64,000 nucleotides of DNA from Pseudomonadota bacterium (GTDB taxonomy: Bacteria; Pseudomonadota; Gammaproteobacteria; Eutrophobiales; Eutrophobiaceae), in contig JABFGI010000003.1 of the NCBI GenBank assembly GCA_013112535.1, positions 206,895 through 270,894 of the forward strand, in the 5' to 3' direction. The position numbers and the translations under genes were made by a program. The notes beneath the pieces are model-generated. The model saw nothing but the letters and a program-made list of their open reading frames with translations, had not been told where the DNA came from and ran no database searches. Positions 1 through 64,000 of the stretch are shown here, piece after piece; position 1 is the stretch's first letter, and every line of letters begins with the position of its first letter.

Positions 1-1
1 A

Positions 2-604
2 GCGCGTGCGATGATTAATGATTTTCCGGAAGAATATGCATTATACAAAGTTAAGGAATATACATTTAATAATATTAAACAACATAATCGTAATAAATTA
101 TTATGGCGGGATCGTAATGTTGATGGAATAAAAACCGGACATACAGAAGAAGCAGGTTACTGTCTCGTTGCTTCATCATTGAAAGATGGAATGAGATTAA
201 TTTCTGTTGTCATGGGTACCGATGGTGTTAATGCACGTGCCAAAGCCAGTCAGGCATTATTAAATTATGGCTATCGTTTTTATGAAACACATAAGTTATA
301 CAGTGCTGGTGAGTTAATAACCGGTGTTAAAATATGGAAAGCAGATGTAGATAATCTAAATCTCGGTGTGGCGGACGACATCTTTGTTACAATACCACGC
401 GGTCAATATGACAAACTGGAACCTGTGGTTGAAATTGATGATCAAGTTATTGCTCCGGTTTCTAAAGGTGAGCAAAAAGGCTTGTTAAATGTAATGTTAG
501 CAAAAGATAATCTTGTTTCAGTGCCTTTACTAGCTTTAGAAACTGTTTCCGAAGGTAGTATTATTAATAAATTAAAAGATGAAGTTCGTCTTTTATTTAA
601 TTAA
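2..604 (+). CDS. dacA: D-alanyl-D-alanine carboxypeptidase (PBP5/6 type), 5' end missing
   Basis: C-terminal part of a class A low-molecular-weight penicillin-binding protein, a periplasmic enzyme that trims the terminal D-Ala from peptidoglycan pentapeptides. The open frame runs into the window edge and the first residues (ARAMINDFPEEY) already match the interior of DacA, so the signal peptide and the SxxK and SxN motifs lie outside. The KTGHT motif (third catalytic motif) is present in VDGIKTGHTEEAGY, followed by the beta-rich PBP5 C-terminal domain and a short C-terminal segment (INKLKDEVRLLFN) that could be the amphipathic membrane anchor. It sits 8 bp before the D-amino acid aminotransferase gene, probably in one operon. 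The dacA/dacC paralogue cannot be told apart from this fragment. Confidence 0.93.
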   Translation, partial: ARAMINDFPEEYALYKVKEYTFNNIKQHNRNKLLWRDRNVDGIKTGHTEEAGYCLVASSLKDGMRLISVVMGTDGVNARAKASQALLNYGYRFYETHKLYSAGELITGVKIWKADVDNLNLGVADDIFVTIPRGQYDKLEPVVEIDDQVIAPVSKGEQKGLLNVMLAKDNLVSVPLLALETVSEGSIINKLKDEVRLLFN

Positions 605-612
605 TTTCAAGT

Positions 613-1446
613 ATGAGCTCTGTTTACATAAACGGTAAATTTAAACCGCTTGCAGAAGCATCAATCAATGTGCTTGATCGTGGCTTTACATTTGGTGATG
701 GTGTTTATGAAGTTATCCCCGTTTTCAATAGAAAAATTTTCCGCTTTGATGAACATCTCCAACGTTTGGATAATAGTTTAAAAGCTATCTATATGGATAA
801 CCCATTAAGTAAAAATGAATGGTCTGACATATTTAATCAGTTGATTGATAATTTCGAAGATAAAGATCAATCTATCTACCTGCAGATTACGCGAGGTGTT
901 AGCGAACGTGATCATGATATTTCATTAGCAGATAAACCAACTATTTTTGCTATGAGTCGCCCCATAGTGAAAAAAGATTTATCGTCAGGAATAAAAGCGA
1001 TTACCAGTGAAGATATTCGTTGGCAATATTGTGATATTAAAGCAATTACTTTATTACCCAGTGTATTGTTACGACATAGGGCAAAAGAACAAGGTGCAAA
1101 AGAAGCAATCCTGATCCGAAATGGATATGTAACAGAGGGAGCTGCGAGTAATGTATTTATGGTAGAAGGTAATACGGTTTATACACCACCAAAGAACAGA
1201 CATGTTTTGCCAGGTATAACACGTGACCTTGTGGTTGAAATCCTGAAAAGGAATGATATCAATATAATTGAAAAAACTATTGAGCTTGAGCAATTACTTA
1301 AAGCAGATGAAATCTGGATTACTAGCTCTACCTGGGAAATTGTTCCGGTTGTTGAGTTAGATGGTAGGTCTGTAGGCGAGGGTAATACCGGATTAATGTG
1401 GGAGAAAGCAAATGATTTTTATCAAGAATACAAAAGGTCAATGTAA
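613..1446 (+). CDS. dat: D-amino acid aminotransferase (class IV PLP enzyme)
   Basis: Fold-type IV PLP aminotransferase of 277 aa, likely interconverting D-alanine and D-glutamate with their 2-oxo acids. The N-terminal [15 protein letters not shown] block, the PLP lysine K143 in [12 protein letters not shown], and the EGAASNVF and LPGITRD blocks are typical of the D-alanine transaminase/BcaT/PabC superfamily, and the DIKAITLL context favours Dat over branched-chain or aminodeoxychorismate enzymes. The gene lies between dacA and queD, a common gammaproteobacterial order in which Dat links D-amino acid metabolism with wall remodelling. The ATG start at 613 lies 8 bp after the dacA stop. A branched-chain specificity is possible but less likely. 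Confidence 0.9.
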
Positions 1447-1451
1447 CCAAT

Positions 1452-1808
1452 ATGGAAATCTATAAAGCTTTTACCATTGAAGCGGCGCACCGCTTACCTA
1501 ATCTACCCGATGATCATAAATGCAGTCGTTTACACGGACATTCATTCAGAATTGAAATACATGTGTCCGGTGATGTTGATGAAACGACCGGATGGGTTGT
1601 GGATTTTGCGGAGATTAGTCAGGCATTCAAACCCTTATTTGAATGTCTGGATCATCATTATCTGAATGATATTGAAGGCCTGGAAAATCCAACCAGTGAG
1701 AATCTGGCTAAATGGGTGTGGCAAAAACTTGAACCCGGCTTGCCATTATTGAGCTCTATCGTTGTACAGGAAACTTGTACTGCCGGTTGTATTTATTCGG
1801 GTGATTAA
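1452..1808 (+). CDS. queD: 6-carboxy-5,6,7,8-tetrahydropterin synthase
   Basis: A 118 aa member of the 6-pyruvoyl-tetrahydropterin synthase family. QueD converts dihydroneopterin triphosphate to 6-carboxytetrahydropterin in the queuosine (7-deazaguanine tRNA modification) pathway. Zinc ligands H13 (AAHRL) and H28/H30 (LHGHS) and the catalytic C24 are visible, as is the conserved GWVVDFAEI segment and a C-terminal VQET containing the substrate-binding Glu. Length matches bacterial QueD (about 120 aa). It follows dat by 5 bp, so the two are probably co-transcribed; the next genes are on the opposite strand and end 1 bp away. Confidence 0.95.
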
Positions 1809-1809
1809 A

Positions 1810-2583
1810 CTAGTGTTTTATACCCGTACCTTTATTCAAAAGAATTAAAGCTATCGAAAACAAAACAACAGTAAATAAAACCAGTATTAAAAAGGCACTG
1901 CTAATATTAATGTCTGATTCGCCAAGCATGCCGTAGCGAAAGGCATTGACCATATATAAAATCGGATTTAATGCAGACACTGTTTGCCAAAATTCTGGCA
2001 GCATATCAATCGAATAAAACACACCACCTAAATAAATCAATGGTGTCAGTACAAACGTCGGTATGATCGAAATATCATCGAATTTTCTGGCAAAGATAGC
2101 GTTAATTAATCCCGCTAATGAAAATACAGTAGCGGTCATGAAGACTACGGCAACCGTTATAGGAAAGCTGTGTATTTTCAGATCTGTGAAAAAAAGTGCG
2201 ACAACGGTAACAACAGCACCGACTAAAAATCCTCTGGCAAGGCCACCTGAAACGAAACCAATAAGAATGACAATATTGGGAATAGGGGCGACTAACATTT
2301 CTTCAATATGATGTTGAAATTTCGCCCCAAAAAAAGAAGAAACTACATTGGCATATGAATTATTAATAATCGACATCATAATAATCCCTGGTGCAATGAA
2401 ATCTATATAACTAATGCCATTCATTGTGCCTATGCGCGATCCGATTAAGTTGCCGAATATAACAAAATACAACGTCATACTAATAGTTGGCGGCAGGATG
2501 GTTTGTATCCATATCCGTGTGAATCGGCTAATTTCTTTTCTTACTATGGTATAAAGGGCAATGAGCGTAGTCTGGTCAAGCAT
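1810..2583 (-). CDS. yadH: ABC-2 type transporter permease (YadH-like)
   Basis: A 257 aa inner-membrane permease with six predicted hydrophobic segments and the ABC-2 family pattern (a conserved FIAPGIIMMSIINNSYANVV block near residues 64-83). Length is essentially that of E. coli YadH. It is the second gene of a two-gene operon: its start codon lies 1 bp after the stop of the ATPase gene 2585-3508. The substrate is unknown for this family; export of a polysaccharide, lipid or drug is possible. The ATG is immediately preceded by the end of the ATPase gene, suggesting translational coupling. Confidence 0.87.
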   Translation of the reverse strand: MLDQTTLIALYTIVRKEISRFTRIWIQTILPPTISMTLYFVIFGNLIGSRIGTMNGISYIDFIAPGIIMMSIINNSYANVVSSFFGAKFQHHIEEMLVAPIPNIVILIGFVSGGLARGFLVGAVVTVVALFFTDLKIHSFPITVAVVFMTATVFSLAGLINAIFARKFDDISIIPTFVLTPLIYLGGVFYSIDMLPEFWQTVSALNPILYMVNAFRYGMLGESDINISSAFLILVLFTVVLFSIALILLNKGTGIKH

Positions 2584-2584
2584 G

Positions 2585-3508
2585 TTATTTTGCTACCTGA
2601 TTATTTTCTAATAAATCAAGAAACAATTTTTCCAGACGATTTGATTTATTCCTCATACTGCATACATTAATATTATGTGAAGAAAAAAGTTTAAAAAGAT
2701 CGTTGATGTTTTTATCTCTTGCAACTTCAACTTCAATCGTTGTCTCATCAATCAATATCGCCGTAAAGCCATTTAAGCCTGGTAATACTTTAATCGGCTT
2801 AATTAGATCAAGAACAAACGTTTCTTTACTTAAATTAGATAAAAGTTGTTTCATCGATGTGTTTTCTATAATGCTACCTTGATCAATAATAGCGATGTTC
2901 TTACATAGCATTTCTGCCTCTTCCAGATAATGAGTTGTAAGCATAATGGTGACGCCCTGTTTATTTATATCGATCAGGAAATCCCACATCGATCGTCTTA
3001 ACTCAACATCAACACCTGCTGTAGGTTCATCCAGAATTAACATTTTCGGTTCATGGACTAATGCCCTGGCGATCATCAGACGACGTTTCATGCCACCAGA
3101 TAAATTTCGGGCAGGCTCCTTAGACTTCTCTATGAGTCCAAGTTGTTTTAAATATTTTTCAGCACGTTTTAGCGCGATACTTCGTTTGATTCCATAATAG
3201 CCACCTTGATTAACGACTATATCGAGCGGTGTTTCAAATTGTGAAAAATTGATTTCTTGTGGAACGATACCTATGCAGGCTTTCGCTGCCCGTTTATCGA
3301 TATCAATATCGTGATCAAAAATTTTAACTGAACCAGAGGTCTTGTTTACCAGGCCACAAATAATTCCAATCGTCGTAGATTTACCGGCTCCATTTGGACC
3401 TAGTAATGCAAAAAAGTCACCTTTATTAATATTTAGTTCGACTTCTTTAAGTGCTACAAACTTATTTGGATAAACCTTGTTTAAATTTTTTATTTCTAAT
3501 GCTGACAT
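2585..3508 (-). CDS. yadG: ABC transporter ATP-binding protein (YadG-like)
   Basis: A 307 aa ATPase subunit of an ABC-2 exporter. Walker A GPNGAGKST (residues 37-45), signature LSGGM (136-140), Walker B LILDEPT (157-163) and a switch histidine in TTHYLEEAE are all intact. The C-terminal 90 residues form the DUF4162-like extension common in ABC-2 ATPases. Length and organisation match E. coli YadG (308 aa). Partner of the permease just downstream on the minus strand. Transported substrate unknown. Confidence 0.9.
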   Translation of the reverse strand: MSALEIKNLNKVYPNKFVALKEVELNINKGDFFALLGPNGAGKSTTIGIICGLVNKTSGSVKIFDHDIDIDKRAAKACIGIVPQEINFSQFETPLDIVVNQGGYYGIKRSIALKRAEKYLKQLGLIEKSKEPARNLSGGMKRRLMIARALVHEPKMLILDEPTAGVDVELRRSMWDFLIDINKQGVTIMLTTHYLEEAEMLCKNIAIIDQGSIIENTSMKQLLSNLSKETFVLDLIKPIKVLPGLNGFTAILIDETTIEVEVARDKNINDLFKLFSSHNINVCSMRNKSNRLEKLFLDLLENNQVAK

Positions 3509-3606
3509 ACTGAAAGAATAGAATAGGTAAACTCGATATGAAGGTTCATACCGAGTATTATAAATTGATTTGTCCCAATCTGGAACAGAGATTATTTTGT
3601 GGGTAG

Positions 3607-4464
3607 CTAGCCCTGAAGCTTTGAGATAGTTTCTTTTTGAGCTTCGCCCGTTTTGCTTAATGCCATGGCTAATACGCTGTCCCGTTTAAGTGCAAGTTTG
3701 AAATAATCTTTAGCAATTTTTATTAACCGGGTTTCGTTATCTGTCCGGACATAAGCATTTCTTTCACCGTCGCTGCCTTCAATTAATGCCTGTTCGCCGA
3801 AATAATCTCCGGGTTTAAGTCGCGCAAGAATATTGACTTTTCCACTTTCATCAATAATGAAGACTTCAACAACGCCATCCAGAATGACGTATAAATGTTC
3901 TCCATGCTCTGATTCTTTTATAATGAAATCGCCAGGGCCTACTGTTATTACTTCGGTCCAGTTCGGATAAGAGTCGAGTTCAATATCTGCAAGTGATTTA
4001 AAAAGCCGTAGGTTACGGAGTAAGTCGCGTACTTCTTGTTCCTCTTTTTTAAATTCAGGCACGGCGGTTACATCTTCCGATTCATCAATACCATCGATAT
4101 GAAGTAACACGTGTTTTTTATCAATTCGGAAAAGTTTACTTGGATGGAATGCACGAACACTGGCGTTTCTTCTGCCTTCACTGCCAGGTAATAGAGACTG
4201 TTCGCCAAAAAAATCGCCTTCGCGTAATGTAGCAATGGTGATTTCACGTCCACCGCCGCCACCTTTTATCGAAACTTCAACGGTTCCTTCCAGAATAACA
4301 TACATACAGTCGCCAATTTCTGCTTCGCGTATGATACCTTGCTTCATCCCATATTCTTCATAACCGTTATCCGGGGAATTGATTATTCCGTTTAATTCTT
4401 CATCACTAAGAGAAGAAAAAAGAGGTACTTTTCTAAGATAATCCGGTGTAATTTTGTCTGTCAT
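3607..4464 (-). CDS. Tandem cyclic nucleotide-binding domain protein
   Basis: A 285 aa cytoplasmic protein made of two cyclic nucleotide-binding (CNB) domains, about residues 13-130 and 150-275, with no output domain. Each domain carries a phosphate-binding cassette: FFGEQSLLPGSEGRRNASVR in the first and YFGEQALIEGSDGERNAYVR in the second, with the conserved Glu and Arg and a Gln after the Glu as in eukaryotic-type PKA regulatory subunits. There is no HTH, kinase or channel domain, so it may act as a cNMP-sensing adaptor. A good SD (AGGAAATAAA before ATG) supports the start. Transcribed alone; function unknown. Confidence 0.8.
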   Translation of the reverse strand: MTDKITPDYLRKVPLFSSLSDEELNGIINSPDNGYEEYGMKQGIIREAEIGDCMYVILEGTVEVSIKGGGGGREITIATLREGDFFGEQSLLPGSEGRRNASVRAFHPSKLFRIDKKHVLLHIDGIDESEDVTAVPEFKKEEQEVRDLLRNLRLFKSLADIELDSYPNWTEVITVGPGDFIIKESEHGEHLYVILDGVVEVFIIDESGKVNILARLKPGDYFGEQALIEGSDGERNAYVRTDNETRLIKIAKDYFKLALKRDSVLAMALSKTGEAQKETISKLQG

Positions 4465-4672
4465 TTTATTTCCTGAAAAAAAACTGATGTTTTTTAGATA
4501 CGTCTTTACATAATTTTAACGTGTAACGTATGTTGAATATGACCTTAATATAAAAAAATAGTGCAATTTGATACATGATGAACCATTAAATCTGATACTC
4601 ATATCACACGTTTTTAGAAAATCAGAATGTGAATAGAGAACCGTGTCACACTATTATATAAAGACTATTCAA

Positions 4673-5035
4673 TTATTTATTTTCTTCATCAGATTCGTTT
4701 GAATCAATCGTTTCTTTTTTTGTAGTTTTTTTCTTTGATATCTTTTTTCGGGTAGATTTTTTGGTTTCACTGCCTGGCCAGGGACTGAATGGAAACGGTC
4801 GTTCTTCAGATTTAAACGTAATATAGAGCAAAATTTGCGATACGTATTTATTCAAGGAATCACTAAAGTCGAGTAGCTGCTCATTTAATTCAGTAGTAAT
4901 GAGTTTCATTAGAAATTGAAAAATTACAACTAACCAGATCAGGGCGAAAAGAAAATAAAATATAACGCCGTAGATAAGAATAAACAGGCCTCGTGTCCAG
5001 ACATCAATATTTTTAGCGTTTTCTTTTATATCCAT
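4673..5035 (-). CDS. DUF4389-like small membrane protein
   Basis: A 120 aa protein with one or two hydrophobic helices (about residues 15-45) followed by an amphipathic region (KLITTELNEQLLDFSDSLNKYV) and a segment FKSEERPFPFSPWP that is characteristic of the DUF4389 family of proteobacterial membrane proteins. The last 30 residues are a low-complexity Lys/Ser/Glu-rich tail. Function unknown. It stands alone on the minus strand between the CNB protein and the ybeD-lipB-lipA cluster. Confidence 0.7.
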   Translation of the reverse strand: MDIKENAKNIDVWTRGLFILIYGVIFYFLFALIWLVVIFQFLMKLITTELNEQLLDFSDSLNKYVSQILLYITFKSEERPFPFSPWPGSETKKSTRKKISKKKTTKKETIDSNESDEENK

Positions 5036-5311
5036 AATTTATTCTCCCGATGTGAGTCTAGTAAGTAAATAGTTGACTTATTTTAGCCAAATTGCAATGA
5101 CAAAATTTTAAAATTTATATGTGACTAAAATTTTCATAATTCTTCTGTTTTTCAGTAATATGGCAACTTTTGGCATGAACATCGCTTTATATGGGGATGT
5201 GCATGTGAATATACAAGCTTAATTATCTGTATTTTTGTGAATTTAGATATCAGGTTACAGCTTCAAAATATGATAATCTTCCGTTAGAAATGAGAGAAAA
5301 AGCCCGGAAAT

Positions 5312-5584
5312 ATGCAAGAAATTGAAGAAGATACAATTATGGAATTCCCATGTCAGTTTCCTATTAAAGCAATGGGAAAAGCTGAGGAGGGGTTTGATAT
5401 TCTGGTAGTTGGAATTATCAGAAAGCATGTTGCTGATTTAACTGAAAATGCGGTGAAAAGCCGTCCCAGCAAAGAAGGAAAATTCGTGTCTGTAACAGTG
5501 ACCGTCGTAGCTGAAAATAAGCAACAACTGGATAATATTTATATTGAACTAACAGCACATGAAAAGGTGTTGTGGGCGCTGTGA
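5312..5584 (+). CDS. ybeD: YbeD-like DUF493 protein
   Basis: A 90 aa ferredoxin-fold protein of the DUF493 family, which lies beside lipB in most gammaproteobacteria. The core (MEFPCQFPIKAMG, SRPSKEGKFVSVTVTV, and the C-terminal HEKVLWAL) aligns with E. coli YbeD in outline. The start at 5312 gives a 9-residue acidic extension; ATG 5339 (MEFPCQF) is an alternative. Its last 4 bases overlap the likely lipB start (GTGA). Role unproven; an allosteric or lipoate-related function has been suggested for the family from its location. Confidence 0.88.
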   Translation: MQEIEEDTIMEFPCQFPIKAMGKAEEGFDILVVGIIRKHVADLTENAVKSRPSKEGKFVSVTVTVVAENKQQLDNIYIELTAHEKVLWAL

Positions 5585-6216
5585 GCATTAAAGTCAAAGA
5601 GTTCGGTCGGCAGGGTTATGACAGTACTTATCAAGCCATGCGAGATTTTAATGAAAAGCGTGATGCCAGCACGGTGGATGAAATCTGGTTGATGGAACAT
5701 TTTCCTGTTTATACTTTAGGTCTTTCAGATAAAACAGAACATCTTTTGAATACGGCTGATATACCGGTGATAAAAACAGACCGAGGAGGTCAAGTGACTT
5801 ATCATGGCCCCGGTCAATTAATAGCCTATTTACTTATCAATTTAAAACGGCGACCTTATACTATAAAGAAACTGGTTTCATTAATAGAATCATCTGTTAT
5901 TGAATATCTTCGTGATTTGGGATTGAATCCAGAACGAAAAGCAGGTGCGCCCGGTGTTTACATTAATGGTGAAAAAATTGCTGCTTTGGGGGTTCGTGTA
6001 AGAAAAGGCTGTACCTATCATGGGCTGGCATTAAATATCGACATGGATCTTAAACCTTTCGATGGTATTAATCCGTGTGGTTATCAGGGGCTGGTTTGCA
6101 CACAGTTAGTGAATCACATAGAAAGTATTTCAGTTGCAGAAGTAAAAGAAAAATTTATCGCTTATTTAATTAAATATTTAGATCAGTCAGGCAATATTAT
6201 GTCTGATGTAGCATAA
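5581..6216 (+). CDS. lipB: Octanoyl-ACP:protein N-octanoyltransferase
   Basis: LipB transfers octanoyl groups from acyl carrier protein to lipoyl domains. The signature [12 protein letters not shown], the catalytic Lys in NGEKIAALG and the catalytic Cys in GINPCGYQ are all present. Length about 211 aa, as expected. I prefer the GTG at 5581, which overlaps the ybeD stop as GTGA and aligns with E. coli LipB; a GTG at 5572 would add three residues. It is followed 14 bp later by lipA, so ybeD-lipB-lipA is an operon for lipoate synthesis. Confidence 0.96.
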
Positions 6217-6230
6217 CAATAAGGAAAATC

Positions 6231-7193
6231 ATGTATCAGGATAATATACATAAACAGCCAGAGCAGGATAAACGTGGCAAGCTAAAAACAAATAAAATTC
6301 CCATTAAAGTTGTTCCTGTTGAAGGTAAGCTTCCAAGAAAACCAGAGTGGATTAAAGCAAAAGCACCAACGGATAAAAAAGTATTAAATCTTAAAAAAGT
6401 AATCCGTGAGAATAAATTACACACAGTTTGCGAAGAAGCATCTTGTCCAAATCTGGGGGAATGCTTTAGTCATGGTACGGCAACGTTCATGATTATGGGT
6501 GATATTTGTACACGACGCTGTCCCTTTTGTGATGTGGCACATGGGAAACCTTTGGCACTTGATCCGGAAGAACCGGCGAATCTGGCAAAGGCTATCAAGA
6601 AAATGGATTTGCAATATGTCGTCATTACGTCAGTTGATCGCGATGATCAACTTGATAGAGGTGCCGGGCATTTTGTTGCTTGTATAGAAAAAGTAAGGGA
6701 AGTTAGCCCGACCACGCGTATAGAAATACTGGTGCCTGACTTTCGTTCCAAGATTGATATCGCGCTGGATATCTTAAAAAAAGCGCCACCTGATGTTTTT
6801 AATCATAATCTGGAATCAATACCGCGCTTGTATGAAAAAATAAGACCCGGTGCGAACTATGATGCTTCATTATCGTTGATTAAAAAATTTAAAGAACAAA
6901 ATAATGCTGTTGCAACCAAGTCGGGTTTAATGTTGGGGCTTGGAGAAGAACTTGAAGAAGTTAAAGAAGTATTACACGATTTAAAAGATAATGGCTGCGA
7001 CATGGTTACTATTGGCCAGTACTTACAACCCAGTCGTTATCACTTGCCAGTTGAACGTTTTGTTCATCCTGATGAGTTTGAAGAACTGAAACACTATGCC
7101 GAAAGCCTGGGTTTTATGAATGTTGCCAGTGCACCTATGGTTCGTTCTTCTTATCATGCAGATATACAAGCATCAGGAAAAAATATCAGCTAG
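6231..7193 (+). CDS. lipA: Lipoyl synthase (radical SAM)
   Basis: LipA inserts two sulfurs into octanoyl-lipoyl domains. Both iron-sulfur sites are visible: the auxiliary cluster C67-C72-C78 ([13 protein letters not shown]) and the radical SAM CxxxCxxC at C93, C97, C100 (CTRRCPFC). The C-terminal RSSYHA motif carries the serine that ligates the auxiliary cluster. At 320 aa it has the usual length, including a 40-residue basic N-terminal extension. An SD-like AAGGAAAATC precedes the ATG. Cytoplasmic, downstream of lipB. Confidence 0.97.
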
Positions 7194-7196
7194 TCT

Positions 7197-7952
7197 ATGG
7201 GTGTGTCTTTTATTGCAATAGTTAAAACTATAATTTTACCACCGGCAATAAATTTTGCTTTCATTGGTGCAGGATTATTTTTTAAGCGGACGAAAGTATT
7301 CTCTCGTTTACTTTTATATGTTGGTTCATTTTCGTTAGTTCTTTTCTGCCTACCCATCTTTTCTAGTTTTTTATTGAAGAACCTGGAAAAATATCCTGCA
7401 CTTAATCCTCCTGTAGTTGTTAATGATGAGAAGGCAATCGTAGTACTTTCAGGCGGCAGTTACGCTGATGCTAAAGAATTTGCTAAAGATACGGATGGTT
7501 CCATTACCTTGCAAAGAAATTATTACGCTTCATTTTTATACAATCAAACCGGATTACCTGTCTTGGTCACCGGAGGAGCTCTTCAGTTAGGAAACAATAC
7601 AGAAGCCGCTGTAATGAAAGAGACACTGGAAAATAGTTTTAACGTAAACGTTAAATGGCAAGAAAATAAATCTAGAAATACTGCAGAAAATGCAATTTAT
7701 TCTGTAGCTCTATTAAAAGATTCTAATATAGATTCAGTTTATTTAGTAACTCATGCCTGGCACATGCCACGGTCAGTAATGATGTTTGAGCAGCAGGGAA
7801 TTTCGGTTACTCCTGCACCAACGGTTTTTACAAATGATAATGAGAAATTTGATCTACGCGACTATATCCCTTCTGCTTCAGCCTTATATCAAACACGTAT
7901 AGCCATGCATGAATATATCGGGATTCTTTGGTATAAATTAAGATATAACTAA
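7197..7952 (+). CDS. YdcF/ElyC-like DUF218 membrane protein
   Basis: A 251 aa protein with two N-terminal transmembrane helices (about residues 5-27 and 35-60) and a DUF218 domain. Typical motifs are IVVLSGGSY, PVLVTGGALQLGNNTEAAVMK, NTAENA and VYLVTHAWHMPRSVMMFEQQG. The same domain is found in ElyC, SanA and YdcF, which act in envelope biogenesis or have unknown roles; the two-helix topology resembles ElyC/YdcF2. It begins 3 bp after lipA and probably shares its transcript. Its last bases overlap the convergent M23 peptidase gene by 4 bp. Confidence 0.85.
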   Translation: MGVSFIAIVKTIILPPAINFAFIGAGLFFKRTKVFSRLLLYVGSFSLVLFCLPIFSSFLLKNLEKYPALNPPVVVNDEKAIVVLSGGSYADAKEFAKDTDGSITLQRNYYASFLYNQTGLPVLVTGGALQLGNNTEAAVMKETLENSFNVNVKWQENKSRNTAENAIYSVALLKDSNIDSVYLVTHAWHMPRSVMMFEQQGISVTPAPTVFTNDNEKFDLRDYIPSASALYQTRIAMHEYIGILWYKLRYN

Positions 7953-8782
7953 TTTTCAACCTCAGTCAAAAAAAGCAGTGGATCTACAGTTATGTTGTTT
8001 AACATAACACTCCAATGAAGGTGTGCGCCAGTAACGCGTCCGGTTAATCCTACTTTGCCAATAATATCTCCCGCTTTTACTTTAGTGCCTTCTTCAATAC
8101 TAATACTGTCCATATGACAATACATCGTGATCAAGCCCTGGCCATGGTCGAGAAATACAGTATTGCCATTAAAGAAGTATTCGCCAGTATTAATGACAGT
8201 GCCATCAGCAGGGGCAACAATAGGCGTGCCTTTCGCTGCGGCAATATCGAGTCCACTATGTGGCTTTCTTGGTTGTTTATTAAAAAAACGTCGTAGACCA
8301 AACGGGCTACTATACGGTCCTTCTGTTGGTTTAATAAACTTTAATGGAACGTTTTCGATATTGCTCCAATGCGACTTGGCTTTAGTAATTAATTCTTTCT
8401 CTTTAATGATTCGCGACATGTCCTTTTCATTCGGATTTACTTTACGTTTATCCTTAATGGTAATGTACTGCGTTTCATAATCTTTGTTTGCAACGTCAAA
8501 TTTATAATTTGTTTCAATGCCATTGCTTCTTACATTTAAATTATGTGAACCCGCTTTTGCAGATAGAGGAATGCCAACGACTGCTTTCCAGTTATTTCTT
8601 TCTCCTACAATCATAACCTTGCGGTCATAAAATCGGGCTTCCGGTTTATCTTCTGTTTGTATTGAAATAATGGCGATGCCACCGGGCACGGTCGACTCTT
8701 TTGGAAGCTCTAGCGCATTTATTTTTAAGGACAAAAATAATAAAAAAAGACTGAGTGATAAATATAAAGAATTATTTTTCAT
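7949..8782 (-). CDS. M23 family metallopeptidase (LytM-type), secreted
   Basis: A 277 aa periplasmic endopeptidase candidate. A signal peptide (residues 1-23, hydrophobic core SLSLFLLFLSL ending at INA) is followed by a beta-domain and a C-terminal LytM domain. Zinc ligands H175 and D179 (HSGLDIA), H223 (MYCHMD) and H254/H256 (HLHW) are all conserved, so it should be catalytically active against peptidoglycan cross-bridges. It overlaps the start of xseA by 11 bp (its ATG is inside the xseA 3' end), so it is translated from the xseA transcript. Confidence 0.92.
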   Translation of the reverse strand: MKNNSLYLSLSLFLLFLSLKINALELPKESTVPGGIAIISIQTEDKPEARFYDRKVMIVGERNNWKAVVGIPLSAKAGSHNLNVRSNGIETNYKFDVANKDYETQYITIKDKRKVNPNEKDMSRIIKEKELITKAKSHWSNIENVPLKFIKPTEGPYSSPFGLRRFFNKQPRKPHSGLDIAAAKGTPIVAPADGTVINTGEYFFNGNTVFLDHGQGLITMYCHMDSISIEEGTKVKAGDIIGKVGLTGRVTGAHLHWSVMLNNITVDPLLFLTEVEN

Positions 8783-10130
8783 GAATTGCGTCGACAGTCG
8801 AATCGATCTCTGCAGCAGCTAATCTGATTCGAAGTTTATCTCCAGAATTTAGATTTGATGAGTTAGTAATAATTTTACTGGTTTTTTGATCGGTAACGAT
8901 AGCATAACCTCTTTCAAGCGTCGAAACAGGACTCACTGTTTTTAATAATTGTCCCAGATTAGATACTTCATCCTCTGCTTTCTCAAGTGTGCGATTAATT
9001 GAATATATAAATTGCTTCTGTAACACATTAACTTTCTCAAGTTGTCGCGCTATTGTTTGTGCTGGATTTAGATTATTCACTTTCCCGACAATTTCAGACA
9101 GCATAAATCTTTTAGTGGCTATTTGTTTTTCAGCATGGTGTTTCAGGCGCATTGAATATTCATCAGTTCGTTGAATCAATTCCATTAAACGTTGTTTTGG
9201 ATGCGGAAGATGTTTTGATAATAATGTCACCTGATTTTGAAAATTATGAATGGTCTGTTTTTGCGAACGGATTAATTGTTCATTAATGTGTTTTAATTTT
9301 GTTAATATCTCGTCGCTGTCCGGGCTGATTAATTCTGCAGCAGCTGAAGGTGTTGCAGATCGTTGGTCAGCAACAAAGTCGGCAATTGTAAAATCAATCT
9401 CGTGACCGACGCCGCTAACAATCGGTGTTGTTATGTTGAATATCGTTCGTGCTACCACTTCTTCATTGAAAGCCCATAAGTCTTCTATTGAACCACCACC
9501 TCTTGCCAGAATGAGCACATCACATTCTTTACGCTGTTCAGCAAGTTTGATGGCCTTTGCTATTTCTTGCCCCGCACCGTCGCCCTGTACCATAGTCGGG
9601 TAAATAATGATATTTCCAGAAGGGTAGCGGCGATTTAAAATGCTGAGAATATCCCGAACAGCAGCACCCGTTGCCGAAGTAATTATTCCGATATTTTCAG
9701 GAAATCGCGGTAAGCGTTTTTTATGTTTTTCGTCAAATAAACCTTCATCAGAAAGCTTTTGTTTTAATGCTTCAAATGCAAGTTGTAACGCACCGGCACC
9801 GGCAGGTTCGAGCGATTGAATGATGAGTTGGAATTCTCCCCGACCTTCGTATAAACCAACATTGGCTCTGGCCATAACCTGCATACCATTTTCCGGCTCG
9901 AAGCGTAATCCTGACTGGCGGTTTTTGAACATAGCGCATCTGACCTGAGCGGCGTTATCTTTCAGGCTGAAGTAAAGGTGACCGGATGCCGGTTTAGCCA
10001 GATTTGAGACTTCCCCTTGTACCCAAACGGTCGGAAATACATCCTCCAAAACGGTCCGAACTTCGCGATTTAAACGACTTATGGTGTATATATCGTTAGC
10101 AGCAGGTGATTTATTGTTGGATAAGGTCAT
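8772..10130 (-). CDS. xseA: Exodeoxyribonuclease VII large subunit
   Basis: A 452 aa XseA, the catalytic subunit of exonuclease VII, which degrades single-stranded DNA. The N-terminal OB fold (WVQGEVSNLAKPASGHLYFSLKD) is followed by the catalytic region with ARGGGSIEDLWAFN and SGVGHEIDFTIADFVADQRS, and the coiled-coil C-terminal part. It is divergent from guaB, the standard gammaproteobacterial arrangement. The 109 bp spacer 10131-10239 must hold both promoters. Confidence 0.97.
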   Translation of the reverse strand: MTLSNNKSPAANDIYTISRLNREVRTVLEDVFPTVWVQGEVSNLAKPASGHLYFSLKDNAAQVRCAMFKNRQSGLRFEPENGMQVMARANVGLYEGRGEFQLIIQSLEPAGAGALQLAFEALKQKLSDEGLFDEKHKKRLPRFPENIGIITSATGAAVRDILSILNRRYPSGNIIIYPTMVQGDGAGQEIAKAIKLAEQRKECDVLILARGGGSIEDLWAFNEEVVARTIFNITTPIVSGVGHEIDFTIADFVADQRSATPSAAAELISPDSDEILTKLKHINEQLIRSQKQTIHNFQNQVTLLSKHLPHPKQRLMELIQRTDEYSMRLKHHAEKQIATKRFMLSEIVGKVNNLNPAQTIARQLEKVNVLQKQFIYSINRTLEKAEDEVSNLGQLLKTVSPVSTLERGYAIVTDQKTSKIITNSSNLNSGDKLRIRLAAAEIDSTVDAIHEK

Positions 10131-10188
10131 ATTTGCTCATGTTAAGCGAAAAGAATTGCGAAACAAAGCACAAGACGGCTTGCCCTAA

Positions 10189-11700
<1,512 letters not shown>

Positions 11701-11705
11701 ATTTG

Positions 11706-11725
11706 ACACTCTCATATGAGAGTGT
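11706..11725. promoter_or_regulatory. Perfect 20 bp palindrome between guaB and guaA
   Basis: ACACTCTCAT followed directly by its reverse complement ATGAGAGTGT, 5 bp after the guaB stop. As RNA it would form a hairpin without a U-run, so it could modulate guaA expression or stabilise guaB mRNA rather than end transcription. It could also be a protein-binding operator. Confidence 0.7.
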
Positions 11726-11752
11726 TCAATAAACTGGAATAAAGATAATTGA

Positions 11753-13330
11753 ATGACAGCTAATATACATTCTGAACGTATCCTGATCCTTGATTTTGGA
11801 TCGCAATATACTCAACTCATTGCTCGACGCGTTCGCGAAGCCGGCGTTTATAGTGAAATTCATGCCTTTGATATGGGTGATCAGGCCATTGAAGATTTTA
11901 AGCCTAATGCCATTATACTTTCCGGTGGACCGGAATCTGTTACTGAGCTGAATGGTGTTAGAGCATCCGAAATCGTTTTTAATATGGGCGTGCCGGTCTT
12001 GGGTATTTGTTACGGCATGCAAACCATGGCCGAACAATTGGGTGGTAAGGTCGTTAATTCAAATGTCAGGGAATTCGGTTATGCACAAATTCGTGCTCGT
12101 GGACATTCAAACCTATTAAAAGATATTCAGGATGAAGTAAACGATGAAGGGCATGGCTTATTAAATGTCTGGATGAGTCATGGTGATCGTGTTGATGCAT
12201 TGCCCGACGGTTTTAAAGTCATTGCTTCGACGGCAAATGCGCCTATTGCTGGCATTGCTGATGAATCGCGGCAATTTTATGGACTGCAGTTTCATCCGGA
12301 AGTCACTCACACAACTCAAGGCCAAAATATACTTCAGCGTTTCTTACATGAGATAGCCGGTTGCCAATCACTGTGGACGACTGAGAATATTGTTGAAGAT
12401 GCTATCGCTCAGGTAAAAGAACAGGTCGGTAATGACAAAGTATTATTGGCTTTATCCGGCGGTGTTGATTCTTCTGTCGTCGCTGCATTGTTACATGAAG
12501 CCATAGGTGATCAGTTAACCTGTGTCTTTGTTGATAATGGCTTGCTGCGTTTAAATGAAGGCGATCAGGTCATGGAAACCTTTGCCGAACATATGGGTAT
12601 CAATGTGATTCGGGTTGATGCCGAACAGCGTTTTCTGGATAAATTAGGTGGCGTCGAAGATCCGGAAGTAAAACGTAAGATTATAGGTAATGAGTTCATT
12701 CATATCTTTGAAGAACACTCGAATGATTTTGAAGATATGAAATGGTTAGCTCAAGGCACGATCTATCCCGATGTGATTGAATCAGCCGGTGCTAAAAGTG
12801 GCAAAGCACATGTGATCAAATCGCATCATAATGTTGGTGGATTACCTGATACGATGAAGATGGAATTGGTTGAGCCTTTACGTGAACTGTTTAAAGATGA
12901 AGTTCGCAAGCTAGGCGTACAACTTGGTTTGCCAAAGGAAATGGTCTATCGACATCCTTTTCCTGGTCCTGGCTTGGGCGTAAGAATTTTAGGTGAAGTC
13001 AAAAAAGAATATGCCGATCTACTACGTCTTGCTGATCACATTTTTATAGAAGAACTACGTAAACATAATCTTTACGATGAAGTCAGTCAGGCCTTTACTG
13101 TTTTCCTGCCAGTTCGTTCTGTCGGTGTCATGGGTGATGCGCGTAAATATGATTATGTTGTTTCATTACGTGCCGTTGTTACAGTCGATTTCATGACAGC
13201 ACACTGGGCGCATTTGCCTTATGATTTTCTTGGTCATGTATCCAGTCGTATTATTAATGAAGTCGATGGTATTTCTCGCGTGACTTACGATATTTCAGGG
13301 AAGCCACCAGCCACGATCGAGTGGGAATGA
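11753..13330 (+). CDS. guaA: GMP synthase (glutamine-hydrolysing)
   Basis: GuaA aminates XMP to GMP. The N-terminal class I glutamine amidotransferase has C86 (GICYGMQ) and a catalytic His/Glu pair in QFHPEVTHT. The ATP-pyrophosphatase domain has the P-loop SGGVDSSV, and the C-terminal dimerisation domain ends in [11 protein letters not shown], as in almost all GuaA. The 525 aa length is exact for the family. Second gene of guaBA. Confidence 0.98.
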
Positions 13331-13474
13331 AAATGTTTGGAATTATAGATGAATCTTGATGGGAAGAATGTTTACTGTTAAGCAGTCACTAATTACAAAT
13401 TACCATTAAGCCTTTACTTTTTACATAATTATTGTTTCATATGATTTACAGCGGTATGGGTAAATTGGAGTATT

Positions 13475-13494
13475 TCCCGAGAATATATCCGGGA
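13475..13494. promoter_or_regulatory. Inverted repeat upstream of the di-heme peroxidase gene
   Basis: TCCCG and CGGGA separated by 10 bp, 52 bp upstream of the ATG at 13547. The spacing fits a dimeric regulator, and the site lies where a promoter for 13547-14530 would be expected. The regulator is unknown. Confidence 0.4.
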
Positions 13495-13546
13495 TTGTCG
13501 TTTTTATTTATCGCTTGATCGATATCTTAATTTTATGGAGGAAGAG

Positions 13547-14530
13547 ATGAAGCACTTCAGTTGGTTTTTCATTTTCTTACTTTTTTTCACTGCGCCCGTA
13601 ACTTACGCAGATGATGCCGAAAAACTTATGTCCAGAGCCATGCGCTATTTTGAGCCATTGCCGGAAACCATGCCTGAGTCAGAAGACGATACTCTTGAAC
13701 GCATCGAACTGGGCAGAAAATTATTTAATGATAAACGTTTATCAATAAATGACAGTCAGTCATGCGCCACTTGCCATCGCTTAGAGAATGGGGCTGCGGG
13801 CGTTGATAATTTGTCGACTTCACCAGGCGCCAAGGGACAAGTAGGAAGCCGAAACAGCCCAACGGTTTTAAATGCAGGATTTCAGGGCTCCCAATTCTGG
13901 GATGGTCGTGCCGAAAATCTGGTGGAGCAAGCCAAGGGACCTATTTTAAACCCAATAGAGATGGGTATGTTCGATGAAAACTCGGTCGTAAACAAGATTA
14001 AAGGGATTGCTGAATATCGAGATGCTTTTCAAAAGGCATTTCCGCAGGCAAAGCAAGCCATAACTTACCAGAATATTGCAGAAGCCATTGCATCATTTGA
14101 ACGCACCTTGATTACACCAAGTCGTTTTGATGATTTTCTAAATGGGGATACAAATGCTCTAAGCAAAATTGAACTACAGGGTTTAAAAAGCTTTATCAAG
14201 TTCGATTGCGTATCATGTCACGATGCTGTCATGGTTGGCGGGGAATTATTTGAACCACTTGGTAAGGAGAATCCTTATGACAACCAGTCTGACCAAGGCG
14301 TATATGAGATCACTGGGAAGGAAAAGGATCGGATGGTGTTCAAAGTTGCTCCTTTGCGTAACGTTGCTCTGACAGCGCCCTATTTTCATGATGGAAAAAT
14401 TGAGACGCTTTCTGAAGCTGTTCGAAAGATGGGCTGGTTGCAACTGAATGAAAAACTCACCGACCAAGAGGTGAATAAAATTGTCAGTTTTCTTAAAGCG
14501 TTGACGGATAAATCCAGAGTTGAGAAATAA
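13547..14530 (+). CDS. Di-heme cytochrome c peroxidase (MauG/CcpA family)
   Basis: A 327 aa periplasmic di-heme protein. A signal peptide (MKHFSWFFIFLLFF...TYA) is followed by two CxxCH heme sites, C73-H77 (CATCH) and C221-H225 (CVSCH), plus the family motifs NSPTVLNA, FWDGRAE, NPIEMG and PYFHDG. These proteins reduce hydrogen peroxide or oxidise substrates via high-valent heme. I chose ATG 13547 because GGAGGAAGAG lies just before it; an upstream ATG at 13535 would put this SD inside the gene and spoil the signal peptide. It interrupts the usual guaA-tadA order and stands alone. Confidence 0.92.
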   Translation: MKHFSWFFIFLLFFTAPVTYADDAEKLMSRAMRYFEPLPETMPESEDDTLERIELGRKLFNDKRLSINDSQSCATCHRLENGAAGVDNLSTSPGAKGQVGSRNSPTVLNAGFQGSQFWDGRAENLVEQAKGPILNPIEMGMFDENSVVNKIKGIAEYRDAFQKAFPQAKQAITYQNIAEAIASFERTLITPSRFDDFLNGDTNALSKIELQGLKSFIKFDCVSCHDAVMVGGELFEPLGKENPYDNQSDQGVYEITGKEKDRMVFKVAPLRNVALTAPYFHDGKIETLSEAVRKMGWLQLNEKLTDQEVNKIVSFLKALTDKSRVEK

Positions 14531-14584
14531 GGTTTATGACAGGAGCTGACAATTGTCACTAACAGTACCTGGGTAGGGAAAATT

Positions 14585-15043
14585 ATGTCTTACCATGAAA
14601 AATGGATGCAACGTGCTTTTAAGTTAGCTGAAAAAGCAAAGTCTCAAGACGAAGTACCAGTTGGAGCAGTTATTGTTCTTGAAGATAAAATCATTGGTGA
14701 AGGATGGAATCAACCCATATCTGCAAACGATCCTGCAGCTCATGCTGAAATAATAGCATTACGAAATGCGGGCAATAATATCGGTAATTATCGTCTTCCT
14801 GATGCAACCATGTACGTGACACTTGAACCATGCGCTATGTGTGCCGGCGCAATTGTTCATGCGCGGTTGGCTAAACTCATTTATGCAACCGATGATCCTA
14901 AAACAGGTGCCTGTGGTAGTATTTTTAATTTATTGCAAACAGAAGAATTAAATCACAAGGTTGAAATAGAGAAAGGCATACTTGAAGAAGAATGTCGAAC
15001 TTTAATACAGGATTTCTTTAAAGTAAAAAGGATTAAAAAATGA
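14585..15043 (+). CDS. tadA: tRNA-specific adenosine deaminase
   Basis: TadA deaminates A34 to inosine in tRNA-Arg(ACG), the tRNA also encoded in this window at 25630-25706. Zinc ligands H53 (with catalytic E55, HAE) and C83/C86 (PCAMC) are intact. Length 152 aa is typical. Its stop overlaps the ATG of pncC by 4 bp (ATGA), so the two are coupled. Confidence 0.96.
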   Translation: MSYHEKWMQRAFKLAEKAKSQDEVPVGAVIVLEDKIIGEGWNQPISANDPAAHAEIIALRNAGNNIGNYRLPDATMYVTLEPCAMCAGAIVHARLAKLIYATDDPKTGACGSIFNLLQTEELNHKVEIEKGILEEECRTLIQDFFKVKRIKK

Positions 15044-15537
15044 GTGATATCGCAAGTCAACAAGCTGAACAACTTGCTGAACTCTTTTTAAAAAGTTCTG
15101 CTAAGTTAGTAACAGCTGAATCCTGTACCGGTGGTGGCTTGGCTGAAATACTAACGCGCATACCCGGTAGCTCTGCCTGGTTTGAACGTGGCTATGTGAC
15201 TTATTCAAATGAATCCAAAAATGAATTGTTAAATGTTCCAGTAAACACACTCGAACAATATGGTGCAGTCAGTGAAGAAACGGCAATAGCCATGGTGGAA
15301 GGTGCACTTGAAAACAGTCATGCAAATTATAGTGTCTCTATTACCGGTATTGCTGGTCCCGATGGTGGAACAGAAGATAAACCGGTTGGTACCGTTTGTT
15401 TTGGCTGGAGTAAGAGAAACGGAGTCGAAAGAACAACACACATTGTTTTTGAAGGTGATCGATTAAAAATTAGAGAGCAAGCTTGTATGTTAGCTATGCA
15501 GGGATTAATTGATCTGTTACAAAAAGATATCGATTAA
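15040..15537 (+). CDS. pncC: Nicotinamide-nucleotide amidohydrolase (CinA C-terminal domain)
   Basis: A 165 aa stand-alone CinA-C/PncC domain which converts NMN to nicotinic acid mononucleotide in pyridine nucleotide recycling. The motifs TAESCTGGGLAE, PGSSAWFERGYVTYSN, YGAVSEETA and TGIAGPDGGTEDKPVGTV are textbook. It is translationally coupled to tadA. In many gammaproteobacteria pncC directly precedes recA; here five kb of other genes intervene. Confidence 0.95.
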   Translation: MSDIASQQAEQLAELFLKSSAKLVTAESCTGGGLAEILTRIPGSSAWFERGYVTYSNESKNELLNVPVNTLEQYGAVSEETAIAMVEGALENSHANYSVSITGIAGPDGGTEDKPVGTVCFGWSKRNGVERTTHIVFEGDRLKIREQACMLAMQGLIDLLQKDID

Positions 15538-15576
15538 GGTTTTGTTATATTCTGTAAGTTTAGAATTTAGCAAGTT

Positions 15577-15622
15577 GTCATTCCCGCTGTCGCGGGAGTC
15601 CGGTTGTTTATACTGGATACCT
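15577..15622. repeat. REP-like element
   Basis: The stretch begins GTCATTCCCGC and carries the stem TCCCGC-TGTC-GCGGGA (15582-15597), then GTCCGG and CTGGATACC. This is the layout of the common proteobacterial dispersed repeat (GTCATTCCCGC ... GCGGGAATCC ... CTGGAT). No second copy was seen by eye in the window. Confidence 0.55.
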
Positions 15623-15658
15623 GCTCGTAGGCTGATATGACTAATGTGGAGAAATTAA

Positions 15659-16171
15659 ATGGCACGACTCTTTTTTGCATTATGGCCAAATGACGAAGTT
15701 AGAAAAGAGTTACGTAAAGTCTCTAATTTATATAAAGATGAAAACATTCGTCTTACAAAAAACTCAAATCTACATATTACGCTCGAATTCCTGGGTGAAG
15801 TGTCTGAACAAGATCAGGCAGAATTAATACAGCAAACTAACAATATTATAAGTAAACCCTTTTCTTTTGAGCTAACCTCAATAGGTTACTGGCCCAAGCC
15901 TGGCATATTGTGGATAGCACCTGAAATTATTCCAGACGAATTACTGAATTTGGTAAAGCAAATTCAGACAATGGTTAAACAACAAGGTTTGAGAATTGAT
16001 GAACGTCCCTATAAACCTCACGTTACCATTGCGAGAAAGGTAAAGTGGCACACTGTTACAAAAAAGAGTATTCATCTACCATGGATTGTAAGTAGTTTTG
16101 CTTTGATTGTTTCTAAGCCAGGAAATAGCGGAGTATATTATGAGCCAATAGAAGAATGGCCATTAGTATGA
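15659..16171 (+). CDS. thpR: RNA 2',3'-cyclic phosphodiesterase
   Basis: A 170 aa 2H phosphoesterase (LigT/ThpR). The two HxT motifs are H39-I-T41 (NLHITLEFLG) and H121-V-T123 (KPHVTIARK). It hydrolyses 2',3'-cyclic phosphates of RNA ends and can ligate tRNA halves in vitro. The ATG is preceded by GGAGAAATTAA. It follows the REP-like element and is transcribed alone. Confidence 0.93.
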   Translation: MARLFFALWPNDEVRKELRKVSNLYKDENIRLTKNSNLHITLEFLGEVSEQDQAELIQQTNNIISKPFSFELTSIGYWPKPGILWIAPEIIPDELLNLVKQIQTMVKQQGLRIDERPYKPHVTIARKVKWHTVTKKSIHLPWIVSSFALIVSKPGNSGVYYEPIEEWPLV

Positions 16172-16368
16172 ATAATGATCTGTTTTTGACTGCCATTTCA
16201 ACAGGTCAATGCAACAATTTTTATTCACTTCTTAAATATCAACCTGAAACTATAATAAAAGCAGAATATTAAATTCATTAGTGAATTAATTTTTCTGAAT
16301 TTTATATCACTGAAATTTAATATTCATTTTGTTAATATATACCGTTCATTCGAACAAAATACAGAAAA

Positions 16369-17154
16369 ATGCAAAAAACCAGACATCGTATACAATTTCC
16401 CAAAACTGATGTAAACAATCTGAGTCAATCAGAAACATATTTTTATATTATTGAAACAAATGGTAATAAAATAAAGATCCGGTTTCATGATTATGACAGG
16501 ATTTATAATATTCCAGGTCTCTATGAACAATTGTTCTATGATCGTCTGAAATGCACTTCACCAGTAAAAGTAACTGACATACTTAAGAAAGCCGTTGATC
16601 AATCAAATGAAGATTTCTCTAGCTTAAGAGTTTTAGACCTCGGCGCTGGCAATGGATTAGTTGGAGAAGAACTTAAAAAGTATGGTGTATCAAGATTAGT
16701 CGGGGTCGATATCATTCCTGAAGCTAAACAAGCAATGGAAAGAGACAGGCCTCAGTATTATGACGCGTATTATATTACCGATTTTTGTAATATAGATGTT
16801 GATACCCATGATGAATTTGACGGATGGTCACTGGACTGTCTTCTTACTGTAGCGGCTTTAGGTTTCGGTGATATTCCACCAAAGGCATTTATGAATGCAT
16901 TTAACATAATCAACCAGAAAGGTTGGGTTGCATTTAATATAAAGGAATCATTTTTAGACGAAAAAGATCAAAGTGGTTTTTCCAGAATGATACGAGATCT
17001 TATTCTTTCAAAATACCTTGATATATATCACCTGGAGCGGTATCGACATCGTTTATCTATTGACGGAGAACCTCTCTATTATTTTGCAATAGCGGCCAAG
17101 AAAAATGCAGATATCCCCAGTGAAATTTTAGAAAAATATTTGGATGACGAGTAA
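16369..17154 (+). CDS. Class I SAM-dependent methyltransferase
   Basis: A 261 aa protein with a Rossmann methyltransferase core. Motif I is VLDLGAGNG (residues 88-96), followed by the acidic end of beta2 (VGVDIIPEA) and a motif IV-like region (LDCLLTVAALGFGDIPPKAF). The N-terminal 75 residues and the YxxxYRHRLSIDG-like C-terminus are not diagnostic. The substrate is unknown; the organisation resembles small-molecule or quinone-type methyltransferases. It is flanked by 200 bp of AT-rich sequence and interrupts the pncC/thpR-recA neighbourhood. Confidence 0.75.
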   Translation: MQKTRHRIQFPKTDVNNLSQSETYFYIIETNGNKIKIRFHDYDRIYNIPGLYEQLFYDRLKCTSPVKVTDILKKAVDQSNEDFSSLRVLDLGAGNGLVGEELKKYGVSRLVGVDIIPEAKQAMERDRPQYYDAYYITDFCNIDVDTHDEFDGWSLDCLLTVAALGFGDIPPKAFMNAFNIINQKGWVAFNIKESFLDEKDQSGFSRMIRDLILSKYLDIYHLERYRHRLSIDGEPLYYFAIAAKKNADIPSEILEKYLDDE

Positions 17155-17307
17155 GAATATTTTGAGTTTAATTTGAAATGGTGGTTATGGGTGGAATTGA
17201 ATCACCGTTACCAAACATAAGAAGTGCCGTTTCGAAAGAAAATGGATACCTGTGCATGGATGTGAACGGAAATCAAAAGCATTTTATCTACTGTTAATTA
17301 CAGCATT

Positions 17308-18078
17308 TTAAATCCAGGATGTCTTATATAAATTCGCGGGAATCTTGCTTTTAATTTTTTCATGTAACTCAGGTAACTTCGACCAATGAACTCCTTGTTT
17401 GTAATGGTGTGCGGTGTGATAACCGAGATTACCGGTGGTTAAGTTGAAAAAGGGATGTAAGTTATTTCTTGATGCCTCAAATTCATTGTCTGTATTAAGC
17501 CCTGAATGATGATCGTACGTGGCCCACGATGTCAGAACCAAACCGCTAATCATCGGTAATACGAATAAAAATAATCCTGCTGCCGGTTTATAAATCACTA
17601 ATGTTGCAACAATGATAAAAGTGAGCGCACTATAGAATAAAAACTCTCTTTGTTTTTTCGGATGCGATTTGCCGACTTGATAACCACGATAGTAAGCGGT
17701 ACCGGCAACATTCAGTGTGTATTCAAATTCTCCCATATTGTCCCCGTCTTTTCTTTTCCAGCGACTTTCATCTTTTGTTTGATCCAGAAAATTAAGATGA
17801 TGACCAAGTACATGGTGTAACAACCATAGATTCGTTGTCACGCCGGTATGGAGTGCATAAAAGAATTCAAGTAAACGATTAAAGTATTTCGATCTAAAAG
17901 TAGGTGTGTGTTGGTGATGATGATTCCATGCACATATTTTCCCTTTAGGAATAATCATTAATACCCAATATAAAAATAAAATCCAGATGCTTTCGCATAA
18001 GCCGTACAAAGCAAAATCAAGCAGGGAAATCGACAGGATGATAGTGACAGGGATCCTGTCTTCGGGAAACTTGAACAT
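17308..18078 (-). CDS. Membrane fatty acid desaturase family protein
   Basis: A 256 aa integral membrane di-iron enzyme candidate. The three histidine boxes are HHHQH (residues 53-57), HHVLGHH (88-94) and HTAHH (221-225), with four hydrophobic stretches. A fourth HH pair (DHHSG at 190-191) is typical too. It could introduce a double bond into, or hydroxylate, a lipid chain. It is transcribed in the same direction as the WYL regulator upstream (170 bp gap), which may control it. Substrate unknown. Confidence 0.85.
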   Translation of the reverse strand: MFKFPEDRIPVTIILSISLLDFALYGLCESIWILFLYWVLMIIPKGKICAWNHHHQHTPTFRSKYFNRLLEFFYALHTGVTTNLWLLHHVLGHHLNFLDQTKDESRWKRKDGDNMGEFEYTLNVAGTAYYRGYQVGKSHPKKQREFLFYSALTFIIVATLVIYKPAAGLFLFVLPMISGLVLTSWATYDHHSGLNTDNEFEASRNNLHPFFNLTTGNLGYHTAHHYKQGVHWSKLPELHEKIKSKIPANLYKTSWI

Positions 18079-18247
18079 GAGTGATTATATTTAATGAAGG
18101 GGAGCAATTAAGATGCCTTCCTGAAATGGCTTATATCTGCCCTGTTTTAGTTTTTTTTATTAATTATGGAAGTTTATCGAAATTGCTGTTGTCTAGTACA
18201 AGCGACAACTCTACTTAATATGTGACTCGCTCACAAGTTCAATCTAT

Positions 18248-19120
18248 TTAACTAAAAGCCCAGGCAGCAAAGGGTTCAATTTCGTCTCGATTCAAAACAA
18301 TCAATTGGTATTTATTCGGATTTAAATCATGGTTGGCAGTGGTGTCGACAGAAAGTTGCTGCAGCAGGTAGCCAATCAATGCACGTCGAACCTTAATGGT
18401 TATAACGCCCTCGTTACTTCCGTAATCAATTAACAGACTATCCTGTTTTTCCTTATCCAGTTTTGGGTGAGGTGTTAGCTGCACCGAGATTATTTCCGAC
18501 CAGTCATCATCATACTGTGCACTGGATTCGGCATCCTCATCGAGACATTCAGCACTGACAAAACGTGACAGGACAAAGTCTCTGAAATCGAAGGTATCTT
18601 CGTTATAGGCGCGGACATGCCAACGGAAACCGGTATTGACCAGCGAGTGTGGTTCAATAATGCGTTTATTATCAGTTGCTTTATCAGAAAGTGAGCGGTA
18701 ACTAACAAGAAGCTTCTTTTGGTTATGTATCGCTCGACTTATCTGGGAAAGCACCGTTTTATCAGGTAAACGATTGGGAAGAATCATGTTTTCGACAGGA
18801 ATTCCAAATACTGAATCATCCGGATTTGGACCACCGATTACGGTTAAATTTGCTTCCAGCATCGGTAAAACGGTAGCAGGCGATAAATCGGCAAACACTT
18901 CCTTAAATTCAGAACTGGGTACAAAACCGAATACGGCGTGTTTATAGATCAAGTTCTCAGGTGCAATATCGCTGTAAAACTTTAAGTCTTTCGTGGCTGC
19001 CGCATCAGATATGGCAAACGCTCTGGCAACATCACTACGCGTCACTACGCCCGTATAATAAGCCCTTAGCTCGATGTATTGCAGGCGCTGTCGCGTTGCC
19101 CATTTAATTTCGTTCAACAT
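18248..19120 (-). CDS. WYL-domain transcriptional regulator (BrxR/CapW-like)
   Basis: A 290 aa regulator with an N-terminal winged helix (about residues 1-70, MLNEIKWATRQRLQYIELRA), a WYL domain (about 115-205, with LLVSYRSLS and NTGFRWHVRAYNEDTFDFRDF) and a C-terminal dimerisation domain. The FRWHVRAYxxxxxxFRDFVLSRF block is typical of the BrxR/CapW clade that represses BREX and CBASS defence operons. Here no such operon is adjacent: the neighbours are a desaturase (same strand) and recA (divergent). It may be a stand-alone remnant of a lost defence locus or regulate the desaturase. Confidence 0.8.
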   Translation of the reverse strand: MLNEIKWATRQRLQYIELRAYYTGVVTRSDVARAFAISDAAATKDLKFYSDIAPENLIYKHAVFGFVPSSEFKEVFADLSPATVLPMLEANLTVIGGPNPDDSVFGIPVENMILPNRLPDKTVLSQISRAIHNQKKLLVSYRSLSDKATDNKRIIEPHSLVNTGFRWHVRAYNEDTFDFRDFVLSRFVSAECLDEDAESSAQYDDDWSEIISVQLTPHPKLDKEKQDSLLIDYGSNEGVITIKVRRALIGYLLQQLSVDTTANHDLNPNKYQLIVLNRDEIEPFAAWAFS

Positions 19121-19235
19121 GTTTTTGTATGAATCATATTCAAAGTCTTCACCTATCGTGCTGGATTATACAAAATCAGTACAAAGCCAGATAAAATATA
19201 TTATATAGTAAAAAATACTAAGGTGATAAAAAGTA

Positions 19236-19264
19236 TTGACATATAAAAATGTATTAAATATAGT
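19236..19264 (+). promoter_or_regulatory. Predicted sigma70 promoter of recA
   Basis: TTGACA (19236-19241), 17 bp spacer, TATAGT (19259-19264), 73 bp before the recA ATG. This is near-consensus. I see no LexA box of the CTGT-N8-ACAG type around it, although a weak dyad ACAT-N6-ATGT overlaps the -35 region. Confidence 0.7.
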
Positions 19265-19336
19265 CTCACCATAAATGTTGCTCGTTACGAGTGACATGAC
19301 CTAAATAACTAATGATTTATAGAGGGGAGTACGGAA

Positions 19337-20422
19337 ATGGCTAAAGCAAATCAGAATCAGGAAGAAGATAAGAAAAGAGCATTAACAATGGCGCTGAGCC
19401 AAATTGAGAAGCAGTTTGGTAAAGGTTCAGTGATGAAGATGGGGGATCAGTCGGTTGCGAAGATTCCAACCGTCAGCACCGGCTCATTAGGCCTTGATAT
19501 CGCACTCGGTGCCGGTGGTTTACCTTATGGTCGTGTGGTTGAAATTTATGGGCCTGAATCTTCCGGTAAAACAACCTTAACTTTATCCGCCATTGCCGAA
19601 GCGCAAAAGCAGGGTAAGACTTGTGCGTTTATTGATGCGGAGCATGCGCTTGACCCGATATATGCTGAAAAGCTAGGCGTCAATATTGATGAGTTATTAG
19701 TGTCACAACCTGATACAGGTGAACAAGCACTCGAGATTTGTGACATGCTGGTTCGTAGTGGTGCGGTTGAACTAGTTGTTATTGACTCTGTTGCTGCGTT
19801 AGTTCCGAAAGCAGAAATTGAAGGAGAAATGGGTGATTCGCACATGGGGCTTGCTGCGCGCCTAATGTCGCAAGCACTAAGAAAACTCACCGGTAATATT
19901 AAACGGGCTAATTGTTGTGTGATTTTTATTAACCAGATCCGAATGAAGATTGGAGTCATGTTCGGTAGCCCTGAGACCACCACCGGTGGTAATGCTTTGA
20001 AGTTCTATTCATCTGTACGTTTGGATATCCGTCGAATAGGCGCGATTAAGAAAGGTGATGAAGTGGTGGGCAATGAAACGCGTGTGAAGGTGGTCAAAAA
20101 CAAGATCGCGCCCCCATTCAAACAAGCTGAGTTTGAAATTCTATATGGCGAAGGTATTTCCCGGTTAGGCGAAGTTATCGATCTTGGTGTGAAACTGGAG
20201 TTAATAGATAAAGCCGGTGCCTGGTATAGCTACAAAGATGATCGCATTGGCCAAGGTAAGGAAAATGTGCGTAATTTCCTGAAAGATAATCCTGACATTG
20301 CCAATGAAATAGAAACGAATATTAGAGAGCAGTTGTTACCAAAAATTACTGTAGACGATATGGATCAATCTGAAGCAGAAGAAATACAGGAAGAGGCCGA
20401 GAAAGATGGAGTAATCGCCTGA
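19337..20422 (+). CDS. recA: Recombinase RecA
   Basis: A 361 aa RecA, the strand-exchange protein and SOS co-protease. Walker A GPESSGKT (residues 72-79), the L2 region ([30 protein letters not shown]) and the acidic C-terminus are conserved. GAGGGGAG before the ATG is a strong SD. It is followed by recX with overlapping codons, and then alaS, a classical gammaproteobacterial cluster. Confidence 0.99.
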
Positions 20423-20856
20423 GTACGGAACGCCAGGAAGTCCTGCAACGCGCATGTGACTTTCTGGCAAGACGCGAACATAGTCGCAAGGAACTGGCGC
20501 AAAAGCTATCTCGGCGTTGTTCCGATGTAGATCTGATAGAAAATATTCTTGATACGATCAGTAGTGAAGGCTTGCAAAGTGATGAGCGTTTCACAGAAAG
20601 TTTTGTGCACCACAGTCTTAATAAGGGACAAGGGCCAAATAAAATTCAACAAGAATTGCGTCAGCGAGGAATCGATTCTGTATTAATAGAGCAATACCTG
20701 GATGCAGACTCAATCGACTGGTTAAGCTTGGTAGAAGAAGTCAGGGTAAAAAAATACGGCGAAAAAGCCCCTGAAGATTACCAAAATAAGGCAAAACAAT
20801 CGCGATTCCTATATAGTCGCGGTTTTACCAGTGAGCAAATAAGTCAGATATTATAA
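20419..20856 (+). CDS. recX: Regulatory protein RecX, probable CTG start
   Basis: RecX inhibits RecA filament growth. The in-frame reading from 20419 gives a 145 aa protein beginning [20 protein letters not shown], with three RecX helical repeats, including [18 protein letters not shown] and [14 protein letters not shown]. The first ATG/GTG/TTG-type start in this frame is a TTG at 20572, which would cut off the first third of the protein. Between the in-frame stop at 20371 and that codon, the CTG at 20419 fits best: it overlaps the recA stop as CTGA and has GGAG 7 bp upstream. An unusual start codon is therefore the best explanation. Confidence 0.85.
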
Positions 20857-20858
20857 TA

Positions 20859-23465
20859 ATGAAAACCAGTAATGACATACGCCAGTCTTTTTTAGAATTT
20901 TTTCAGTCTAAAGGTCATCAAATTGTACCTAGCAGTTCACTCGTACCTTCAAACGATCCAACGTTATTATTTACCAATGCAGGGATGGTGCAATTTAAAG
21001 ATCTGTTCCTGGGTCGTGAGAAACGCGATTATGTTCGTGCTACTTCATCGCAACGCTGTGTCCGTGCTGGTGGTAAACATAATGACTTGGAAAATGTCGG
21101 TTACACTGCGCGTCATCACACATTTTTTGAAATGCTGGGTAACTTTAGTTTTGGCGATTACTTTAAACGCGATGCAATCGCCTTTGCCTGGGAATACTTA
21201 ACCGAAGTATTAAATATCCCGGAATCCAAATTATGGGTAACGGTGTTTGAAGATGATGATGAAGCGGCGGATATCTGGTTAAAAGAGATTGGTGTCTCTC
21301 CAGAACGATTCAGTCGTTGTGGTGCGGCAGATAATTTCTGGTCTATGGGTGATACAGGACCTTGTGGCCCATGTAGTGAAATTTTTTATGACCATGGCGA
21401 AGATATTCCCGGCGGTCCTCCAGGAAGCGAAGGCGCTGATCTTGATCGTTATATTGAAATATGGAATCTGGTTTTTACGCAATACGATCGTGATGCCAGC
21501 GGTACCTTAAAACCGATCCCACATCCTTCTGTTGATACCGGCATGGGACTCGAGCGTATTACGGCGGTTATGCAGGATGTGCATAACAATTATGAAATCG
21601 AATTGTTCGAAAAAATTATTCAGGAAATAAAAAAACGGGTGGGTAATGATGATATCGACCTGACTTCCAGTCGAGTTGTTGCAGATCATATTCGTTCCTG
21701 TTCTTTCCTGATTACTGATGGTGTAATTCCTTCGAATGAAGGAAGAGGTTATGTTTTACGCCGTATCATTCGTCGCGCTATACGTCATGGTAATAAATTG
21801 GGCTTTACCACACCCTTTTTTCATGAGCTGGTTGATGTGCTAGAACAATTAATGGGTGAGGCTTATCCGGAATTAACTAATGCCAAAGCACAGGTTGAAA
21901 ACGTTTTATTGAAAGAAGAAGAACGTTTTGCTGAAACATTAGAGCAAGGTTTGAAAGTTCTGGATGACGTTGTCGAAAAAATTCAAGGTAATGTTATCGA
22001 AGGCGAAGATGTTTTTCGTTTATATGACACTTATGGTTTCCCTGTGGATCTTACTGCTGACATTGCACGTGAACGAAATCTTGAAATTGACATGGATGGC
22101 TTTAATAAAGCCATGGCCGAACAACGCAAACGGGCGCGTGCTGCAAGCAAGTTTGATGTTGGTGTTTCTGTTGAAACAGATGATAGTTTAGTCAGCGCCT
22201 TTACCGGCTATGATCGTTTAATACAGAAGACAACTATAATTGCGCTCTATCAGGATGGACGCAATGTAAAAACATTAAAGCAAGGTGATATTGGTGGGGT
22301 CATCTTGTTAGAGACGCCATTCTACGCACAGTCTGGTGGCCAGGTCGGTGATAAGGGTGAACTCTTTACCAATGATATTTTCTTTGAAGTTGAAGATACG
22401 AAAAAACAGGGGCAGTCACATATTCATCTTGGTGTGTTGCGTACCGGATCTTTAAAAGTGGGTGATGTTGTCCGGGCGTCGGTCGATCAAACACGACGCG
22501 CTGCGATTATGCGCAATCACTCAGCAACACATTTATTACACGCAGCGTTAAGAAAAATATTAGGTGATCATGTTGTACAAAAAGGATCATTAGTTGCGGA
22601 TGATCGTTTGCGTTTTGACTTTTCCCATAATGAACCTGTTGCAAAAGAACAATTAGTTGAAATCGAACGTCTGGTAAATGCACAAATATTATCAAACACG
22701 GAAACACGTGTTCAGGTGATGTCTTTGGAAAAAGCAAAAGCATCGGGTGCGATGTCTTTGTTCGGTGAGAAGTATGAGGATACCGTTCGAGTTTTAAATA
22801 TTGCTGATGATTTTTCCACAGAGCTTTGTGGCGGAACACATGTTGAACGTACAGGTGATATTGGCTTATTCAAAATTATTTCTGAATCAGGTACGGCGTC
22901 AGGTGTCAGGCGTATCGAAGCCGTTTCAGGTATGGGGGCATTAAACTGGATTGAAAACGCTGAAGATAAATTACATCGAATTTCAGAATTATTAAAAACT
23001 GATGTCGAAACTGTTGATTCCAAACTTTCCCAACAACTGGATAAAACCCGCAAACTGGAAAAAGAACTTGAGCAGCTGAAAGGCAAACTGGCAAGCAGTG
23101 CTGGTTCTAATATGCTCGATGAAGCACTGGAAATAGAAGACATTAAAGTCATTGCAAAATCACTGGAAGGTGCTGATCCAAAGACCTTGCGCGATACAGT
23201 CGATCAACTTAAAAATAAACTGGGCACGGCAGCGATCGTCCTGGCAACGGTGAATGACTCCAAAGTGAGTTTAATTGCCGGTGTGACCGAGGATAAAACT
23301 GATCAGATCAAAGCCGGTGATTTGGTTAATTTTGTTGCTCAGCAAATAGGTGGCAAAGGTGGTGGTCGTGCAGACATGGCACAAGCGGGTGGAAATAATC
23401 CATCAGAACTAGAAGGTGCCTTGCAAAAAGTGCCTGATTGGATTCGAGAGCAACTATCTGATTAA
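20859..23465 (+). CDS. alaS: Alanyl-tRNA synthetase
   Basis: An 868 aa class II synthetase. The catalytic core ([23 protein letters not shown]) is followed by the editing domain with zinc ligands HSATHLLH and CGGTH, and the C-terminal C-Ala/DHHA1 region ([15 protein letters not shown]). Length is normal (E. coli 876). It starts 2 bp after recX. A terminator-like hairpin lies 80 bp downstream. Confidence 0.99.
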
Positions 23466-23545
23466 TCTTATTTAATATTTAGTTTGTTGAAATAATTATT
23501 ACTGTCTAATCAACAACTTTTGAAATTTATCAAGAATTAGTATTA

Positions 23546-23570
23546 TTTAGTCGTCAAAAAACGACTAAAA
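23546..23570. terminator. Hairpin downstream of alaS
   Basis: Stem TTTAGTCGT / ACGACTAAA (9 bp) with a CAAAAA loop, 80 bp after the alaS stop. A/T-rich flanks make it a plausible rho-independent terminator for the recA-recX-alaS transcript, though the U-run is short. Confidence 0.55.
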
Positions 23571-23601
23571 AGCCTATAAATATAGCCATTTTAATTAAAC
23601 T

Positions 23602-23634
23602 CTAGCTGTTTCTATCTCATCATCTTTCAGCTAG
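23602..23634. promoter_or_regulatory. Dyad in the lysC upstream region
   Basis: CTAGCTG (23602-23608) and CAGCTAG (23628-23634) form a perfect 7+7 bp inverted repeat with 19 bp between them, ending 30 bp before the lysC ATG. It could be an operator or a leader hairpin; no lysine riboswitch pattern is evident. Confidence 0.35.
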
Positions 23635-23664
23635 AATCCACCGCTTTTTAGTAAAGACAATGTA

Positions 23665-24894
23665 ATGGCATTAATAGTCCAGAAATATGGTGGGACTTCC
23701 GTTGGCACAGTTGAACGAATTGAAGCCGTCGCCGACAAAGTAATCGAAACCAAAAAACAAGGTAATCAAGTCGTTGTCGTGGTTTCTGCGATGAGTGGAG
23801 AAACGGATCGTCTGTTGTCACTTGCAAAAGATATTACTTCTACACCGACGCCAAGAGAATTAGATGTCTTGTTATCGACTGGCGAGCAAACAACCATTGC
23901 TTTATTAAGTATGGCGTTGGAAGAAAAAGGCCATCCGGCTGTTTCGTATACTGGCGGACAGGTCCATATTCGTACGGATAATGAACATAATAAAGCGCGC
24001 ATAGTCGATATAGAGGGAGCCAAAGTACATAAGCAACTAGCTGAAGGTAAAGTAGTTGTTATTGCCGGCTTTCAGGGCATTGATGAAGATGGAAATATTA
24101 CGACTTTAGGTCGTGGTGGTTCGGACACCACCGCTGTGGCTATGGCAGCAGCACTAAAAGCTGATGAATGTCGCATATATACTGACGTAGATGGTGTATA
24201 TACAGCCGATCCGCGTGTTGTTAGTGATGCGCAACGGTTGCCTCGTATTACTTATGAAGAAATGTTGGAAATGGCCAGCTTAGGTTCAAAAGTATTACAA
24301 ATTCGTTCAGTAGAGTTTGCCAGAAAATATAATGTTAATTTACGTGTGTTATCCAGTTTTGAGGATGGCCCGGGCACGTTGATAACCGATGAGGATGAAA
24401 ATATGGAAGCAGCATTGATATCAGGTATTGCTCATAATAAAGATGAGGCAAAGCTGACCATTGTTGGTGTTCCAGATATGCCTGGAATTGCTTCACAAAT
24501 ACTCGGACCGATAGCCGATGCTAATATCGAAGTCGATATGATTGTACAGAATGTCGGATTAGATAATAAAACTGACTTCACTTTCACGGTAAATCGTAAT
24601 GATTATGAAAAAACGATGGCAATCCTCAAGAAGACGGCGGATGCCATTGGAGCGAAAGAAGTCTCAGGTGATAACAGGATTGTAAAAATTTCTGTAGTGG
24701 GGGTTGGTATGCGCTCACATGCGGGGATAGCCAATATTATGTTTAAGGCATTGGCTGATGAAGGTATAAATATTCAAATGATCTCAACATCAGAGATTAA
24801 GGTTTCTGTTGTTGTGGCCGAAAACTACTTAGAGCTTGGAGTTCGCACATTACATGCGGCTTTCGGCTTGGAAAATGGAGCTATGTCCAAATAG
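23665..24894 (+). CDS. lysC: Aspartate kinase
   Basis: A 409 aa monofunctional aspartokinase, the first step of the lysine, threonine, methionine and diaminopimelate pathway. KYGGTSVG at the N-terminus, GRGGSDTTAVA and TDVDGVYTADPR are typical kinase motifs. Two ACT domains at about residues 265-405 suggest feedback control by Lys and/or Thr. It lies between alaS and csrA as in Pseudomonas and relatives. Confidence 0.97.
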   Translation: MALIVQKYGGTSVGTVERIEAVADKVIETKKQGNQVVVVVSAMSGETDRLLSLAKDITSTPTPRELDVLLSTGEQTTIALLSMALEEKGHPAVSYTGGQVHIRTDNEHNKARIVDIEGAKVHKQLAEGKVVVIAGFQGIDEDGNITTLGRGGSDTTAVAMAAALKADECRIYTDVDGVYTADPRVVSDAQRLPRITYEEMLEMASLGSKVLQIRSVEFARKYNVNLRVLSSFEDGPGTLITDEDENMEAALISGIAHNKDEAKLTIVGVPDMPGIASQILGPIADANIEVDMIVQNVGLDNKTDFTFTVNRNDYEKTMAILKKTADAIGAKEVSGDNRIVKISVVGVGMRSHAGIANIMFKALADEGINIQMISTSEIKVSVVVAENYLELGVRTLHAAFGLENGAMSK

Positions 24895-25054
24895 TTGTTT
24901 AGTCCGAATATGAAGTGTTAAAAATTTTTTATCTTTAAAGTAATGGAAAAAAGATAGGGAATTAAAGCAAAAAAAGAATTATGTATTAAGGACTATACTT
25001 AAAATATAAATTTAGGATATTAGTGAAACTTATGGAAGTTTTAGGAGAATTGAG

Positions 25055-25243
25055 ATGTTGATATTAACTCGGCGGGTAGGTGAATCGTTGATGATCGGAG
25101 ATAACGTTAACGTGACTGTATTGGGTATCCGAGGCAATCAGGTTCGCATTGGTGTTGATGCACCTAAAGATGTCGCTGTACATCGTGAAGAAATTTACGA
25201 TCGCATACAGCAAGAAAAAACAGATGATGTTTCATCAGAATAA
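25055..25243 (+). CDS. csrA: Carbon storage regulator CsrA
   Basis: A 62 aa RNA-binding global regulator that binds GGA motifs in mRNA leaders. [16 protein letters not shown] and the [16 protein letters not shown] region with the RNA-binding arginine are conserved. TAGGAGAATTGAG precedes the ATG; the GGA may permit autoregulation. It is followed by a hairpin and two tRNA genes. Confidence 0.98.
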
Positions 25244-25340
25244 ATTATAGAACTTAATAACTAGTATTTACCCTGAAACCTTGCAAGGGTATCCTATACG
25301 ACCTGTAAATTCGGGGTCGAAAAAACACGTATAAATCAGG

Positions 25341-25366
25341 AAAGTCATCATTATATGGTGACTTTT
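25341..25366 (+). terminator. Terminator-like hairpin after csrA
   Basis: AAAGTCATCA and TGGTGACTTT form a 10 bp stem (one G-T pair) around a TTATA loop and end in TTTT. It lies 97 bp after the csrA stop and upstream of tRNA-Ser. Confidence 0.65.
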
Positions 25367-25427
25367 CGCTGTGTGGATTTGCAAGAAGTAGAATAAGGAC
25401 TTACAAAATAATTTGTGTAGTTGATCT

Positions 25428-25519
25428 GGAGAGGTGGCCGAGTGGCTGAAGGCGCTCCCCTGCTAAGGGAGTATATGGTTTATCCCGTATCGAGGGTTCG
25501 AATCCCTCTCTCTCCGCCA
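25428..25519 (+). tRNA. tRNA-Ser(GCU)
   Basis: A 92 nt cloverleaf with a long variable arm, anticodon loop CTGCTAA (anticodon GCT), T-loop GGTTCGAATCC, a 7 bp acceptor stem (GGAGAGG) and encoded CCA. Its antisense strand produces a well-known spurious reading frame (GFEPSI...LQPLGHLS) that should not be annotated as protein. Confidence 0.97.
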
Positions 25520-25629
25520 TGTCAATAAATGGAATCACGTTTAGAAATATCCAATAATTTAAAAAGAATGATAATTCGGGCTTGCGGCCTGATAACTCAC
25601 TCTTCATAATACGCGGCTTTCCAAACAAC

Positions 25630-25706
25630 GCGCCCGTAGCTCAGCTGGATAGAGTACCTGGCTACGAACTAGGGGGTCGGAGGTTCGAATCCTTCCGGGC
25701 GCGCCA
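25630..25706 (+). tRNA. tRNA-Arg(ACG)
   Basis: A 77 nt cloverleaf with anticodon loop CTACGAA (ACG, to be edited to ICG by TadA), T-arm GGAGGTTCGAATCC and encoded CCA. Its 3' end faces an integrase gene on the opposite strand 83 bp away, marking it as the insertion site of the genomic island that follows. Confidence 0.97.
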
Positions 25707-25789
25707 TCTTTATAAATGAGTTAAAAGCCTTTTATATCAACTGTTTTAGCCATATTTAGAATTTGATTTTGAAATTCGTAAAAGCGTTT

Positions 25790-27211
25790 TTATAAGCCCA
25801 ATGTGGACGTTTTGTGGACACCTTTTCCATGTTTAACCCTGTTTTTCAATATGGTTAGTGTAGGGCCATTTCCCCTTTTCGTTGTGTTGATTGCATTAGC
25901 TGACTTAATCAATGATTCGAGTTCTACCTCTGAATAGTGAGTAGTAATATCATCGTTGGTATGACCGAGAAGTATTTTTCTATCTTCATTAGATATACAC
26001 GCAGAACGCAATCGACGCCCAAAGGTATGCTTTAGATCATGTACTCTCACGTTACAAAACATGCTATGTAATGGCCAAAACGCATCAATGAATCGTCTTA
26101 CAGCTTCTCTCTTAACAACAACACGAATAGCATGATAATCAGATCGTTTTGATTTTGATGCAGGAGGTAATCCTTTCTTTTCACGCTCCTCGTTGTAGTC
26201 ATCCGATGTATACACAACACTGTCATTGGTACCGTCTTTGTTTAAGCCTTTGACTGTAGCAATTACTTTTTGATCTATTCTATCAACGGTAACATCAAGC
26301 GATTGGTAATTACATTTTTTATCATTTTTTACTGCGATTATTGCAGCATCTATTCGTGCAGATTTCCACGCACTATTATTCATCTGACTTAATTTTTTCC
26401 CACGATAATGAAACACATAATGTTCATGTTGGTCACGCATTTTATTGATAATAGCTTTAGCGGTTTTATTTAAAACGATAAGTCTATCTTCTTTATTCTT
26501 GATAAAACCTTTGGGTAAAAGAAAAACAGACGTGTTAAGTTCTGGAACATCTATTTCATAATCCCAGCTTAAGTTGCACACTTCTTTATCACGCAGTCCT
26601 GTATTTACTTTAAAAAGTGCCATCGTTTGTAGATGATCTGGTAAGCAACTAAATAGCCACTTCTGTTCATCATTAGATAAGGGATATGGTTCTCTGGCAT
26701 CATCGTTATCTTGCATTTCGAATGTGGGCGCTTTTTCTAACCATGTCTTCCCGTATTCATCGTGCCACTTATAAGCAGCTAAGTTTATTATTTGTCTGAC
26801 GATGCCAAGTGATAGATTGATGGTTTTGTTTTTACAGCCAGCTTGTTTTCTATCTTTAACAAATTGTTCTAATGATTCATCGAATATTAATTTGAGTGGA
26901 AGATTACCGATGTAGGGATCAAGTAGCTTAAGATGATAAGCACTATCCTTTATGCGTGATTTATCTTGATTCTTTAAAAGGTACTTAGTGGCAGCTTCTC
27001 TAAATGTATAGTCTCGTCTGACACCAAAGAGAGATGCCTTTCGGCATTCCTCAAGTTTGAAAATTAAGACGTCTTGCGCTTTGTTGAAGTCGCTTTCGCC
27101 AGTGCTTTCTCGAATTCTACCGCCTGGCGCGTGTTTGTACCTTTTGTCGATATGCCAGATATCGCCGCGTTTGACGAGTCCGGACTGTTTTTGTGTTGAT
27201 TTGCGTCCCAT
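25790..27211 (-). CDS. Tyrosine-type site-specific integrase
   Basis: A 473 aa integrase with an N-terminal arm-binding and SAM-like core-binding part (residues 1-170) and a catalytic domain. The catalytic residues are R207 (NTGLRDKEV), a Lys in the beta-hairpin near 240, H391 and K394 (HDLKHTFGRR, with Lys in place of the usual second Arg), H417 (LLGHT) and the nucleophile Y426 (THYSEVE). A stretch of about 90 residues (295-385) is inserted before box II, much longer than in phage integrases. It points at tRNA-Arg and should integrate/excise the island. Confidence 0.92.
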   Translation of the reverse strand: MGRKSTQKQSGLVKRGDIWHIDKRYKHAPGGRIRESTGESDFNKAQDVLIFKLEECRKASLFGVRRDYTFREAATKYLLKNQDKSRIKDSAYHLKLLDPYIGNLPLKLIFDESLEQFVKDRKQAGCKNKTINLSLGIVRQIINLAAYKWHDEYGKTWLEKAPTFEMQDNDDAREPYPLSNDEQKWLFSCLPDHLQTMALFKVNTGLRDKEVCNLSWDYEIDVPELNTSVFLLPKGFIKNKEDRLIVLNKTAKAIINKMRDQHEHYVFHYRGKKLSQMNNSAWKSARIDAAIIAVKNDKKCNYQSLDVTVDRIDQKVIATVKGLNKDGTNDSVVYTSDDYNEEREKKGLPPASKSKRSDYHAIRVVVKREAVRRFIDAFWPLHSMFCNVRVHDLKHTFGRRLRSACISNEDRKILLGHTNDDITTHYSEVELESLIKSANAINTTKRGNGPTLTILKNRVKHGKGVHKTSTLGL

Positions 27212-27417
27212 GTAGTTTCTCCTACTTCTTTTGGGGGACGCCCGTACTTATTTATAAAATCATCAATTAAACGATCAACTTCCTTTCTGTCGAAAGCGAT
27301 TCCTTGTATACCAATAGGTACTTCAGTTAGTTTATTTCGAAACTCGTTATTAAATCGATTGCGATCCATACCTAAGTACATCGGCATGTCACGAAGACGT
27401 ATTAATCGTGGTTGCAT
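27064..27417 (-). CDS. Excisionase-like small DNA-binding protein
   Basis: A 117 aa protein of a family often encoded just upstream of, and overlapping, this type of integrase (overlap 148 bp here). The first 55 residues (LIRLRDMPMYLGMDRNRFN, EIPIGIQGIAFDRKEVDRLI-like) resemble the AlpA/excisionase winged-helix pattern, where an AFDR segment follows a recognition helix. The C-terminal half is hydrophilic and overlaps the integrase in another frame. It probably controls excision direction or integrase expression. Confidence 0.65.
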   Translation of the reverse strand: MQPRLIRLRDMPMYLGMDRNRFNNEFRNKLTEVPIGIQGIAFDRKEVDRLIDDFINKYGRPPKEVGETTWDANQHKNSPDSSNAAISGISTKGTNTRQAVEFEKALAKATSTKRKTS

Positions 27418-27639
27418 TGTAGTGGCGCCCTTTATTGTTTTTATTATTTGTGGCCATCATCAATAGATGTATATCTATGACGTAAAATCTATTATACGCT
27501 GATTCGCGTTCAAAGTCTAAAATAACTATATAAAACAATAGGTTATGTGTTTTGTGTATATAGAACACAGATGCGTATGAGGTATATGAACTATCTATGA
27601 TTTATATGAATCAATAGTGAGTTGAAATTGTTTGAAGGA

Positions 27640-27867
27640 CTATTCTTGGTCTTGAACGTATTCCATTAACTCGCCAGGCTGGCAATTGAAATATTTACAG
27701 AGAGTGTCGATTGTATCTGTAGTAGTTGAGTAAGTAGGTTGGTTTGCAATTCGACTGATGGTTTGCCGAGCTAAGTTAGTCGCTTCAACAACATCATTTA
27801 TCGTTACTCTTTTCCCATCCTTAAAGGACTTCTCTTCGAGTAAGGCTTTAATCTTGAATCGTATCAT
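27640..27867 (-). CDS. XRE/Cro-CI type repressor
   Basis: A 75 aa HTH_3/HTH_26 protein (ATG at 27867; an upstream TTG at 27873 would add two residues). The helix-turn-helix TINDVVEATNLARQTISRIA is followed by STTTDTIDTLCKYFNCQPGELMEYV, the usual XRE C-terminal segment. It is divergent from the HNH/ankyrin-AAA operon. Three repeated operators between the two genes imply that it represses both promoters in a phage-like switch. Confidence 0.85.
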   Translation of the reverse strand: MIRFKIKALLEEKSFKDGKRVTINDVVEATNLARQTISRIANQPTYSTTTDTIDTLCKYFNCQPGELMEYVQDQE

Positions 27868-27885
27868 AACCAACTTGCGTCATTT

Positions 27886-27959
27886 GTAATCTATAAAATT
27901 ACTATTGTAACACTATAAGTGACAAAATGCTTGACGTAACCTTATAAGTTACGTATAAT
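27886..27959. promoter_or_regulatory. Three-operator control region with plus-strand promoter
   Basis: Three 17 bp dyads of the form GTAAY-N7-RTTAC: 27886-27902 (GTAAT/ATTAC), 27907-27923 (GTAAC/GTGAC, one mismatch) and 27936-27952 (GTAAC/GTTAC). The third sits exactly in the 17 bp spacer of a consensus promoter, TTGACG (27931-27936) and TATAAT (27954-27959). The first two lie where the promoter of the minus-strand repressor gene must be. This is a compact lambda-like switch. Confidence 0.8.
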
Positions 27960-28008
27960 GCATTACAAGTTACATCTTCCAGTCTAAAAGTCATATCAGG
28001 AGTTGAAC

Positions 28009-28596
28009 ATGTCTATTAAATGCAAAAAATGCACTTCATTAGAAATTCATAATAAAAAAAGAAGCTTGTGTAAGAAGTGCTATTTCAGCTGGTATAACAA
28101 AACCCAACGTAATAAAGAGGATGAAAGAATTCGACTTGCCGAATATAAAAAGAATTATCCGGAAAAGGTCATGCTTGCCAACTTTAGAACTTCAGCTAAG
28201 AAACAAGGTATTTCAATAAATCTGACTAGCGAATGGATTAAAGAAAAGCTAGATAAAGGAGTATGTGAGGCATCAGGTCTTCCGATAGTTAAAAAACCAT
28301 ATTTAAAAGGTGATAGAGGTAGACGTACTTTCTATGCTGCTTCACTCGATAGAATCGACAACAGTTTAGGATATACGCAAGAAAACTGTCGTATCGTTTG
28401 TTGGGGTTATAACCTAATCAAAAATAATTATACAGATCGTGATGTAAATGCATTTGTAATTTCAATGATGCTCCAATTCATACACAAAGATACTCGGTTA
28501 GATTTGCTAAATATGTTACCCGAATATTGTTTGGAATTTTTGCCAACACAAAGTAAGCATTCAAAATTAATAAAAGAAGTTCAGGCTTCTGTATAA
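28009..28596 (+). CDS. Zinc-finger/HNH-like endonuclease-type protein
   Basis: A 195 aa protein. The N-terminus has a zinc-ribbon-like pair (CKKC and LCKKC within 27 residues). The central part holds SLDRIDNSLGYTQENCRIVC and YNLIKN, a pattern shared with phage HNH-type proteins where D, N and N replace the classical H-N-H. ATG 28009 is chosen because AGGAG ends 6 bp upstream. It is the first gene of an operon with the ankyrin-AAA+ gene (16 bp gap), driven by the repressor-controlled promoter. A nicking, homing or defence nuclease is possible; activity is unproven. Confidence 0.65.
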   Translation: MSIKCKKCTSLEIHNKKRSLCKKCYFSWYNKTQRNKEDERIRLAEYKKNYPEKVMLANFRTSAKKQGISINLTSEWIKEKLDKGVCEASGLPIVKKPYLKGDRGRRTFYAASLDRIDNSLGYTQENCRIVCWGYNLIKNNYTDRDVNAFVISMMLQFIHKDTRLDLLNMLPEYCLEFLPTQSKHSKLIKEVQASV

Positions 28597-28612
28597 CAGG
28601 AGATGATTATCA

Positions 28613-29983
28613 ATGCATCGTCATGATTTAGATTGGTACCTTATCAGTAAAGTAAGTGAATCAAATGCTGATCTCGAAAACATAATAGTAATCTTAAACC
28701 TTGGTGCATCAATTGATGCAATTAATAGCGTCACTGAAGATACAGTACTAATGATTGCTATCGTTAAAGGTCATAAAGAGATAGCTAACTATATGTCGGA
28801 ACGAATGAATTATATAGACACGCAAAATAAAGAAGGTAAAACAGCTCTAATGTATGCAGCTGAAAATAATTTTTCATATGTTGTTAAGAAGTTGTTAGAA
28901 CGAGGCGTAGATTTATCGTTGAAGGATAAAGAAGGCAGATTAGCTGTTGATTATGCGATCACACCAAAAATAATAAAATTGTTTGAGGATGAAGAAGAGA
29001 AGAAAACTGTTGAAACTGCTGTGCCCGAAGAAAAATTTATACTATTTGATAAAGATGCATTAGAAAAAGAGATTGAAGAAGAAGAAAGTGAAAGGCGTGA
29101 GAAGAGTTTAAAACAGTTAAATAAGTCTGGGCATATAAGAGAGTTAATAGAAGTAAAGGATAATGCAATAAATGAAATACAATCATTGGATTTAAAGTTT
29201 CCAAACTTTACCAAAGCAATAGAGTTTTTTTCAAAGCAATTACACTTATGTAATTTAACAGATGAGCGTGTTGTTGAGTTAAAGCCATTGTTATTGGTTG
29301 GTACCGCCGGCATAGGAAAGACACAGTTCTGTAACGAGGTAGCTGCAGTACTTAACTTGAGCTTAAATATAATCCAATGCAATACAGTGACGGCTGGCTT
29401 TGTTTTAGGAGGAGGTAGTTCTCAATGGAGTGGGGCTCGTCCAGGTAAAATCCATACTATTTTACGAGACTGTAAAGAAGCCAATCCATTTATTCTATTA
29501 GACGAAATTGATAAAATGTCGGGTGATAGTCGGTATGACTGTTACGGCTCTCTATACTCTTTATTAGAAAAAAATACCGCAAAAATATTTGTTGATGAGC
29601 TACTTGAGTTTCCCATGGATTACTCTCACATCAATTGGATCGCGACAGCGAATGACATTCATTCTATACCAATAGCAATTAGGTCACGCTTTTCTATTCT
29701 TAATATGAGAGAACCGAATAAAGATGAGATAAAAATAATAACAGCATCGATATATCACAATATCTTAAAAGAGAATAAATGGGGGAAGCATTTCTCAAAT
29801 AATTTAGATGATGGGCTGCTCTCGTTATTATCAGGAATTTCACCTAGGCAGATAAAGTCTGTCTTAATCAGTGCTTGTGGAAAAGCTGCAATGCAGAGAA
29901 ATTGTGTCCAATATGAGCTTGGGTTTGATGACATTGATGTAAGTCTGGTAGACAAAATGCCTACTATCGGTTTTACAAATTAA
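28613..29983 (+). CDS. Ankyrin-repeat AAA+ ATPase
   Basis: A 456 aa fusion. Residues 1-125 hold about three ankyrin repeats (KEGKTALMYAAENNFSYVVKKLLERG). A charged coiled-coil linker (125-185) follows, then an AAA+ domain. Walker A is GTAGIGKT (230-237), Walker B FILLDEID (293-300), sensor 1 N347 (IATAND) and Arg finger R357/R359 (IRSRF). The ATPase part resembles Lon-type AAA+ modules but there is no protease domain. Downstream of the HNH-like gene, so the pair may be a nuclease/ATPase system. I do not recognise this exact architecture as a named defence system. Confidence 0.75.
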   Translation: MHRHDLDWYLISKVSESNADLENIIVILNLGASIDAINSVTEDTVLMIAIVKGHKEIANYMSERMNYIDTQNKEGKTALMYAAENNFSYVVKKLLERGVDLSLKDKEGRLAVDYAITPKIIKLFEDEEEKKTVETAVPEEKFILFDKDALEKEIEEEESERREKSLKQLNKSGHIRELIEVKDNAINEIQSLDLKFPNFTKAIEFFSKQLHLCNLTDERVVELKPLLLVGTAGIGKTQFCNEVAAVLNLSLNIIQCNTVTAGFVLGGGSSQWSGARPGKIHTILRDCKEANPFILLDEIDKMSGDSRYDCYGSLYSLLEKNTAKIFVDELLEFPMDYSHINWIATANDIHSIPIAIRSRFSILNMREPNKDEIKIITASIYHNILKENKWGKHFSNNLDDGLLSLLSGISPRQIKSVLISACGKAAMQRNCVQYELGFDDIDVSLVDKMPTIGFTN

Positions 29984-30040
29984 TAATCTATATAGATATG
30001 AAGTTTTGGATGTATTAATGTTAGTGTTCTGATGGAGTTA

Positions 30041-30068
30041 TTATAATATTATAAGCTGCTTCGCAGCT
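30041..30068. repeat. AT palindrome and adjoining hairpin
   Basis: TTATAATATTATAA (30041-30054), a perfect 14 bp palindrome, is followed directly by the hairpin AGCTGC-TTC-GCAGCT (30054-30068). The same 14 bp palindrome recurs at 45507-45520. It lies between the ankyrin-AAA+ and 5'-nucleotidase genes. Confidence 0.6.
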
Positions 30069-30128
30069 GTTAATTGGACAAAACAGATAGACTCATTAAT
30101 AAGTAATTTAACCTAGAAGAAACCTATT

Positions 30129-31106
30129 ATGCCAACAGATTTATCGGATACTCTTGTAATTGGAATTTCTGCTACGGCTTTATTTGATTTGAGTGAAGCT
30201 GATAAAGTATTCAGAGATAAATATCACAAGGATAAAGATACTGCTATTGCAGAATATCGTGATTATATGTTGCAAAGAGAACAAGACTCATTAAACGATG
30301 GTACCGGTCTGCCTCTTGTTGATGCATTACTAAAACTTAATCAATACCATTCAAAAGATGAGGCACCACTTGTAGATGTGGTTGTAATGTCGAGAAACAG
30401 TCCAGAAACTGGTGTAAGAGTATTAAACAATATACGTCAAAGAGAGATAAATATAGCTAGACATGCTTTTACTGGAGGAGAATCTGTTGTTGATTATCTA
30501 GATGCGTATGATGTCGATTTATTTTTAACTACTAGCATTAAAGATGCTCAAAGAGTTATAGATGGAAAGACCTGTGCTGCTGCAATAGTTAAAGAGCCAC
30601 CAAGCGATAAAGCAAAAATACCAGAAGGACAAGTCAGGCTAGCTTTTGATGGAGATGCTGTTATCTTTGATGAAAAAAGTGAGCTTGTATATAAGGCAGA
30701 AGGATTAGATGCCTTTATTGAAAAAGAAGATGCCGAACAAGATTTACCAATGGGAGAAGGTCCATACGCAGTTTTGTTAAAAAAACTATCTAGGTTGCAG
30801 GAGCGATTACCATTTAGTGTCGAATATTCACCTGTGAGAATTGCTATTGTTACAGCACGTAGTGCCCCGGCCGAGATGAGAGTTATTAACACACTAAGAC
30901 ATTGGGGTGTTTATGTTGATGAAGTCTTTTTTTTAGGTGGTTTAGATAAATCTAAGATATTGAAAGCATTTAAAGCACATATTTTCTTTGATGATCAGGA
31001 TTTACATTTGGAAGCGGCATCAAGGGTGGTGCCTTCAGGAAAAGTACCGTATCAGTCAGACTCACTACTAAACAAGACAATCAAAAATAATATAGAACCT
31101 GAATAA
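30129..31106 (+). CDS. 5'-nucleotidase (NT5C1-like family)
   Basis: A 325 aa protein of the bacterial 5'-nucleotidase family related to eukaryotic cytosolic NT5C1. The N-terminal LVIGISATALFDLSEAD (with S/T in place of the first HAD Asp context), LVDVVVMSRNSPETGVRV, RLAFDGDAVIFDEKSE and VRIAIVTARSAPAEMRV are typical, and HIFFDDQDLH carries the acidic end motif. It should dephosphorylate nucleoside monophosphates. It sits alone between the ankyrin-AAA+ gene and the WYL regulator within the island; a nucleotide-depleting defence role is speculation. Confidence 0.85.
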   Translation: MPTDLSDTLVIGISATALFDLSEADKVFRDKYHKDKDTAIAEYRDYMLQREQDSLNDGTGLPLVDALLKLNQYHSKDEAPLVDVVVMSRNSPETGVRVLNNIRQREINIARHAFTGGESVVDYLDAYDVDLFLTTSIKDAQRVIDGKTCAAAIVKEPPSDKAKIPEGQVRLAFDGDAVIFDEKSELVYKAEGLDAFIEKEDAEQDLPMGEGPYAVLLKKLSRLQERLPFSVEYSPVRIAIVTARSAPAEMRVINTLRHWGVYVDEVFFLGGLDKSKILKAFKAHIFFDDQDLHLEAASRVVPSGKVPYQSDSLLNKTIKNNIEPE

Positions 31107-31133
31107 GTGTACTTAGGTGATATTTATAGTTGA

Positions 31134-31171
31134 TTCTGCCAGATATTGGGGAGTTGGGGGTACTGGCAGAA
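31134..31171. repeat. 9 bp inverted repeat with G-rich loop
   Basis: TTCTGCCAG (31134-31142) and CTGGCAGAA (31163-31171) flank a 20 nt loop with GGGG and GGGGG runs. It follows the 5'-nucleotidase gene by 28 bp, in the convergent space before the WYL gene. It could be a transcript end structure, although there is no U-run. Confidence 0.6.
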
Positions 31172-31270
31172 CCAACTTAAGATACAGATGCATAATGTTA
31201 GTAAGAAGATATCGCTTCTGTAGTCTATGTATACATTTTACGTTATTTAGTAGTTCATAGAGTGAGCCTG

Positions 31271-32242
31271 TTATTTATAATGATTTAAAGTCGTTTGTAA
31301 TCGTTTTTTGACAGACGTTCTAAGTGTTTTTGGTTCGAGTACTTCGATGTCTGGACCATATTTTAATATGTCCATGATAAGTTCGTGTTCATTACTATAG
31401 GGGAGTTCCAAAAAATAATAACCGTCTTTATCAGAATGGGACTTTTGGTCGGGATGCCATATTTCTCCTGAAACCCATCGAGCACGCTCGGGAGTGAAAC
31501 GTAATTTTGCCTGTTGTGTCTTGGCACCTGAAAAGATGCCATAACCCGGTAAAAAATGTGCATCTAATCTTTTATCAGATACAGACTTTGCTTTGGTATT
31601 TAAAAGAGTGGCACTTTGAATAGTTTCTATTGAGAAGGTGCGTAAATCGTTACGTAAATGGCACCATGCATCAAGGTACCAATTATCACGATAGTGAATG
31701 ATGCGTTGTGGTGAGATATCACGTTGTGTTACTTCATCTCGTTGTCGGCTGTATTGGGAAATCTGCAATCGTTTACGCGCTAATAAACCCTGGCAAATTT
31801 CCTCAAACATATCGAGACGATAGTGACGCGCTGCCATAGGCAAAATCCGAATACGATGTTGTATCTCTTCAACAGAATGATCACTACTATCTAGTAGTGC
31901 ACGAATATGAGTTCGTAAGGGTTCGATATGCGGTGTTAAAAGACCAGGCTGTAAATCCTCAAGCATGTGTTCCATAATCAATAACGCATACACCTCTGAA
32001 TCATTGAACCACATCCCAGGTAATTCATATGGATGTGCTCCCTCAGCTTCTTTATCGTACCGATAACCTCTTAATTCTGGATCCCAAATTATTGGAGCGT
32101 GTAAACGGTCACGCATATAATCAAGCTCTCGCTTGAATGTCGCCTTTGATATTTCCAATTCTTCAAGAAAGTCTTGAATAGGCACTGCTCGTCTTGCATT
32201 AAGCATTTGGTTAATGTGATTAATCCGTTCTGTATTACTCAT
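31271..32242 (-). CDS. WYL-domain transcriptional regulator
   Basis: A 323 aa regulator with an N-terminal DeoR/HTH_11 winged helix (MSNTERINHINQMLNARRAV, then LEISKATFKRELDYMRDRL), a WYL domain (RLQISQYSRQRDEV, SPQRIIHYRDNWYLDAWCHL) and the WCX C-terminal extension. I use ATG 32242 because GGTG lies upstream and because this puts the palindrome at 32290-32312 outside the gene; a longer frame to 32299 would run through the palindrome. It is divergent from the ubiquitin-like cassette and probably represses it. Confidence 0.87.
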   Translation of the reverse strand: MSNTERINHINQMLNARRAVPIQDFLEELEISKATFKRELDYMRDRLHAPIIWDPELRGYRYDKEAEGAHPYELPGMWFNDSEVYALLIMEHMLEDLQPGLLTPHIEPLRTHIRALLDSSDHSVEEIQHRIRILPMAARHYRLDMFEEICQGLLARKRLQISQYSRQRDEVTQRDISPQRIIHYRDNWYLDAWCHLRNDLRTFSIETIQSATLLNTKAKSVSDKRLDAHFLPGYGIFSGAKTQQAKLRFTPERARWVSGEIWHPDQKSHSDKDGYYFLELPYSNEHELIMDILKYGPDIEVLEPKTLRTSVKKRLQTTLNHYK

Positions 32243-32289
32243 TGAAGTACACCTTTCTATGCCATATGAAAAAAACATTTTAATTAAAT

Positions 32290-32312
32290 AGTAGCTCATT
32301 ATATGAGCTACT
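32290..32312. promoter_or_regulatory. Candidate operator of the WYL regulator
   Basis: AGTAGCTCAT (32290-32299) and ATGAGCTACT (32303-32312) are a perfect 10+10 bp inverted repeat with a 3 bp spacer. It lies between the divergent WYL gene (start 32242) and the Ubl gene (start 32434), 48 bp and 122 bp away. It is the strongest dyad in this intergenic region. Confidence 0.75.
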
Positions 32313-32433
32313 GATACGAGATAATGTTATCCAGAAAAATGGGGGGATTAATAATAACTTTATTAATTCTATTAAATTCATACTGTTATAAGCAGGTTGG
32401 TCATTAATTAAAATGATGAGCCTGAGGAGAAAA

Positions 32434-32712
32434 ATGATGAAATGTGAAAAAACACACGATACACCAGGTCAGAACAAGGAGTTTAATATAATTGTTAATG
32501 GTCGCTCGAAGCAGTTTTCAAAGAAAAAGATTTCATTTATTGAGGTGGTTGAATTGGCATTTAACGTGACCGAAATCGATGAAAATACCTGTTACACCGT
32601 CGCTTACCGAAAAGGTGAAGGAAAGAAAAAAGAAGGCATTATGGTAGAAGGTGATGTTATACGCGTTAAAGAAGGAATGATATTTGATGTCACACAAACT
32701 GATAAATCATAG
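32434..32712 (+). CDS. Ubiquitin-like protein (multiubiquitin-domain family, single domain)
   Basis: A 92 aa protein matching the bacterial multiubiquitin (Multi_ubiq) beta-grasp domain: FNIIVNGRSKQFSKKKISF, then IEVVELAF, then CYTVAYRKGEGKKKEGIMV and a VIRVKEGMIFDVTQTDKS end. The start is put at ATG 32434, which has GAGGAG 4 bp upstream; ATG 32413 is an alternative. Only one Ubl domain is present and the C-terminus lacks the diglycine of classical ubiquitin. The stop overlaps the E1-like gene by 26 bp, so synthesis is coupled to its predicted activating enzyme. Confidence 0.85.
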   Translation: MMKCEKTHDTPGQNKEFNIIVNGRSKQFSKKKISFIEVVELAFNVTEIDENTCYTVAYRKGEGKKKEGIMVEGDVIRVKEGMIFDVTQTDKS

Positions 32713-33868
32713 CGCGGATTTAAAAAAGTTACGTGACCAGGGATACGAGGTCGAGATAACTTCAGGTTATCTCATCGTATCACATGTACCTTATTTAAAT
32801 TGCAAAAGAGAGATTAAATATGGAACCCTTGTTTCTGAGTTAACATTAGCAGGTGATAAGACAGCAAAACCTAAAGATCATATTATTCATTTTATTGGTG
32901 AATATCCATGTGATAAAAACGGTGTCGAAATTCCACAGATTAAAAATCAGTGCCAGACAAAGACCTTAGCTGAAGGAATTGTTATCAATTATTCATTTTC
33001 AAATAAACCGAAGAACGGTTATTCAGATTATTTTGAAAAAGTTGTTCGATATATAGAAATAATATCCGCGCCACCGCGTTCTATAGATCACACAATAACT
33101 GCTCAAACATACAAAGTTATCAAAGATAAAGAAGAATCAACCGTATTCAAATATATAGACTCTAATTCCAGTCGGGCTGATATTATTAAAGTAACGGAAA
33201 AGATCAAAGATCAAAAAATTGCCATTATAGGTTTAGGAGGATCAGGCGCTTACGTTTTAGATTTTATTGCAAAAACACCAATTGCAGAAATCCATCTATA
33301 TGATGATGATAAATTTAATCAACACAACGCATTTAGATCGCCTGGCGCTGCAAGCATTAGTGATTTAGAAGACCAATTACTGAAAGTTGAATATTATGAA
33401 AATGTTTATTCAAACATGCATCGTAATATTATTACGCATGCCTATAAGATAGAAGAAAGTAATGTTGAAGAATTATTAGGGTTCGATTTTATTTTTATAT
33501 GTATTGATAGCGGCATTGAAAAGAAACGTATTTTTGATGTTTTGATTAATGGAAGTATTCCCTTTGTCGATGTAGGTATGGGAATCGAAAATAATGATGA
33601 CAAACTGACAGGGATGCTTCGAGTGACTGCTAGCAGTGAGCAAAAAAATGATCATGTAAATAATAAGATTATTTCATTCTCTGATAATGATAATGACGCA
33701 ATATATAAAAAGAACATACAAATAGCCGAGTTAAATGCATTGAATGCTGCTTATGCAGTTATTAAATGGAAAAAACACTTTGGTTTTTTTGATGATCAAG
33801 AACACGAAAATCATAGTTTATATGTCATTGCTGGGAATAATGTAATTAATGAATTCCATAACACATAA
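32687..33868 (+). CDS. E1-like ThiF protein with N-terminal DUF6791-type domain
   Basis: A 393 aa protein. Residues 5-135 form the DUF6791-type domain (YLIVSHVPYLNCKREIKYGT, DHIIHFIGEYPC, RYIEIISAPPRSID). Residues 170-390 are a ThiF/E1 adenylation domain with GLGGSGAYVLD (182-192), YDDDKFNQHNAFR and ICIDS (D274). Such E1s adenylate the C-terminus of a Ubl. No obvious catalytic cysteine follows the adenylation site (LTGMLRVTAS region), so the thioester step may be absent or use the N-terminal domain. Start ATG 32687, overlapping the Ubl gene by 26 bp; overlaps the DUF6527 gene by 20 bp. Confidence 0.85.
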   Translation: MSHKLINHSADLKKLRDQGYEVEITSGYLIVSHVPYLNCKREIKYGTLVSELTLAGDKTAKPKDHIIHFIGEYPCDKNGVEIPQIKNQCQTKTLAEGIVINYSFSNKPKNGYSDYFEKVVRYIEIISAPPRSIDHTITAQTYKVIKDKEESTVFKYIDSNSSRADIIKVTEKIKDQKIAIIGLGGSGAYVLDFIAKTPIAEIHLYDDDKFNQHNAFRSPGAASISDLEDQLLKVEYYENVYSNMHRNIITHAYKIEESNVEELLGFDFIFICIDSGIEKKRIFDVLINGSIPFVDVGMGIENNDDKLTGMLRVTASSEQKNDHVNNKIISFSDNDNDAIYKKNIQIAELNALNAAYAVIKWKKHFGFFDDQEHENHSLYVIAGNNVINEFHNT

Positions 33869-34268
33869 ATATGTTGAATATATACCGGCTACGCTTGATG
33901 AAGGTGTGGTGTATATATCGAAAAAGTATAAAACAATGGTCCACAAATGTTGTTGTGGATGTGGAAATGAAGTCGTTACGCCAATGGGAAAGACAGACTG
34001 GCAACTTACCGAAGAGACTGAGTCGATCTCTATATACCCATCAATCGGAAATTGGGGTTTTAAATGTAAGTCGCATTACTGGATTAATAAAAACAGGGTG
34101 CTATGGTCAGACCAATGGTCTGAAGATATGATAAAAGCTGGAAGACGAAGCGACAGACTTAAAAAAGAGGCGTACTATAAAAATGAAAGTGGTGATGCAT
34201 ACCCTGTTACTAATATTATTAGCCAATTATTACAAAGCTTAAAGAATTGGTGGAATAATTTATTTTAG
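33849..34268 (+). CDS. DUF6527 zinc-binding protein of the Ubl cassette
   Basis: A 139 aa protein with two metal-binding clusters: C34-C35-C36 and C38 (CCCGCG), and C73-x2-H76 (CKSHYWI), separated by GKTDWQLTEE and SIYPSIGNWGF. This is the DUF6527 pattern that regularly follows Multi_ubiq and DUF6791-ThiF genes. The treble-clef-like zinc site suggests an E3-like or target-recognition role, but this is inference. It overlaps the E1-like gene by 20 bp, making Ubl-E1-DUF6527 one tightly coupled unit. Confidence 0.82.
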   Translation: MNSITHKYVEYIPATLDEGVVYISKKYKTMVHKCCCGCGNEVVTPMGKTDWQLTEETESISIYPSIGNWGFKCKSHYWINKNRVLWSDQWSEDMIKAGRRSDRLKKEAYYKNESGDAYPVTNIISQLLQSLKNWWNNLF

Positions 34269-34333
34269 ATTACGAAGTAAAAACTTAAATCTCTAATTTT
34301 TGATATGGAATTAAAAGCAAGGAGGATTTCAAG

Positions 34334-35809
34334 ATGATAACGGGTTCTATGCTCTATGACTTGGTTCAGTGTCCACATCGACCGACAATGGATATTCATG
34401 CTGATCCCAAAAAAAAGAATGAAATTAGTGCTTTTGTAAAACTACTCTGGGAAAAGGGTAACCTTCATGAAACAGCAATCATGGAAGGACTTACAATTCC
34501 ATTTCTTGATTTATCTGGTCATGATGGTGAAACAAGAGAGAAGTTGACTGCAGACGCAATGTCGCGCGGAGAGACATTAATATTTGGTGGCCGAATATCC
34601 GCCGGTGACTTACTAGGAGATCCAGATCTTTTAAGAAAGGAAAACGATGGGTATATTGCAGGTGATATAAAATCTGGTGTAGGTCTAGAAGGTTCTTCTG
34701 AAGACTTACAAAAACCAAAAGTACATTATGGTGTTCAAGTCGCTTTATATACCGATATATTGGAGCAGAAGGGTATTTCACCAAGCCGTATAGCATTTAT
34801 CTGGGATGTTAATGGTGATGAATTAATTTACGATTTAAACGCACCTTTAGGAAAGAGAAAAAAGGAATCCTTATGGGATGAATATCAGAGCGCGTTAAAC
34901 TTAGCTCGACAGATCGCCGAAACAGCGAATACTACATTACCTGCGAATTCATCGGTTTGTAAATTATGCCATTGGTATTCCGCCTGCCAAGAAAACGTAA
35001 GAAGTACTGACGATTTGACTTTAATATCCGAACTTGGGCGTTCAAAACGAGATGTCATGATGGGACAAATATCTTCAGTTAATCAGCTGGCCGGATGTGA
35101 CATCAATGATTTTTTTGACGGTAAAAAAACGGTGTTCCGTGGAATTGGTCAAGGCACGTTGGAAAAAATGAAGCTAAGAGCAGGTTTGCTTTGTCAAAAA
35201 GATGCTTCACCGGTGCAAACGGGCGATATAGTTATTCCAAACAGTGAAACAGAATTATTTTTTGATATTGAAGTCGATCCATTTAATGATATTTGTTATT
35301 TACATGGATTCACGATTCGTAAGAACCAGGATCCAGCAACAGAAGAATATATCGCATTCTTTTCTGATTCATTAAACCCTGATGAAGAAAAGAAAGTATT
35401 TTCTGAAGCTTATAAGTTCATTAAGGAATGTCAGCCTTGTGCGATGTATTACTATTCTAAATATGAACGGACAATATGGAGAAAGCTACAAGAAAAATAT
35501 CCGGATGTATGTTCGGCAGATGATATTGAAGCCATTTTTGATCCATCATTTGCCATAGATCTTTATTATGATGTTGTAAAATCATCAACAGAATGGCCCA
35601 CGAATGATTATTCACTTAAAACATTAGCGAAGTTTCTTGGTTTTAAATGGAGAGACACAGAGCCATCCGGTGCAGCCTCAATTGAATGGTTTAACCAATA
35701 TTGTGAAACACAAGACCCTGCGATAAAAGAAAGAATCCTTGAATATAACGAAGATGACTGTCGTGCTACTGCAATCTTACTCGATGGTATCAAGGGGTTT
35801 ATCAAGTAG
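34334..35809 (+). CDS. TM0106-family RecB-like nuclease with RNase H-like domain
   Basis: A 491 aa protein. The N-terminal part is a PD-(D/E)XK (RecB-type) domain with TLIFGGRISAGDLLG, GYIAGDIKSG and the Cys cluster CKLCHWYSACQ that holds an iron-sulfur site in Cas4/AddB-like nucleases. The C-terminal part is an RNase H-like exonuclease (LFFDIEVDPF, YNEDDCRAT). A GGAGG SD precedes the ATG. Related proteins are often fused to a Dna2-type helicase; here no helicase follows except a remnant at 37188-37436. Probably co-transcribed with the Ubl cassette (65 bp gap). Confidence 0.85.
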   Translation: MITGSMLYDLVQCPHRPTMDIHADPKKKNEISAFVKLLWEKGNLHETAIMEGLTIPFLDLSGHDGETREKLTADAMSRGETLIFGGRISAGDLLGDPDLLRKENDGYIAGDIKSGVGLEGSSEDLQKPKVHYGVQVALYTDILEQKGISPSRIAFIWDVNGDELIYDLNAPLGKRKKESLWDEYQSALNLARQIAETANTTLPANSSVCKLCHWYSACQENVRSTDDLTLISELGRSKRDVMMGQISSVNQLAGCDINDFFDGKKTVFRGIGQGTLEKMKLRAGLLCQKDASPVQTGDIVIPNSETELFFDIEVDPFNDICYLHGFTIRKNQDPATEEYIAFFSDSLNPDEEKKVFSEAYKFIKECQPCAMYYYSKYERTIWRKLQEKYPDVCSADDIEAIFDPSFAIDLYYDVVKSSTEWPTNDYSLKTLAKFLGFKWRDTEPSGAASIEWFNQYCETQDPAIKERILEYNEDDCRATAILLDGIKGFIK

Positions 35810-35822
35810 AAGGAATATAAAC

Positions 35823-37097
35823 ATGAATGAAATTATTTGTCCAAATTGTAAAAAAATATTTAATGTCGATGAAGCCGGTTTTGCGGATATTATTAAACAA
35901 GTCCGTGATCATCAATTTGAAGAAGAACTAGAAAATCGATTAGCACTTGCAGAAAAAGAAAAAGATAGTGCAGTTAAACTGGCAGAAGCTAACATTAAAA
36001 ACTCTTTACAAGACGAGCTAGCAAAAAAAGACAAAGAAATAATAGAGTTAAAAGTCTCAAGTAGCAGCGAACTCGCCGAAAAATTAGCAGGCAAAGAATT
36101 AGAAATCTCTGAAATGAAATCTAAAATAAAAAATTCAGAGACAGAGAAGAAATTAGAAGTGTCTGAAGCAGTTAAAATAATAGAGAAAGAACGTGACAAA
36201 CTCGCAAGTGATTTGAGAATTAAAGAAACTGAAAAACAGTTGCTTGAAAAGTCGATTAAAGAACATTTCAGTAATCAACTCATTGTAAAAGATGAAACCA
36301 TAAAAATGAAAGACGATGAAATTAGTCGTCTAAAAGACTTTAAGCAGAAACTTTCAACAAAAATGGTTGGTGAAACTTTGGAGCAACATTGTGAAGTTGA
36401 ATTCAATAAGCTTCGAGCAACGGCCTTTCAGAATGCTCATTTTGAAAAAGACAATGATTCAAGTGGAGGAACAAAAGGAGATTTTGTTTACAAAGAAAAT
36501 GATAATGAAGGAAATGAAATTATTTCATTAATGTTCGAAATGAAAAATGAAAATGATGAAACCGCTACTAAGAAAAAAAATGAAGATTTCTTTGCAAAAC
36601 TTGATAAAGACCGTAAAGATAAAAAATGCGAATATGCGGTTTTAGTATCTCTTTTGGAACCAGAAAATGAACTCTACAATAATGGAATTATTGATGTCTC
36701 ACACAAGTTTGAGAAAATGTATGTAATTCGTCCACAATTCTTTATACCAATAATTACACTTCTGCGTAATGCAGCAATGAACTCTTTGAAATACAAACAA
36801 GAGCTAAATTTGATGAGAAATCAAAATATTGATATTACTAATTTCGAAGATAAAATAACTTCGTTCAGAGAGGGTTTTGCAAAGAACTACGAATCAGCTT
36901 CTAATCATTTTGAAAAAGCAATAGATGAGATTGATAAGGTTATTGCGAGAATGCAAAAAGTGAAGCAAGAATTAACAACAAGTGAAAATCAGTTGCGCCT
37001 AGCAAATCAGAAAGCCGAAGGTTTGACGATTAAAAAACTGACTTACGGAAATCCTACGATGAAGGAAAAATTTAATAAAGCGGAAGATGTTGATTAA
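35823..37097 (+). CDS. DUF2130 coiled-coil nuclease-like protein
   Basis: A 424 aa protein starting at ATG 35823 (AAGGA upstream). A CxxC zinc knuckle (ICPNCKKIF) is followed by about 150 residues of charged coiled coil (35-190), then the DUF2130 domain with GTKGDFVYKEN and LMFEMKNEN, consistent with a D...ExK nuclease active site, and a second helical tail (DEIDKVIARMQKVKQE). DUF2130 proteins are predicted PD-(D/E)XK nucleases of unknown role. It is 13 bp downstream of the TM0106-like nuclease gene and is followed by a terminator-like hairpin. Confidence 0.8.
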   Translation: MNEIICPNCKKIFNVDEAGFADIIKQVRDHQFEEELENRLALAEKEKDSAVKLAEANIKNSLQDELAKKDKEIIELKVSSSSELAEKLAGKELEISEMKSKIKNSETEKKLEVSEAVKIIEKERDKLASDLRIKETEKQLLEKSIKEHFSNQLIVKDETIKMKDDEISRLKDFKQKLSTKMVGETLEQHCEVEFNKLRATAFQNAHFEKDNDSSGGTKGDFVYKENDNEGNEIISLMFEMKNENDETATKKKNEDFFAKLDKDRKDKKCEYAVLVSLLEPENELYNNGIIDVSHKFEKMYVIRPQFFIPIITLLRNAAMNSLKYKQELNLMRNQNIDITNFEDKITSFREGFAKNYESASNHFEKAIDEIDKVIARMQKVKQELTTSENQLRLANQKAEGLTIKKLTYGNPTMKEKFNKAEDVD

Positions 37098-37140
37098 TAA
37101 AAAACGACACTACAACGAAAAATATAAATAATTGCAAAAC

Positions 37141-37170
37141 AAGTCGTCCAACTTGATCCGTTGGACTTTT
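37141..37170 (+). terminator. Hairpin with U-run after DUF2130 gene
   Basis: GTCCAAC-TTGATCC-GTTGGAC (37146-37166) followed by TTTT, 48 bp after the DUF2130 stop. It probably ends the Ubl/nuclease transcript so that the Wadjet operon has its own promoter. Confidence 0.7.
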
Positions 37171-37187
37171 GCTCAGAGAGGTATTAA

Positions 37188-37436
37188 ATGAGGCAGCCGG
37201 ATCTCGTATTTGAAGATGCGCCGAGGGGAATGGAATTTTTATATAGTCACAGCCGCCTAAATGTAGCAACAAGTCGCACAAGAGCGGCATGTATATTAAT
37301 AACTAATCCAGTTTTATTTGAGCCGGAATGTAAAACACCAAGACAAATGCAATTAGCAAACGCATTATGTCGTTACCAAGAGCTTGCTAATACTATTATA
37401 GGAACTGACAAGTTAAACAAAGTCAATTCACAATGA
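37188..37436 (+). pseudogene. C-terminal remnant of a Dna2/UvrD-like helicase
   Basis: An 82 aa frame reading DAPRGMEFLYSHSRLNVATS and then FEPECKTPRQMQLANALCRY, which is the extreme C-terminus of the superfamily I helicases fused to TM0106-like nucleases. All helicase motifs I-V are missing, so the frame is a fragment. The first ten residues (MRQPDLVFE) do not fit the family and mark the breakpoint. It stops 4 bp before the jetA ATG. It indicates that a full nuclease-helicase gene once lay here. Confidence 0.75.
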
Positions 37437-37440
37437 TGTG

Positions 37441-38904
37441 ATGAAAACTTATAAACAAATAATCAGTTATAAACGGCTTCGAAATGAAACTGCATGGAAA
37501 TTATTGGCTACTGATAACGCACCTATTACATTAGCATTATTAACCACACACTTGCTTGATAAAGAACGTCTTTTACCAAGTTCAATCTTACATGAACGTC
37601 TTAATCGCGAACTAGAACAACTACGAGTGCATGGTGAAGATTTACCACAGACGGCACAAAATTATATTAGTACATGGTTAAAATCTGGTTTTCTTGAGCG
37701 CTCTTATGAACCGCAAGCCAAGGAAGAAATGTACGAACTTAGCGCTGCTACAGTTCAGGCTATTCGATTTATTCAGGGCCTAACTGAAAAACGTACAGTA
37801 GCGACAGAAAGTCGTTTATCTTTAGTCATTCAGCAACTTGGAGCTTTAGCTGAACAAACTGAGCCAGACCCAGAATCTCGGATAAAAAATTTATTAAAAG
37901 AGCAGCAACGTATTGATGCAGAAATAGCAGCAATACGAGAAGGTAAGTTTGAAGTGTTAGCCGATGAACGTGCTTTGGAAAGGGCACGAGAACTTGTCGC
38001 GTTATCAGATGAACTCGCTAATGATTTCTCGCAGGTTCGTACTCGCTTCCAAGAACTCAACCGACAATTACGAGAGAGTATTGTTGAAAATGAAGGTAGT
38101 CGTGGAGATGTCCTTCAATCTGTGTTTGAAGGTGTAGATATTATATCTGAATCTGAAGAGGGACGTACATTCAGAGCTTTTTGGAGGTTGCTGACTGACC
38201 CAGAGCAAAGTATGGAATTGGAAGTTGCGCTTGAACAGATATTGTCACGGGATTTCTCAGAGAAGCTTGAGCGACGTGAGCGGCGGTTTTTATTACAACT
38301 GACACGAATATTATTAGAACGTGGAGAACATGTTCATGAAGTGTTACAACATTTTGCTCGTGGTTTAAAACAATTTGTACAAAGTCGAGAATATCAAGAA
38401 CAGAGAAGAATAAATAAATTATTAAAATTAGCGCAACGCAATGCACTGGAAATTAAAAATGATATTAATTTGTTTAAAGAAGTGGGTTACACATTAACGC
38501 TATCCAGTAGTAAGGTAGCATCATTATCCCAATGGGCTTTACATGATCCTAGCCTTGATGAAGTAGACTCGGATATTCAACAAGCTGACGGTGCAGAAAT
38601 ATCTCTAGAGTCGATAGGTGAGTTAGTCGCTCAGTCTGAAATTGATTTTCGTAAACTTAAACAAAACATCTGTCATTTACTCGAACAACATCAACAAATA
38701 TCAATTGCACAGGTATTGGATAATTATCCTGCTGAACAGGGTTTGGGTAGTATCATTGGCTATATGTCACTTGGTTCCAGGCACGGGGTTATATCAGAAG
38801 AACAAAAAGAAATTGTTGAATGGTCTGGTATGGATTCCCAATCTCGTAAAGCGACTATTCCTTGTATTTATTTTATGAGTGAGCGTAGCCATGAGTTCGG
38901 ATGA
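37441..38904 (+). CDS. jetA: Wadjet protein JetA (DUF3375)
   Basis: A 487 aa MukF/kleisin-like subunit of the Wadjet anti-plasmid SMC complex (family DUF3375). Typical are the N-terminal YKRLRNETAWKLLATDNAP winged-helix region, the coiled-coil KNLLKEQQRIDAEIAAIREG and the STWLKSGFLERSYE segment. The JetABCD complex loops and cleaves small circular DNA. GTG 37438 could be the start, but ATG 37441 fits better. Length is normal. It overlaps jetB by 14 bp. Confidence 0.95.
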   Translation: MKTYKQIISYKRLRNETAWKLLATDNAPITLALLTTHLLDKERLLPSSILHERLNRELEQLRVHGEDLPQTAQNYISTWLKSGFLERSYEPQAKEEMYELSAATVQAIRFIQGLTEKRTVATESRLSLVIQQLGALAEQTEPDPESRIKNLLKEQQRIDAEIAAIREGKFEVLADERALERARELVALSDELANDFSQVRTRFQELNRQLRESIVENEGSRGDVLQSVFEGVDIISESEEGRTFRAFWRLLTDPEQSMELEVALEQILSRDFSEKLERRERRFLLQLTRILLERGEHVHEVLQHFARGLKQFVQSREYQEQRRINKLLKLAQRNALEIKNDINLFKEVGYTLTLSSSKVASLSQWALHDPSLDEVDSDIQQADGAEISLESIGELVAQSEIDFRKLKQNICHLLEQHQQISIAQVLDNYPAEQGLGSIIGYMSLGSRHGVISEEQKEIVEWSGMDSQSRKATIPCIYFMSERSHEFG

Positions 38905-39529
38905 AGAAATAATGGAAGAAGATACCAAAAGTGAATTATATCCCGGTGATGTGGGTAAGTTACCGGAAGATGTCAGGCGGGTACTCATACAATTACTATC
39001 AGGGCCATTAATCGATAGTAAACGACATAGCAACCTTTGGTCTGTGTTGTTACGTCATCAAGATGTAATACGTTCCAGATTATCAGAATTATTCCTTGAA
39101 CTAATCATTGATCAGGAAATAGAGGTAGCATTCACTCGGCAAGCCGATACTGCTGAGCTTGATGCGCCAAAGCTATTACGACGAAGTCCACTTTCTTTTT
39201 TAGATACGGCATTGATACTTTATCTTCGACAATTATTAGCCGATGCTGACATGCAAGGTGAGCGTGCAGTTGTATCAAGTGTGGAAATGGTTGAGCAAAT
39301 GAAACTGTATGAAAAAAGTCAAAGTACGGATCAGGCAGGTTTTGAAAAACGGATTAATGCTGCAATTGAAAAAGCCAGGAAAAATACCGTTCTCAACATT
39401 ATTAAAGGTAGTGAAGATCGTTATGAAATATCACCAACACTAAAATTACTTTTTAATGCGGAAGAAATTTCTGCGTTAACAAAAATTTATGCAAGTTATA
39501 AGGATGAATCATCAAGGATGGCTACTTAA
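38891..39529 (+). CDS. jetB: Wadjet protein JetB (DUF4194)
   Basis: A 212 aa MukE/kite-like subunit (DUF4194) that binds the JetA kleisin. Family features visible are LPEDVRRVLIQLLSGPLID, the RHQDVIRSRLSELFLELIID stretch, LLRRSPLSFLDTALILYLRQ and GSEDRYEISPTLKLLFNAEE. ATG 38891 is preferred; a GTG at 38879 would add four residues. Its stop overlaps the jetC ATG by 1 bp (TAATG). Confidence 0.94.
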   Translation: MSSDEEIMEEDTKSELYPGDVGKLPEDVRRVLIQLLSGPLIDSKRHSNLWSVLLRHQDVIRSRLSELFLELIIDQEIEVAFTRQADTAELDAPKLLRRSPLSFLDTALILYLRQLLADADMQGERAVVSSVEMVEQMKLYEKSQSTDQAGFEKRINAAIEKARKNTVLNIIKGSEDRYEISPTLKLLFNAEEISALTKIYASYKDESSRMAT

Positions 39530-42500
39530 TGAATACAAATATTACGCCGATAGATAGCGAATGGGTCATGCCATCCCCGCAGTATCGTATGCAGCGATTG
39601 CAAGTTTATAATTGGGGTACGTTTTCAAAACTCCATGATATTCCTATTGCTGTAGATGGTTTTCTGTTTGTCGGTCGCTCCGGTTCTGGTAAATCAACAT
39701 TACTTGATGCCCTATCTGCGCTTATGGTTCCTCCTACATGGTTAAGTTTTAATGCTGCTGCCCGTGAAGGTGATAAGGGACGATATGACCGCAATCTGCC
39801 TTCCTATATTCGTGGAGCATGGGCTGATCAGGAAGATACAGGATCAGGTGAAATTGCGACTCAGTATTTAAGACCCACATCAACTTGGTCAGCATTAGCA
39901 TTGGAATATGTTAATGACGATGGTTCAGTCATGAGCCTTATCCAAATATTTTGGTTGCGCGGTAGTTCTAACCAAACCAGAGACGTTAGACGCCATTTTA
40001 TGATTGCTGAACGATCATTCGACATTTCATCAGAATTAAAAGAGTTTAATTTAGACCTTAGGAAGTTAAAAAGTCGCTTGGAAGATGTCTATCATTTTGA
40101 GAGTTTCAAACCCTATTGTGAACGGTTTAGACGGATGCTGGGTATAGAGTCAGAAATGGCGCTTAAGTTATTGCACAAGACTCAATCAGCTAAAAACTTG
40201 GGTGATTTAAATGATTTCCTACGTGATTTTATGCTGGATAAGCCGAAAACATTTGATGTTGCAGAACGCTTAACTCAAGAATTTTCTGAACTGGATGCGG
40301 CACATCAAGCAGTTGTTACAGCACGTAAACAAGTTGAAATATTAAAACCAGCGCGAACAAACTTTGAAAAATCACAAGAGATTGATAAGGAATTAAGTGA
40401 TATTGATGCGTTGTTGGATGGTATAGATGTTTATCGTGACGAATATAAAGTTAAATTAATCGATAAAGAAATCGATAAACTGAAAATAGATGTGCAAGGG
40501 TTGGCTGGAGAGGAACAAAAACAAAGAGCCATTCTAAATAATTACAAAACAGAGTTGTTGCCGCTAGAAGATCAACATAGAGATTTAGGCGGGGGTCAAA
40601 TAGAACAACTAGAAGAGAATAAACAGCAAAAAGAGCAAGAACGTGATCAACGACTTATTAAACATAATCAAGCAAGTGAGGCTTGTAAACAATTAGAGTG
40701 GACATTAGCTAACACACCTCAGCGACATGCAGAGTTGGTAGCAGACGCGAAAAATATTGTTGAATCATGGAAAGATATAAATGATCAAGCTGAACAAAGA
40801 CGTGATGAGTTACGTGATAAGGAAAAAGAGATAGAAAAAGAATTCATCGAAGCGCGTAAAGAAATTACTGTAATGCAAACTCAGCCTTCTAACATTCCTT
40901 CATTTATGCTGGAGTTGCGCCAAACAATTACTGATGCGTTAGGCTTAGCTGAGTTAGATTTACCTTTTGCAGGTGAATTAATAGATGTAAAAGAGCACGA
41001 GCGAGAATGGCAAGGTGCGATAGAAAGAGTATTGCATGGTTTTGCACTTTCTATGTTAATCAGTGAACGACACTATGCTGCGTTTACGAAATATGTTGAT
41101 GAAACCAATTTAAAGAAAAGACTTGTTTATTACAAAATCACCACAGATTACAGGCTAAACCAGAATAATATTCAACATAGTTCATTAATACATAAGTTGA
41201 ATATTAAAGAAAACTCTTACTATGACTGGATAACTAATGAACTAAATCGTCGGTTTGATTATGCCTGTGTCGATAATCTTAATGATTTTCGTAGAACTGA
41301 ACGAGCAATTACACGGCAAGGGCAAATTCGACATGGTAAATCAAGGCATGAAAAGGATGATCGTTCTGCTATTGATAATGAGCTTAATTGGGCATTGGGA
41401 TTTAATAATCAGGAAAAATTAAAGCTGTATCAAGAACGAGCTCAACAATTGGCGACAGAAATCAGTCAAATTGATGAGGCACTTAAAAGCCTATCCAGTG
41501 AAAAAGAACAGCAACAAGAACAGTATAGTTCTGCGCATGTACTAGTCAATTTACAATGGCAAGATATAGATATGGCAAGCGTTATGGATCGTATCGGGCT
41601 ATTGGAAAAACAATTAAAAGAATTACGTAGCGGCAATCGTGAGCTTCAAAATTTAAGTAATCAGATACAAGGGTTAAAACAGAAAATTAATGAAGTCGAT
41701 GAATTATTGAGAACGATAGGTGCTAAAAGTTTAAAGATTGAGAACGATATTGAAATACATAAAGCTGATATAGAAGCCCTTAGGTTGCAGCTCACAGGAA
41801 GTTTTTTAACAGAAGAACAAAGACAGGGTCTTGATGAACGTTTAAAGAGCTTGAATAAAACACTTGATATAAAAAACATTGATTCAGAATTCACAGCTAT
41901 TGAACGTAAATTAAACACTGAACGAACCATTCATGAAAAGGATCGTAATAAACTTATTAATGCCATAGAAAAATCGTATTCAGAATTCATCAGGGAGTGG
42001 CCGGTTGAGTCTGCAAATCTTGATGCGACTATGGAGTCCACATCTGAGTTCATACAACTCTTACAAAGATTAGAAACAGATGGCTTGCCGAATTTTGAAG
42101 GTCGATTCTATGAAATGCTCAAGAATCAAAGTACTGAAAATCTGGCAACACTCAATAAATATATCGTCGAAGCGCGTAAAGAAATTCGCGAACGTATGGA
42201 GTTAGTTAATGAAAGTTTAGCGAATGCTGATTTTAATCCTGGCACGCATTTACGTATTGAAGTAAATGACCGTCATTTGTCTCAGGTTAAGGAATTTAGA
42301 GAGCATATTAATAGTGTGCTTGAGTATGCATGGCAAATGGATAGAGAAGAGGCAGAATCACGTTTTAATATACTACGTAACATTGTAAATAAGCTTTCCA
42401 GTCAAGAGAATGAGGATCAACGTTGGCGAGCGTTAGTGCTTGATGTGCGACAGCATGTTGAATTTATTGGTCGTGAATCGGATAAAGACGGTAAAGAGCT

Positions 42501-42894
42501 GGAAATATATCGCTCCGGTGCAGGCAAGTCAGGTGGACAGAGAGAAAAACTGGCGACGACCTGTTTAGCGGCAGCTCTCCGTTATCAGTTAGGAGGGGTC
42601 GATGATGGTATTCCAATTTATGCCCCTGTTGTATTAGATGAAGCATTTGGTAAAGCCGATAATGAGTTTACTGAATTAGCGATGAAAATCTTCACTGCAT
42701 TTCAATTCCAGATGATTGTGGCAACACCTTTAAAGTCAGTGATGACATTAGAACCTTTTATTGGTGGAGCTTGCTTTGTCGATATTGCTGATCGAAAACG
42801 TTCAGCGACGATGCAGATTGAGTATGACCAACAACAACATAAACTAAACCTACCGGAAAAAGCTCGTGGCGAAAACCTTTCTGCTGAAGCCTGA
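39529..42894 (+). CDS. jetC: Wadjet SMC-like ATPase JetC
   Basis: A 1121 aa MukB/SMC-like motor. Walker A GRSGSGKST (residues 49-57) lies in the N-terminal head; two long coiled-coil arms (about 270-480 and 620-870) flank a hinge-like region, and the C-terminal head has SGGQREKLATTCLAAALRYQ (signature) and VVLDEAFGKAD (Walker B). This arrangement matches the DNA-looping motor of type I Wadjet. Length matches the family. Overlaps jetD by 29 bp. Confidence 0.96.
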   Translation: MNTNITPIDSEWVMPSPQYRMQRLQVYNWGTFSKLHDIPIAVDGFLFVGRSGSGKSTLLDALSALMVPPTWLSFNAAAREGDKGRYDRNLPSYIRGAWADQEDTGSGEIATQYLRPTSTWSALALEYVNDDGSVMSLIQIFWLRGSSNQTRDVRRHFMIAERSFDISSELKEFNLDLRKLKSRLEDVYHFESFKPYCERFRRMLGIESEMALKLLHKTQSAKNLGDLNDFLRDFMLDKPKTFDVAERLTQEFSELDAAHQAVVTARKQVEILKPARTNFEKSQEIDKELSDIDALLDGIDVYRDEYKVKLIDKEIDKLKIDVQGLAGEEQKQRAILNNYKTELLPLEDQHRDLGGGQIEQLEENKQQKEQERDQRLIKHNQASEACKQLEWTLANTPQRHAELVADAKNIVESWKDINDQAEQRRDELRDKEKEIEKEFIEARKEITVMQTQPSNIPSFMLELRQTITDALGLAELDLPFAGELIDVKEHEREWQGAIERVLHGFALSMLISERHYAAFTKYVDETNLKKRLVYYKITTDYRLNQNNIQHSSLIHKLNIKENSYYDWITNELNRRFDYACVDNLNDFRRTERAITRQGQIRHGKSRHEKDDRSAIDNELNWALGFNNQEKLKLYQERAQQLATEISQIDEALKSLSSEKEQQQEQYSSAHVLVNLQWQDIDMASVMDRIGLLEKQLKELRSGNRELQNLSNQIQGLKQKINEVDELLRTIGAKSLKIENDIEIHKADIEALRLQLTGSFLTEEQRQGLDERLKSLNKTLDIKNIDSEFTAIERKLNTERTIHEKDRNKLINAIEKSYSEFIREWPVESANLDATMESTSEFIQLLQRLETDGLPNFEGRFYEMLKNQSTENLATLNKYIVEARKEIRERMELVNESLANADFNPGTHLRIEVNDRHLSQVKEFREHINSVLEYAWQMDREEAESRFNILRNIVNKLSSQENEDQRWRALVLDVRQHVEFIGRESDKDGKELEIYRSGAGKSGGQREKLATTCLAAALRYQLGGVDDGIPIYAPVVLDEAFGKADNEFTELAMKIFTAFQFQMIVATPLKSVMTLEPFIGGACFVDIADRKRSATMQIEYDQQQHKLNLPEKARGENLSAEA

Positions 42895-44023
42895 AGATTT
42901 AACGCAGCGCCTACGTCAACGCTATAAAAAGCAGAATAAGCAATGGCTGATTGGTAATACAAACTGGCCAATAAGCTTTCCTTTAGGAGTCCCTACAGAG
43001 AGTCAAGCATATGAATATTTAAATGATGTGCAGCAATGGCAAAATCTATGGATGAATTGGGATGGAGAAGGCGAAATTCAATGGGTTGAGCGTCATTGGT
43101 CAAAATTAGGCAAGCAAAAACTACCTGAAAAAATAGTTATTGATACTCCTATACAAATTACTCGTTGGGTTGGCGAGGAACAAAACTGGATTAAAGTAAC
43201 ACAACGTTATCAAAAGTTAATAAATGCATGGCCTAGCCTCACAACAATTCTGTCTAAATATTTTAAAGTTTTACAAGAATATGATGAGCTAGATTTCGAT
43301 AGATTGTTTGCGGTGTTAGAGTGGTTAATAGAACATCCAAGTTCAAATCTATATATACGTCAGTTACCTATTGAAGGTATCCATACAAAATGGCTTATAA
43401 ATAGAAAATCAATGATTGCAGAATTCATTAAAACCATAACAGAGTCCGATGATAGCAATTTTTATCAAATCGCGGGCTTAAGACAAGAGCCAACGATGAT
43501 ACGAATTCGATTGTTAGATGAACAATTACGAGATTGTGTTAGTGGGGTAGGTGATTTATCCATTTCATTAGACTATTTGAAGACATTAATTTTACCTGTT
43601 GAAAAAGTGTATATTGTAGAAAATTTACAGACAGGTTTAGCTTTCAATGATGTGCCAGGTTCTATTGTTATTATGGGACTTGGTTACTCAGTAGATATAT
43701 TGCAGGAAGTTCAGTTGCTCCATGATTGCCCTATATACTATTGGGGAGATATAGATACAGATGGTTTCGCCATATTAAACCGACTAAGGAATTATTTCCC
43801 ACAGGTGCAATCTCTTTTAATGGATGAATCAACATTTCTTGAACATGAAAAATTATGGGGTTCAGATGAAACTCCAAAGACATCAACTAATTTGCCAATG
43901 CTAACCAAGGCGGAGAAAAAACTTTATGATGATCTATGCAATAACCGATGGATGAAAAATTTAAGATTAGAACAAGAACATATTTCATGGCCTTACGCAT
44001 TAGAAGTATTATCTTCCTTATAA
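42866..44023 (+). CDS. jetD: Wadjet nuclease JetD (DUF3322/DUF2220)
   Basis: A 385 aa topoisomerase VI/Spo11-like nuclease subunit which cleaves the looped DNA. The N-terminal DUF3322 part is followed by a Toprim-like DUF2220 domain with VYIVENLQTGLAF (catalytic Glu) and YYWGDIDTDGFAIL (metal-binding DxD near residues 293-300). GTG 42866 is the start (GGAAAAAG SD). All four Jet genes are intact and overlapping, so the system is probably functional. Confidence 0.95.
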   Translation: MAKTFLLKPEDLTQRLRQRYKKQNKQWLIGNTNWPISFPLGVPTESQAYEYLNDVQQWQNLWMNWDGEGEIQWVERHWSKLGKQKLPEKIVIDTPIQITRWVGEEQNWIKVTQRYQKLINAWPSLTTILSKYFKVLQEYDELDFDRLFAVLEWLIEHPSSNLYIRQLPIEGIHTKWLINRKSMIAEFIKTITESDDSNFYQIAGLRQEPTMIRIRLLDEQLRDCVSGVGDLSISLDYLKTLILPVEKVYIVENLQTGLAFNDVPGSIVIMGLGYSVDILQEVQLLHDCPIYYWGDIDTDGFAILNRLRNYFPQVQSLLMDESTFLEHEKLWGSDETPKTSTNLPMLTKAEKKLYDDLCNNRWMKNLRLEQEHISWPYALEVLSSL

Positions 44024-44044
44024 TTTATTATGGGGAGTAGTAAT

Positions 44045-44284
44045 TTATTTAGCTTTCTTCAAAGACTTAATATCTGGAAATAATTCTCCCACTTCAACAC
44101 CGAGCGCTATCGCAATTTGCATTGCAGTAAGCGTTGATATGTTGCGTTCACCCCTTTCTATCCCCCCCATGTAACTTCGGTCCAAACCAACTTCCGTAGC
44201 AAAGTTTTCTTGCGTGAAGCCAGCATCCTTTCTGAGTGCCCTTAGATGCTTGCCGAATAGAACGAGTTTGGGATCTTTTTCCAT
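44045..44284 (-). CDS. XRE-family HTH regulator
   Basis: A 79 aa single HTH_3 domain: FGKHLRALRKDAGFTQENFA, then TEVGLDRSYMGGIERGERNI and MQIAIALGVEVGELF. It resembles C-proteins of restriction-modification systems and many island regulators. It is convergent with jetD (21 bp apart) and divergent from 44395-44904. The target is unknown; it may autoregulate. Confidence 0.88.
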   Translation of the reverse strand: MEKDPKLVLFGKHLRALRKDAGFTQENFATEVGLDRSYMGGIERGERNISTLTAMQIAIALGVEVGELFPDIKSLKKAK

Positions 44285-44394
44285 GACTAGACAATATGGC
44301 TAGAATGACTATAATTCCACGGACTATCAGTACCATTAATGAAAATTATTTAATTTTGGTATTGGTTTAACTTTTACTAAAGGAGATAGATAAC

Positions 44395-44904
44395 GTGGGT
44401 AAAAAACAGGAGAGTATTGCAACGGTAACAGGAGAGATTGGTGAATTGGGGCCGCATGTAATTAAGGCAGATCACACGGCCTATGATTACATACGAATGG
44501 AGTCAGAAGGACAGGCAGTCATGATTAGAGATATACGAGTAAGTCAGACGATTGACTCTTATTTGCAGCCAGGATTGGATGTTACGATTTATGTACACGG
44601 CGGTGACAAACAGGGTAACAATGGATTAGTCGTAGGCGCAGAAATTGAAGGGAAGAAGATAGTTATTGATGATGATTTGAACGTGATGATTGAGGGCGTA
44701 AATAAGCATATGCGTCGGCTCTACATTTTCATGGGTATTAATTTATTACCGGTGCCTTTTGTGCCATTAATTTTGATTTTTGCCATCCCTGTTATGCTTG
44801 TAATATTTCTGCTTTTAGCAGTGTTTGCCATGCAAAAACGCAAGCTCAAATCTTTGCAGGAAGAAATTACAACTTTTTTAAATGGAGTAGAACAGCCGGC
44901 CTAA
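44395..44904 (+). CDS. Hypothetical membrane protein
   Basis: A 169 aa protein with a soluble beta-rich N-terminal half (residues 1-100, including GEIGELGPHVIKADHTAYDY) and two hydrophobic helices (about 110-125 and 127-150) before a basic tail. GTG 44395 has a strong AAGGAG SD. No family recognised. It lies alone between the XRE gene and the gene-poor region. Confidence 0.6.
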   Translation: MGKKQESIATVTGEIGELGPHVIKADHTAYDYIRMESEGQAVMIRDIRVSQTIDSYLQPGLDVTIYVHGGDKQGNNGLVVGAEIEGKKIVIDDDLNVMIEGVNKHMRRLYIFMGINLLPVPFVPLILIFAIPVMLVIFLLLAVFAMQKRKLKSLQEEITTFLNGVEQPA

Positions 44905-45005
44905 TCTTATACTGATATGAAATATACAGTTGACTCATAAAAAGAAGTTCATACTTATTTTGAAGGAGCGTGTATTAAATTTTTAATAAATAATAGTTGT
45001 GTGAT

Positions 45006-45173
45006 ATGACAATAAAGAAGACTGAGATAGTCAATCAAAAAACAGACTACGACAAATCAATAGGTGTTTCTTTAACACATTATACGCTTGAAAAACTTGT
45101 CGCAAAAATAACTGCGGAAAATATTCACTCCGAAATTCAGACAGGGAAACCAAGAGGAACTGAAATTTGGTAG
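45006..45173 (+). pseudogene. MazE-like antitoxin remnant
   Basis: A 55 aa frame whose second half (HYTLEKLVAKITAENIHSEI then TGKPRGTEIW) matches the toxin-binding tail of MazE/PemI antitoxins (YSLExLLAxITPENxHxE...GPxVGxEVW). The N-terminal AbrB-type DNA-binding fold is missing and there is a stop 12 bp upstream. No mazF gene follows: the next 300 bp have no open frame. It is a relic of a toxin-antitoxin module or a very short orphan antitoxin. Confidence 0.5.
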
Positions 45174-45339
45174 TGGTTAATATGTAGACTTGTTGAACAG
45201 TCACTCACGTGGCTTTTATTGAAGCAGAGAAAAAAACTACTCAAATATAATGTGTAGATACTATATAAAATGCATTTAATATAAGATTTAACTTATATCC
45301 ATTATTTTTAGTTAACGTCCAAGCAAATTCATCAAATAT

Positions 45340-45465
45340 GCTTAACAAGAGTGCGGGAATTTTTGCACAACTATGTTGCCTTTAACGCCGCTTTAGTCGT
45401 CTTTAAAGTCAACTTGGTTGCCACTTAATTTAAAACGCTAAAAATATTTTGCTGATGAGTTAAGC
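45340..45465 (+). repeat. Candidate integron attC-like site
   Basis: The 126 bp begins with GCTTAAC (fits RYYYAAC, 45340-45346) and ends with GTTAAGC (fits GTTRRRY, 45459-45465), which are inverted. Internal arms GCGGGAATTTTTGC and GCTAAAAATATTTTGC pair imperfectly with unpaired bases, as in folded attC sites. The order fits a cassette whose gene lies upstream (the MazE-like remnant). No integrase intI is in the window, and one site alone is weak evidence. Confidence 0.38.
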
Positions 45466-45480
45466 GGTCTTTTGAAGGGT

Positions 45481-45520
45481 TTATAATATTATATACCTTG
45501 TATCTATTATAATATTATAA
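45481..45520. repeat. AT-rich palindrome pair
   Basis: TTATAATATTATAT (45481-45494) and the perfect palindrome TTATAATATTATAA (45507-45520), 12 bp apart. The same 14 bp palindrome occurs at 30041-30054. Confidence 0.6.
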
Positions 45521-45849
45521 AACTACAATATTTATAATACTTTAATATTAGAATATTTTAATAATTATAAGTTACACCAAATTAAAAATAATTTCGACAA
45601 CTAAATAATTAACAAGTTCGCAAAAGGTGAGTGCGATTTTTTGATGGTTTTTATCTAGGTATTTGCGGGGATTATGAAAACAGTGTTTAGGTACTAATAA
45701 AATTAAAAGTAGTTAAATTTCTATACTTTTTGCAGTAAAAAAATCGATTATGAATTAATAACGTAAGATTTCGGTTTAAATTAATCAAATTTAGTTGTTA
45801 TTATGATTGCCTTCTTGAAAAGAACCCTCAGATAATTCATAGTTAAAGC

Positions 45850-46161
45850 ATGCGAATTCGAATGGCAAAGATATTATTGGTGTTGATGACCCTCTCCGGG
45901 ATCATCATGCCGATCCATGCCTACGCTCATGAGTTGTCTGAATCAACAGAAAGTCATGCTCACGAGATGGATGTTCAGCATGAATCTGATAGTGATTCGG
46001 TCTCCTGTGACCACTGCTGTCATTTCTCTTCACACTCTTTGGGCCTCGTGCAAAAAATTTCTTTTGCTGCTAATCATCGAATCAATGAAGTTCTGAAATT
46101 TCAGGAACAAAACTATCTTTCCATTAAAGGGCCACCGCCTTACCAACCCCCAATAGCTTAA
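45850..46161 (+). CDS. Small secreted Cys/His-rich protein of the Czc operon (CzcI-like position)
   Basis: A 103 aa protein with a signal peptide (about residues 1-27, ending HAYA), then a His/Glu/Cys-rich region (SHAHEMDVQHESDSDS, SCDHCCHFSSHS) and a proline end GPPPYQPPIA. It is the first gene of the RND operon and holds the same place as CzcI, a small protein of czcCBA loci. A periplasmic metal-binding or regulatory role is likely. The start could also be the ATG of residue 5. Confidence 0.7.
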   Translation: MRIRMAKILLVLMTLSGIIMPIHAYAHELSESTESHAHEMDVQHESDSDSVSCDHCCHFSSHSLGLVQKISFAANHRINEVLKFQEQNYLSIKGPPPYQPPIA

Positions 46162-46201
46162 TCTCTCACTACCATCAGGTAGTTCTTAAACAATAACGAA
46201 T

Positions 46202-46225
46202 CTCTTTCAGCGTGTGCTGAGAGGG
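46202..46225 (+). promoter_or_regulatory. Strong hairpin upstream of czcC
   Basis: CTCTTTCAGC (46202-46211) pairs over 10 bp with GCTGAGAGGG (46216-46225) around the loop GTGT (two G-T pairs). It lies between the small secreted protein gene and the TolC-type gene. A further stem ACTACC-ATCA-GGTAGT lies at 46168-46183. Confidence 0.6.
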
Positions 46226-46253
46226 TATGTCTTTTGATTGACGAGATTTAACT

Positions 46254-47591
46254 ATGGTTCTTAAAACTTATGTATTTACTGTTGCATGCTTTATTCATGT
46301 AACAGTCATGGCTGTTGATGATGAACTCTTATTGCCACCGACAATGGCACCGGAAGAATTTGATCAACCAATGGTTCAACCCACGGGTGAACTTTCGTTT
46401 CAGCAAGCAATTGTTCTGACGTTGAAACACAATCCGGAATTAGCGACGTATGCATGGACGATACGTTCTAAAGAAATAGATCAAATCGAAGCAGGGTTGT
46501 TACCGAATCCGGAAGCCGAAATTGAATTAGAAAATTTTGCGGGCTCTGGTGATATCGGTGCATTCAAATCAGCGGAAACCACTATTGCACTCAGCCAGGT
46601 TATTGAGCTGGGAGATAAACGGATGAAGCGTCGACAGCTTGCATCAACGGATCGTGATCTTGCTCGCTGGGACTATGAAGTTAAACGCGTTGATTTGTTA
46701 TCACAAACTGCAGTTTTCTTTGCTGATGTTTTAGGCCAGCAAGAAAAACTCACAATAGCCAACGAGATAAATGAATTGGCTGATGAGATTTATCTAACGG
46801 TAAAGAAGCGCGTGGAAGCAGGGAAAGTTTCCCCACTTGAAGAGATTAAAGCAAGAGTAGAGCTTTCCAAGACACGCCTGAGTCAGATGAATGCCGAACG
46901 ACAATTAGCCATATCAAAACAAAACCTGGTGTCAGGCTGGGGCGGAACAGAGGTTAGCTTCAATAGGGTATTGGGTGACTTCTACAATATACCTGCTTTG
47001 CCGGAGTTAGCTTTAATTGTCAGCAAACTTAACAATAACCCAGATATTGCACGATGGGCGACAGAAGTCAGTCGTCATCAAAATGCCATTAACCTCGCAC
47101 AAGCAGATACCATTCCGGACATTTCTGTCAGTGCGGGTTTGCGTCATCTCAATGAGTCTGATGATGTCGCTGCGGTTGCCAGTATTTCTATTCCGTTATT
47201 TATTTTTAATAACAAGCAAACCGGTGTGCAACGATCAGAAGTTGGACTTAGTCGCGCATCAAAAGAACAAGCTGTGACTGAAACACGATTACGTTCTGCA
47301 CTACTTATTGCTTATCAACGTTTAAATATCCTTCACCAGGAAGTGACAACACTAAAAAGTGAAATCCTGCCCGGAGCTGAAGAGGCATTTAACGCGTCAA
47401 CAAAAATTTACCGTTTAGGCAAACTGGATTTATTAAGTTTATTAGATGCACAACGCACCTACTTTGAAACACGACAACAATATGTTGATGCCGTGACTGA
47501 GTATCACCGGGTTGTCGTCGCAATTGAGCGATTGATTGGATCATCGTTAGGTGATCGCACTGATTATATTGCTGAGGAGGCAATCAGATGA
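46254..47591 (+). CDS. Outer membrane channel of an RND metal efflux pump (CzcC-like)
   Basis: A 445 aa TolC-family protein with a signal peptide (ending near VMA) and two long repeats of helical segments (ALTLKHNPELATYAW-like; YRLGKLDLLSLLDAQRTYFE). The ISLP...IFNNKQTG region and the EVNL pattern match CzcC-type channels. It takes part in the tripartite pump with the adaptor (overlap ATGA) and RND genes downstream. Confidence 0.92.
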   Translation: MVLKTYVFTVACFIHVTVMAVDDELLLPPTMAPEEFDQPMVQPTGELSFQQAIVLTLKHNPELATYAWTIRSKEIDQIEAGLLPNPEAEIELENFAGSGDIGAFKSAETTIALSQVIELGDKRMKRRQLASTDRDLARWDYEVKRVDLLSQTAVFFADVLGQQEKLTIANEINELADEIYLTVKKRVEAGKVSPLEEIKARVELSKTRLSQMNAERQLAISKQNLVSGWGGTEVSFNRVLGDFYNIPALPELALIVSKLNNNPDIARWATEVSRHQNAINLAQADTIPDISVSAGLRHLNESDDVAAVASISIPLFIFNNKQTGVQRSEVGLSRASKEQAVTETRLRSALLIAYQRLNILHQEVTTLKSEILPGAEEAFNASTKIYRLGKLDLLSLLDAQRTYFETRQQYVDAVTEYHRVVVAIERLIGSSLGDRTDYIAEEAIR

Positions 47592-48766
47592 AATTTTTAT
47601 GGAGTATCACTATCAGTATAGGTTTATTACTTAGCTTTAATACTTATGCGCAAGAAGAACATGATCATGAACATGATGAACCTTCTCATGCAGAGCAAGG
47701 TGAAGATGAACATGAAGAACATCTCGTGCTCTCAGAAAAGGAAATTGAAGAGTTTGAAATCAAATTAGATAAAGCAGGGAGCGGCAGTATTAAAGAAACT
47801 CTGACTCTACCAGGTGAAATTACACATGATCCGGATCATTTAATTCATATTGTTCCGCGTGTTTCCGGTATTACCAAACAAGTTTATAAAACGTTAGGTG
47901 ATAATGTTAAGACAGGTGAATTATTAGCCACTTTATCCAGTAGGGAACTAGCTGAGATCAAGGCACAAACAGAAGCTGCAAAGAGTCGTTATGATTTAGC
48001 TATAAAGACGTATGAACGTGAGAAAAATTTAAAAAAGGAAGGCTTAACTTCCGATAGGGAATTTCAAGAAGCACAACAAGTTAAAGATAATGCTTATATT
48101 GAGTATAAGCTGGCTAAACAAAAATTACGTGCTATCGGTATCGAACAAGTTAACAATCAATGTAATGATGATTGTGATTTAACCTTGTATGAAATACGTT
48201 CGCCTGGTGATGGTGTGATTACTGAAAAGCATGTTGTTCAAGGAGAATTATTAAATAATGAGAGTCTACCGTTTGTCATAGCTAAGCTTGACCATGTTTG
48301 GGTCAATCTAACCGTTTATCAAAAAGATCTAGTAAAGATAAAGACTGGTCAGCAAGCCTTGGTAGTTTCGGGTTATGGTATTCCTGATATTGAAAGTGTT
48401 ATTGAATATATCAGTCCAAAGGTCTCCGAAGAAACACGAAGTGCTACTGCGCGAATTGTTATAAATAACACAGATCAAAAATGGCGGCCGGGATTGTTCG
48501 TTTCGGTCGTTGTCACATTATCAGACTTTACCAGTGACATCGTTATTCCAAAAACAGCCATCGAGTCCATCGATAATCACCCCGTTGTCTTTATTAAAAC
48601 TGAAGAAGGGTTTGAGCCACATTCTGTGAAACTGGGCCGCAGTGATACGACACATGTTGAAGTATTGGATGGCTTACATGAAGGCGAACAATACGTGACT
48701 AAAAATGCATTTGTATTAAAAGCACAAATGCAAAAGGCATCGTTTGGCGATGGCCATGGTCACTAG
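47588..48766 (+). CDS. RND efflux periplasmic adaptor (CzcB-like)
   Basis: A 392 aa membrane fusion protein. A signal peptide is followed by a His/Asp/Glu-rich region (EEHDHEHDEPSHAEQGEDEH) that probably binds metal, then the barrel-sandwich/alpha-hairpin core (HIVPRVSGITKQVYKTLGD, SRELAEIKAQTEAAKSRYDL) and beta-barrel domain. It bridges CzcC and CzcA. The ATG overlaps the czcC stop by 4 bp. Confidence 0.92.
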   Translation: MKFLWSITISIGLLLSFNTYAQEEHDHEHDEPSHAEQGEDEHEEHLVLSEKEIEEFEIKLDKAGSGSIKETLTLPGEITHDPDHLIHIVPRVSGITKQVYKTLGDNVKTGELLATLSSRELAEIKAQTEAAKSRYDLAIKTYEREKNLKKEGLTSDREFQEAQQVKDNAYIEYKLAKQKLRAIGIEQVNNQCNDDCDLTLYEIRSPGDGVITEKHVVQGELLNNESLPFVIAKLDHVWVNLTVYQKDLVKIKTGQQALVVSGYGIPDIESVIEYISPKVSEETRSATARIVINNTDQKWRPGLFVSVVVTLSDFTSDIVIPKTAIESIDNHPVVFIKTEEGFEPHSVKLGRSDTTHVEVLDGLHEGEQYVTKNAFVLKAQMQKASFGDGHGH

Positions 48767-48794
48767 TTGAAAAACAAAAAGAGAATTCAAAACA

Positions 48795-51700
48795 ATGATT
48801 GATAAATTAATCGACTTTAGTCTGCAAAACCGATTGCTGATGGTGTTGTTTGCCATCATGGTTATGATCGCCGGTTATCGTGCTTACACACAATTACCGA
48901 TTGATGCCTTTCCTGATGTATCACCAAATCTGGTGCAAGTATTTACTGAAACGGAAGGACTAGCGCCGGAAGAAATCGAAATGTACGTCACCTATCCGGT
49001 GGAAGTGGCGATGACCGGACTGCCCGGTATTGATAATGTTCGCTCTGTTTCTAACTTTGGTTTGTCAGTCGTTAATGTCTACTTTGAAGATGACGTTGAT
49101 ATTTATTTTGCGCGTCAGTTAGTCAACGAACGTTTGCAGGAGGCAAGAGAACAAATTCCGGAAGGCTTTGGAGAACCCGTAATGGGGCCGATCTCTACCG
49201 GGATGGGGTTGATCCTGTTTTATTACCTTGAAGATACAACAGGTCAATACTCACTGATAGAACTACGCGAGATTCAGGACTGGATAGTCAAATTCAACTT
49301 ACAAACCGTTCCGGGCGTCACTGAGATCTTAGGTATAGGTGGTTTTGAAAAACAATTTCATGTTGAAATTAATCCCGATGCCTTATTGCGCTATTCCGTT
49401 TCATTGCATGATGTGATCGAACGTATCCGTGCCAACAATCTAAATGTCGGCGCACAATTTATCGAAAAGAACTCTGAAGAATTTATAGTCCGTTCTGTTG
49501 GCTTGGCCAAAGGCATCGATGATTTAAATAATATCGTCATTAAAACGGTTGATGGCAGTCCTATCTTTCTGGGTGATTTGGCGGATATCAAAACGGGCGG
49601 TGCCATACGCAGAGGCTTACAAACCCGCAATGGTGTTGAGGAAGTGATCGCCGGTATGGTGATTAAACTGTTTGGCACCAACTCTTCAACAGTGATTGCC
49701 GATGTAGAAAAAAGATTAGGTGAGATTAATAAAATATTACCGGAAGGGATTCGTATCGTTCCTTATTATGAACAAAAGAGTTTAGTCGAGGCATGTGTTA
49801 AAACTGTAACGGATGCTTTAGTTCAAGGTGTTGTGTTGGTTGTTCTTATCCTTCTATTATTTTTGGGTGCACTACGGCCCAGTTTTGTCGTTGCGATATC
49901 AATTCCATTTTCAGTCTTCTTTGCTTTGATAGGGATGTACGTTCTCGATATTTCGGCAAACCTGATGTCGTTTGGTGGCTTAGCCATTGCGATCGGCATG
50001 ATGGTCGATGGTGGTGTCGTCATGATTGAAAATGTTGATCGACTATTACGCAAAGCTGATTCCGAAGAAAGTGTCTTACATATCGTGGGGCGTGCCTGTC
50101 GTGAAGTAGGACGACCAATTGTCTTTGCGATTATCATTATCCTGATAGTGTTTCTTCCCTTATTTACCTTGCAAGGGGTTGAAGGAAAAACATTCGGACC
50201 ATTGGCGTACACAATTGCATTAGCGATGACAGGGTCATTGTTATTTGCGATCTTTATCGCGCCTGTGCTTGCCTCATTTGTCATGAACAAGCCCAAACAG
50301 AAAGAAAATGAAAATGAGGATGATCAAGTCCTCATCGTTAAATGGTTACTTAAAATTTATACTCCACTGGTGCGCTTTTTTGTTCATAACCGAATCATTG
50401 CGTTAATAGTCGCGTTTGTATTAATTGTTGTTGGCGGTGCAATCTTTCCACAACTGGGTGCTGAGTTCACACCAAAGTTAAATGAAGGAACGATAGTCGT
50501 TCGTTTAACCATGGCACCGTCTATTTCATTAAACGAAAGTAAACGCAATACCATGTTGGTTGAAAAGCGTTTACAAGAAGTTCCTGAAATTACCAAGGTC
50601 GTTACACGTATCGGTCGTGGTGAAGTGGGCGCACATGCTGATCCCACTAACTCCGCCGAGATGTATGTCATCCTGAAACCAAATACGGAATGGCGTAAGC
50701 CTAAAGATCAATCTTTTATCGAAGAACAGATCAGAGAGAAAATTAAAAACATACCGGGTATTCAAGCTAACCTGACTCAACCAATTAAAATGACAGTTGA
50801 TGAATTGTTGGAGGGTGTGAGAGCAGAACTTGCAATTAAAGTATTTGGTGATGATCTGAATATTTTAAAACAAAAGGCCGATGATATAGCAGCTGTAATA
50901 CAAGAAGTAGAAGGTGCTGCGGATGTTCAAGTGGATCAAGTATCAGGTGTGCCACAACTTCGTATTCGTCCGGATAGACAAGCAATTGCCCGATACGGAT
51001 TAAACTTGGAGGATGTACAAAATGTGATTAGTGCCGCTGTCGGTGGTGTTTCTGCCGGACAAATCTTTGAAGGGATACGTCGTTTCGATATTTTTGTTCG
51101 ATACACACCAGATGCAAGAGCAACAAAAGACGATATTAGACAAATATTGATCGAAACACCCGATGGGGTAAAAGTTCCCCTTGAGCAGGTTGCATTGGTT
51201 GAAGAGTTGGTTGGCCAAAGACAAATCACACGCCAAAACAATCAACGTTTTATTACGGTACAAAGCAATGTTGTCGGTCGTGATATTGTGACCTTTGTTG
51301 AAGAAGCGCAACAACAAATTGATCAAAGTGTTGAGTTACCTCCTGGTTATCTGGTGACATGGGGTGGGCAGTATCGTTTGCAACAGGAAGCAAATAAGCG
51401 TTTAGCTATCGTTATCCCCGTTACGTTACTATTAATATTTATCATGCTTTATAGCAGTTTTAATTCATTTAAAAATGCAACATTGATCTTCTTCAATATT
51501 CCGTTGGCACTGGTAGGAGGAGTAGTCGCTTTATGGGTAAGCGGACAAAATCTTTCTGTACCGGCCTCTGTCGGGTTTATCTCACTCTTTGGTATCGCAT
51601 TAATGAATGGCATTGTACTGGTAACATACTTTAATCAATTATTAGAGAAGGGAATGAGTATAGATGAAGTATCTATCCATGGAGCATGTCTTAGATTAAG

Positions 51701-51893
51701 ACCTGTTTTGATGACAGCAATAACAACGATACTGGCAATGATTCCACTATTACTCTCTACAGGTACAGGTAGTGAAGTTCAACGTCCATTGGCGACGGTT
51801 GTAGTTGGTGGGATTGTAACATCTACCATATTAACCTTACTGGTTATACCGGCACTTTATAAATGGTTTGCGGTTAGAGTAGAGAGTAATTAA
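48795..51893 (+). CDS. HME-type RND efflux pump (CzcA/CusA family)
   Basis: A 1032 aa inner-membrane proton-driven transporter with 12 TM helices in two halves and two large periplasmic loops. The PIDAFPDVSPNLVQVFTET start, the AIGMMVDGGVVMIENVDRL motif in TM4 and the FISLFGIALMNGIVLVT motif in TM10 are HME-RND signatures. The company of two CDF proteins suggests divalent cations (Zn, Co, Cd, Ni), but this is inference. Cargo specificity is not fixed by the sequence. Confidence 0.93.
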   Translation: MIDKLIDFSLQNRLLMVLFAIMVMIAGYRAYTQLPIDAFPDVSPNLVQVFTETEGLAPEEIEMYVTYPVEVAMTGLPGIDNVRSVSNFGLSVVNVYFEDDVDIYFARQLVNERLQEAREQIPEGFGEPVMGPISTGMGLILFYYLEDTTGQYSLIELREIQDWIVKFNLQTVPGVTEILGIGGFEKQFHVEINPDALLRYSVSLHDVIERIRANNLNVGAQFIEKNSEEFIVRSVGLAKGIDDLNNIVIKTVDGSPIFLGDLADIKTGGAIRRGLQTRNGVEEVIAGMVIKLFGTNSSTVIADVEKRLGEINKILPEGIRIVPYYEQKSLVEACVKTVTDALVQGVVLVVLILLLFLGALRPSFVVAISIPFSVFFALIGMYVLDISANLMSFGGLAIAIGMMVDGGVVMIENVDRLLRKADSEESVLHIVGRACREVGRPIVFAIIIILIVFLPLFTLQGVEGKTFGPLAYTIALAMTGSLLFAIFIAPVLASFVMNKPKQKENENEDDQVLIVKWLLKIYTPLVRFFVHNRIIALIVAFVLIVVGGAIFPQLGAEFTPKLNEGTIVVRLTMAPSISLNESKRNTMLVEKRLQEVPEITKVVTRIGRGEVGAHADPTNSAEMYVILKPNTEWRKPKDQSFIEEQIREKIKNIPGIQANLTQPIKMTVDELLEGVRAELAIKVFGDDLNILKQKADDIAAVIQEVEGAADVQVDQVSGVPQLRIRPDRQAIARYGLNLEDVQNVISAAVGGVSAGQIFEGIRRFDIFVRYTPDARATKDDIRQILIETPDGVKVPLEQVALVEELVGQRQITRQNNQRFITVQSNVVGRDIVTFVEEAQQQIDQSVELPPGYLVTWGGQYRLQQEANKRLAIVIPVTLLLIFIMLYSSFNSFKNATLIFFNIPLALVGGVVALWVSGQNLSVPASVGFISLFGIALMNGIVLVTYFNQLLEKGMSIDEVSIHGACLRLRPVLMTAITTILAMIPLLLSTGTGSEVQRPLATVVVGGIVTSTILTLLVIPALYKWFAVRVESN

Positions 51894-51920
51894 AGTTAAG
51901 AAAAACATTAGTAAAATATT

Positions 51921-52856
51921 ATGAGTGCATCTCACACACATAACCATCATGCAAACATAGATGAAACGAATGGTGTTCAACGGTTAATCCTTGCGCTATT
52001 TGTAAACCTTGTGCTGACCGTCGTGCAAGTCATTGGTGGAATCATTTCGGGAAGTCTTGCACTAGTTGCTGATGCACTTCATAACTTTAGTGATGCTGCC
52101 GCGCTCTTAATCGCGCTTATTGCCAGGAAATGGGCAGAGAAACCTGCGGATGAAAACCGCACCTTTGGCTACAAGCGTGCTGAATTAATCGGGGCAATGA
52201 TTAATTTAACTACCTTGATCTTGATTGGTATCTATCTACTGTTTGAGGCTGTCATGCGTGTTTTTGAACCTGAACCGATTGCGGGTTGGATTGTGGTTAT
52301 CATTGCATGTGTTGCCCTGGTTGTAGATGTCATTACTGCAGTACTTACTTATGCTATGTCAAAAGACAGTTTCAATATTCGTGCAGCCTTTTTACATAAT
52401 GTGGCAGATGCACTGAGTAGTGTCGCTGTCATTATCGCAGGCACACTTATCATTTTTTATGAATGGTACATCGTTGATACAATTTGTACTTTTCTAATTG
52501 CAGGCTATGTTCTTTTCCATGGTTATATCGAAATCAAATCAGTGATTAGGATTTTGATGCAAAGTGTACCGGCCGATATTGATATTAATGAAGTGACCAA
52601 GAGATTAGAGGAGATTGAAAATATAAAGGAAGTTCACCATTTGCATGTGTGGGAATTAAATGAACATGAACGATCACTCGAAGCGCATGTTGTGATTACT
52701 GAGTCAGGGCATCAGGATGCGGAAATCATCAAAGGCCAAATAAAAGATATCTTATATGAATCATTTCATATCTCGCATTCAACTATTGAATTTGAGTATG
52801 AAAGCCAGTCAGAAAATAATAACTGTTGTGATAATTCAATTATTACTCCTCATTGA
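51921..52856 (+). CDS. Cation diffusion facilitator (CzcD/ZitB-like)
   Basis: A 311 aa CDF exporter with six TM helices. Metal sites: His-rich N-terminus (SHTHNHH), LVADALHNFSDAAALLIAL in TM2 (H and D) and HNVADALSSV in TM5. The cytoplasmic C-terminal domain (VHHLHVWELNEHERSLEAHVV) is intact. It pumps Zn or related cations into the periplasm, feeding the RND pump. Confidence 0.93.
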   Translation: MSASHTHNHHANIDETNGVQRLILALFVNLVLTVVQVIGGIISGSLALVADALHNFSDAAALLIALIARKWAEKPADENRTFGYKRAELIGAMINLTTLILIGIYLLFEAVMRVFEPEPIAGWIVVIIACVALVVDVITAVLTYAMSKDSFNIRAAFLHNVADALSSVAVIIAGTLIIFYEWYIVDTICTFLIAGYVLFHGYIEIKSVIRILMQSVPADIDINEVTKRLEEIENIKEVHHLHVWELNEHERSLEAHVVITESGHQDAEIIKGQIKDILYESFHISHSTIEFEYESQSENNNCCDNSIITPH

Positions 52857-52877
52857 TAAATTGGAAACTAAGATGTT

Positions 52878-53480
52878 ATGAGTGATTGCGGCTGTCATGA
52901 TGATATAGATCCAAAGAACCAACGTAATCTCTTAATCATTGTATTAGTGATTAATGGGGTTATGTTTTTATTTGAATTTGCATTTGGTTTGTATGCTGAG
53001 TCAACGGGGTTACTCGCTGATTCACTCGATATGTTAGCGGATGCAATGGTATATGCATCGGCATTATACGTCATAGGTAAAACGGCAATGGCTAAAGCGA
53101 ATTCAGCCATGTTGAGTGGCATGCTTCAAATGCTACTTGGATTCGGAATAATATTTGAAGTTATTCGACGCTTCTTATATGGCAGTGAACCAATTTCTAC
53201 CGTTATGATTGTTATTTCATTATTCGCCTTAACCGCAAATGTTGTTTGTCTTGTATTACTGAATAAACATAAACAGGGTGAGGTACACATGCGTGCCACC
53301 TGGATCTTTTCGAAGAACGATGTGATTGCAAATTTAGGTGTCATTACTGCCGGAATATTGGTGGCGTATTTTGAATCAGCATTACCTGATTTAATCATTG
53401 GCGCAATAATTTCATCGGTTGTGCTATATGGGAGTTACCAAATTTTAAGAGAAGCAATGAGTTCTCGTTCATCAATTTAG
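52878..53480 (+). CDS. CDF-superfamily cation transporter without C-terminal domain
   Basis: A 200 aa protein with about six TM helices and TM2 motif LLADSLDMLADAMVYASALY plus TM5 SKNDVIANLGVI, but no soluble C-terminal domain. The N-terminus has SDCGCHDDID. This short CDF class (DmeF-like core or Co/Zn/Cd transporter fragment) is common beside efflux operons. The MSDCGC start has weak SD. A partner for 51921-52856 is possible. Confidence 0.8.
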   Translation: MSDCGCHDDIDPKNQRNLLIIVLVINGVMFLFEFAFGLYAESTGLLADSLDMLADAMVYASALYVIGKTAMAKANSAMLSGMLQMLLGFGIIFEVIRRFLYGSEPISTVMIVISLFALTANVVCLVLLNKHKQGEVHMRATWIFSKNDVIANLGVITAGILVAYFESALPDLIIGAIISSVVLYGSYQILREAMSSRSSI

Positions 53481-53509
53481 GGTAAAAATATATATTTTAT
53501 CGACCACAC

Positions 53510-53541
53510 TTGACTCTATAGTTAACTTCAGGGTTTATACT
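53510..53541 (+). promoter_or_regulatory. MerR-type promoter/operator
   Basis: TTGACT (53510-53515) and TATACT (53536-53541) are separated by 20 bp, longer than normal and typical of MerR-activated promoters. The spacer holds the dyad CTATAGTTAACTTCAGGG, which resembles PbrR/CadR operators. It lies upstream of the MerR gene itself, so the operon is autoregulated. Confidence 0.8.
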
Positions 53542-53574
53542 TAACTCATCAATAACAGTAGAGGCATTATACCC

Positions 53575-53976
53575 ATGTATTCCATAGGACAGATTGCCAA
53601 AAAATCCGGAATTAGCGTTGAAACAATTCGCTACTATGAAAAAGAAGGGTTACTTGAAAAGCCACAAAGAAAGGAAAGTGGTTATCGTCAGTATAACGGC
53701 GATGCGATAGATAGACTCTTTTTTATACAACAGGCGAAGGAGCTTGGATTCTCTTTAAAAGAGATAGGTGAATTACTGTCCATTAAATCTGATGCAAACA
53801 CGGTATGCAGTGATGTTAAATATTTAGCTGAAGATAAATTAAGCGATATTGAAAATAAAATTAAAATGTTGCGGCGAATGGAAAAAAGTTTAAAGAAATT
53901 AGTTGATGCTTGTCCAGGTGAGGCACCTATTAGCGATTGTCCTATCCTCGATTCATTAGGGAAGAGGAGTACATAA
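53575..53976 (+). CDS. MerR-family heavy metal regulator (PbrR/MerR-like)
   Basis: A 133 aa regulator: HTH (YSIGQIAKKSGISVETIRYY), coiled-coil dimer helix and metal loop. C78, C113 and C122 match the spacing of the metal cysteines in MerR and in the PbrR branch, so Hg(II), Pb(II) or Cd(II) sensing is likely. It is the first gene of an operon with the MerC/thioredoxin-like gene starting 1 bp later and shares a PbrR-like operator. Confidence 0.9.
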   Translation: MYSIGQIAKKSGISVETIRYYEKEGLLEKPQRKESGYRQYNGDAIDRLFFIQQAKELGFSLKEIGELLSIKSDANTVCSDVKYLAEDKLSDIENKIKMLRRMEKSLKKLVDACPGEAPISDCPILDSLGKRST

Positions 53977-53977
53977 C

Positions 53978-54724
53978 GTGCCATTAGTAGAGTTCGTGTA
54001 CGAGAAAGGCTGTCCAAATGTTAAGCCAACTCGTCAGTTGTTATTGCAAGCATTTTCAAAAATTAATATGAAACCTCATTGGCAGGAATGGGAGGTGAAC
54101 GACTCATTATCTCCAGACTATGTCCGTCATTATGGTTCGCCAACAATCCTGGTTAACGGAATCGACATTGATGAATCAAAAGATTCAAATAATGCTAAGC
54201 AATGTCGATTATATGCACAATCTGATAAAGCATTTAGTGGTGTTCCACCTCTGGAGAAAATCATCAGTGCAATTCAAAAAGCAATAACGGAAGAGCGTGG
54301 TGTCAATCAAATTTCGGGGTCAAGTTTAAAAATAACAGCAATACCCGTCATGTTGCTCGCTTTATTGCCGAAGGTAGTTTGTCCATTTTGTTGGCCGTTG
54401 TATACCGGCATGTTAGGTGCGATAGGAGTAAATTTCATTAATTACACACCGTATCTATTTCCGTTGTTAACTTTGTTTTTAATATTAACCATTGCAGGTT
54501 TAGTAGTTGGTGCGAAGGGAAACAAACAATATAAGCCAGTTTATCTTGGCGTACTTTCTTCTATTTTTATTTTACTTGGAAAATCTTTGTTTGAAACGAA
54601 TGTACTAATTTACTCAGGCATTGCTGGATTAATAGTGTCTGTTATATGGCAATCAAGAATCAAATCATCGGGTAATCGTGATTCCTGTTCTGCCTGTGAA
54701 GTTGAAACGAAATCGATTACCTAA
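53978..54724 (+). CDS. Thioredoxin-like/MerC-like fusion membrane protein
   Basis: A 248 aa fusion. Residues 1-105 are a thioredoxin-like fold with CPN (C12) and HYGSPTILVNGIDI; residues 115-235 hold four TM helices with C135-P-F-C138-W-P (VCPFCWPLYTG), the vicinal Cys pair seen in MerC/MerT mercury importers; the tail CSACE adds two more cysteines. It probably moves or binds Hg(II) or another soft metal. Operon with the MerR gene and 54736-54999. Confidence 0.75.
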   Translation: MPLVEFVYEKGCPNVKPTRQLLLQAFSKINMKPHWQEWEVNDSLSPDYVRHYGSPTILVNGIDIDESKDSNNAKQCRLYAQSDKAFSGVPPLEKIISAIQKAITEERGVNQISGSSLKITAIPVMLLALLPKVVCPFCWPLYTGMLGAIGVNFINYTPYLFPLLTLFLILTIAGLVVGAKGNKQYKPVYLGVLSSIFILLGKSLFETNVLIYSGIAGLIVSVIWQSRIKSSGNRDSCSACEVETKSIT

Positions 54725-54735
54725 GGAGATATAAA

Positions 54736-54999
54736 ATGACTAAACGTAAAGTAGAAATATTCAGCGCAGGTTGCCCGGTTTGTCAGGAAACGATTGATTT
54801 AGTTAATGAGTTAGCCTGTCCATCCTGCGAGATAATTATTCACGATACACATGATGCTGATGTACAGTCTCGTATAAAAGAACTGGGGATAAAATCAGTG
54901 CCAGCTGTCGCTGTGAATGGCGTTTTGGCGGATTGTTGTCAGAGCAGGGGTGTAGATGCTGAAATGCTCAGAGTAGCTGGAATTGGTACACTTTTATAA
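54736..54999 (+). CDS. Small thioredoxin-like protein
   Basis: An 87 aa thioredoxin-fold protein with GCPVCQE (C13, C16), C28/C31 (CPSC) and C67/C68 (ADCCQS), followed by SVPAVAVNG. Six cysteines suggest soft metal binding, in the manner of MerP or a glutaredoxin. AAGGAGATATAAA precedes the ATG. Last gene of the MerR-controlled operon. Substrate unknown. Confidence 0.75.
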   Translation: MTKRKVEIFSAGCPVCQETIDLVNELACPSCEIIIHDTHDADVQSRIKELGIKSVPAVAVNGVLADCCQSRGVDAEMLRVAGIGTLL

Positions 55000-55036
55000 A
55001 AATTATGTGAATTTTAGAGAATTTTGATGTCAAAGA

Positions 55037-55050
55037 TTGATATTAATCAA
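55037..55050. promoter_or_regulatory. Perfect FNR/ANR-type box
   Basis: TTGAT-ATTA-ATCAA is the FNR/CRP-like consensus. Its centre (55043.5) is 41.5 bp before 55085, and TATATC (55071-55076) fits the -10 of a class II promoter starting there. The first gene of the Cus-type operon starts at 55107. Anaerobic induction of the pump is therefore suggested. Confidence 0.6.
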
Positions 55051-55106
55051 AAATTTATCGATAGTTCACTTATATCTTTAATATGGAATGAACTATAATT
55101 TCTAGT

Positions 55107-55538
55107 ATGTTGATACAACTTAAAAACAAACAACGCAAAAATGCGACATTAGCTTTGTCTGCCTTTATAGGTAGTTGGTTGTTGGTATTGTGTCAAACAT
55201 GCTTTGCATCTGATGATGACATTAATAATCATCATGAGCCAGTAGCTGAAATAGCAACTTCTTGTCATACACCTGAAACTATTGAGTTAGAAGAAATTAA
55301 TGTCGTAGATGATGAGCACTGTTTGGGAGTTTGTGATTGCGATGCTATGACAGTGACGTTCAGCTCAGACAAGAATTCTGAATTAAAAGATAAGACAAAA
55401 TTTTCATCTGATTTATATAACTATGTATCAAGTGAGATAAATATTTCAACTAGAGCTCCTCCAAATTATCGGATCTCTGCAATTCCCGATAGGGCAATCC
55501 TCCTTCCTCTTCAGACTTACAACGTACTTCTGATTTAA
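55107..55538 (+). CDS. Small secreted Cys/His protein of the Cus-type operon
   Basis: A 143 aa protein with a basic start, a signal peptide (ALSAFIGSWLLVLCQTCFA, cleavage near residue 35) and a soluble region with DDINNHHEP, TSCHTP, HCLGVCDCDA. Its end (RAPPNYRIS) recalls the proline end of 45850-46161, the equivalent gene of the other RND operon. No family recognised beyond this; a periplasmic metal-binding or sensor-type role is likely. Confidence 0.65.
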   Translation: MLIQLKNKQRKNATLALSAFIGSWLLVLCQTCFASDDDINNHHEPVAEIATSCHTPETIELEEINVVDDEHCLGVCDCDAMTVTFSSDKNSELKDKTKFSSDLYNYVSSEINISTRAPPNYRISAIPDRAILLPLQTYNVLLI

Positions 55539-55562
55539 ACATACCATACCTTGTGTTCGCTG

Positions 55563-55592
55563 ATTGATCGCGAGATCAATTGTCGTTTTTTT
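55563..55592 (+). terminator. Hairpin with U-run upstream of the TolC gene
   Basis: ATTGATC-GCGA-GATCAAT (GNRA-type tetraloop) is followed by TGTCG and a run of seven T. It lies between the small secreted protein gene and the outer membrane channel gene, so it may attenuate transcription into the pump genes. Confidence 0.65.
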
Positions 55593-55612
55593 ACTTGTGT
55601 TTGAGGTGTGTT

Positions 55613-56875
55613 ATGTATTTTTACGGAATATTTAAAAAATTAAGTGTAATTGTTCTGATAGTTATACCCATCAGTACGATTGCTAATGAATTATCCCTGG
55701 CGGAAGCGGAACGGCTCGCATTAGATGCTGACTTTATTATCAAGCAATACAATACTCGTGCTGATAGTTTAAATGAAATTGCTATAGCTGAAGAACAATT
55801 ACCTGATCCCAAAGCCAAGTTCGGCGTCATGAATATTCCCGTTGATGGTTTTAGTCGAACTCAGGAACCTATGACGCAACTTCAATTTGGCGTTCAACAG
55901 GCATTTCCAAGAGGTGACACACTTCATTACAAACGTCTACGAACTGAGGATATGGCTGATGTTGATAAGGCAAAGGCATTAGAGCAGGAAAAGAAAGTAT
56001 TACGTTCATTGCGTAATAGTTATCTGAATTTGTTTCTGAATGTAAAAACAGAACTAATCCTTGAGCAAAACCGAACTTTATTCACACAATTGCTGGATAT
56101 CACTCAACGTCAATATGCCGTTGGCAGGGATAACCAGCATGATGTTCTGCGTGCACAACTTGAGTTGGCTTTGGTAGATGATCGTATTGCTGAGATTGTT
56201 GGTGCAAAAGAAATTGCCTTGGCCGAATTAACTAAATGGATAGGTAATGACTATGCACAAAGACCGCTACCTGATTCGTTTCCAGAATTATCATCGTTTG
56301 TTAGTGAGGAGGAGATAGTTTCAAATTTAAATTTTCACCCAATGATTCTGATGGAAGATGCCGTTGTTAATGCTAAAGAAAAAAATATCAAAATAGCGGA
56401 AGAGCAATATAAACCCGGTTGGATGTTGGACCTGACCTATGGTCAGCGTTCTGGAAACAATCTTGATGGTAGTAGTCGAGATGATTTTGCCTCTGCCATG
56501 GTAATGGTGGACTTACCTTTGTTTACAGATAAACGACAGGATAAACGGTTATCTGCTAGTAAACTTGAACATCAAGCCTCTCAATTCGTTCGCACAGATC
56601 GTTTATTGGAACTTAAACGACAGGTTGAAAAAGAACATGCTAATTGGGTACGTCTTGGTAAACGGCTTGAATTATATGAAACACGAGCATTGGTTGATGC
56701 TGAACAGAATTCAGAATCAACATTAAAAGCATATCAAAACGATCTCACTGATTTTACAACTTTAATGCGTGCTCGATTAACTGAGTTAAATACACAATTA
56801 GATATGTTGAAGATTCGTGTTGATCGTGCCAAGTCACAAGCAAACTTACTGTATTACACAAGAGAAACACTATGA
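55613..56875 (+). CDS. Outer membrane channel of Cus-type RND pump (TolC family)
   Basis: A 420 aa TolC-family protein starting at ATG 55613 (GAGGTG SD; a TTG at 55580 would add 11 residues). A signal peptide (about residues 1-24, ending STIA) is followed by the helical repeats ALDADFIIKQYNTRADSLNE and RQYAVGRDNQHDVLRAQLEL and a terminal LTDFTTLMRARLTEL block. It probably pairs with the CusB- and CusA-like proteins encoded immediately downstream (ATGA overlap). Confidence 0.9.
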   Translation: MYFYGIFKKLSVIVLIVIPISTIANELSLAEAERLALDADFIIKQYNTRADSLNEIAIAEEQLPDPKAKFGVMNIPVDGFSRTQEPMTQLQFGVQQAFPRGDTLHYKRLRTEDMADVDKAKALEQEKKVLRSLRNSYLNLFLNVKTELILEQNRTLFTQLLDITQRQYAVGRDNQHDVLRAQLELALVDDRIAEIVGAKEIALAELTKWIGNDYAQRPLPDSFPELSSFVSEEEIVSNLNFHPMILMEDAVVNAKEKNIKIAEEQYKPGWMLDLTYGQRSGNNLDGSSRDDFASAMVMVDLPLFTDKRQDKRLSASKLEHQASQFVRTDRLLELKRQVEKEHANWVRLGKRLELYETRALVDAEQNSESTLKAYQNDLTDFTTLMRARLTELNTQLDMLKIRVDRAKSQANLLYYTRETL

Positions 56876-58179
56876 AAAAAATAATTCTAATAATCCTTTT
56901 GCTCATCATTGGGCTTTCTGGTGGTGTTTTATTTGAGAAGGAATTAAATGTTTCTCAAATAGTGTTCAACTCTAATATGGATATGAATTCGAATGAACAT
57001 GCGGGTCATTCAAATTCGGAATCCAAAGAGAAAAAAATTATGTATTGGGTTGCACCAATGAATCCTACTTACCGTCGTGATGAACCGGGCAAATCACCTA
57101 TGGGGATGGATCTAATTCCAGTTTACGAAGGTGAAGATGAGGGCATGGATGAAGATATGTCCATCGTTAAGATAAGTCCGGAGGTCGTTAATAATCTTGG
57201 AGTACGTTCAGCTAATGTAGAACGTGGTCCCTTATGGAAAAGAATTGGTACAGTTGGTTATATCGATTACGACGAAACACGTATCAATCATATTCATACA
57301 AGAACAGAAGGCTGGATAGAACGATTGCAAGTTCGTGCTGAAGGTGAAGAGGTTAAACGCGGACAACTTTTATTTGAACTCTATTCACCGCCATTAGTAA
57401 ATGCTCAGGAAGAATACTTGCAAGCCTTAGCTAGTGGCAATCGATTATTAGCAGCAGCATCAAAAGAGAAACTTTCTGCCTTAGGCATATCGAAGTCACA
57501 AATAGATAGATTAGAGAAAGATAAAAAAATTACACAGAACATACGTTTTTATGCAACGCAATCAGGTGTATTAATCAATCTCGGAGTACGAGAAGGGATG
57601 TATATCAAACCTGAAACTCAAATTTTGAGTATCGCTAATCTTGATACGATTTGGTTGTTAGCTGAAGTATTTGAGCGACAAGCAGACTGGGTTGAGGTAG
57701 GTCAAAGTGCTGAAGCAAAATTGCCATCCATGCCGGGTGTCATCTGGAAAGGAACTGTTGAATATATCTATCCTGATCTTGATCCGGTGACTCGAACATT
57801 GCGGGTGCGTTTACGTTTTGATAATTCGAAAGAAAAGTTAAAACCGAATATGTATTCACATGTCACTATATTCACCGGAGAGAAGAAGGATGTCATCAGT
57901 ATTCCACGAGGAGCATTAATTCGTGATGCTCATCAGGAACGCGTTATAAAAGCACTTGGAGAAGGTCGCTTTCAGGCACAGGACGTTGTTTCTGGTATCG
58001 AAAGTGGCGACATGATTGAAATTATTTCAGGTTTAAATGAAGACGACAAAATTGTTATCTCCTCACAATTTCTGATTGATTCTGAATCAAACCTCAAAGC
58101 AAGTTTAAATCGCATGCAAGCCGTTGAAGATGATATGAGTGAACATTCGATGGAACATGATGAAATGGAAAAGGAGTAA
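56872..58179 (+). CDS. RND periplasmic adaptor with heavy-metal-binding domain (CusB-like)
   Basis: A 435 aa membrane fusion protein. One N-terminal TM helix/signal anchor is followed by Met/His-rich DMNSNEHAGHSNSE and an HMBD (YWVAPMNPTYRRDEPGKSPM), a YHS-like metal domain typical of Cus/Sil adaptors. The barrel-sandwich and alpha-hairpin core follows and the tail is Met/Glu/His-rich (MSEHSMEHDEMEKE). Probably handles Cu(I)/Ag(I). Confidence 0.92.
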   Translation: MKKIILIILLLIIGLSGGVLFEKELNVSQIVFNSNMDMNSNEHAGHSNSESKEKKIMYWVAPMNPTYRRDEPGKSPMGMDLIPVYEGEDEGMDEDMSIVKISPEVVNNLGVRSANVERGPLWKRIGTVGYIDYDETRINHIHTRTEGWIERLQVRAEGEEVKRGQLLFELYSPPLVNAQEEYLQALASGNRLLAAASKEKLSALGISKSQIDRLEKDKKITQNIRFYATQSGVLINLGVREGMYIKPETQILSIANLDTIWLLAEVFERQADWVEVGQSAEAKLPSMPGVIWKGTVEYIYPDLDPVTRTLRVRLRFDNSKEKLKPNMYSHVTIFTGEKKDVISIPRGALIRDAHQERVIKALGEGRFQAQDVVSGIESGDMIEIISGLNEDDKIVISSQFLIDSESNLKASLNRMQAVEDDMSEHSMEHDEMEKE

Positions 58180-58182
58180 ACC

Positions 58183-61100
58183 ATGATTGAACAAATTATA
58201 CGTTGGTCAATCAATAATCGATTTCTGATTATTCTTGTCACCACGATCGTTTTAATCAGCGGTGTGACTATCATAAAGCAGACACCAGTAGATGCGATAC
58301 CTGATCTTTCTGATGTGCAAGTTATTATAAAAACGCCTTTCCCGGGACAAGCACCACAGGTTGTTGAAGATCAAGTCACTTATCCATTAACGACGGCCAT
58401 GCTGTCAGTACCTTATGCCGTTACGGTTAGGGGGTATTCTTTTTTTGGTGATTCTTATGTTTATGTCATTTTTGAAGAAGGAACAGATCTCTACTGGGCA
58501 CGATCGCGAGTACTTGAATACCTAAGTCAAGTTACCAGTCGTTTACCAACTGGTGCAAAGCCGGAACTAGGACCGGATGCAACAGGTGTCGGTTGGGTAT
58601 ATGAGTATGCATTAGTTGATCGCAAAGGAAATCATGATTTATCACAACTTCGTTCAATTCAAGATTGGTTTCTTAAATACGAATTACAAACCGTCCCAGG
58701 TGTAGCAGAGGTCGCTACCATCGGTGGTATGGTTAAACAATATCAAGTTGTTGTCGATCCTAATCAGTTACGTGCTTATGACATACCAATATCTAAGATT
58801 AGTAATGCCATAAAAAAAGCAAATCAAGAAGCGGGTGCATCCGTTATTGAAATGGCAGAAGCCGAGTATATGGTCAGGGTCACTGGTTATATCACTGGTT
58901 TGGAAGAACTGCGTAACATTCCCCTCGGTGTTAACGCTAGAGGTACACCCGTGTTACTTAAAGATGTCGCACAAGTTCGTGTTGGACCACAATTGCGACG
59001 TGGTATTGCAGAACTGAACGGTGAAGGTGAAGTTGTTGGTGGTGTTATCGTAATGCGTTGGGGAGAAAACGCTAAAAAAGTTATCGATTCAGTTAAAGAT
59101 AAATTAAATGAACTACAACAAGGTTTACCAGATGGTGTAGAGATCGTTGAGACTTATGATCGTTCCGGTTTGATTGAACGAGCAATTAGCACATTAAAGG
59201 ACGCATTACTTCAAGAATTGGTATTGGTAGCCCTTGTTTGTATCTTTTTCCTGCTACATTTTAGATCTGCTCTGGTTGTTATTGTTAGTCTGCCACTTGG
59301 AATATTAATGGCATTTATCATCATGAATGCTCAAGGGATTAATGCCAATATTATGTCTTTGGGAGGCATCGCTATTGCGATTGGTGTCATGGTCGATGCA
59401 GCCATTGTGATGATTGATAACGTTCATAAACATATTGAACGTAAAAGTGATGATAGCGACCATTGGAATGTTATTGTCACAGCAACAACAGAAGTGGGGC
59501 CGCCATTATTCTTTTCATTACTGATAACCGGACTGAGTGTATTACCTATTTTTACCTTGCAAGCACAAGAAGGCCGCATGTTTTCACCACTGGCTTTTAC
59601 ATGGGTTTACGCAATGTTATCGGCAACTATACTTGCTGTAACAGTAGTGCCTGTTTTGTTGGGTTATTTTATAAAAGGACGTGTTATCTCTTCAGAAAAA
59701 AATCCAGTCACACGCATTCTAATTGTCATCTATAAACCTATCATACAAACCGTACTTCGTTATCCTATATCGACAGTATTTACTGCTTTAATAATTATGG
59801 TTGTTGGGCTCTGGCCGTTTACACAATTAGGTAGTGAGTTTATGCCTGATTTGGATGAAGGTGATTTAATGTATATGCCGACAACATTACCTGCCATTTC
59901 CATTGGTAAAGCACAACAAATTCTACAGCAGACGGACAAATTAATTCGTACCGTACCTGAAGTTGAAAGTGTATTTGGAAAGATAGGTCGCGCAGAATCT
60001 GCTACTGATCCGGCACCGTTAACGATGATAGAAACACTCATTCGTTTTAAACCTCGTGATGAATGGCGTGAGGGTATGTCGGTTGAAAAGCTTAAAGCGG
60101 AATTCAATAGTTTGGTTAAGTTACCTGGCATTACCAATGCTTGGGTAATGCCAATTAAAACACGTATCGATATGTTAGCAACGGGGATCAAAACACCCGT
60201 TGGTATAAAAATAGCGGGTACTGATCTTAAAGTCATCGAAGATATTGGTCGCCAAATTGAAAAAGCACTTCAAGATGTTCCAGGTACAGCTTCGGTTTAT
60301 GCGGAGCGTGTTGCAGGTGGTCGATATCTTACCGTTGATATTGATAGAATCAATGCCGCACGACTAGGACTGAATATCAGTGATATACAAAATATTGTGC
60401 GCACTGCAGTAGGTGGGATGAATGTTGCGGAAACCGTTGAGGGGCTAGAACGTTATCCGATCAATATTCGTTATCCACATGAACTTCGAGATTCCCTGGA
60501 ACAAATACGTTTGTTACCCATAGTCACACCTTCAGGCGCAAGAATTCCATTGGGTGATGTTGCAACAGTTAATGTAACAGATGGGCCGCCAATGATTAAA
60601 AGTGAAAATGCACGTATCAATGGGTGGATCTTTGTTGATACCAAGGGACGCGATCTTGGCAGTTATGTAAATGATGCACGAGAACGTGTTTCGAAATCTG
60701 TAGACTTGCCCTCAGGTTACTCAATTACCTGGTCTGGTCAATACGAATATATGTTACGCGCAATGGAACGATTAAAGATTGTCGTGCCTATCACCTTCAT
60801 CATTATATTTATGTTGCTTTATCTGAATTTCAGAAAATTAGGTGATGTCGTATTGATCATGGGGTTTTTGCCATTTGCATTAGGCGGTGGGGCATGGTTT
60901 CTATATTTATTAAATTACAATCTTTCTGTCGCTGTTGGGGTTGGCTTTATTGCACTGGCTGGAATCGCTGTTGAATCAGGTGTTGTCATGCTGGAGTTTC
61001 TTAATAAAGCAGTTGATAAATTCAAAACTTCAAAACAAAAAGTAACTAAAGAACATTTAATTGCCGATATCGCAGAGGCTGCATGTCAACGCGTTAGACC

Positions 61101-61287
61101 GATTATGATGACAACCTGTTCAACAATAGCTGGACTACTTCCTATTATGTTTATTAATGGTACGGGTTCAGAAGTCATGACGCGTGTTGTAGCGCCAATG
61201 ATTGGAGGGATGATAAGCGCTACGTTGCTAACACTTATTGTTATTCCGTCAGTTTATTTTCTCTGGAAAAAACAGAGTGTGGTGTGA
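58183..61287 (+). CDS. cusA: Cus-type HME-RND efflux pump
   Basis: A 1034 aa inner-membrane transporter of the CusA/SilA branch. The TM4 motif AIGVMVDAAIVMIDNVHKHIE, the PTTLPAISIG and GSEFMPDLDEGDLMYMPTT segments and IMMTTCSTIAGLLPIMFING are typical. It starts 3 bp after the adaptor gene. Export of Cu(I)/Ag(I) across the envelope is likely given the nearby copper P-type ATPase. Confidence 0.94.
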   Translation: MIEQIIRWSINNRFLIILVTTIVLISGVTIIKQTPVDAIPDLSDVQVIIKTPFPGQAPQVVEDQVTYPLTTAMLSVPYAVTVRGYSFFGDSYVYVIFEEGTDLYWARSRVLEYLSQVTSRLPTGAKPELGPDATGVGWVYEYALVDRKGNHDLSQLRSIQDWFLKYELQTVPGVAEVATIGGMVKQYQVVVDPNQLRAYDIPISKISNAIKKANQEAGASVIEMAEAEYMVRVTGYITGLEELRNIPLGVNARGTPVLLKDVAQVRVGPQLRRGIAELNGEGEVVGGVIVMRWGENAKKVIDSVKDKLNELQQGLPDGVEIVETYDRSGLIERAISTLKDALLQELVLVALVCIFFLLHFRSALVVIVSLPLGILMAFIIMNAQGINANIMSLGGIAIAIGVMVDAAIVMIDNVHKHIERKSDDSDHWNVIVTATTEVGPPLFFSLLITGLSVLPIFTLQAQEGRMFSPLAFTWVYAMLSATILAVTVVPVLLGYFIKGRVISSEKNPVTRILIVIYKPIIQTVLRYPISTVFTALIIMVVGLWPFTQLGSEFMPDLDEGDLMYMPTTLPAISIGKAQQILQQTDKLIRTVPEVESVFGKIGRAESATDPAPLTMIETLIRFKPRDEWREGMSVEKLKAEFNSLVKLPGITNAWVMPIKTRIDMLATGIKTPVGIKIAGTDLKVIEDIGRQIEKALQDVPGTASVYAERVAGGRYLTVDIDRINAARLGLNISDIQNIVRTAVGGMNVAETVEGLERYPINIRYPHELRDSLEQIRLLPIVTPSGARIPLGDVATVNVTDGPPMIKSENARINGWIFVDTKGRDLGSYVNDARERVSKSVDLPSGYSITWSGQYEYMLRAMERLKIVVPITFIIIFMLLYLNFRKLGDVVLIMGFLPFALGGGAWFLYLLNYNLSVAVGVGFIALAGIAVESGVVMLEFLNKAVDKFKTSKQKVTKEHLIADIAEAACQRVRPIMMTTCSTIAGLLPIMFINGTGSEVMTRVVAPMIGGMISATLLTLIVIPSVYFLWKKQSVV

Positions 61288-61323
61288 AAAAAAATAAATA
61301 TCAATATTAAGGTTTATTTTTAA

Positions 61324-61364
61324 CCCAAGTGCTTGACTTGGGAGCAAGACATAGGTTGTAGGAT
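61324..61364 (+). promoter_or_regulatory. MerR-type promoter with preceding inverted repeat
   Basis: TTGACT (61333-61338) and TAGGAT (61359-61364) are 20 bp apart, a MerR-family spacing. CCCAAGT and ACTTGGG (61324-61330, 61336-61342) form a 7 bp dyad overlapping the -35. The MerR gene starts 31 bp downstream. It may also serve as an end structure for the cusA transcript. Confidence 0.55.
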
Positions 61365-61395
61365 TAACTATATCAATTGAGAAAGGTGGTTTCTC

Positions 61396-61833
61396 ATGAT
61401 TACAGACAAGAAAGCTGAAAATACATTTTCTTTACAAGTTAAAGACATTGCTAAAGCTGCAAATGTTTCTACAGATGCTGTACGGTTTTATACAAAAAAG
61501 GGACTTTTAAAACCAATACGAAATAAGACCAATAATTATCAGATGTACAATCATGCGGATTTAGTACGTGTACGCTTTATTAGCAAAGCAAAAATATTAG
61601 GGTATACCTTAAATGAAATAAAACAAATAACCCATGCAAGTGAAAAGAGTGAAACTCCTTGTCCGTTGGTAAGAGATATCATTAAGAAAAGAATTCAAAA
61701 AAATAAAAAGCAATTTGATGAGGCAATGGCGTTACAAAAAAGAATGGAAAAGGCATTACGACAATGGGAAAACATGGATGATGCCATACCTATTGGTGAT
61801 TCCATATGTCATTTAATAGAGAGTGTTACTTAA
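61396..61833 (+). CDS. MerR-family metal-responsive regulator
   Basis: A 145 aa MerR protein: HTH (VKDIAKAANVSTDAVRFYTK, then GLLKPIR), coiled coil and likely metal ligands C89 (ETPCPLVRD) and C138 (GDSICHLIES). The CPLVRD...ICHLIE pattern occurs in Cd/Pb/Cu-responsive relatives. It precedes the membrane protein and copper ATPase genes and probably regulates them through the promoter at 61333-61364. Confidence 0.88.
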   Translation: MITDKKAENTFSLQVKDIAKAANVSTDAVRFYTKKGLLKPIRNKTNNYQMYNHADLVRVRFISKAKILGYTLNEIKQITHASEKSETPCPLVRDIIKKRIQKNKKQFDEAMALQKRMEKALRQWENMDDAIPIGDSICHLIESVT

Positions 61834-61848
61834 TTTAGGAGGTGTATC

Positions 61849-62208
61849 ATGGCTGCATTTTTAGGAGATATAGCATTTTTAATAGGTATATTGGTTATTG
61901 CATCTGGTTTATTAGTTTTACATAAAGCGAGTTCAGATCCAAAGCCAAAATTATTAATAATTGCCGGAAAGTTACTCGTAATAGCAGGCATATTAACAGC
62001 CCTATGTACAACATACTTTTACTTTAAATATCATCTTGCAGGCGAACTAGAACATCCTTATCCCATTCATAGTGCCATGATGAAAGATATGAAAAAAATG
62101 CATGGGCAACATATGGACAAGATGATGATGAATAGAGGTGGAATGCAAACTGATGTTTCATCAGTGATAGAAGACGATGAACATGGGACTCATCATCCTG
62201 ATGAATAA
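61849..62208 (+). CDS. Met/His-rich small membrane protein
   Basis: A 119 aa protein with two TM helices (about residues 5-25 and 35-60), then a Met/His-rich region [20 protein letters not shown] and a His/Asp end. Clustered Met and His suggest Cu(I)/Ag(I) binding. AGGAGGTGTATC precedes the ATG. It is probably co-transcribed with the MerR gene and the ATPase. No family recognised. Confidence 0.7.
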
Positions 62209-62252
62209 AAGTTTGTCATGTGATTTTTGTGGCTTATATAAGGAATGGAGTC

Positions 62253-64000
62253 ATGACTGAATCATGTTGTCACAATCATCAACATAAACCTGCAAAGGCT
62301 GCACAAAAAGGTGATGTATTTACCTGTCCCATGCATCCGGAGGTTCAACAGGATCATCCAGGTGATTGTCCGAAATGTGGTATGGCTCTTGAGCCGATGT
62401 CGCTCCCTATGTCTTTAAAGAAAACGCAATACACTTGTCCTATGCATCCTGAAGTTATTCGAGATGAACCCGGCGATTGTCCGAAATGCGGTATGGCTCT
62501 TGAGCTGATACAAACTGAAGCGGAAGAAGAAAATTACGAACTGGTCGATATGACGCGACGTTTTTGGGTCAGTGTATTTCTAGCATTTCCTGTCTTTGTC
62601 AGTGCGATGGGATCGGAATTCTGGCCGGAGTTTTTTTCACAAATTATTGAACCACGTCAACGTCAATGGTTTGAATTAATTCTTGCAACACCTGTTGTCT
62701 TATGGAGTGGTTGGCCTTTCTTTGTAAAGGGATGGGCATCAATCGTTACACGACATCTTAATATGTTTACCTTAATAGGTTTGGGTGTCGGTGTTGCCTG
62801 GACATACAGTATTATTGCTACGCTATTTCCTGAATTATTTCCAATTTCAGTTCGTAATGAAATGGGTGTTGTTCCTGTTTACTTTGAAGCTGCAGCCGTC
62901 ATCACCGCACTAGTATTGTTAGGGCAAGTACTGGAACTTCGCGCGCGTAGTCAAACGAATGCGGCCATCAAAATGTTATTGGGTTTGGCACCAAAGACAG
63001 CAAGGTTGATAAAAGAAAATGGTTCTGAAGAAGATATTCCGATTGAACGTGTTCACATCGGTAATCATTTGCGTATTCGGCCAGGAGAAAAAATACCTGT
63101 TGATGGCAAGGTAATTGAAGGCAGTAGTTCAGTTGATGAGTCTATGGTTACCGGTGAACCAATTCCGATTAGTAAACATGCTGATGATAATCTAATCGGC
63201 GCAACTGTAAATGGTACCGGTAGTCTGGTTATGGAAGCACAACATGTTGGTAGTGATACCTTATTGGCACAGATTGTTCACATGGTTGCTGAAGCACAAC
63301 GTAGTCGTGCACCAATTCAAAAAATGGTTGATGTTGTTTCGGGTTACTTTGTTCCAGCCGTCGTTTTCATAGCAATTGTAACGTTTGTAGTTTGGCTTCT
63401 TGTCGGACCTGAACCTCAACTTGCCCATGCTGTAATTAATGCAGTTGCGGTATTAATCATTGCCTGTCCTTGTGCATTAGGATTGGCAACACCAATGTCA
63501 ATTATGGTGGGTACAGGTCGCGGTGCCTTACTTGGTGTATTGATAAAGAATGCAGAAGCACTGGAAGTGATGGAGAAAATTAATACGCTTGTTGTCGATA
63601 AGACCGGAACATTGACTGAAGGTAAACCAAAGTTAATTTCAGTCATTGCAGCAACAGGATTCAAAGATAAACAGGTATTACATTTAGGAGCGAGTCTGGA
63701 AAATAGCAGTGAGCACCCTCTAGCTCAGGCGATTGTAACCGGAGCAAAAGAAAAAAATATATCACTCAGCCCTGTCGATGAATTCAACTCGATTACTGGC
63801 AAAGGTGTTTTGGGTACAGTCGAAGATAAACAAGTTGCGATAGGCAACAAAAAACTTCTAGAAGAATTTAGGATTGATGCGGCTGATTTGATTGAACAGG
63901 CAGAAGCATTAAGACGCGATGGTCAAACGGCGATGTTTGTTGTTATTGATTATCAACCAGCTGGAATATTAAGTGTTGCCGATCCTATAAAAGACTCAAC
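62253..64000 (+). CDS. Copper-translocating P-type ATPase, 3' end beyond window
   Basis: The first 582 residues of a P1B-type ATPase. Two N-terminal YHS-like HMBD repeats ([20 protein letters not shown] and [20 protein letters not shown]) replace the usual HMA domains. Actuator motif [13 protein letters not shown] at C405-C407 ([12 protein letters not shown]), phosphorylation D449 ([11 protein letters not shown]) and HP motif (SSEHPLAQA) are intact. A start at ATG 62253 follows GGAATGGAG. CopA/SilP-type export of Cu(I)/Ag(I) is likely. The hinge and final TM helices are outside the window. Confidence 0.94.

Follow-up and report, generated by a model that had tools for sequence, protein, structure and literature searches.

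A regulator, a PacI-like HNH protein and an ankyrin-AAA+ ATPase form a conserved gene set on gammaproteobacterial islands: a candidate inducible defence module

Gene organization of the locus

What is the function of an operon that joins an HNH-like protein to an ankyrin-repeat ATPase next to the integrase of a genomic island? The question was raised by a stretch of 64,000 nucleotides, hereafter called the window, of a member of the Eutrophobiaceae (Gammaproteobacteria; assembly GCA_013112535.1, contig JABFGI010000003.1, positions 206,895 to 270,894). An earlier note on this DNA had proposed a repressed nuclease/ATPase pair of the toxic defence kind. Our preferred reading, to which we give a probability of about one half, is that the two genes and their regulator constitute a mobile, switchable (inducible) nuclease/ATPase module of defence islands, probably directed against phages or plasmids.

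The first gene (28009-28596, + strand, 195 aa) encodes the HNH-type nuclease with an N-terminal Zn ribbon and the second (28613-29983, + strand, 456 aa) an ATPase composed of ankyrin repeats and a Lon-type AAA+ domain. Both ORFs are intact, run in the same direction and are separated by 16 nt, as expected for the operon that had been proposed; AGGAG ribosome sites precede the HNH gene (27998-28002) and the ATPase gene (28598-28602). The HNH gene is flanked by a divergent gene for a 75-aa Cro/C1-type regulator, a putative repressor (27640-27867, - strand; Pfam HTH_26, E 3.7e-16). Behind it lie a small gene (27064-27417, - strand), whose product matches phrog_13517 (E 6.8e-19), a family of unknown function, and then the tyrosine recombinase (integrase) of the island (25790-27211, - strand). 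Pfam (Phage_integrase, E 5.7e-11) and PHROG (PHROG 1 integrase, E 1.9e-33) both support the integrase neighbourhood that had been noticed from the sequence. The small gene overlaps the integrase start and stands in the position of an excisionase gene; we call its product AlpA-like, a reading from gene position. A 5'-nucleotidase gene (30129-31106, + strand; PF06189, E 3e-111) is found downstream of the ATPase gene and matches the PADLOC candidate defence gene PDC-S08 (407 bits). It was considered as a third operon gene and left out because of the 145 bp gap and because it is absent from the other copies of the module.

Conservation and distribution

The regulator, HNH and ATPase genes (the trio) occur together and in the same order at three of three loci, two of them in the window's genome and one in the congeneric genome G409. 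The conserved HNH/ankyrin-AAA pair, whose search the earlier note had suggested, was thus found adjacent at every locus, regulator included, with a gap of 12-16 nt between the HNH and ATPase genes. The second copy of the window's genome (locus C1) has the same arrangement, and its products are 38% (ATPase, over the full length), 32% (HNH protein) and 41% (regulator) identical to those of the window. Since the HNH protein and the ATPase differ by about 62-68% between the two copies, these do not result from a recent duplication. The ATPase gene of the G409 copy is cut by the contig end. Comparison of C1 with G409 gave dN 0.16 and dS 1.9 for the ATPase, and dN 0.31 with saturated dS for the HNH protein. 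Changes are mostly synonymous, which indicates that both genes are under purifying selection.

Although real and mobile, the trio has a narrow distribution. Nuclease and ATPase coincide in their occurrence over the 53 genomes of the order: the same two genomes have both, and the other 51 have neither. In a class-wide sample (n = 369), the window's genome was the only one to yield the HNH protein. When IMG/VR was scanned for the pair, no relative of the HNH protein of the trio was recovered with the queries used, and only Lon-like genes for the ATPase. Plasmids yielded no HNH relative; they carry AAA relatives, without HNH gene. The genome contig search gave two distant AAA matches only. A phage origin of the HNH-ATPase pair as a unit was considered and is not supported, since none of the virus, plasmid and contig scans produced the pair.

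Promoter and regulator

A sigma-70 promoter, TTGACG-N17-TATAAT (27931-27959, + strand), precedes the HNH operon and agrees with the consensus at 11 of 12 positions, a score that 0.4% of shuffled sequences attain. At C1 and in G409 the HNH gene is preceded by TTGACA-N16-TATAAT, a 12/12 match that was obtained in none of 500 shuffles. The spacer of the window promoter includes a palindrome with 7-bp arms, ACGTAACCTTATAAGTTACGT (27934-27954), a putative operator that by itself falls short of significance (15% of shuffles). In the G409 copy the -35 box is overlain by a palindrome with 10-bp arms (0.6% of shuffles). The arrangement, in which a small divergent gene for a repressor-like protein is opposed to a strong promoter, agrees with a module that is held shut until needed, and the HNH operon is probably repressed by the regulator.

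Relatives of the regulator accompany the module at C1 and in G409. In other families close relatives are located beside integrases; frequently type I restriction genes follow directly, or WYL-Wadjet genes are found nearby. The HTH_26-type regulator appears to mark a type of island whose integrase-side cargo is usually a defence system.

The ankyrin-AAA+ ATPase

The ATPase matches Ank_2 (E 2.7e-13) and AAA (E 1.2e-15), the ankyrin part covering approximately residues 20-115 and the Lon-type AAA+ part residues 217-375. Ank_2 is also detected in the other two copies (E 2.4e-7 and 1e-7). When aligned with Lon-type ATPases, the protein retains Walker A (G230...GKT237), Walker B (D297-E298), the sensor-1 residue N347 and the Arg finger R359; the intact Walker motifs and Arg finger read from the sequence by the earlier note are thus present. 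The best match is TIGR00763 (Lon; E 6e-24), over residues 225-372, the ATPase part only. Domain scans found no Lon protease domain, the protein ending at residue 456. A role in phage replication, the function that the earlier note had set against its own proposal, was not found for this protein, whose nearest relatives are the AAA domains of Lon. In particular, the reading as a clamp loader was rejected, the PHROG clamp loader match (E 1e-9) being far weaker than that to Lon (6e-24). The AlphaFold model has a mean pLDDT of 61 and was for this reason kept out of the fold searches.

AAA relatives without ankyrin repeats are scattered over the phylum. Many are isolated chromosomal genes that have no defence genes as neighbours, so that this AAA family is not specific to defence. 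In one genome of another family of the class (G171, locus L045), an AAA relative lies beside an HD protein, together with an integrase, a regulator of the same kind and type I restriction genes. In a distant family (f207), a Lon-type AAA gene and a gene for a calcineurin-like metallophosphoesterase form one operon at six of six loci examined (L218, L219, L220, L221, L222 and L227). We know of no name for this pair. The phosphoesterase and HD operon partners suggest that the pairing of an AAA motor with a hydrolase recurs in the family.

The island and its cargo

The gene for tRNA-Arg(ACG) (25630-25706) lies beside the integrase. Its last 45 bases and the 10 bp beyond constitute a 55-bp perfect direct repeat (25662-25716, + strand), an attL-like island end. 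The second copy, without mismatch, is located 50,024 bp downstream (75686-75740 in window numbering; G000:C3:282580-282634), about 127 bases before the contig end. A repeat search of the window gave no attR copy, this being situated just beyond it. Because these repeats bound the element, the window holds most of an integrative island of 50.0 kb. The tRNA spot on the lysC side is an integration site in two families of the class, that of G171 (L045) and that of the window (23665-25716).

The island also carries a complete type I Wadjet system (JetA, JetB, JetC and JetD; 37438-44023, + strand). Genes for Multiubiquitin, DUF6791-ThiF (E1-like) and DUF6527 proteins follow each other in a row (32413-34268, + strand) and correspond to a bacterial ubiquitin-like conjugation cluster. 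A WYL-type regulator gene on the opposite strand precedes this cluster, and the island genes from about 45.8 kb onwards read as heavy-metal efflux. At C1 the module stands between a pair of genes, for an integrase and an AlpA-like protein, and a type I restriction operon. There and in G409 the module and a type I restriction operon are arranged head to head, the restriction genes being found directly behind the regulator. At these few loci, three of three, the trio is a conserved gene set on defence islands, accompanied by Wadjet in the window and by type I restriction at C1 and G409.

This location also raises the possibility, which we regard as rather unlikely, that the trio serves the element itself rather than acting against phages, for instance as an excision switch, in nick-and-load replication or in addiction. 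The alternatives considered here and below are not mutually exclusive. The module is beside the integrase at both loci where the contig shows it, and the AlpA-like gene adjoins it, as in many phage satellites. In G171 the regulator relative (59% identical), the integrase and the AAA relative likewise share one island end. However, the same trio is found with a different integrase from locus to locus. Moreover, the orientation of the module to the integrase is not kept, the operon running towards it at C1 and away from it in the window. No replication, packaging, primase or relaxase gene was recognised by eye among the ORFs of the window's island, and the best AAA relatives are Lon proteins, not helicase loaders. 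Defence is favoured over island housekeeping mainly because the pair occupies the integrase-side place of such regulator-marked islands. Against the defence reading are the rarity of the pair, the absence of a family-level match among the PADLOC and NCBIfam defence models, the lack of defence specificity of the AAA family and the integrase-side location, which suits island control as well.

The HNH-type protein

The HNH protein carries an N-terminal CxxC...CxxC motif and an HNH-like C-terminal half, which matches the PHROG endonuclease family 3322 (E 3.6e-31). The three bacterial members tested matched no model in the Pfam copy searched. The site is PacI-like: D114-R115-x-D117...G121-Y122...N126...N135. 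In an alignment of the window protein with 33 viral relatives (n = 34), C86, D114, R115, D117, G121, Y122, T123, N126 and N135 are invariant. The C1 copy has Glu at position 114, so that the putative metal ligands are conserved, as D or E at position 114 and as N135. The His that serves as general base in textbook HNH enzymes is replaced by Arg in 34 of 34 aligned sequences. The name HNH-like given in the earlier note is therefore right, but a textbook HNH site is not present, its place being taken by a D-R-I-D motif without the classical His.

The AlphaFold model (pLDDT 86) has PacI as its best structural match, first in Foldseek (probability 1.00) and aligned with a VIA Z of 8.0 over 85 residues at 2.6 A; the Gme HNH nicking enzyme gave Z 6.2. 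On this model the protein is predicted to adopt the beta-beta-alpha-metal fold. PacI is also its best PDB sequence match, a weak one (E 0.11), and in the alignment it too has Arg at the position of the His.

Could the protein be catalytically dead through the replacement of His by Arg, and act as a DNA-binding protein or as an anti-sigma factor like phage Srd? The His is missing from the D-R-I-D motif in the whole alignment, and there is weak similarity to the PHROG families called Srd anti-sigma factor and sigma-70 decoy. However, this explanation is improbable. According to a review (PMC4081073), Asp and Asn are the metal ligands of PacI, and the general base is Tyr rather than His. As PacI is active with Arg at the same aligned position, the missing His does not mean a dead enzyme, and the metal-ligand positions are conserved in the protein described here.

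Very improbable, finally, is a phage-derived homing-type endonuclease lodged by the regulator next to an unrelated ATPase gene, with no joint system: the closest HNH relatives are indeed free-standing genes inserted between core phage genes and most AAA relatives have no HNH neighbour, but gene order, the short gap and the promoter are common to the three loci although the window and C1 copies are only ~32-38% identical, and the same two genomes of the order have both nuclease and ATPase. The wider HNH family, with a conserved D-R-x-D and no His, is large and abundant in phage contigs (loci L120-L204).

Comparison with known systems

Neither PADLOC 2.0 nor NCBIfam 20.0 gave a family-level match, in agreement with the earlier note, which did not recognise the pair as a named system. 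Among the papers listed by literature searches on ankyrin, AAA and HNH defence systems, none described it. The HNH protein shares with PacI (3LDY/3M7K) the D-R...N...N pattern in which Arg replaces His. However, the two are only 21% identical, the protein described here has longer N- and C-terminal parts, its gene is not adjacent to one for a cognate methyltransferase, and no Tyr was assigned to it as general base. The phage HNH endonucleases (PHROG 3322, 1035 and 3118; Pseudomonas phages AAT-1 and PaMx28) belong to the same family and exhibit the motif S-x-D-R-x-D...GYT.DN......N. They lie alone in phage genomes, whereas the HNH gene described here belongs to bacterial islands and is accompanied by a regulator gene and an ATPase gene.

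The closest named family of the ATPase core is the Lon protease (TIGR00763), with the catalytic residues of the ATPase aligned. The protein lacks however both the Lon N-domain, in whose place the ankyrin repeats are found, and the Ser-Lys protease domain. Septu (PtuA ATPase and PtuB HNH) and the retron-borne PtuAB are alike in outline, being two-gene combinations of an ATPase and an HNH nuclease, but the ATPase described here differs in being a Lon-type AAA+ protein with ankyrin repeats. The window proteins had no match to PtuA or PtuB of PADLOC at E up to 1, and the C1 copies had none at E 0.001. The AAA part is weakly similar to IetA of IetAS (E 6e-9, 34.3 bits), a score far below the NCBIfam IteA cut-off of 510 bits; there is no IetS protease here, the partner being a nuclease. 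BrxL of BREX is described as a Lon-like AAA+ ATPase used in phage defence (PMC10164562). No BREX genes were recognised near the trio and no BrxL match was obtained at the score limits used. Phage satellites of the PICI and P4-like kinds combine an integrase and AlpA with replication and packaging genes in a small element. The island has an integrase and a putative AlpA-like gene, but it is 50 kb long, carries defence and metal-efflux cargo and, by eye, showed no recognisable primase or packaging gene.

A possible mode of action

In the defence module that we favour, the Cro/C1 protein would bind between the divergent genes and keep a very strong promoter shut. Loss of repression, for example on phage entry or on transfer of the island, would lead to co-production of nuclease and ATPase. 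The ATPase, whose ATPase residues are intact, might assemble into an ATP-driven ring. Recognition, either of the nuclease or of a foreign protein, may fall to its ankyrin part, and the nuclease could be loaded or released by means of ATP hydrolysis. The HNH protein, with its predicted fold and conserved ligands, would then use a PacI-like metal site to cleave nucleic acid and stop the invader or the infected cell. Such a module would be an uncatalogued combination of an ATPase and a nuclease, with a non-textbook HNH active site and a motor descended from Lon.

A broader conjecture, which we hold to be doubtful, is that the Lon-derived, protease-less AAA+ family provides a shared motor to mobile defence modules. 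The phosphohydrolase, metal-dependent in every case, would vary from module to module (a PacI-like HNH protein in the trio, a calcineurin-like or HD protein at other loci), a Cro/C1 regulator would often be included, and the ankyrin repeats would be the recognition part of the present variant.

If true, the defence reading would also help to explain why many islands have a small Cro/C1 regulator of this kind placed between the integrase and genes for restriction or Wadjet. The 75-aa Cro/C1 regulator is observed in many families (loci L256-L265 and L045), beside integrase, HD/TraI_2-like, type I restriction or Wadjet genes, and is possibly the marker of a defence-island platform.
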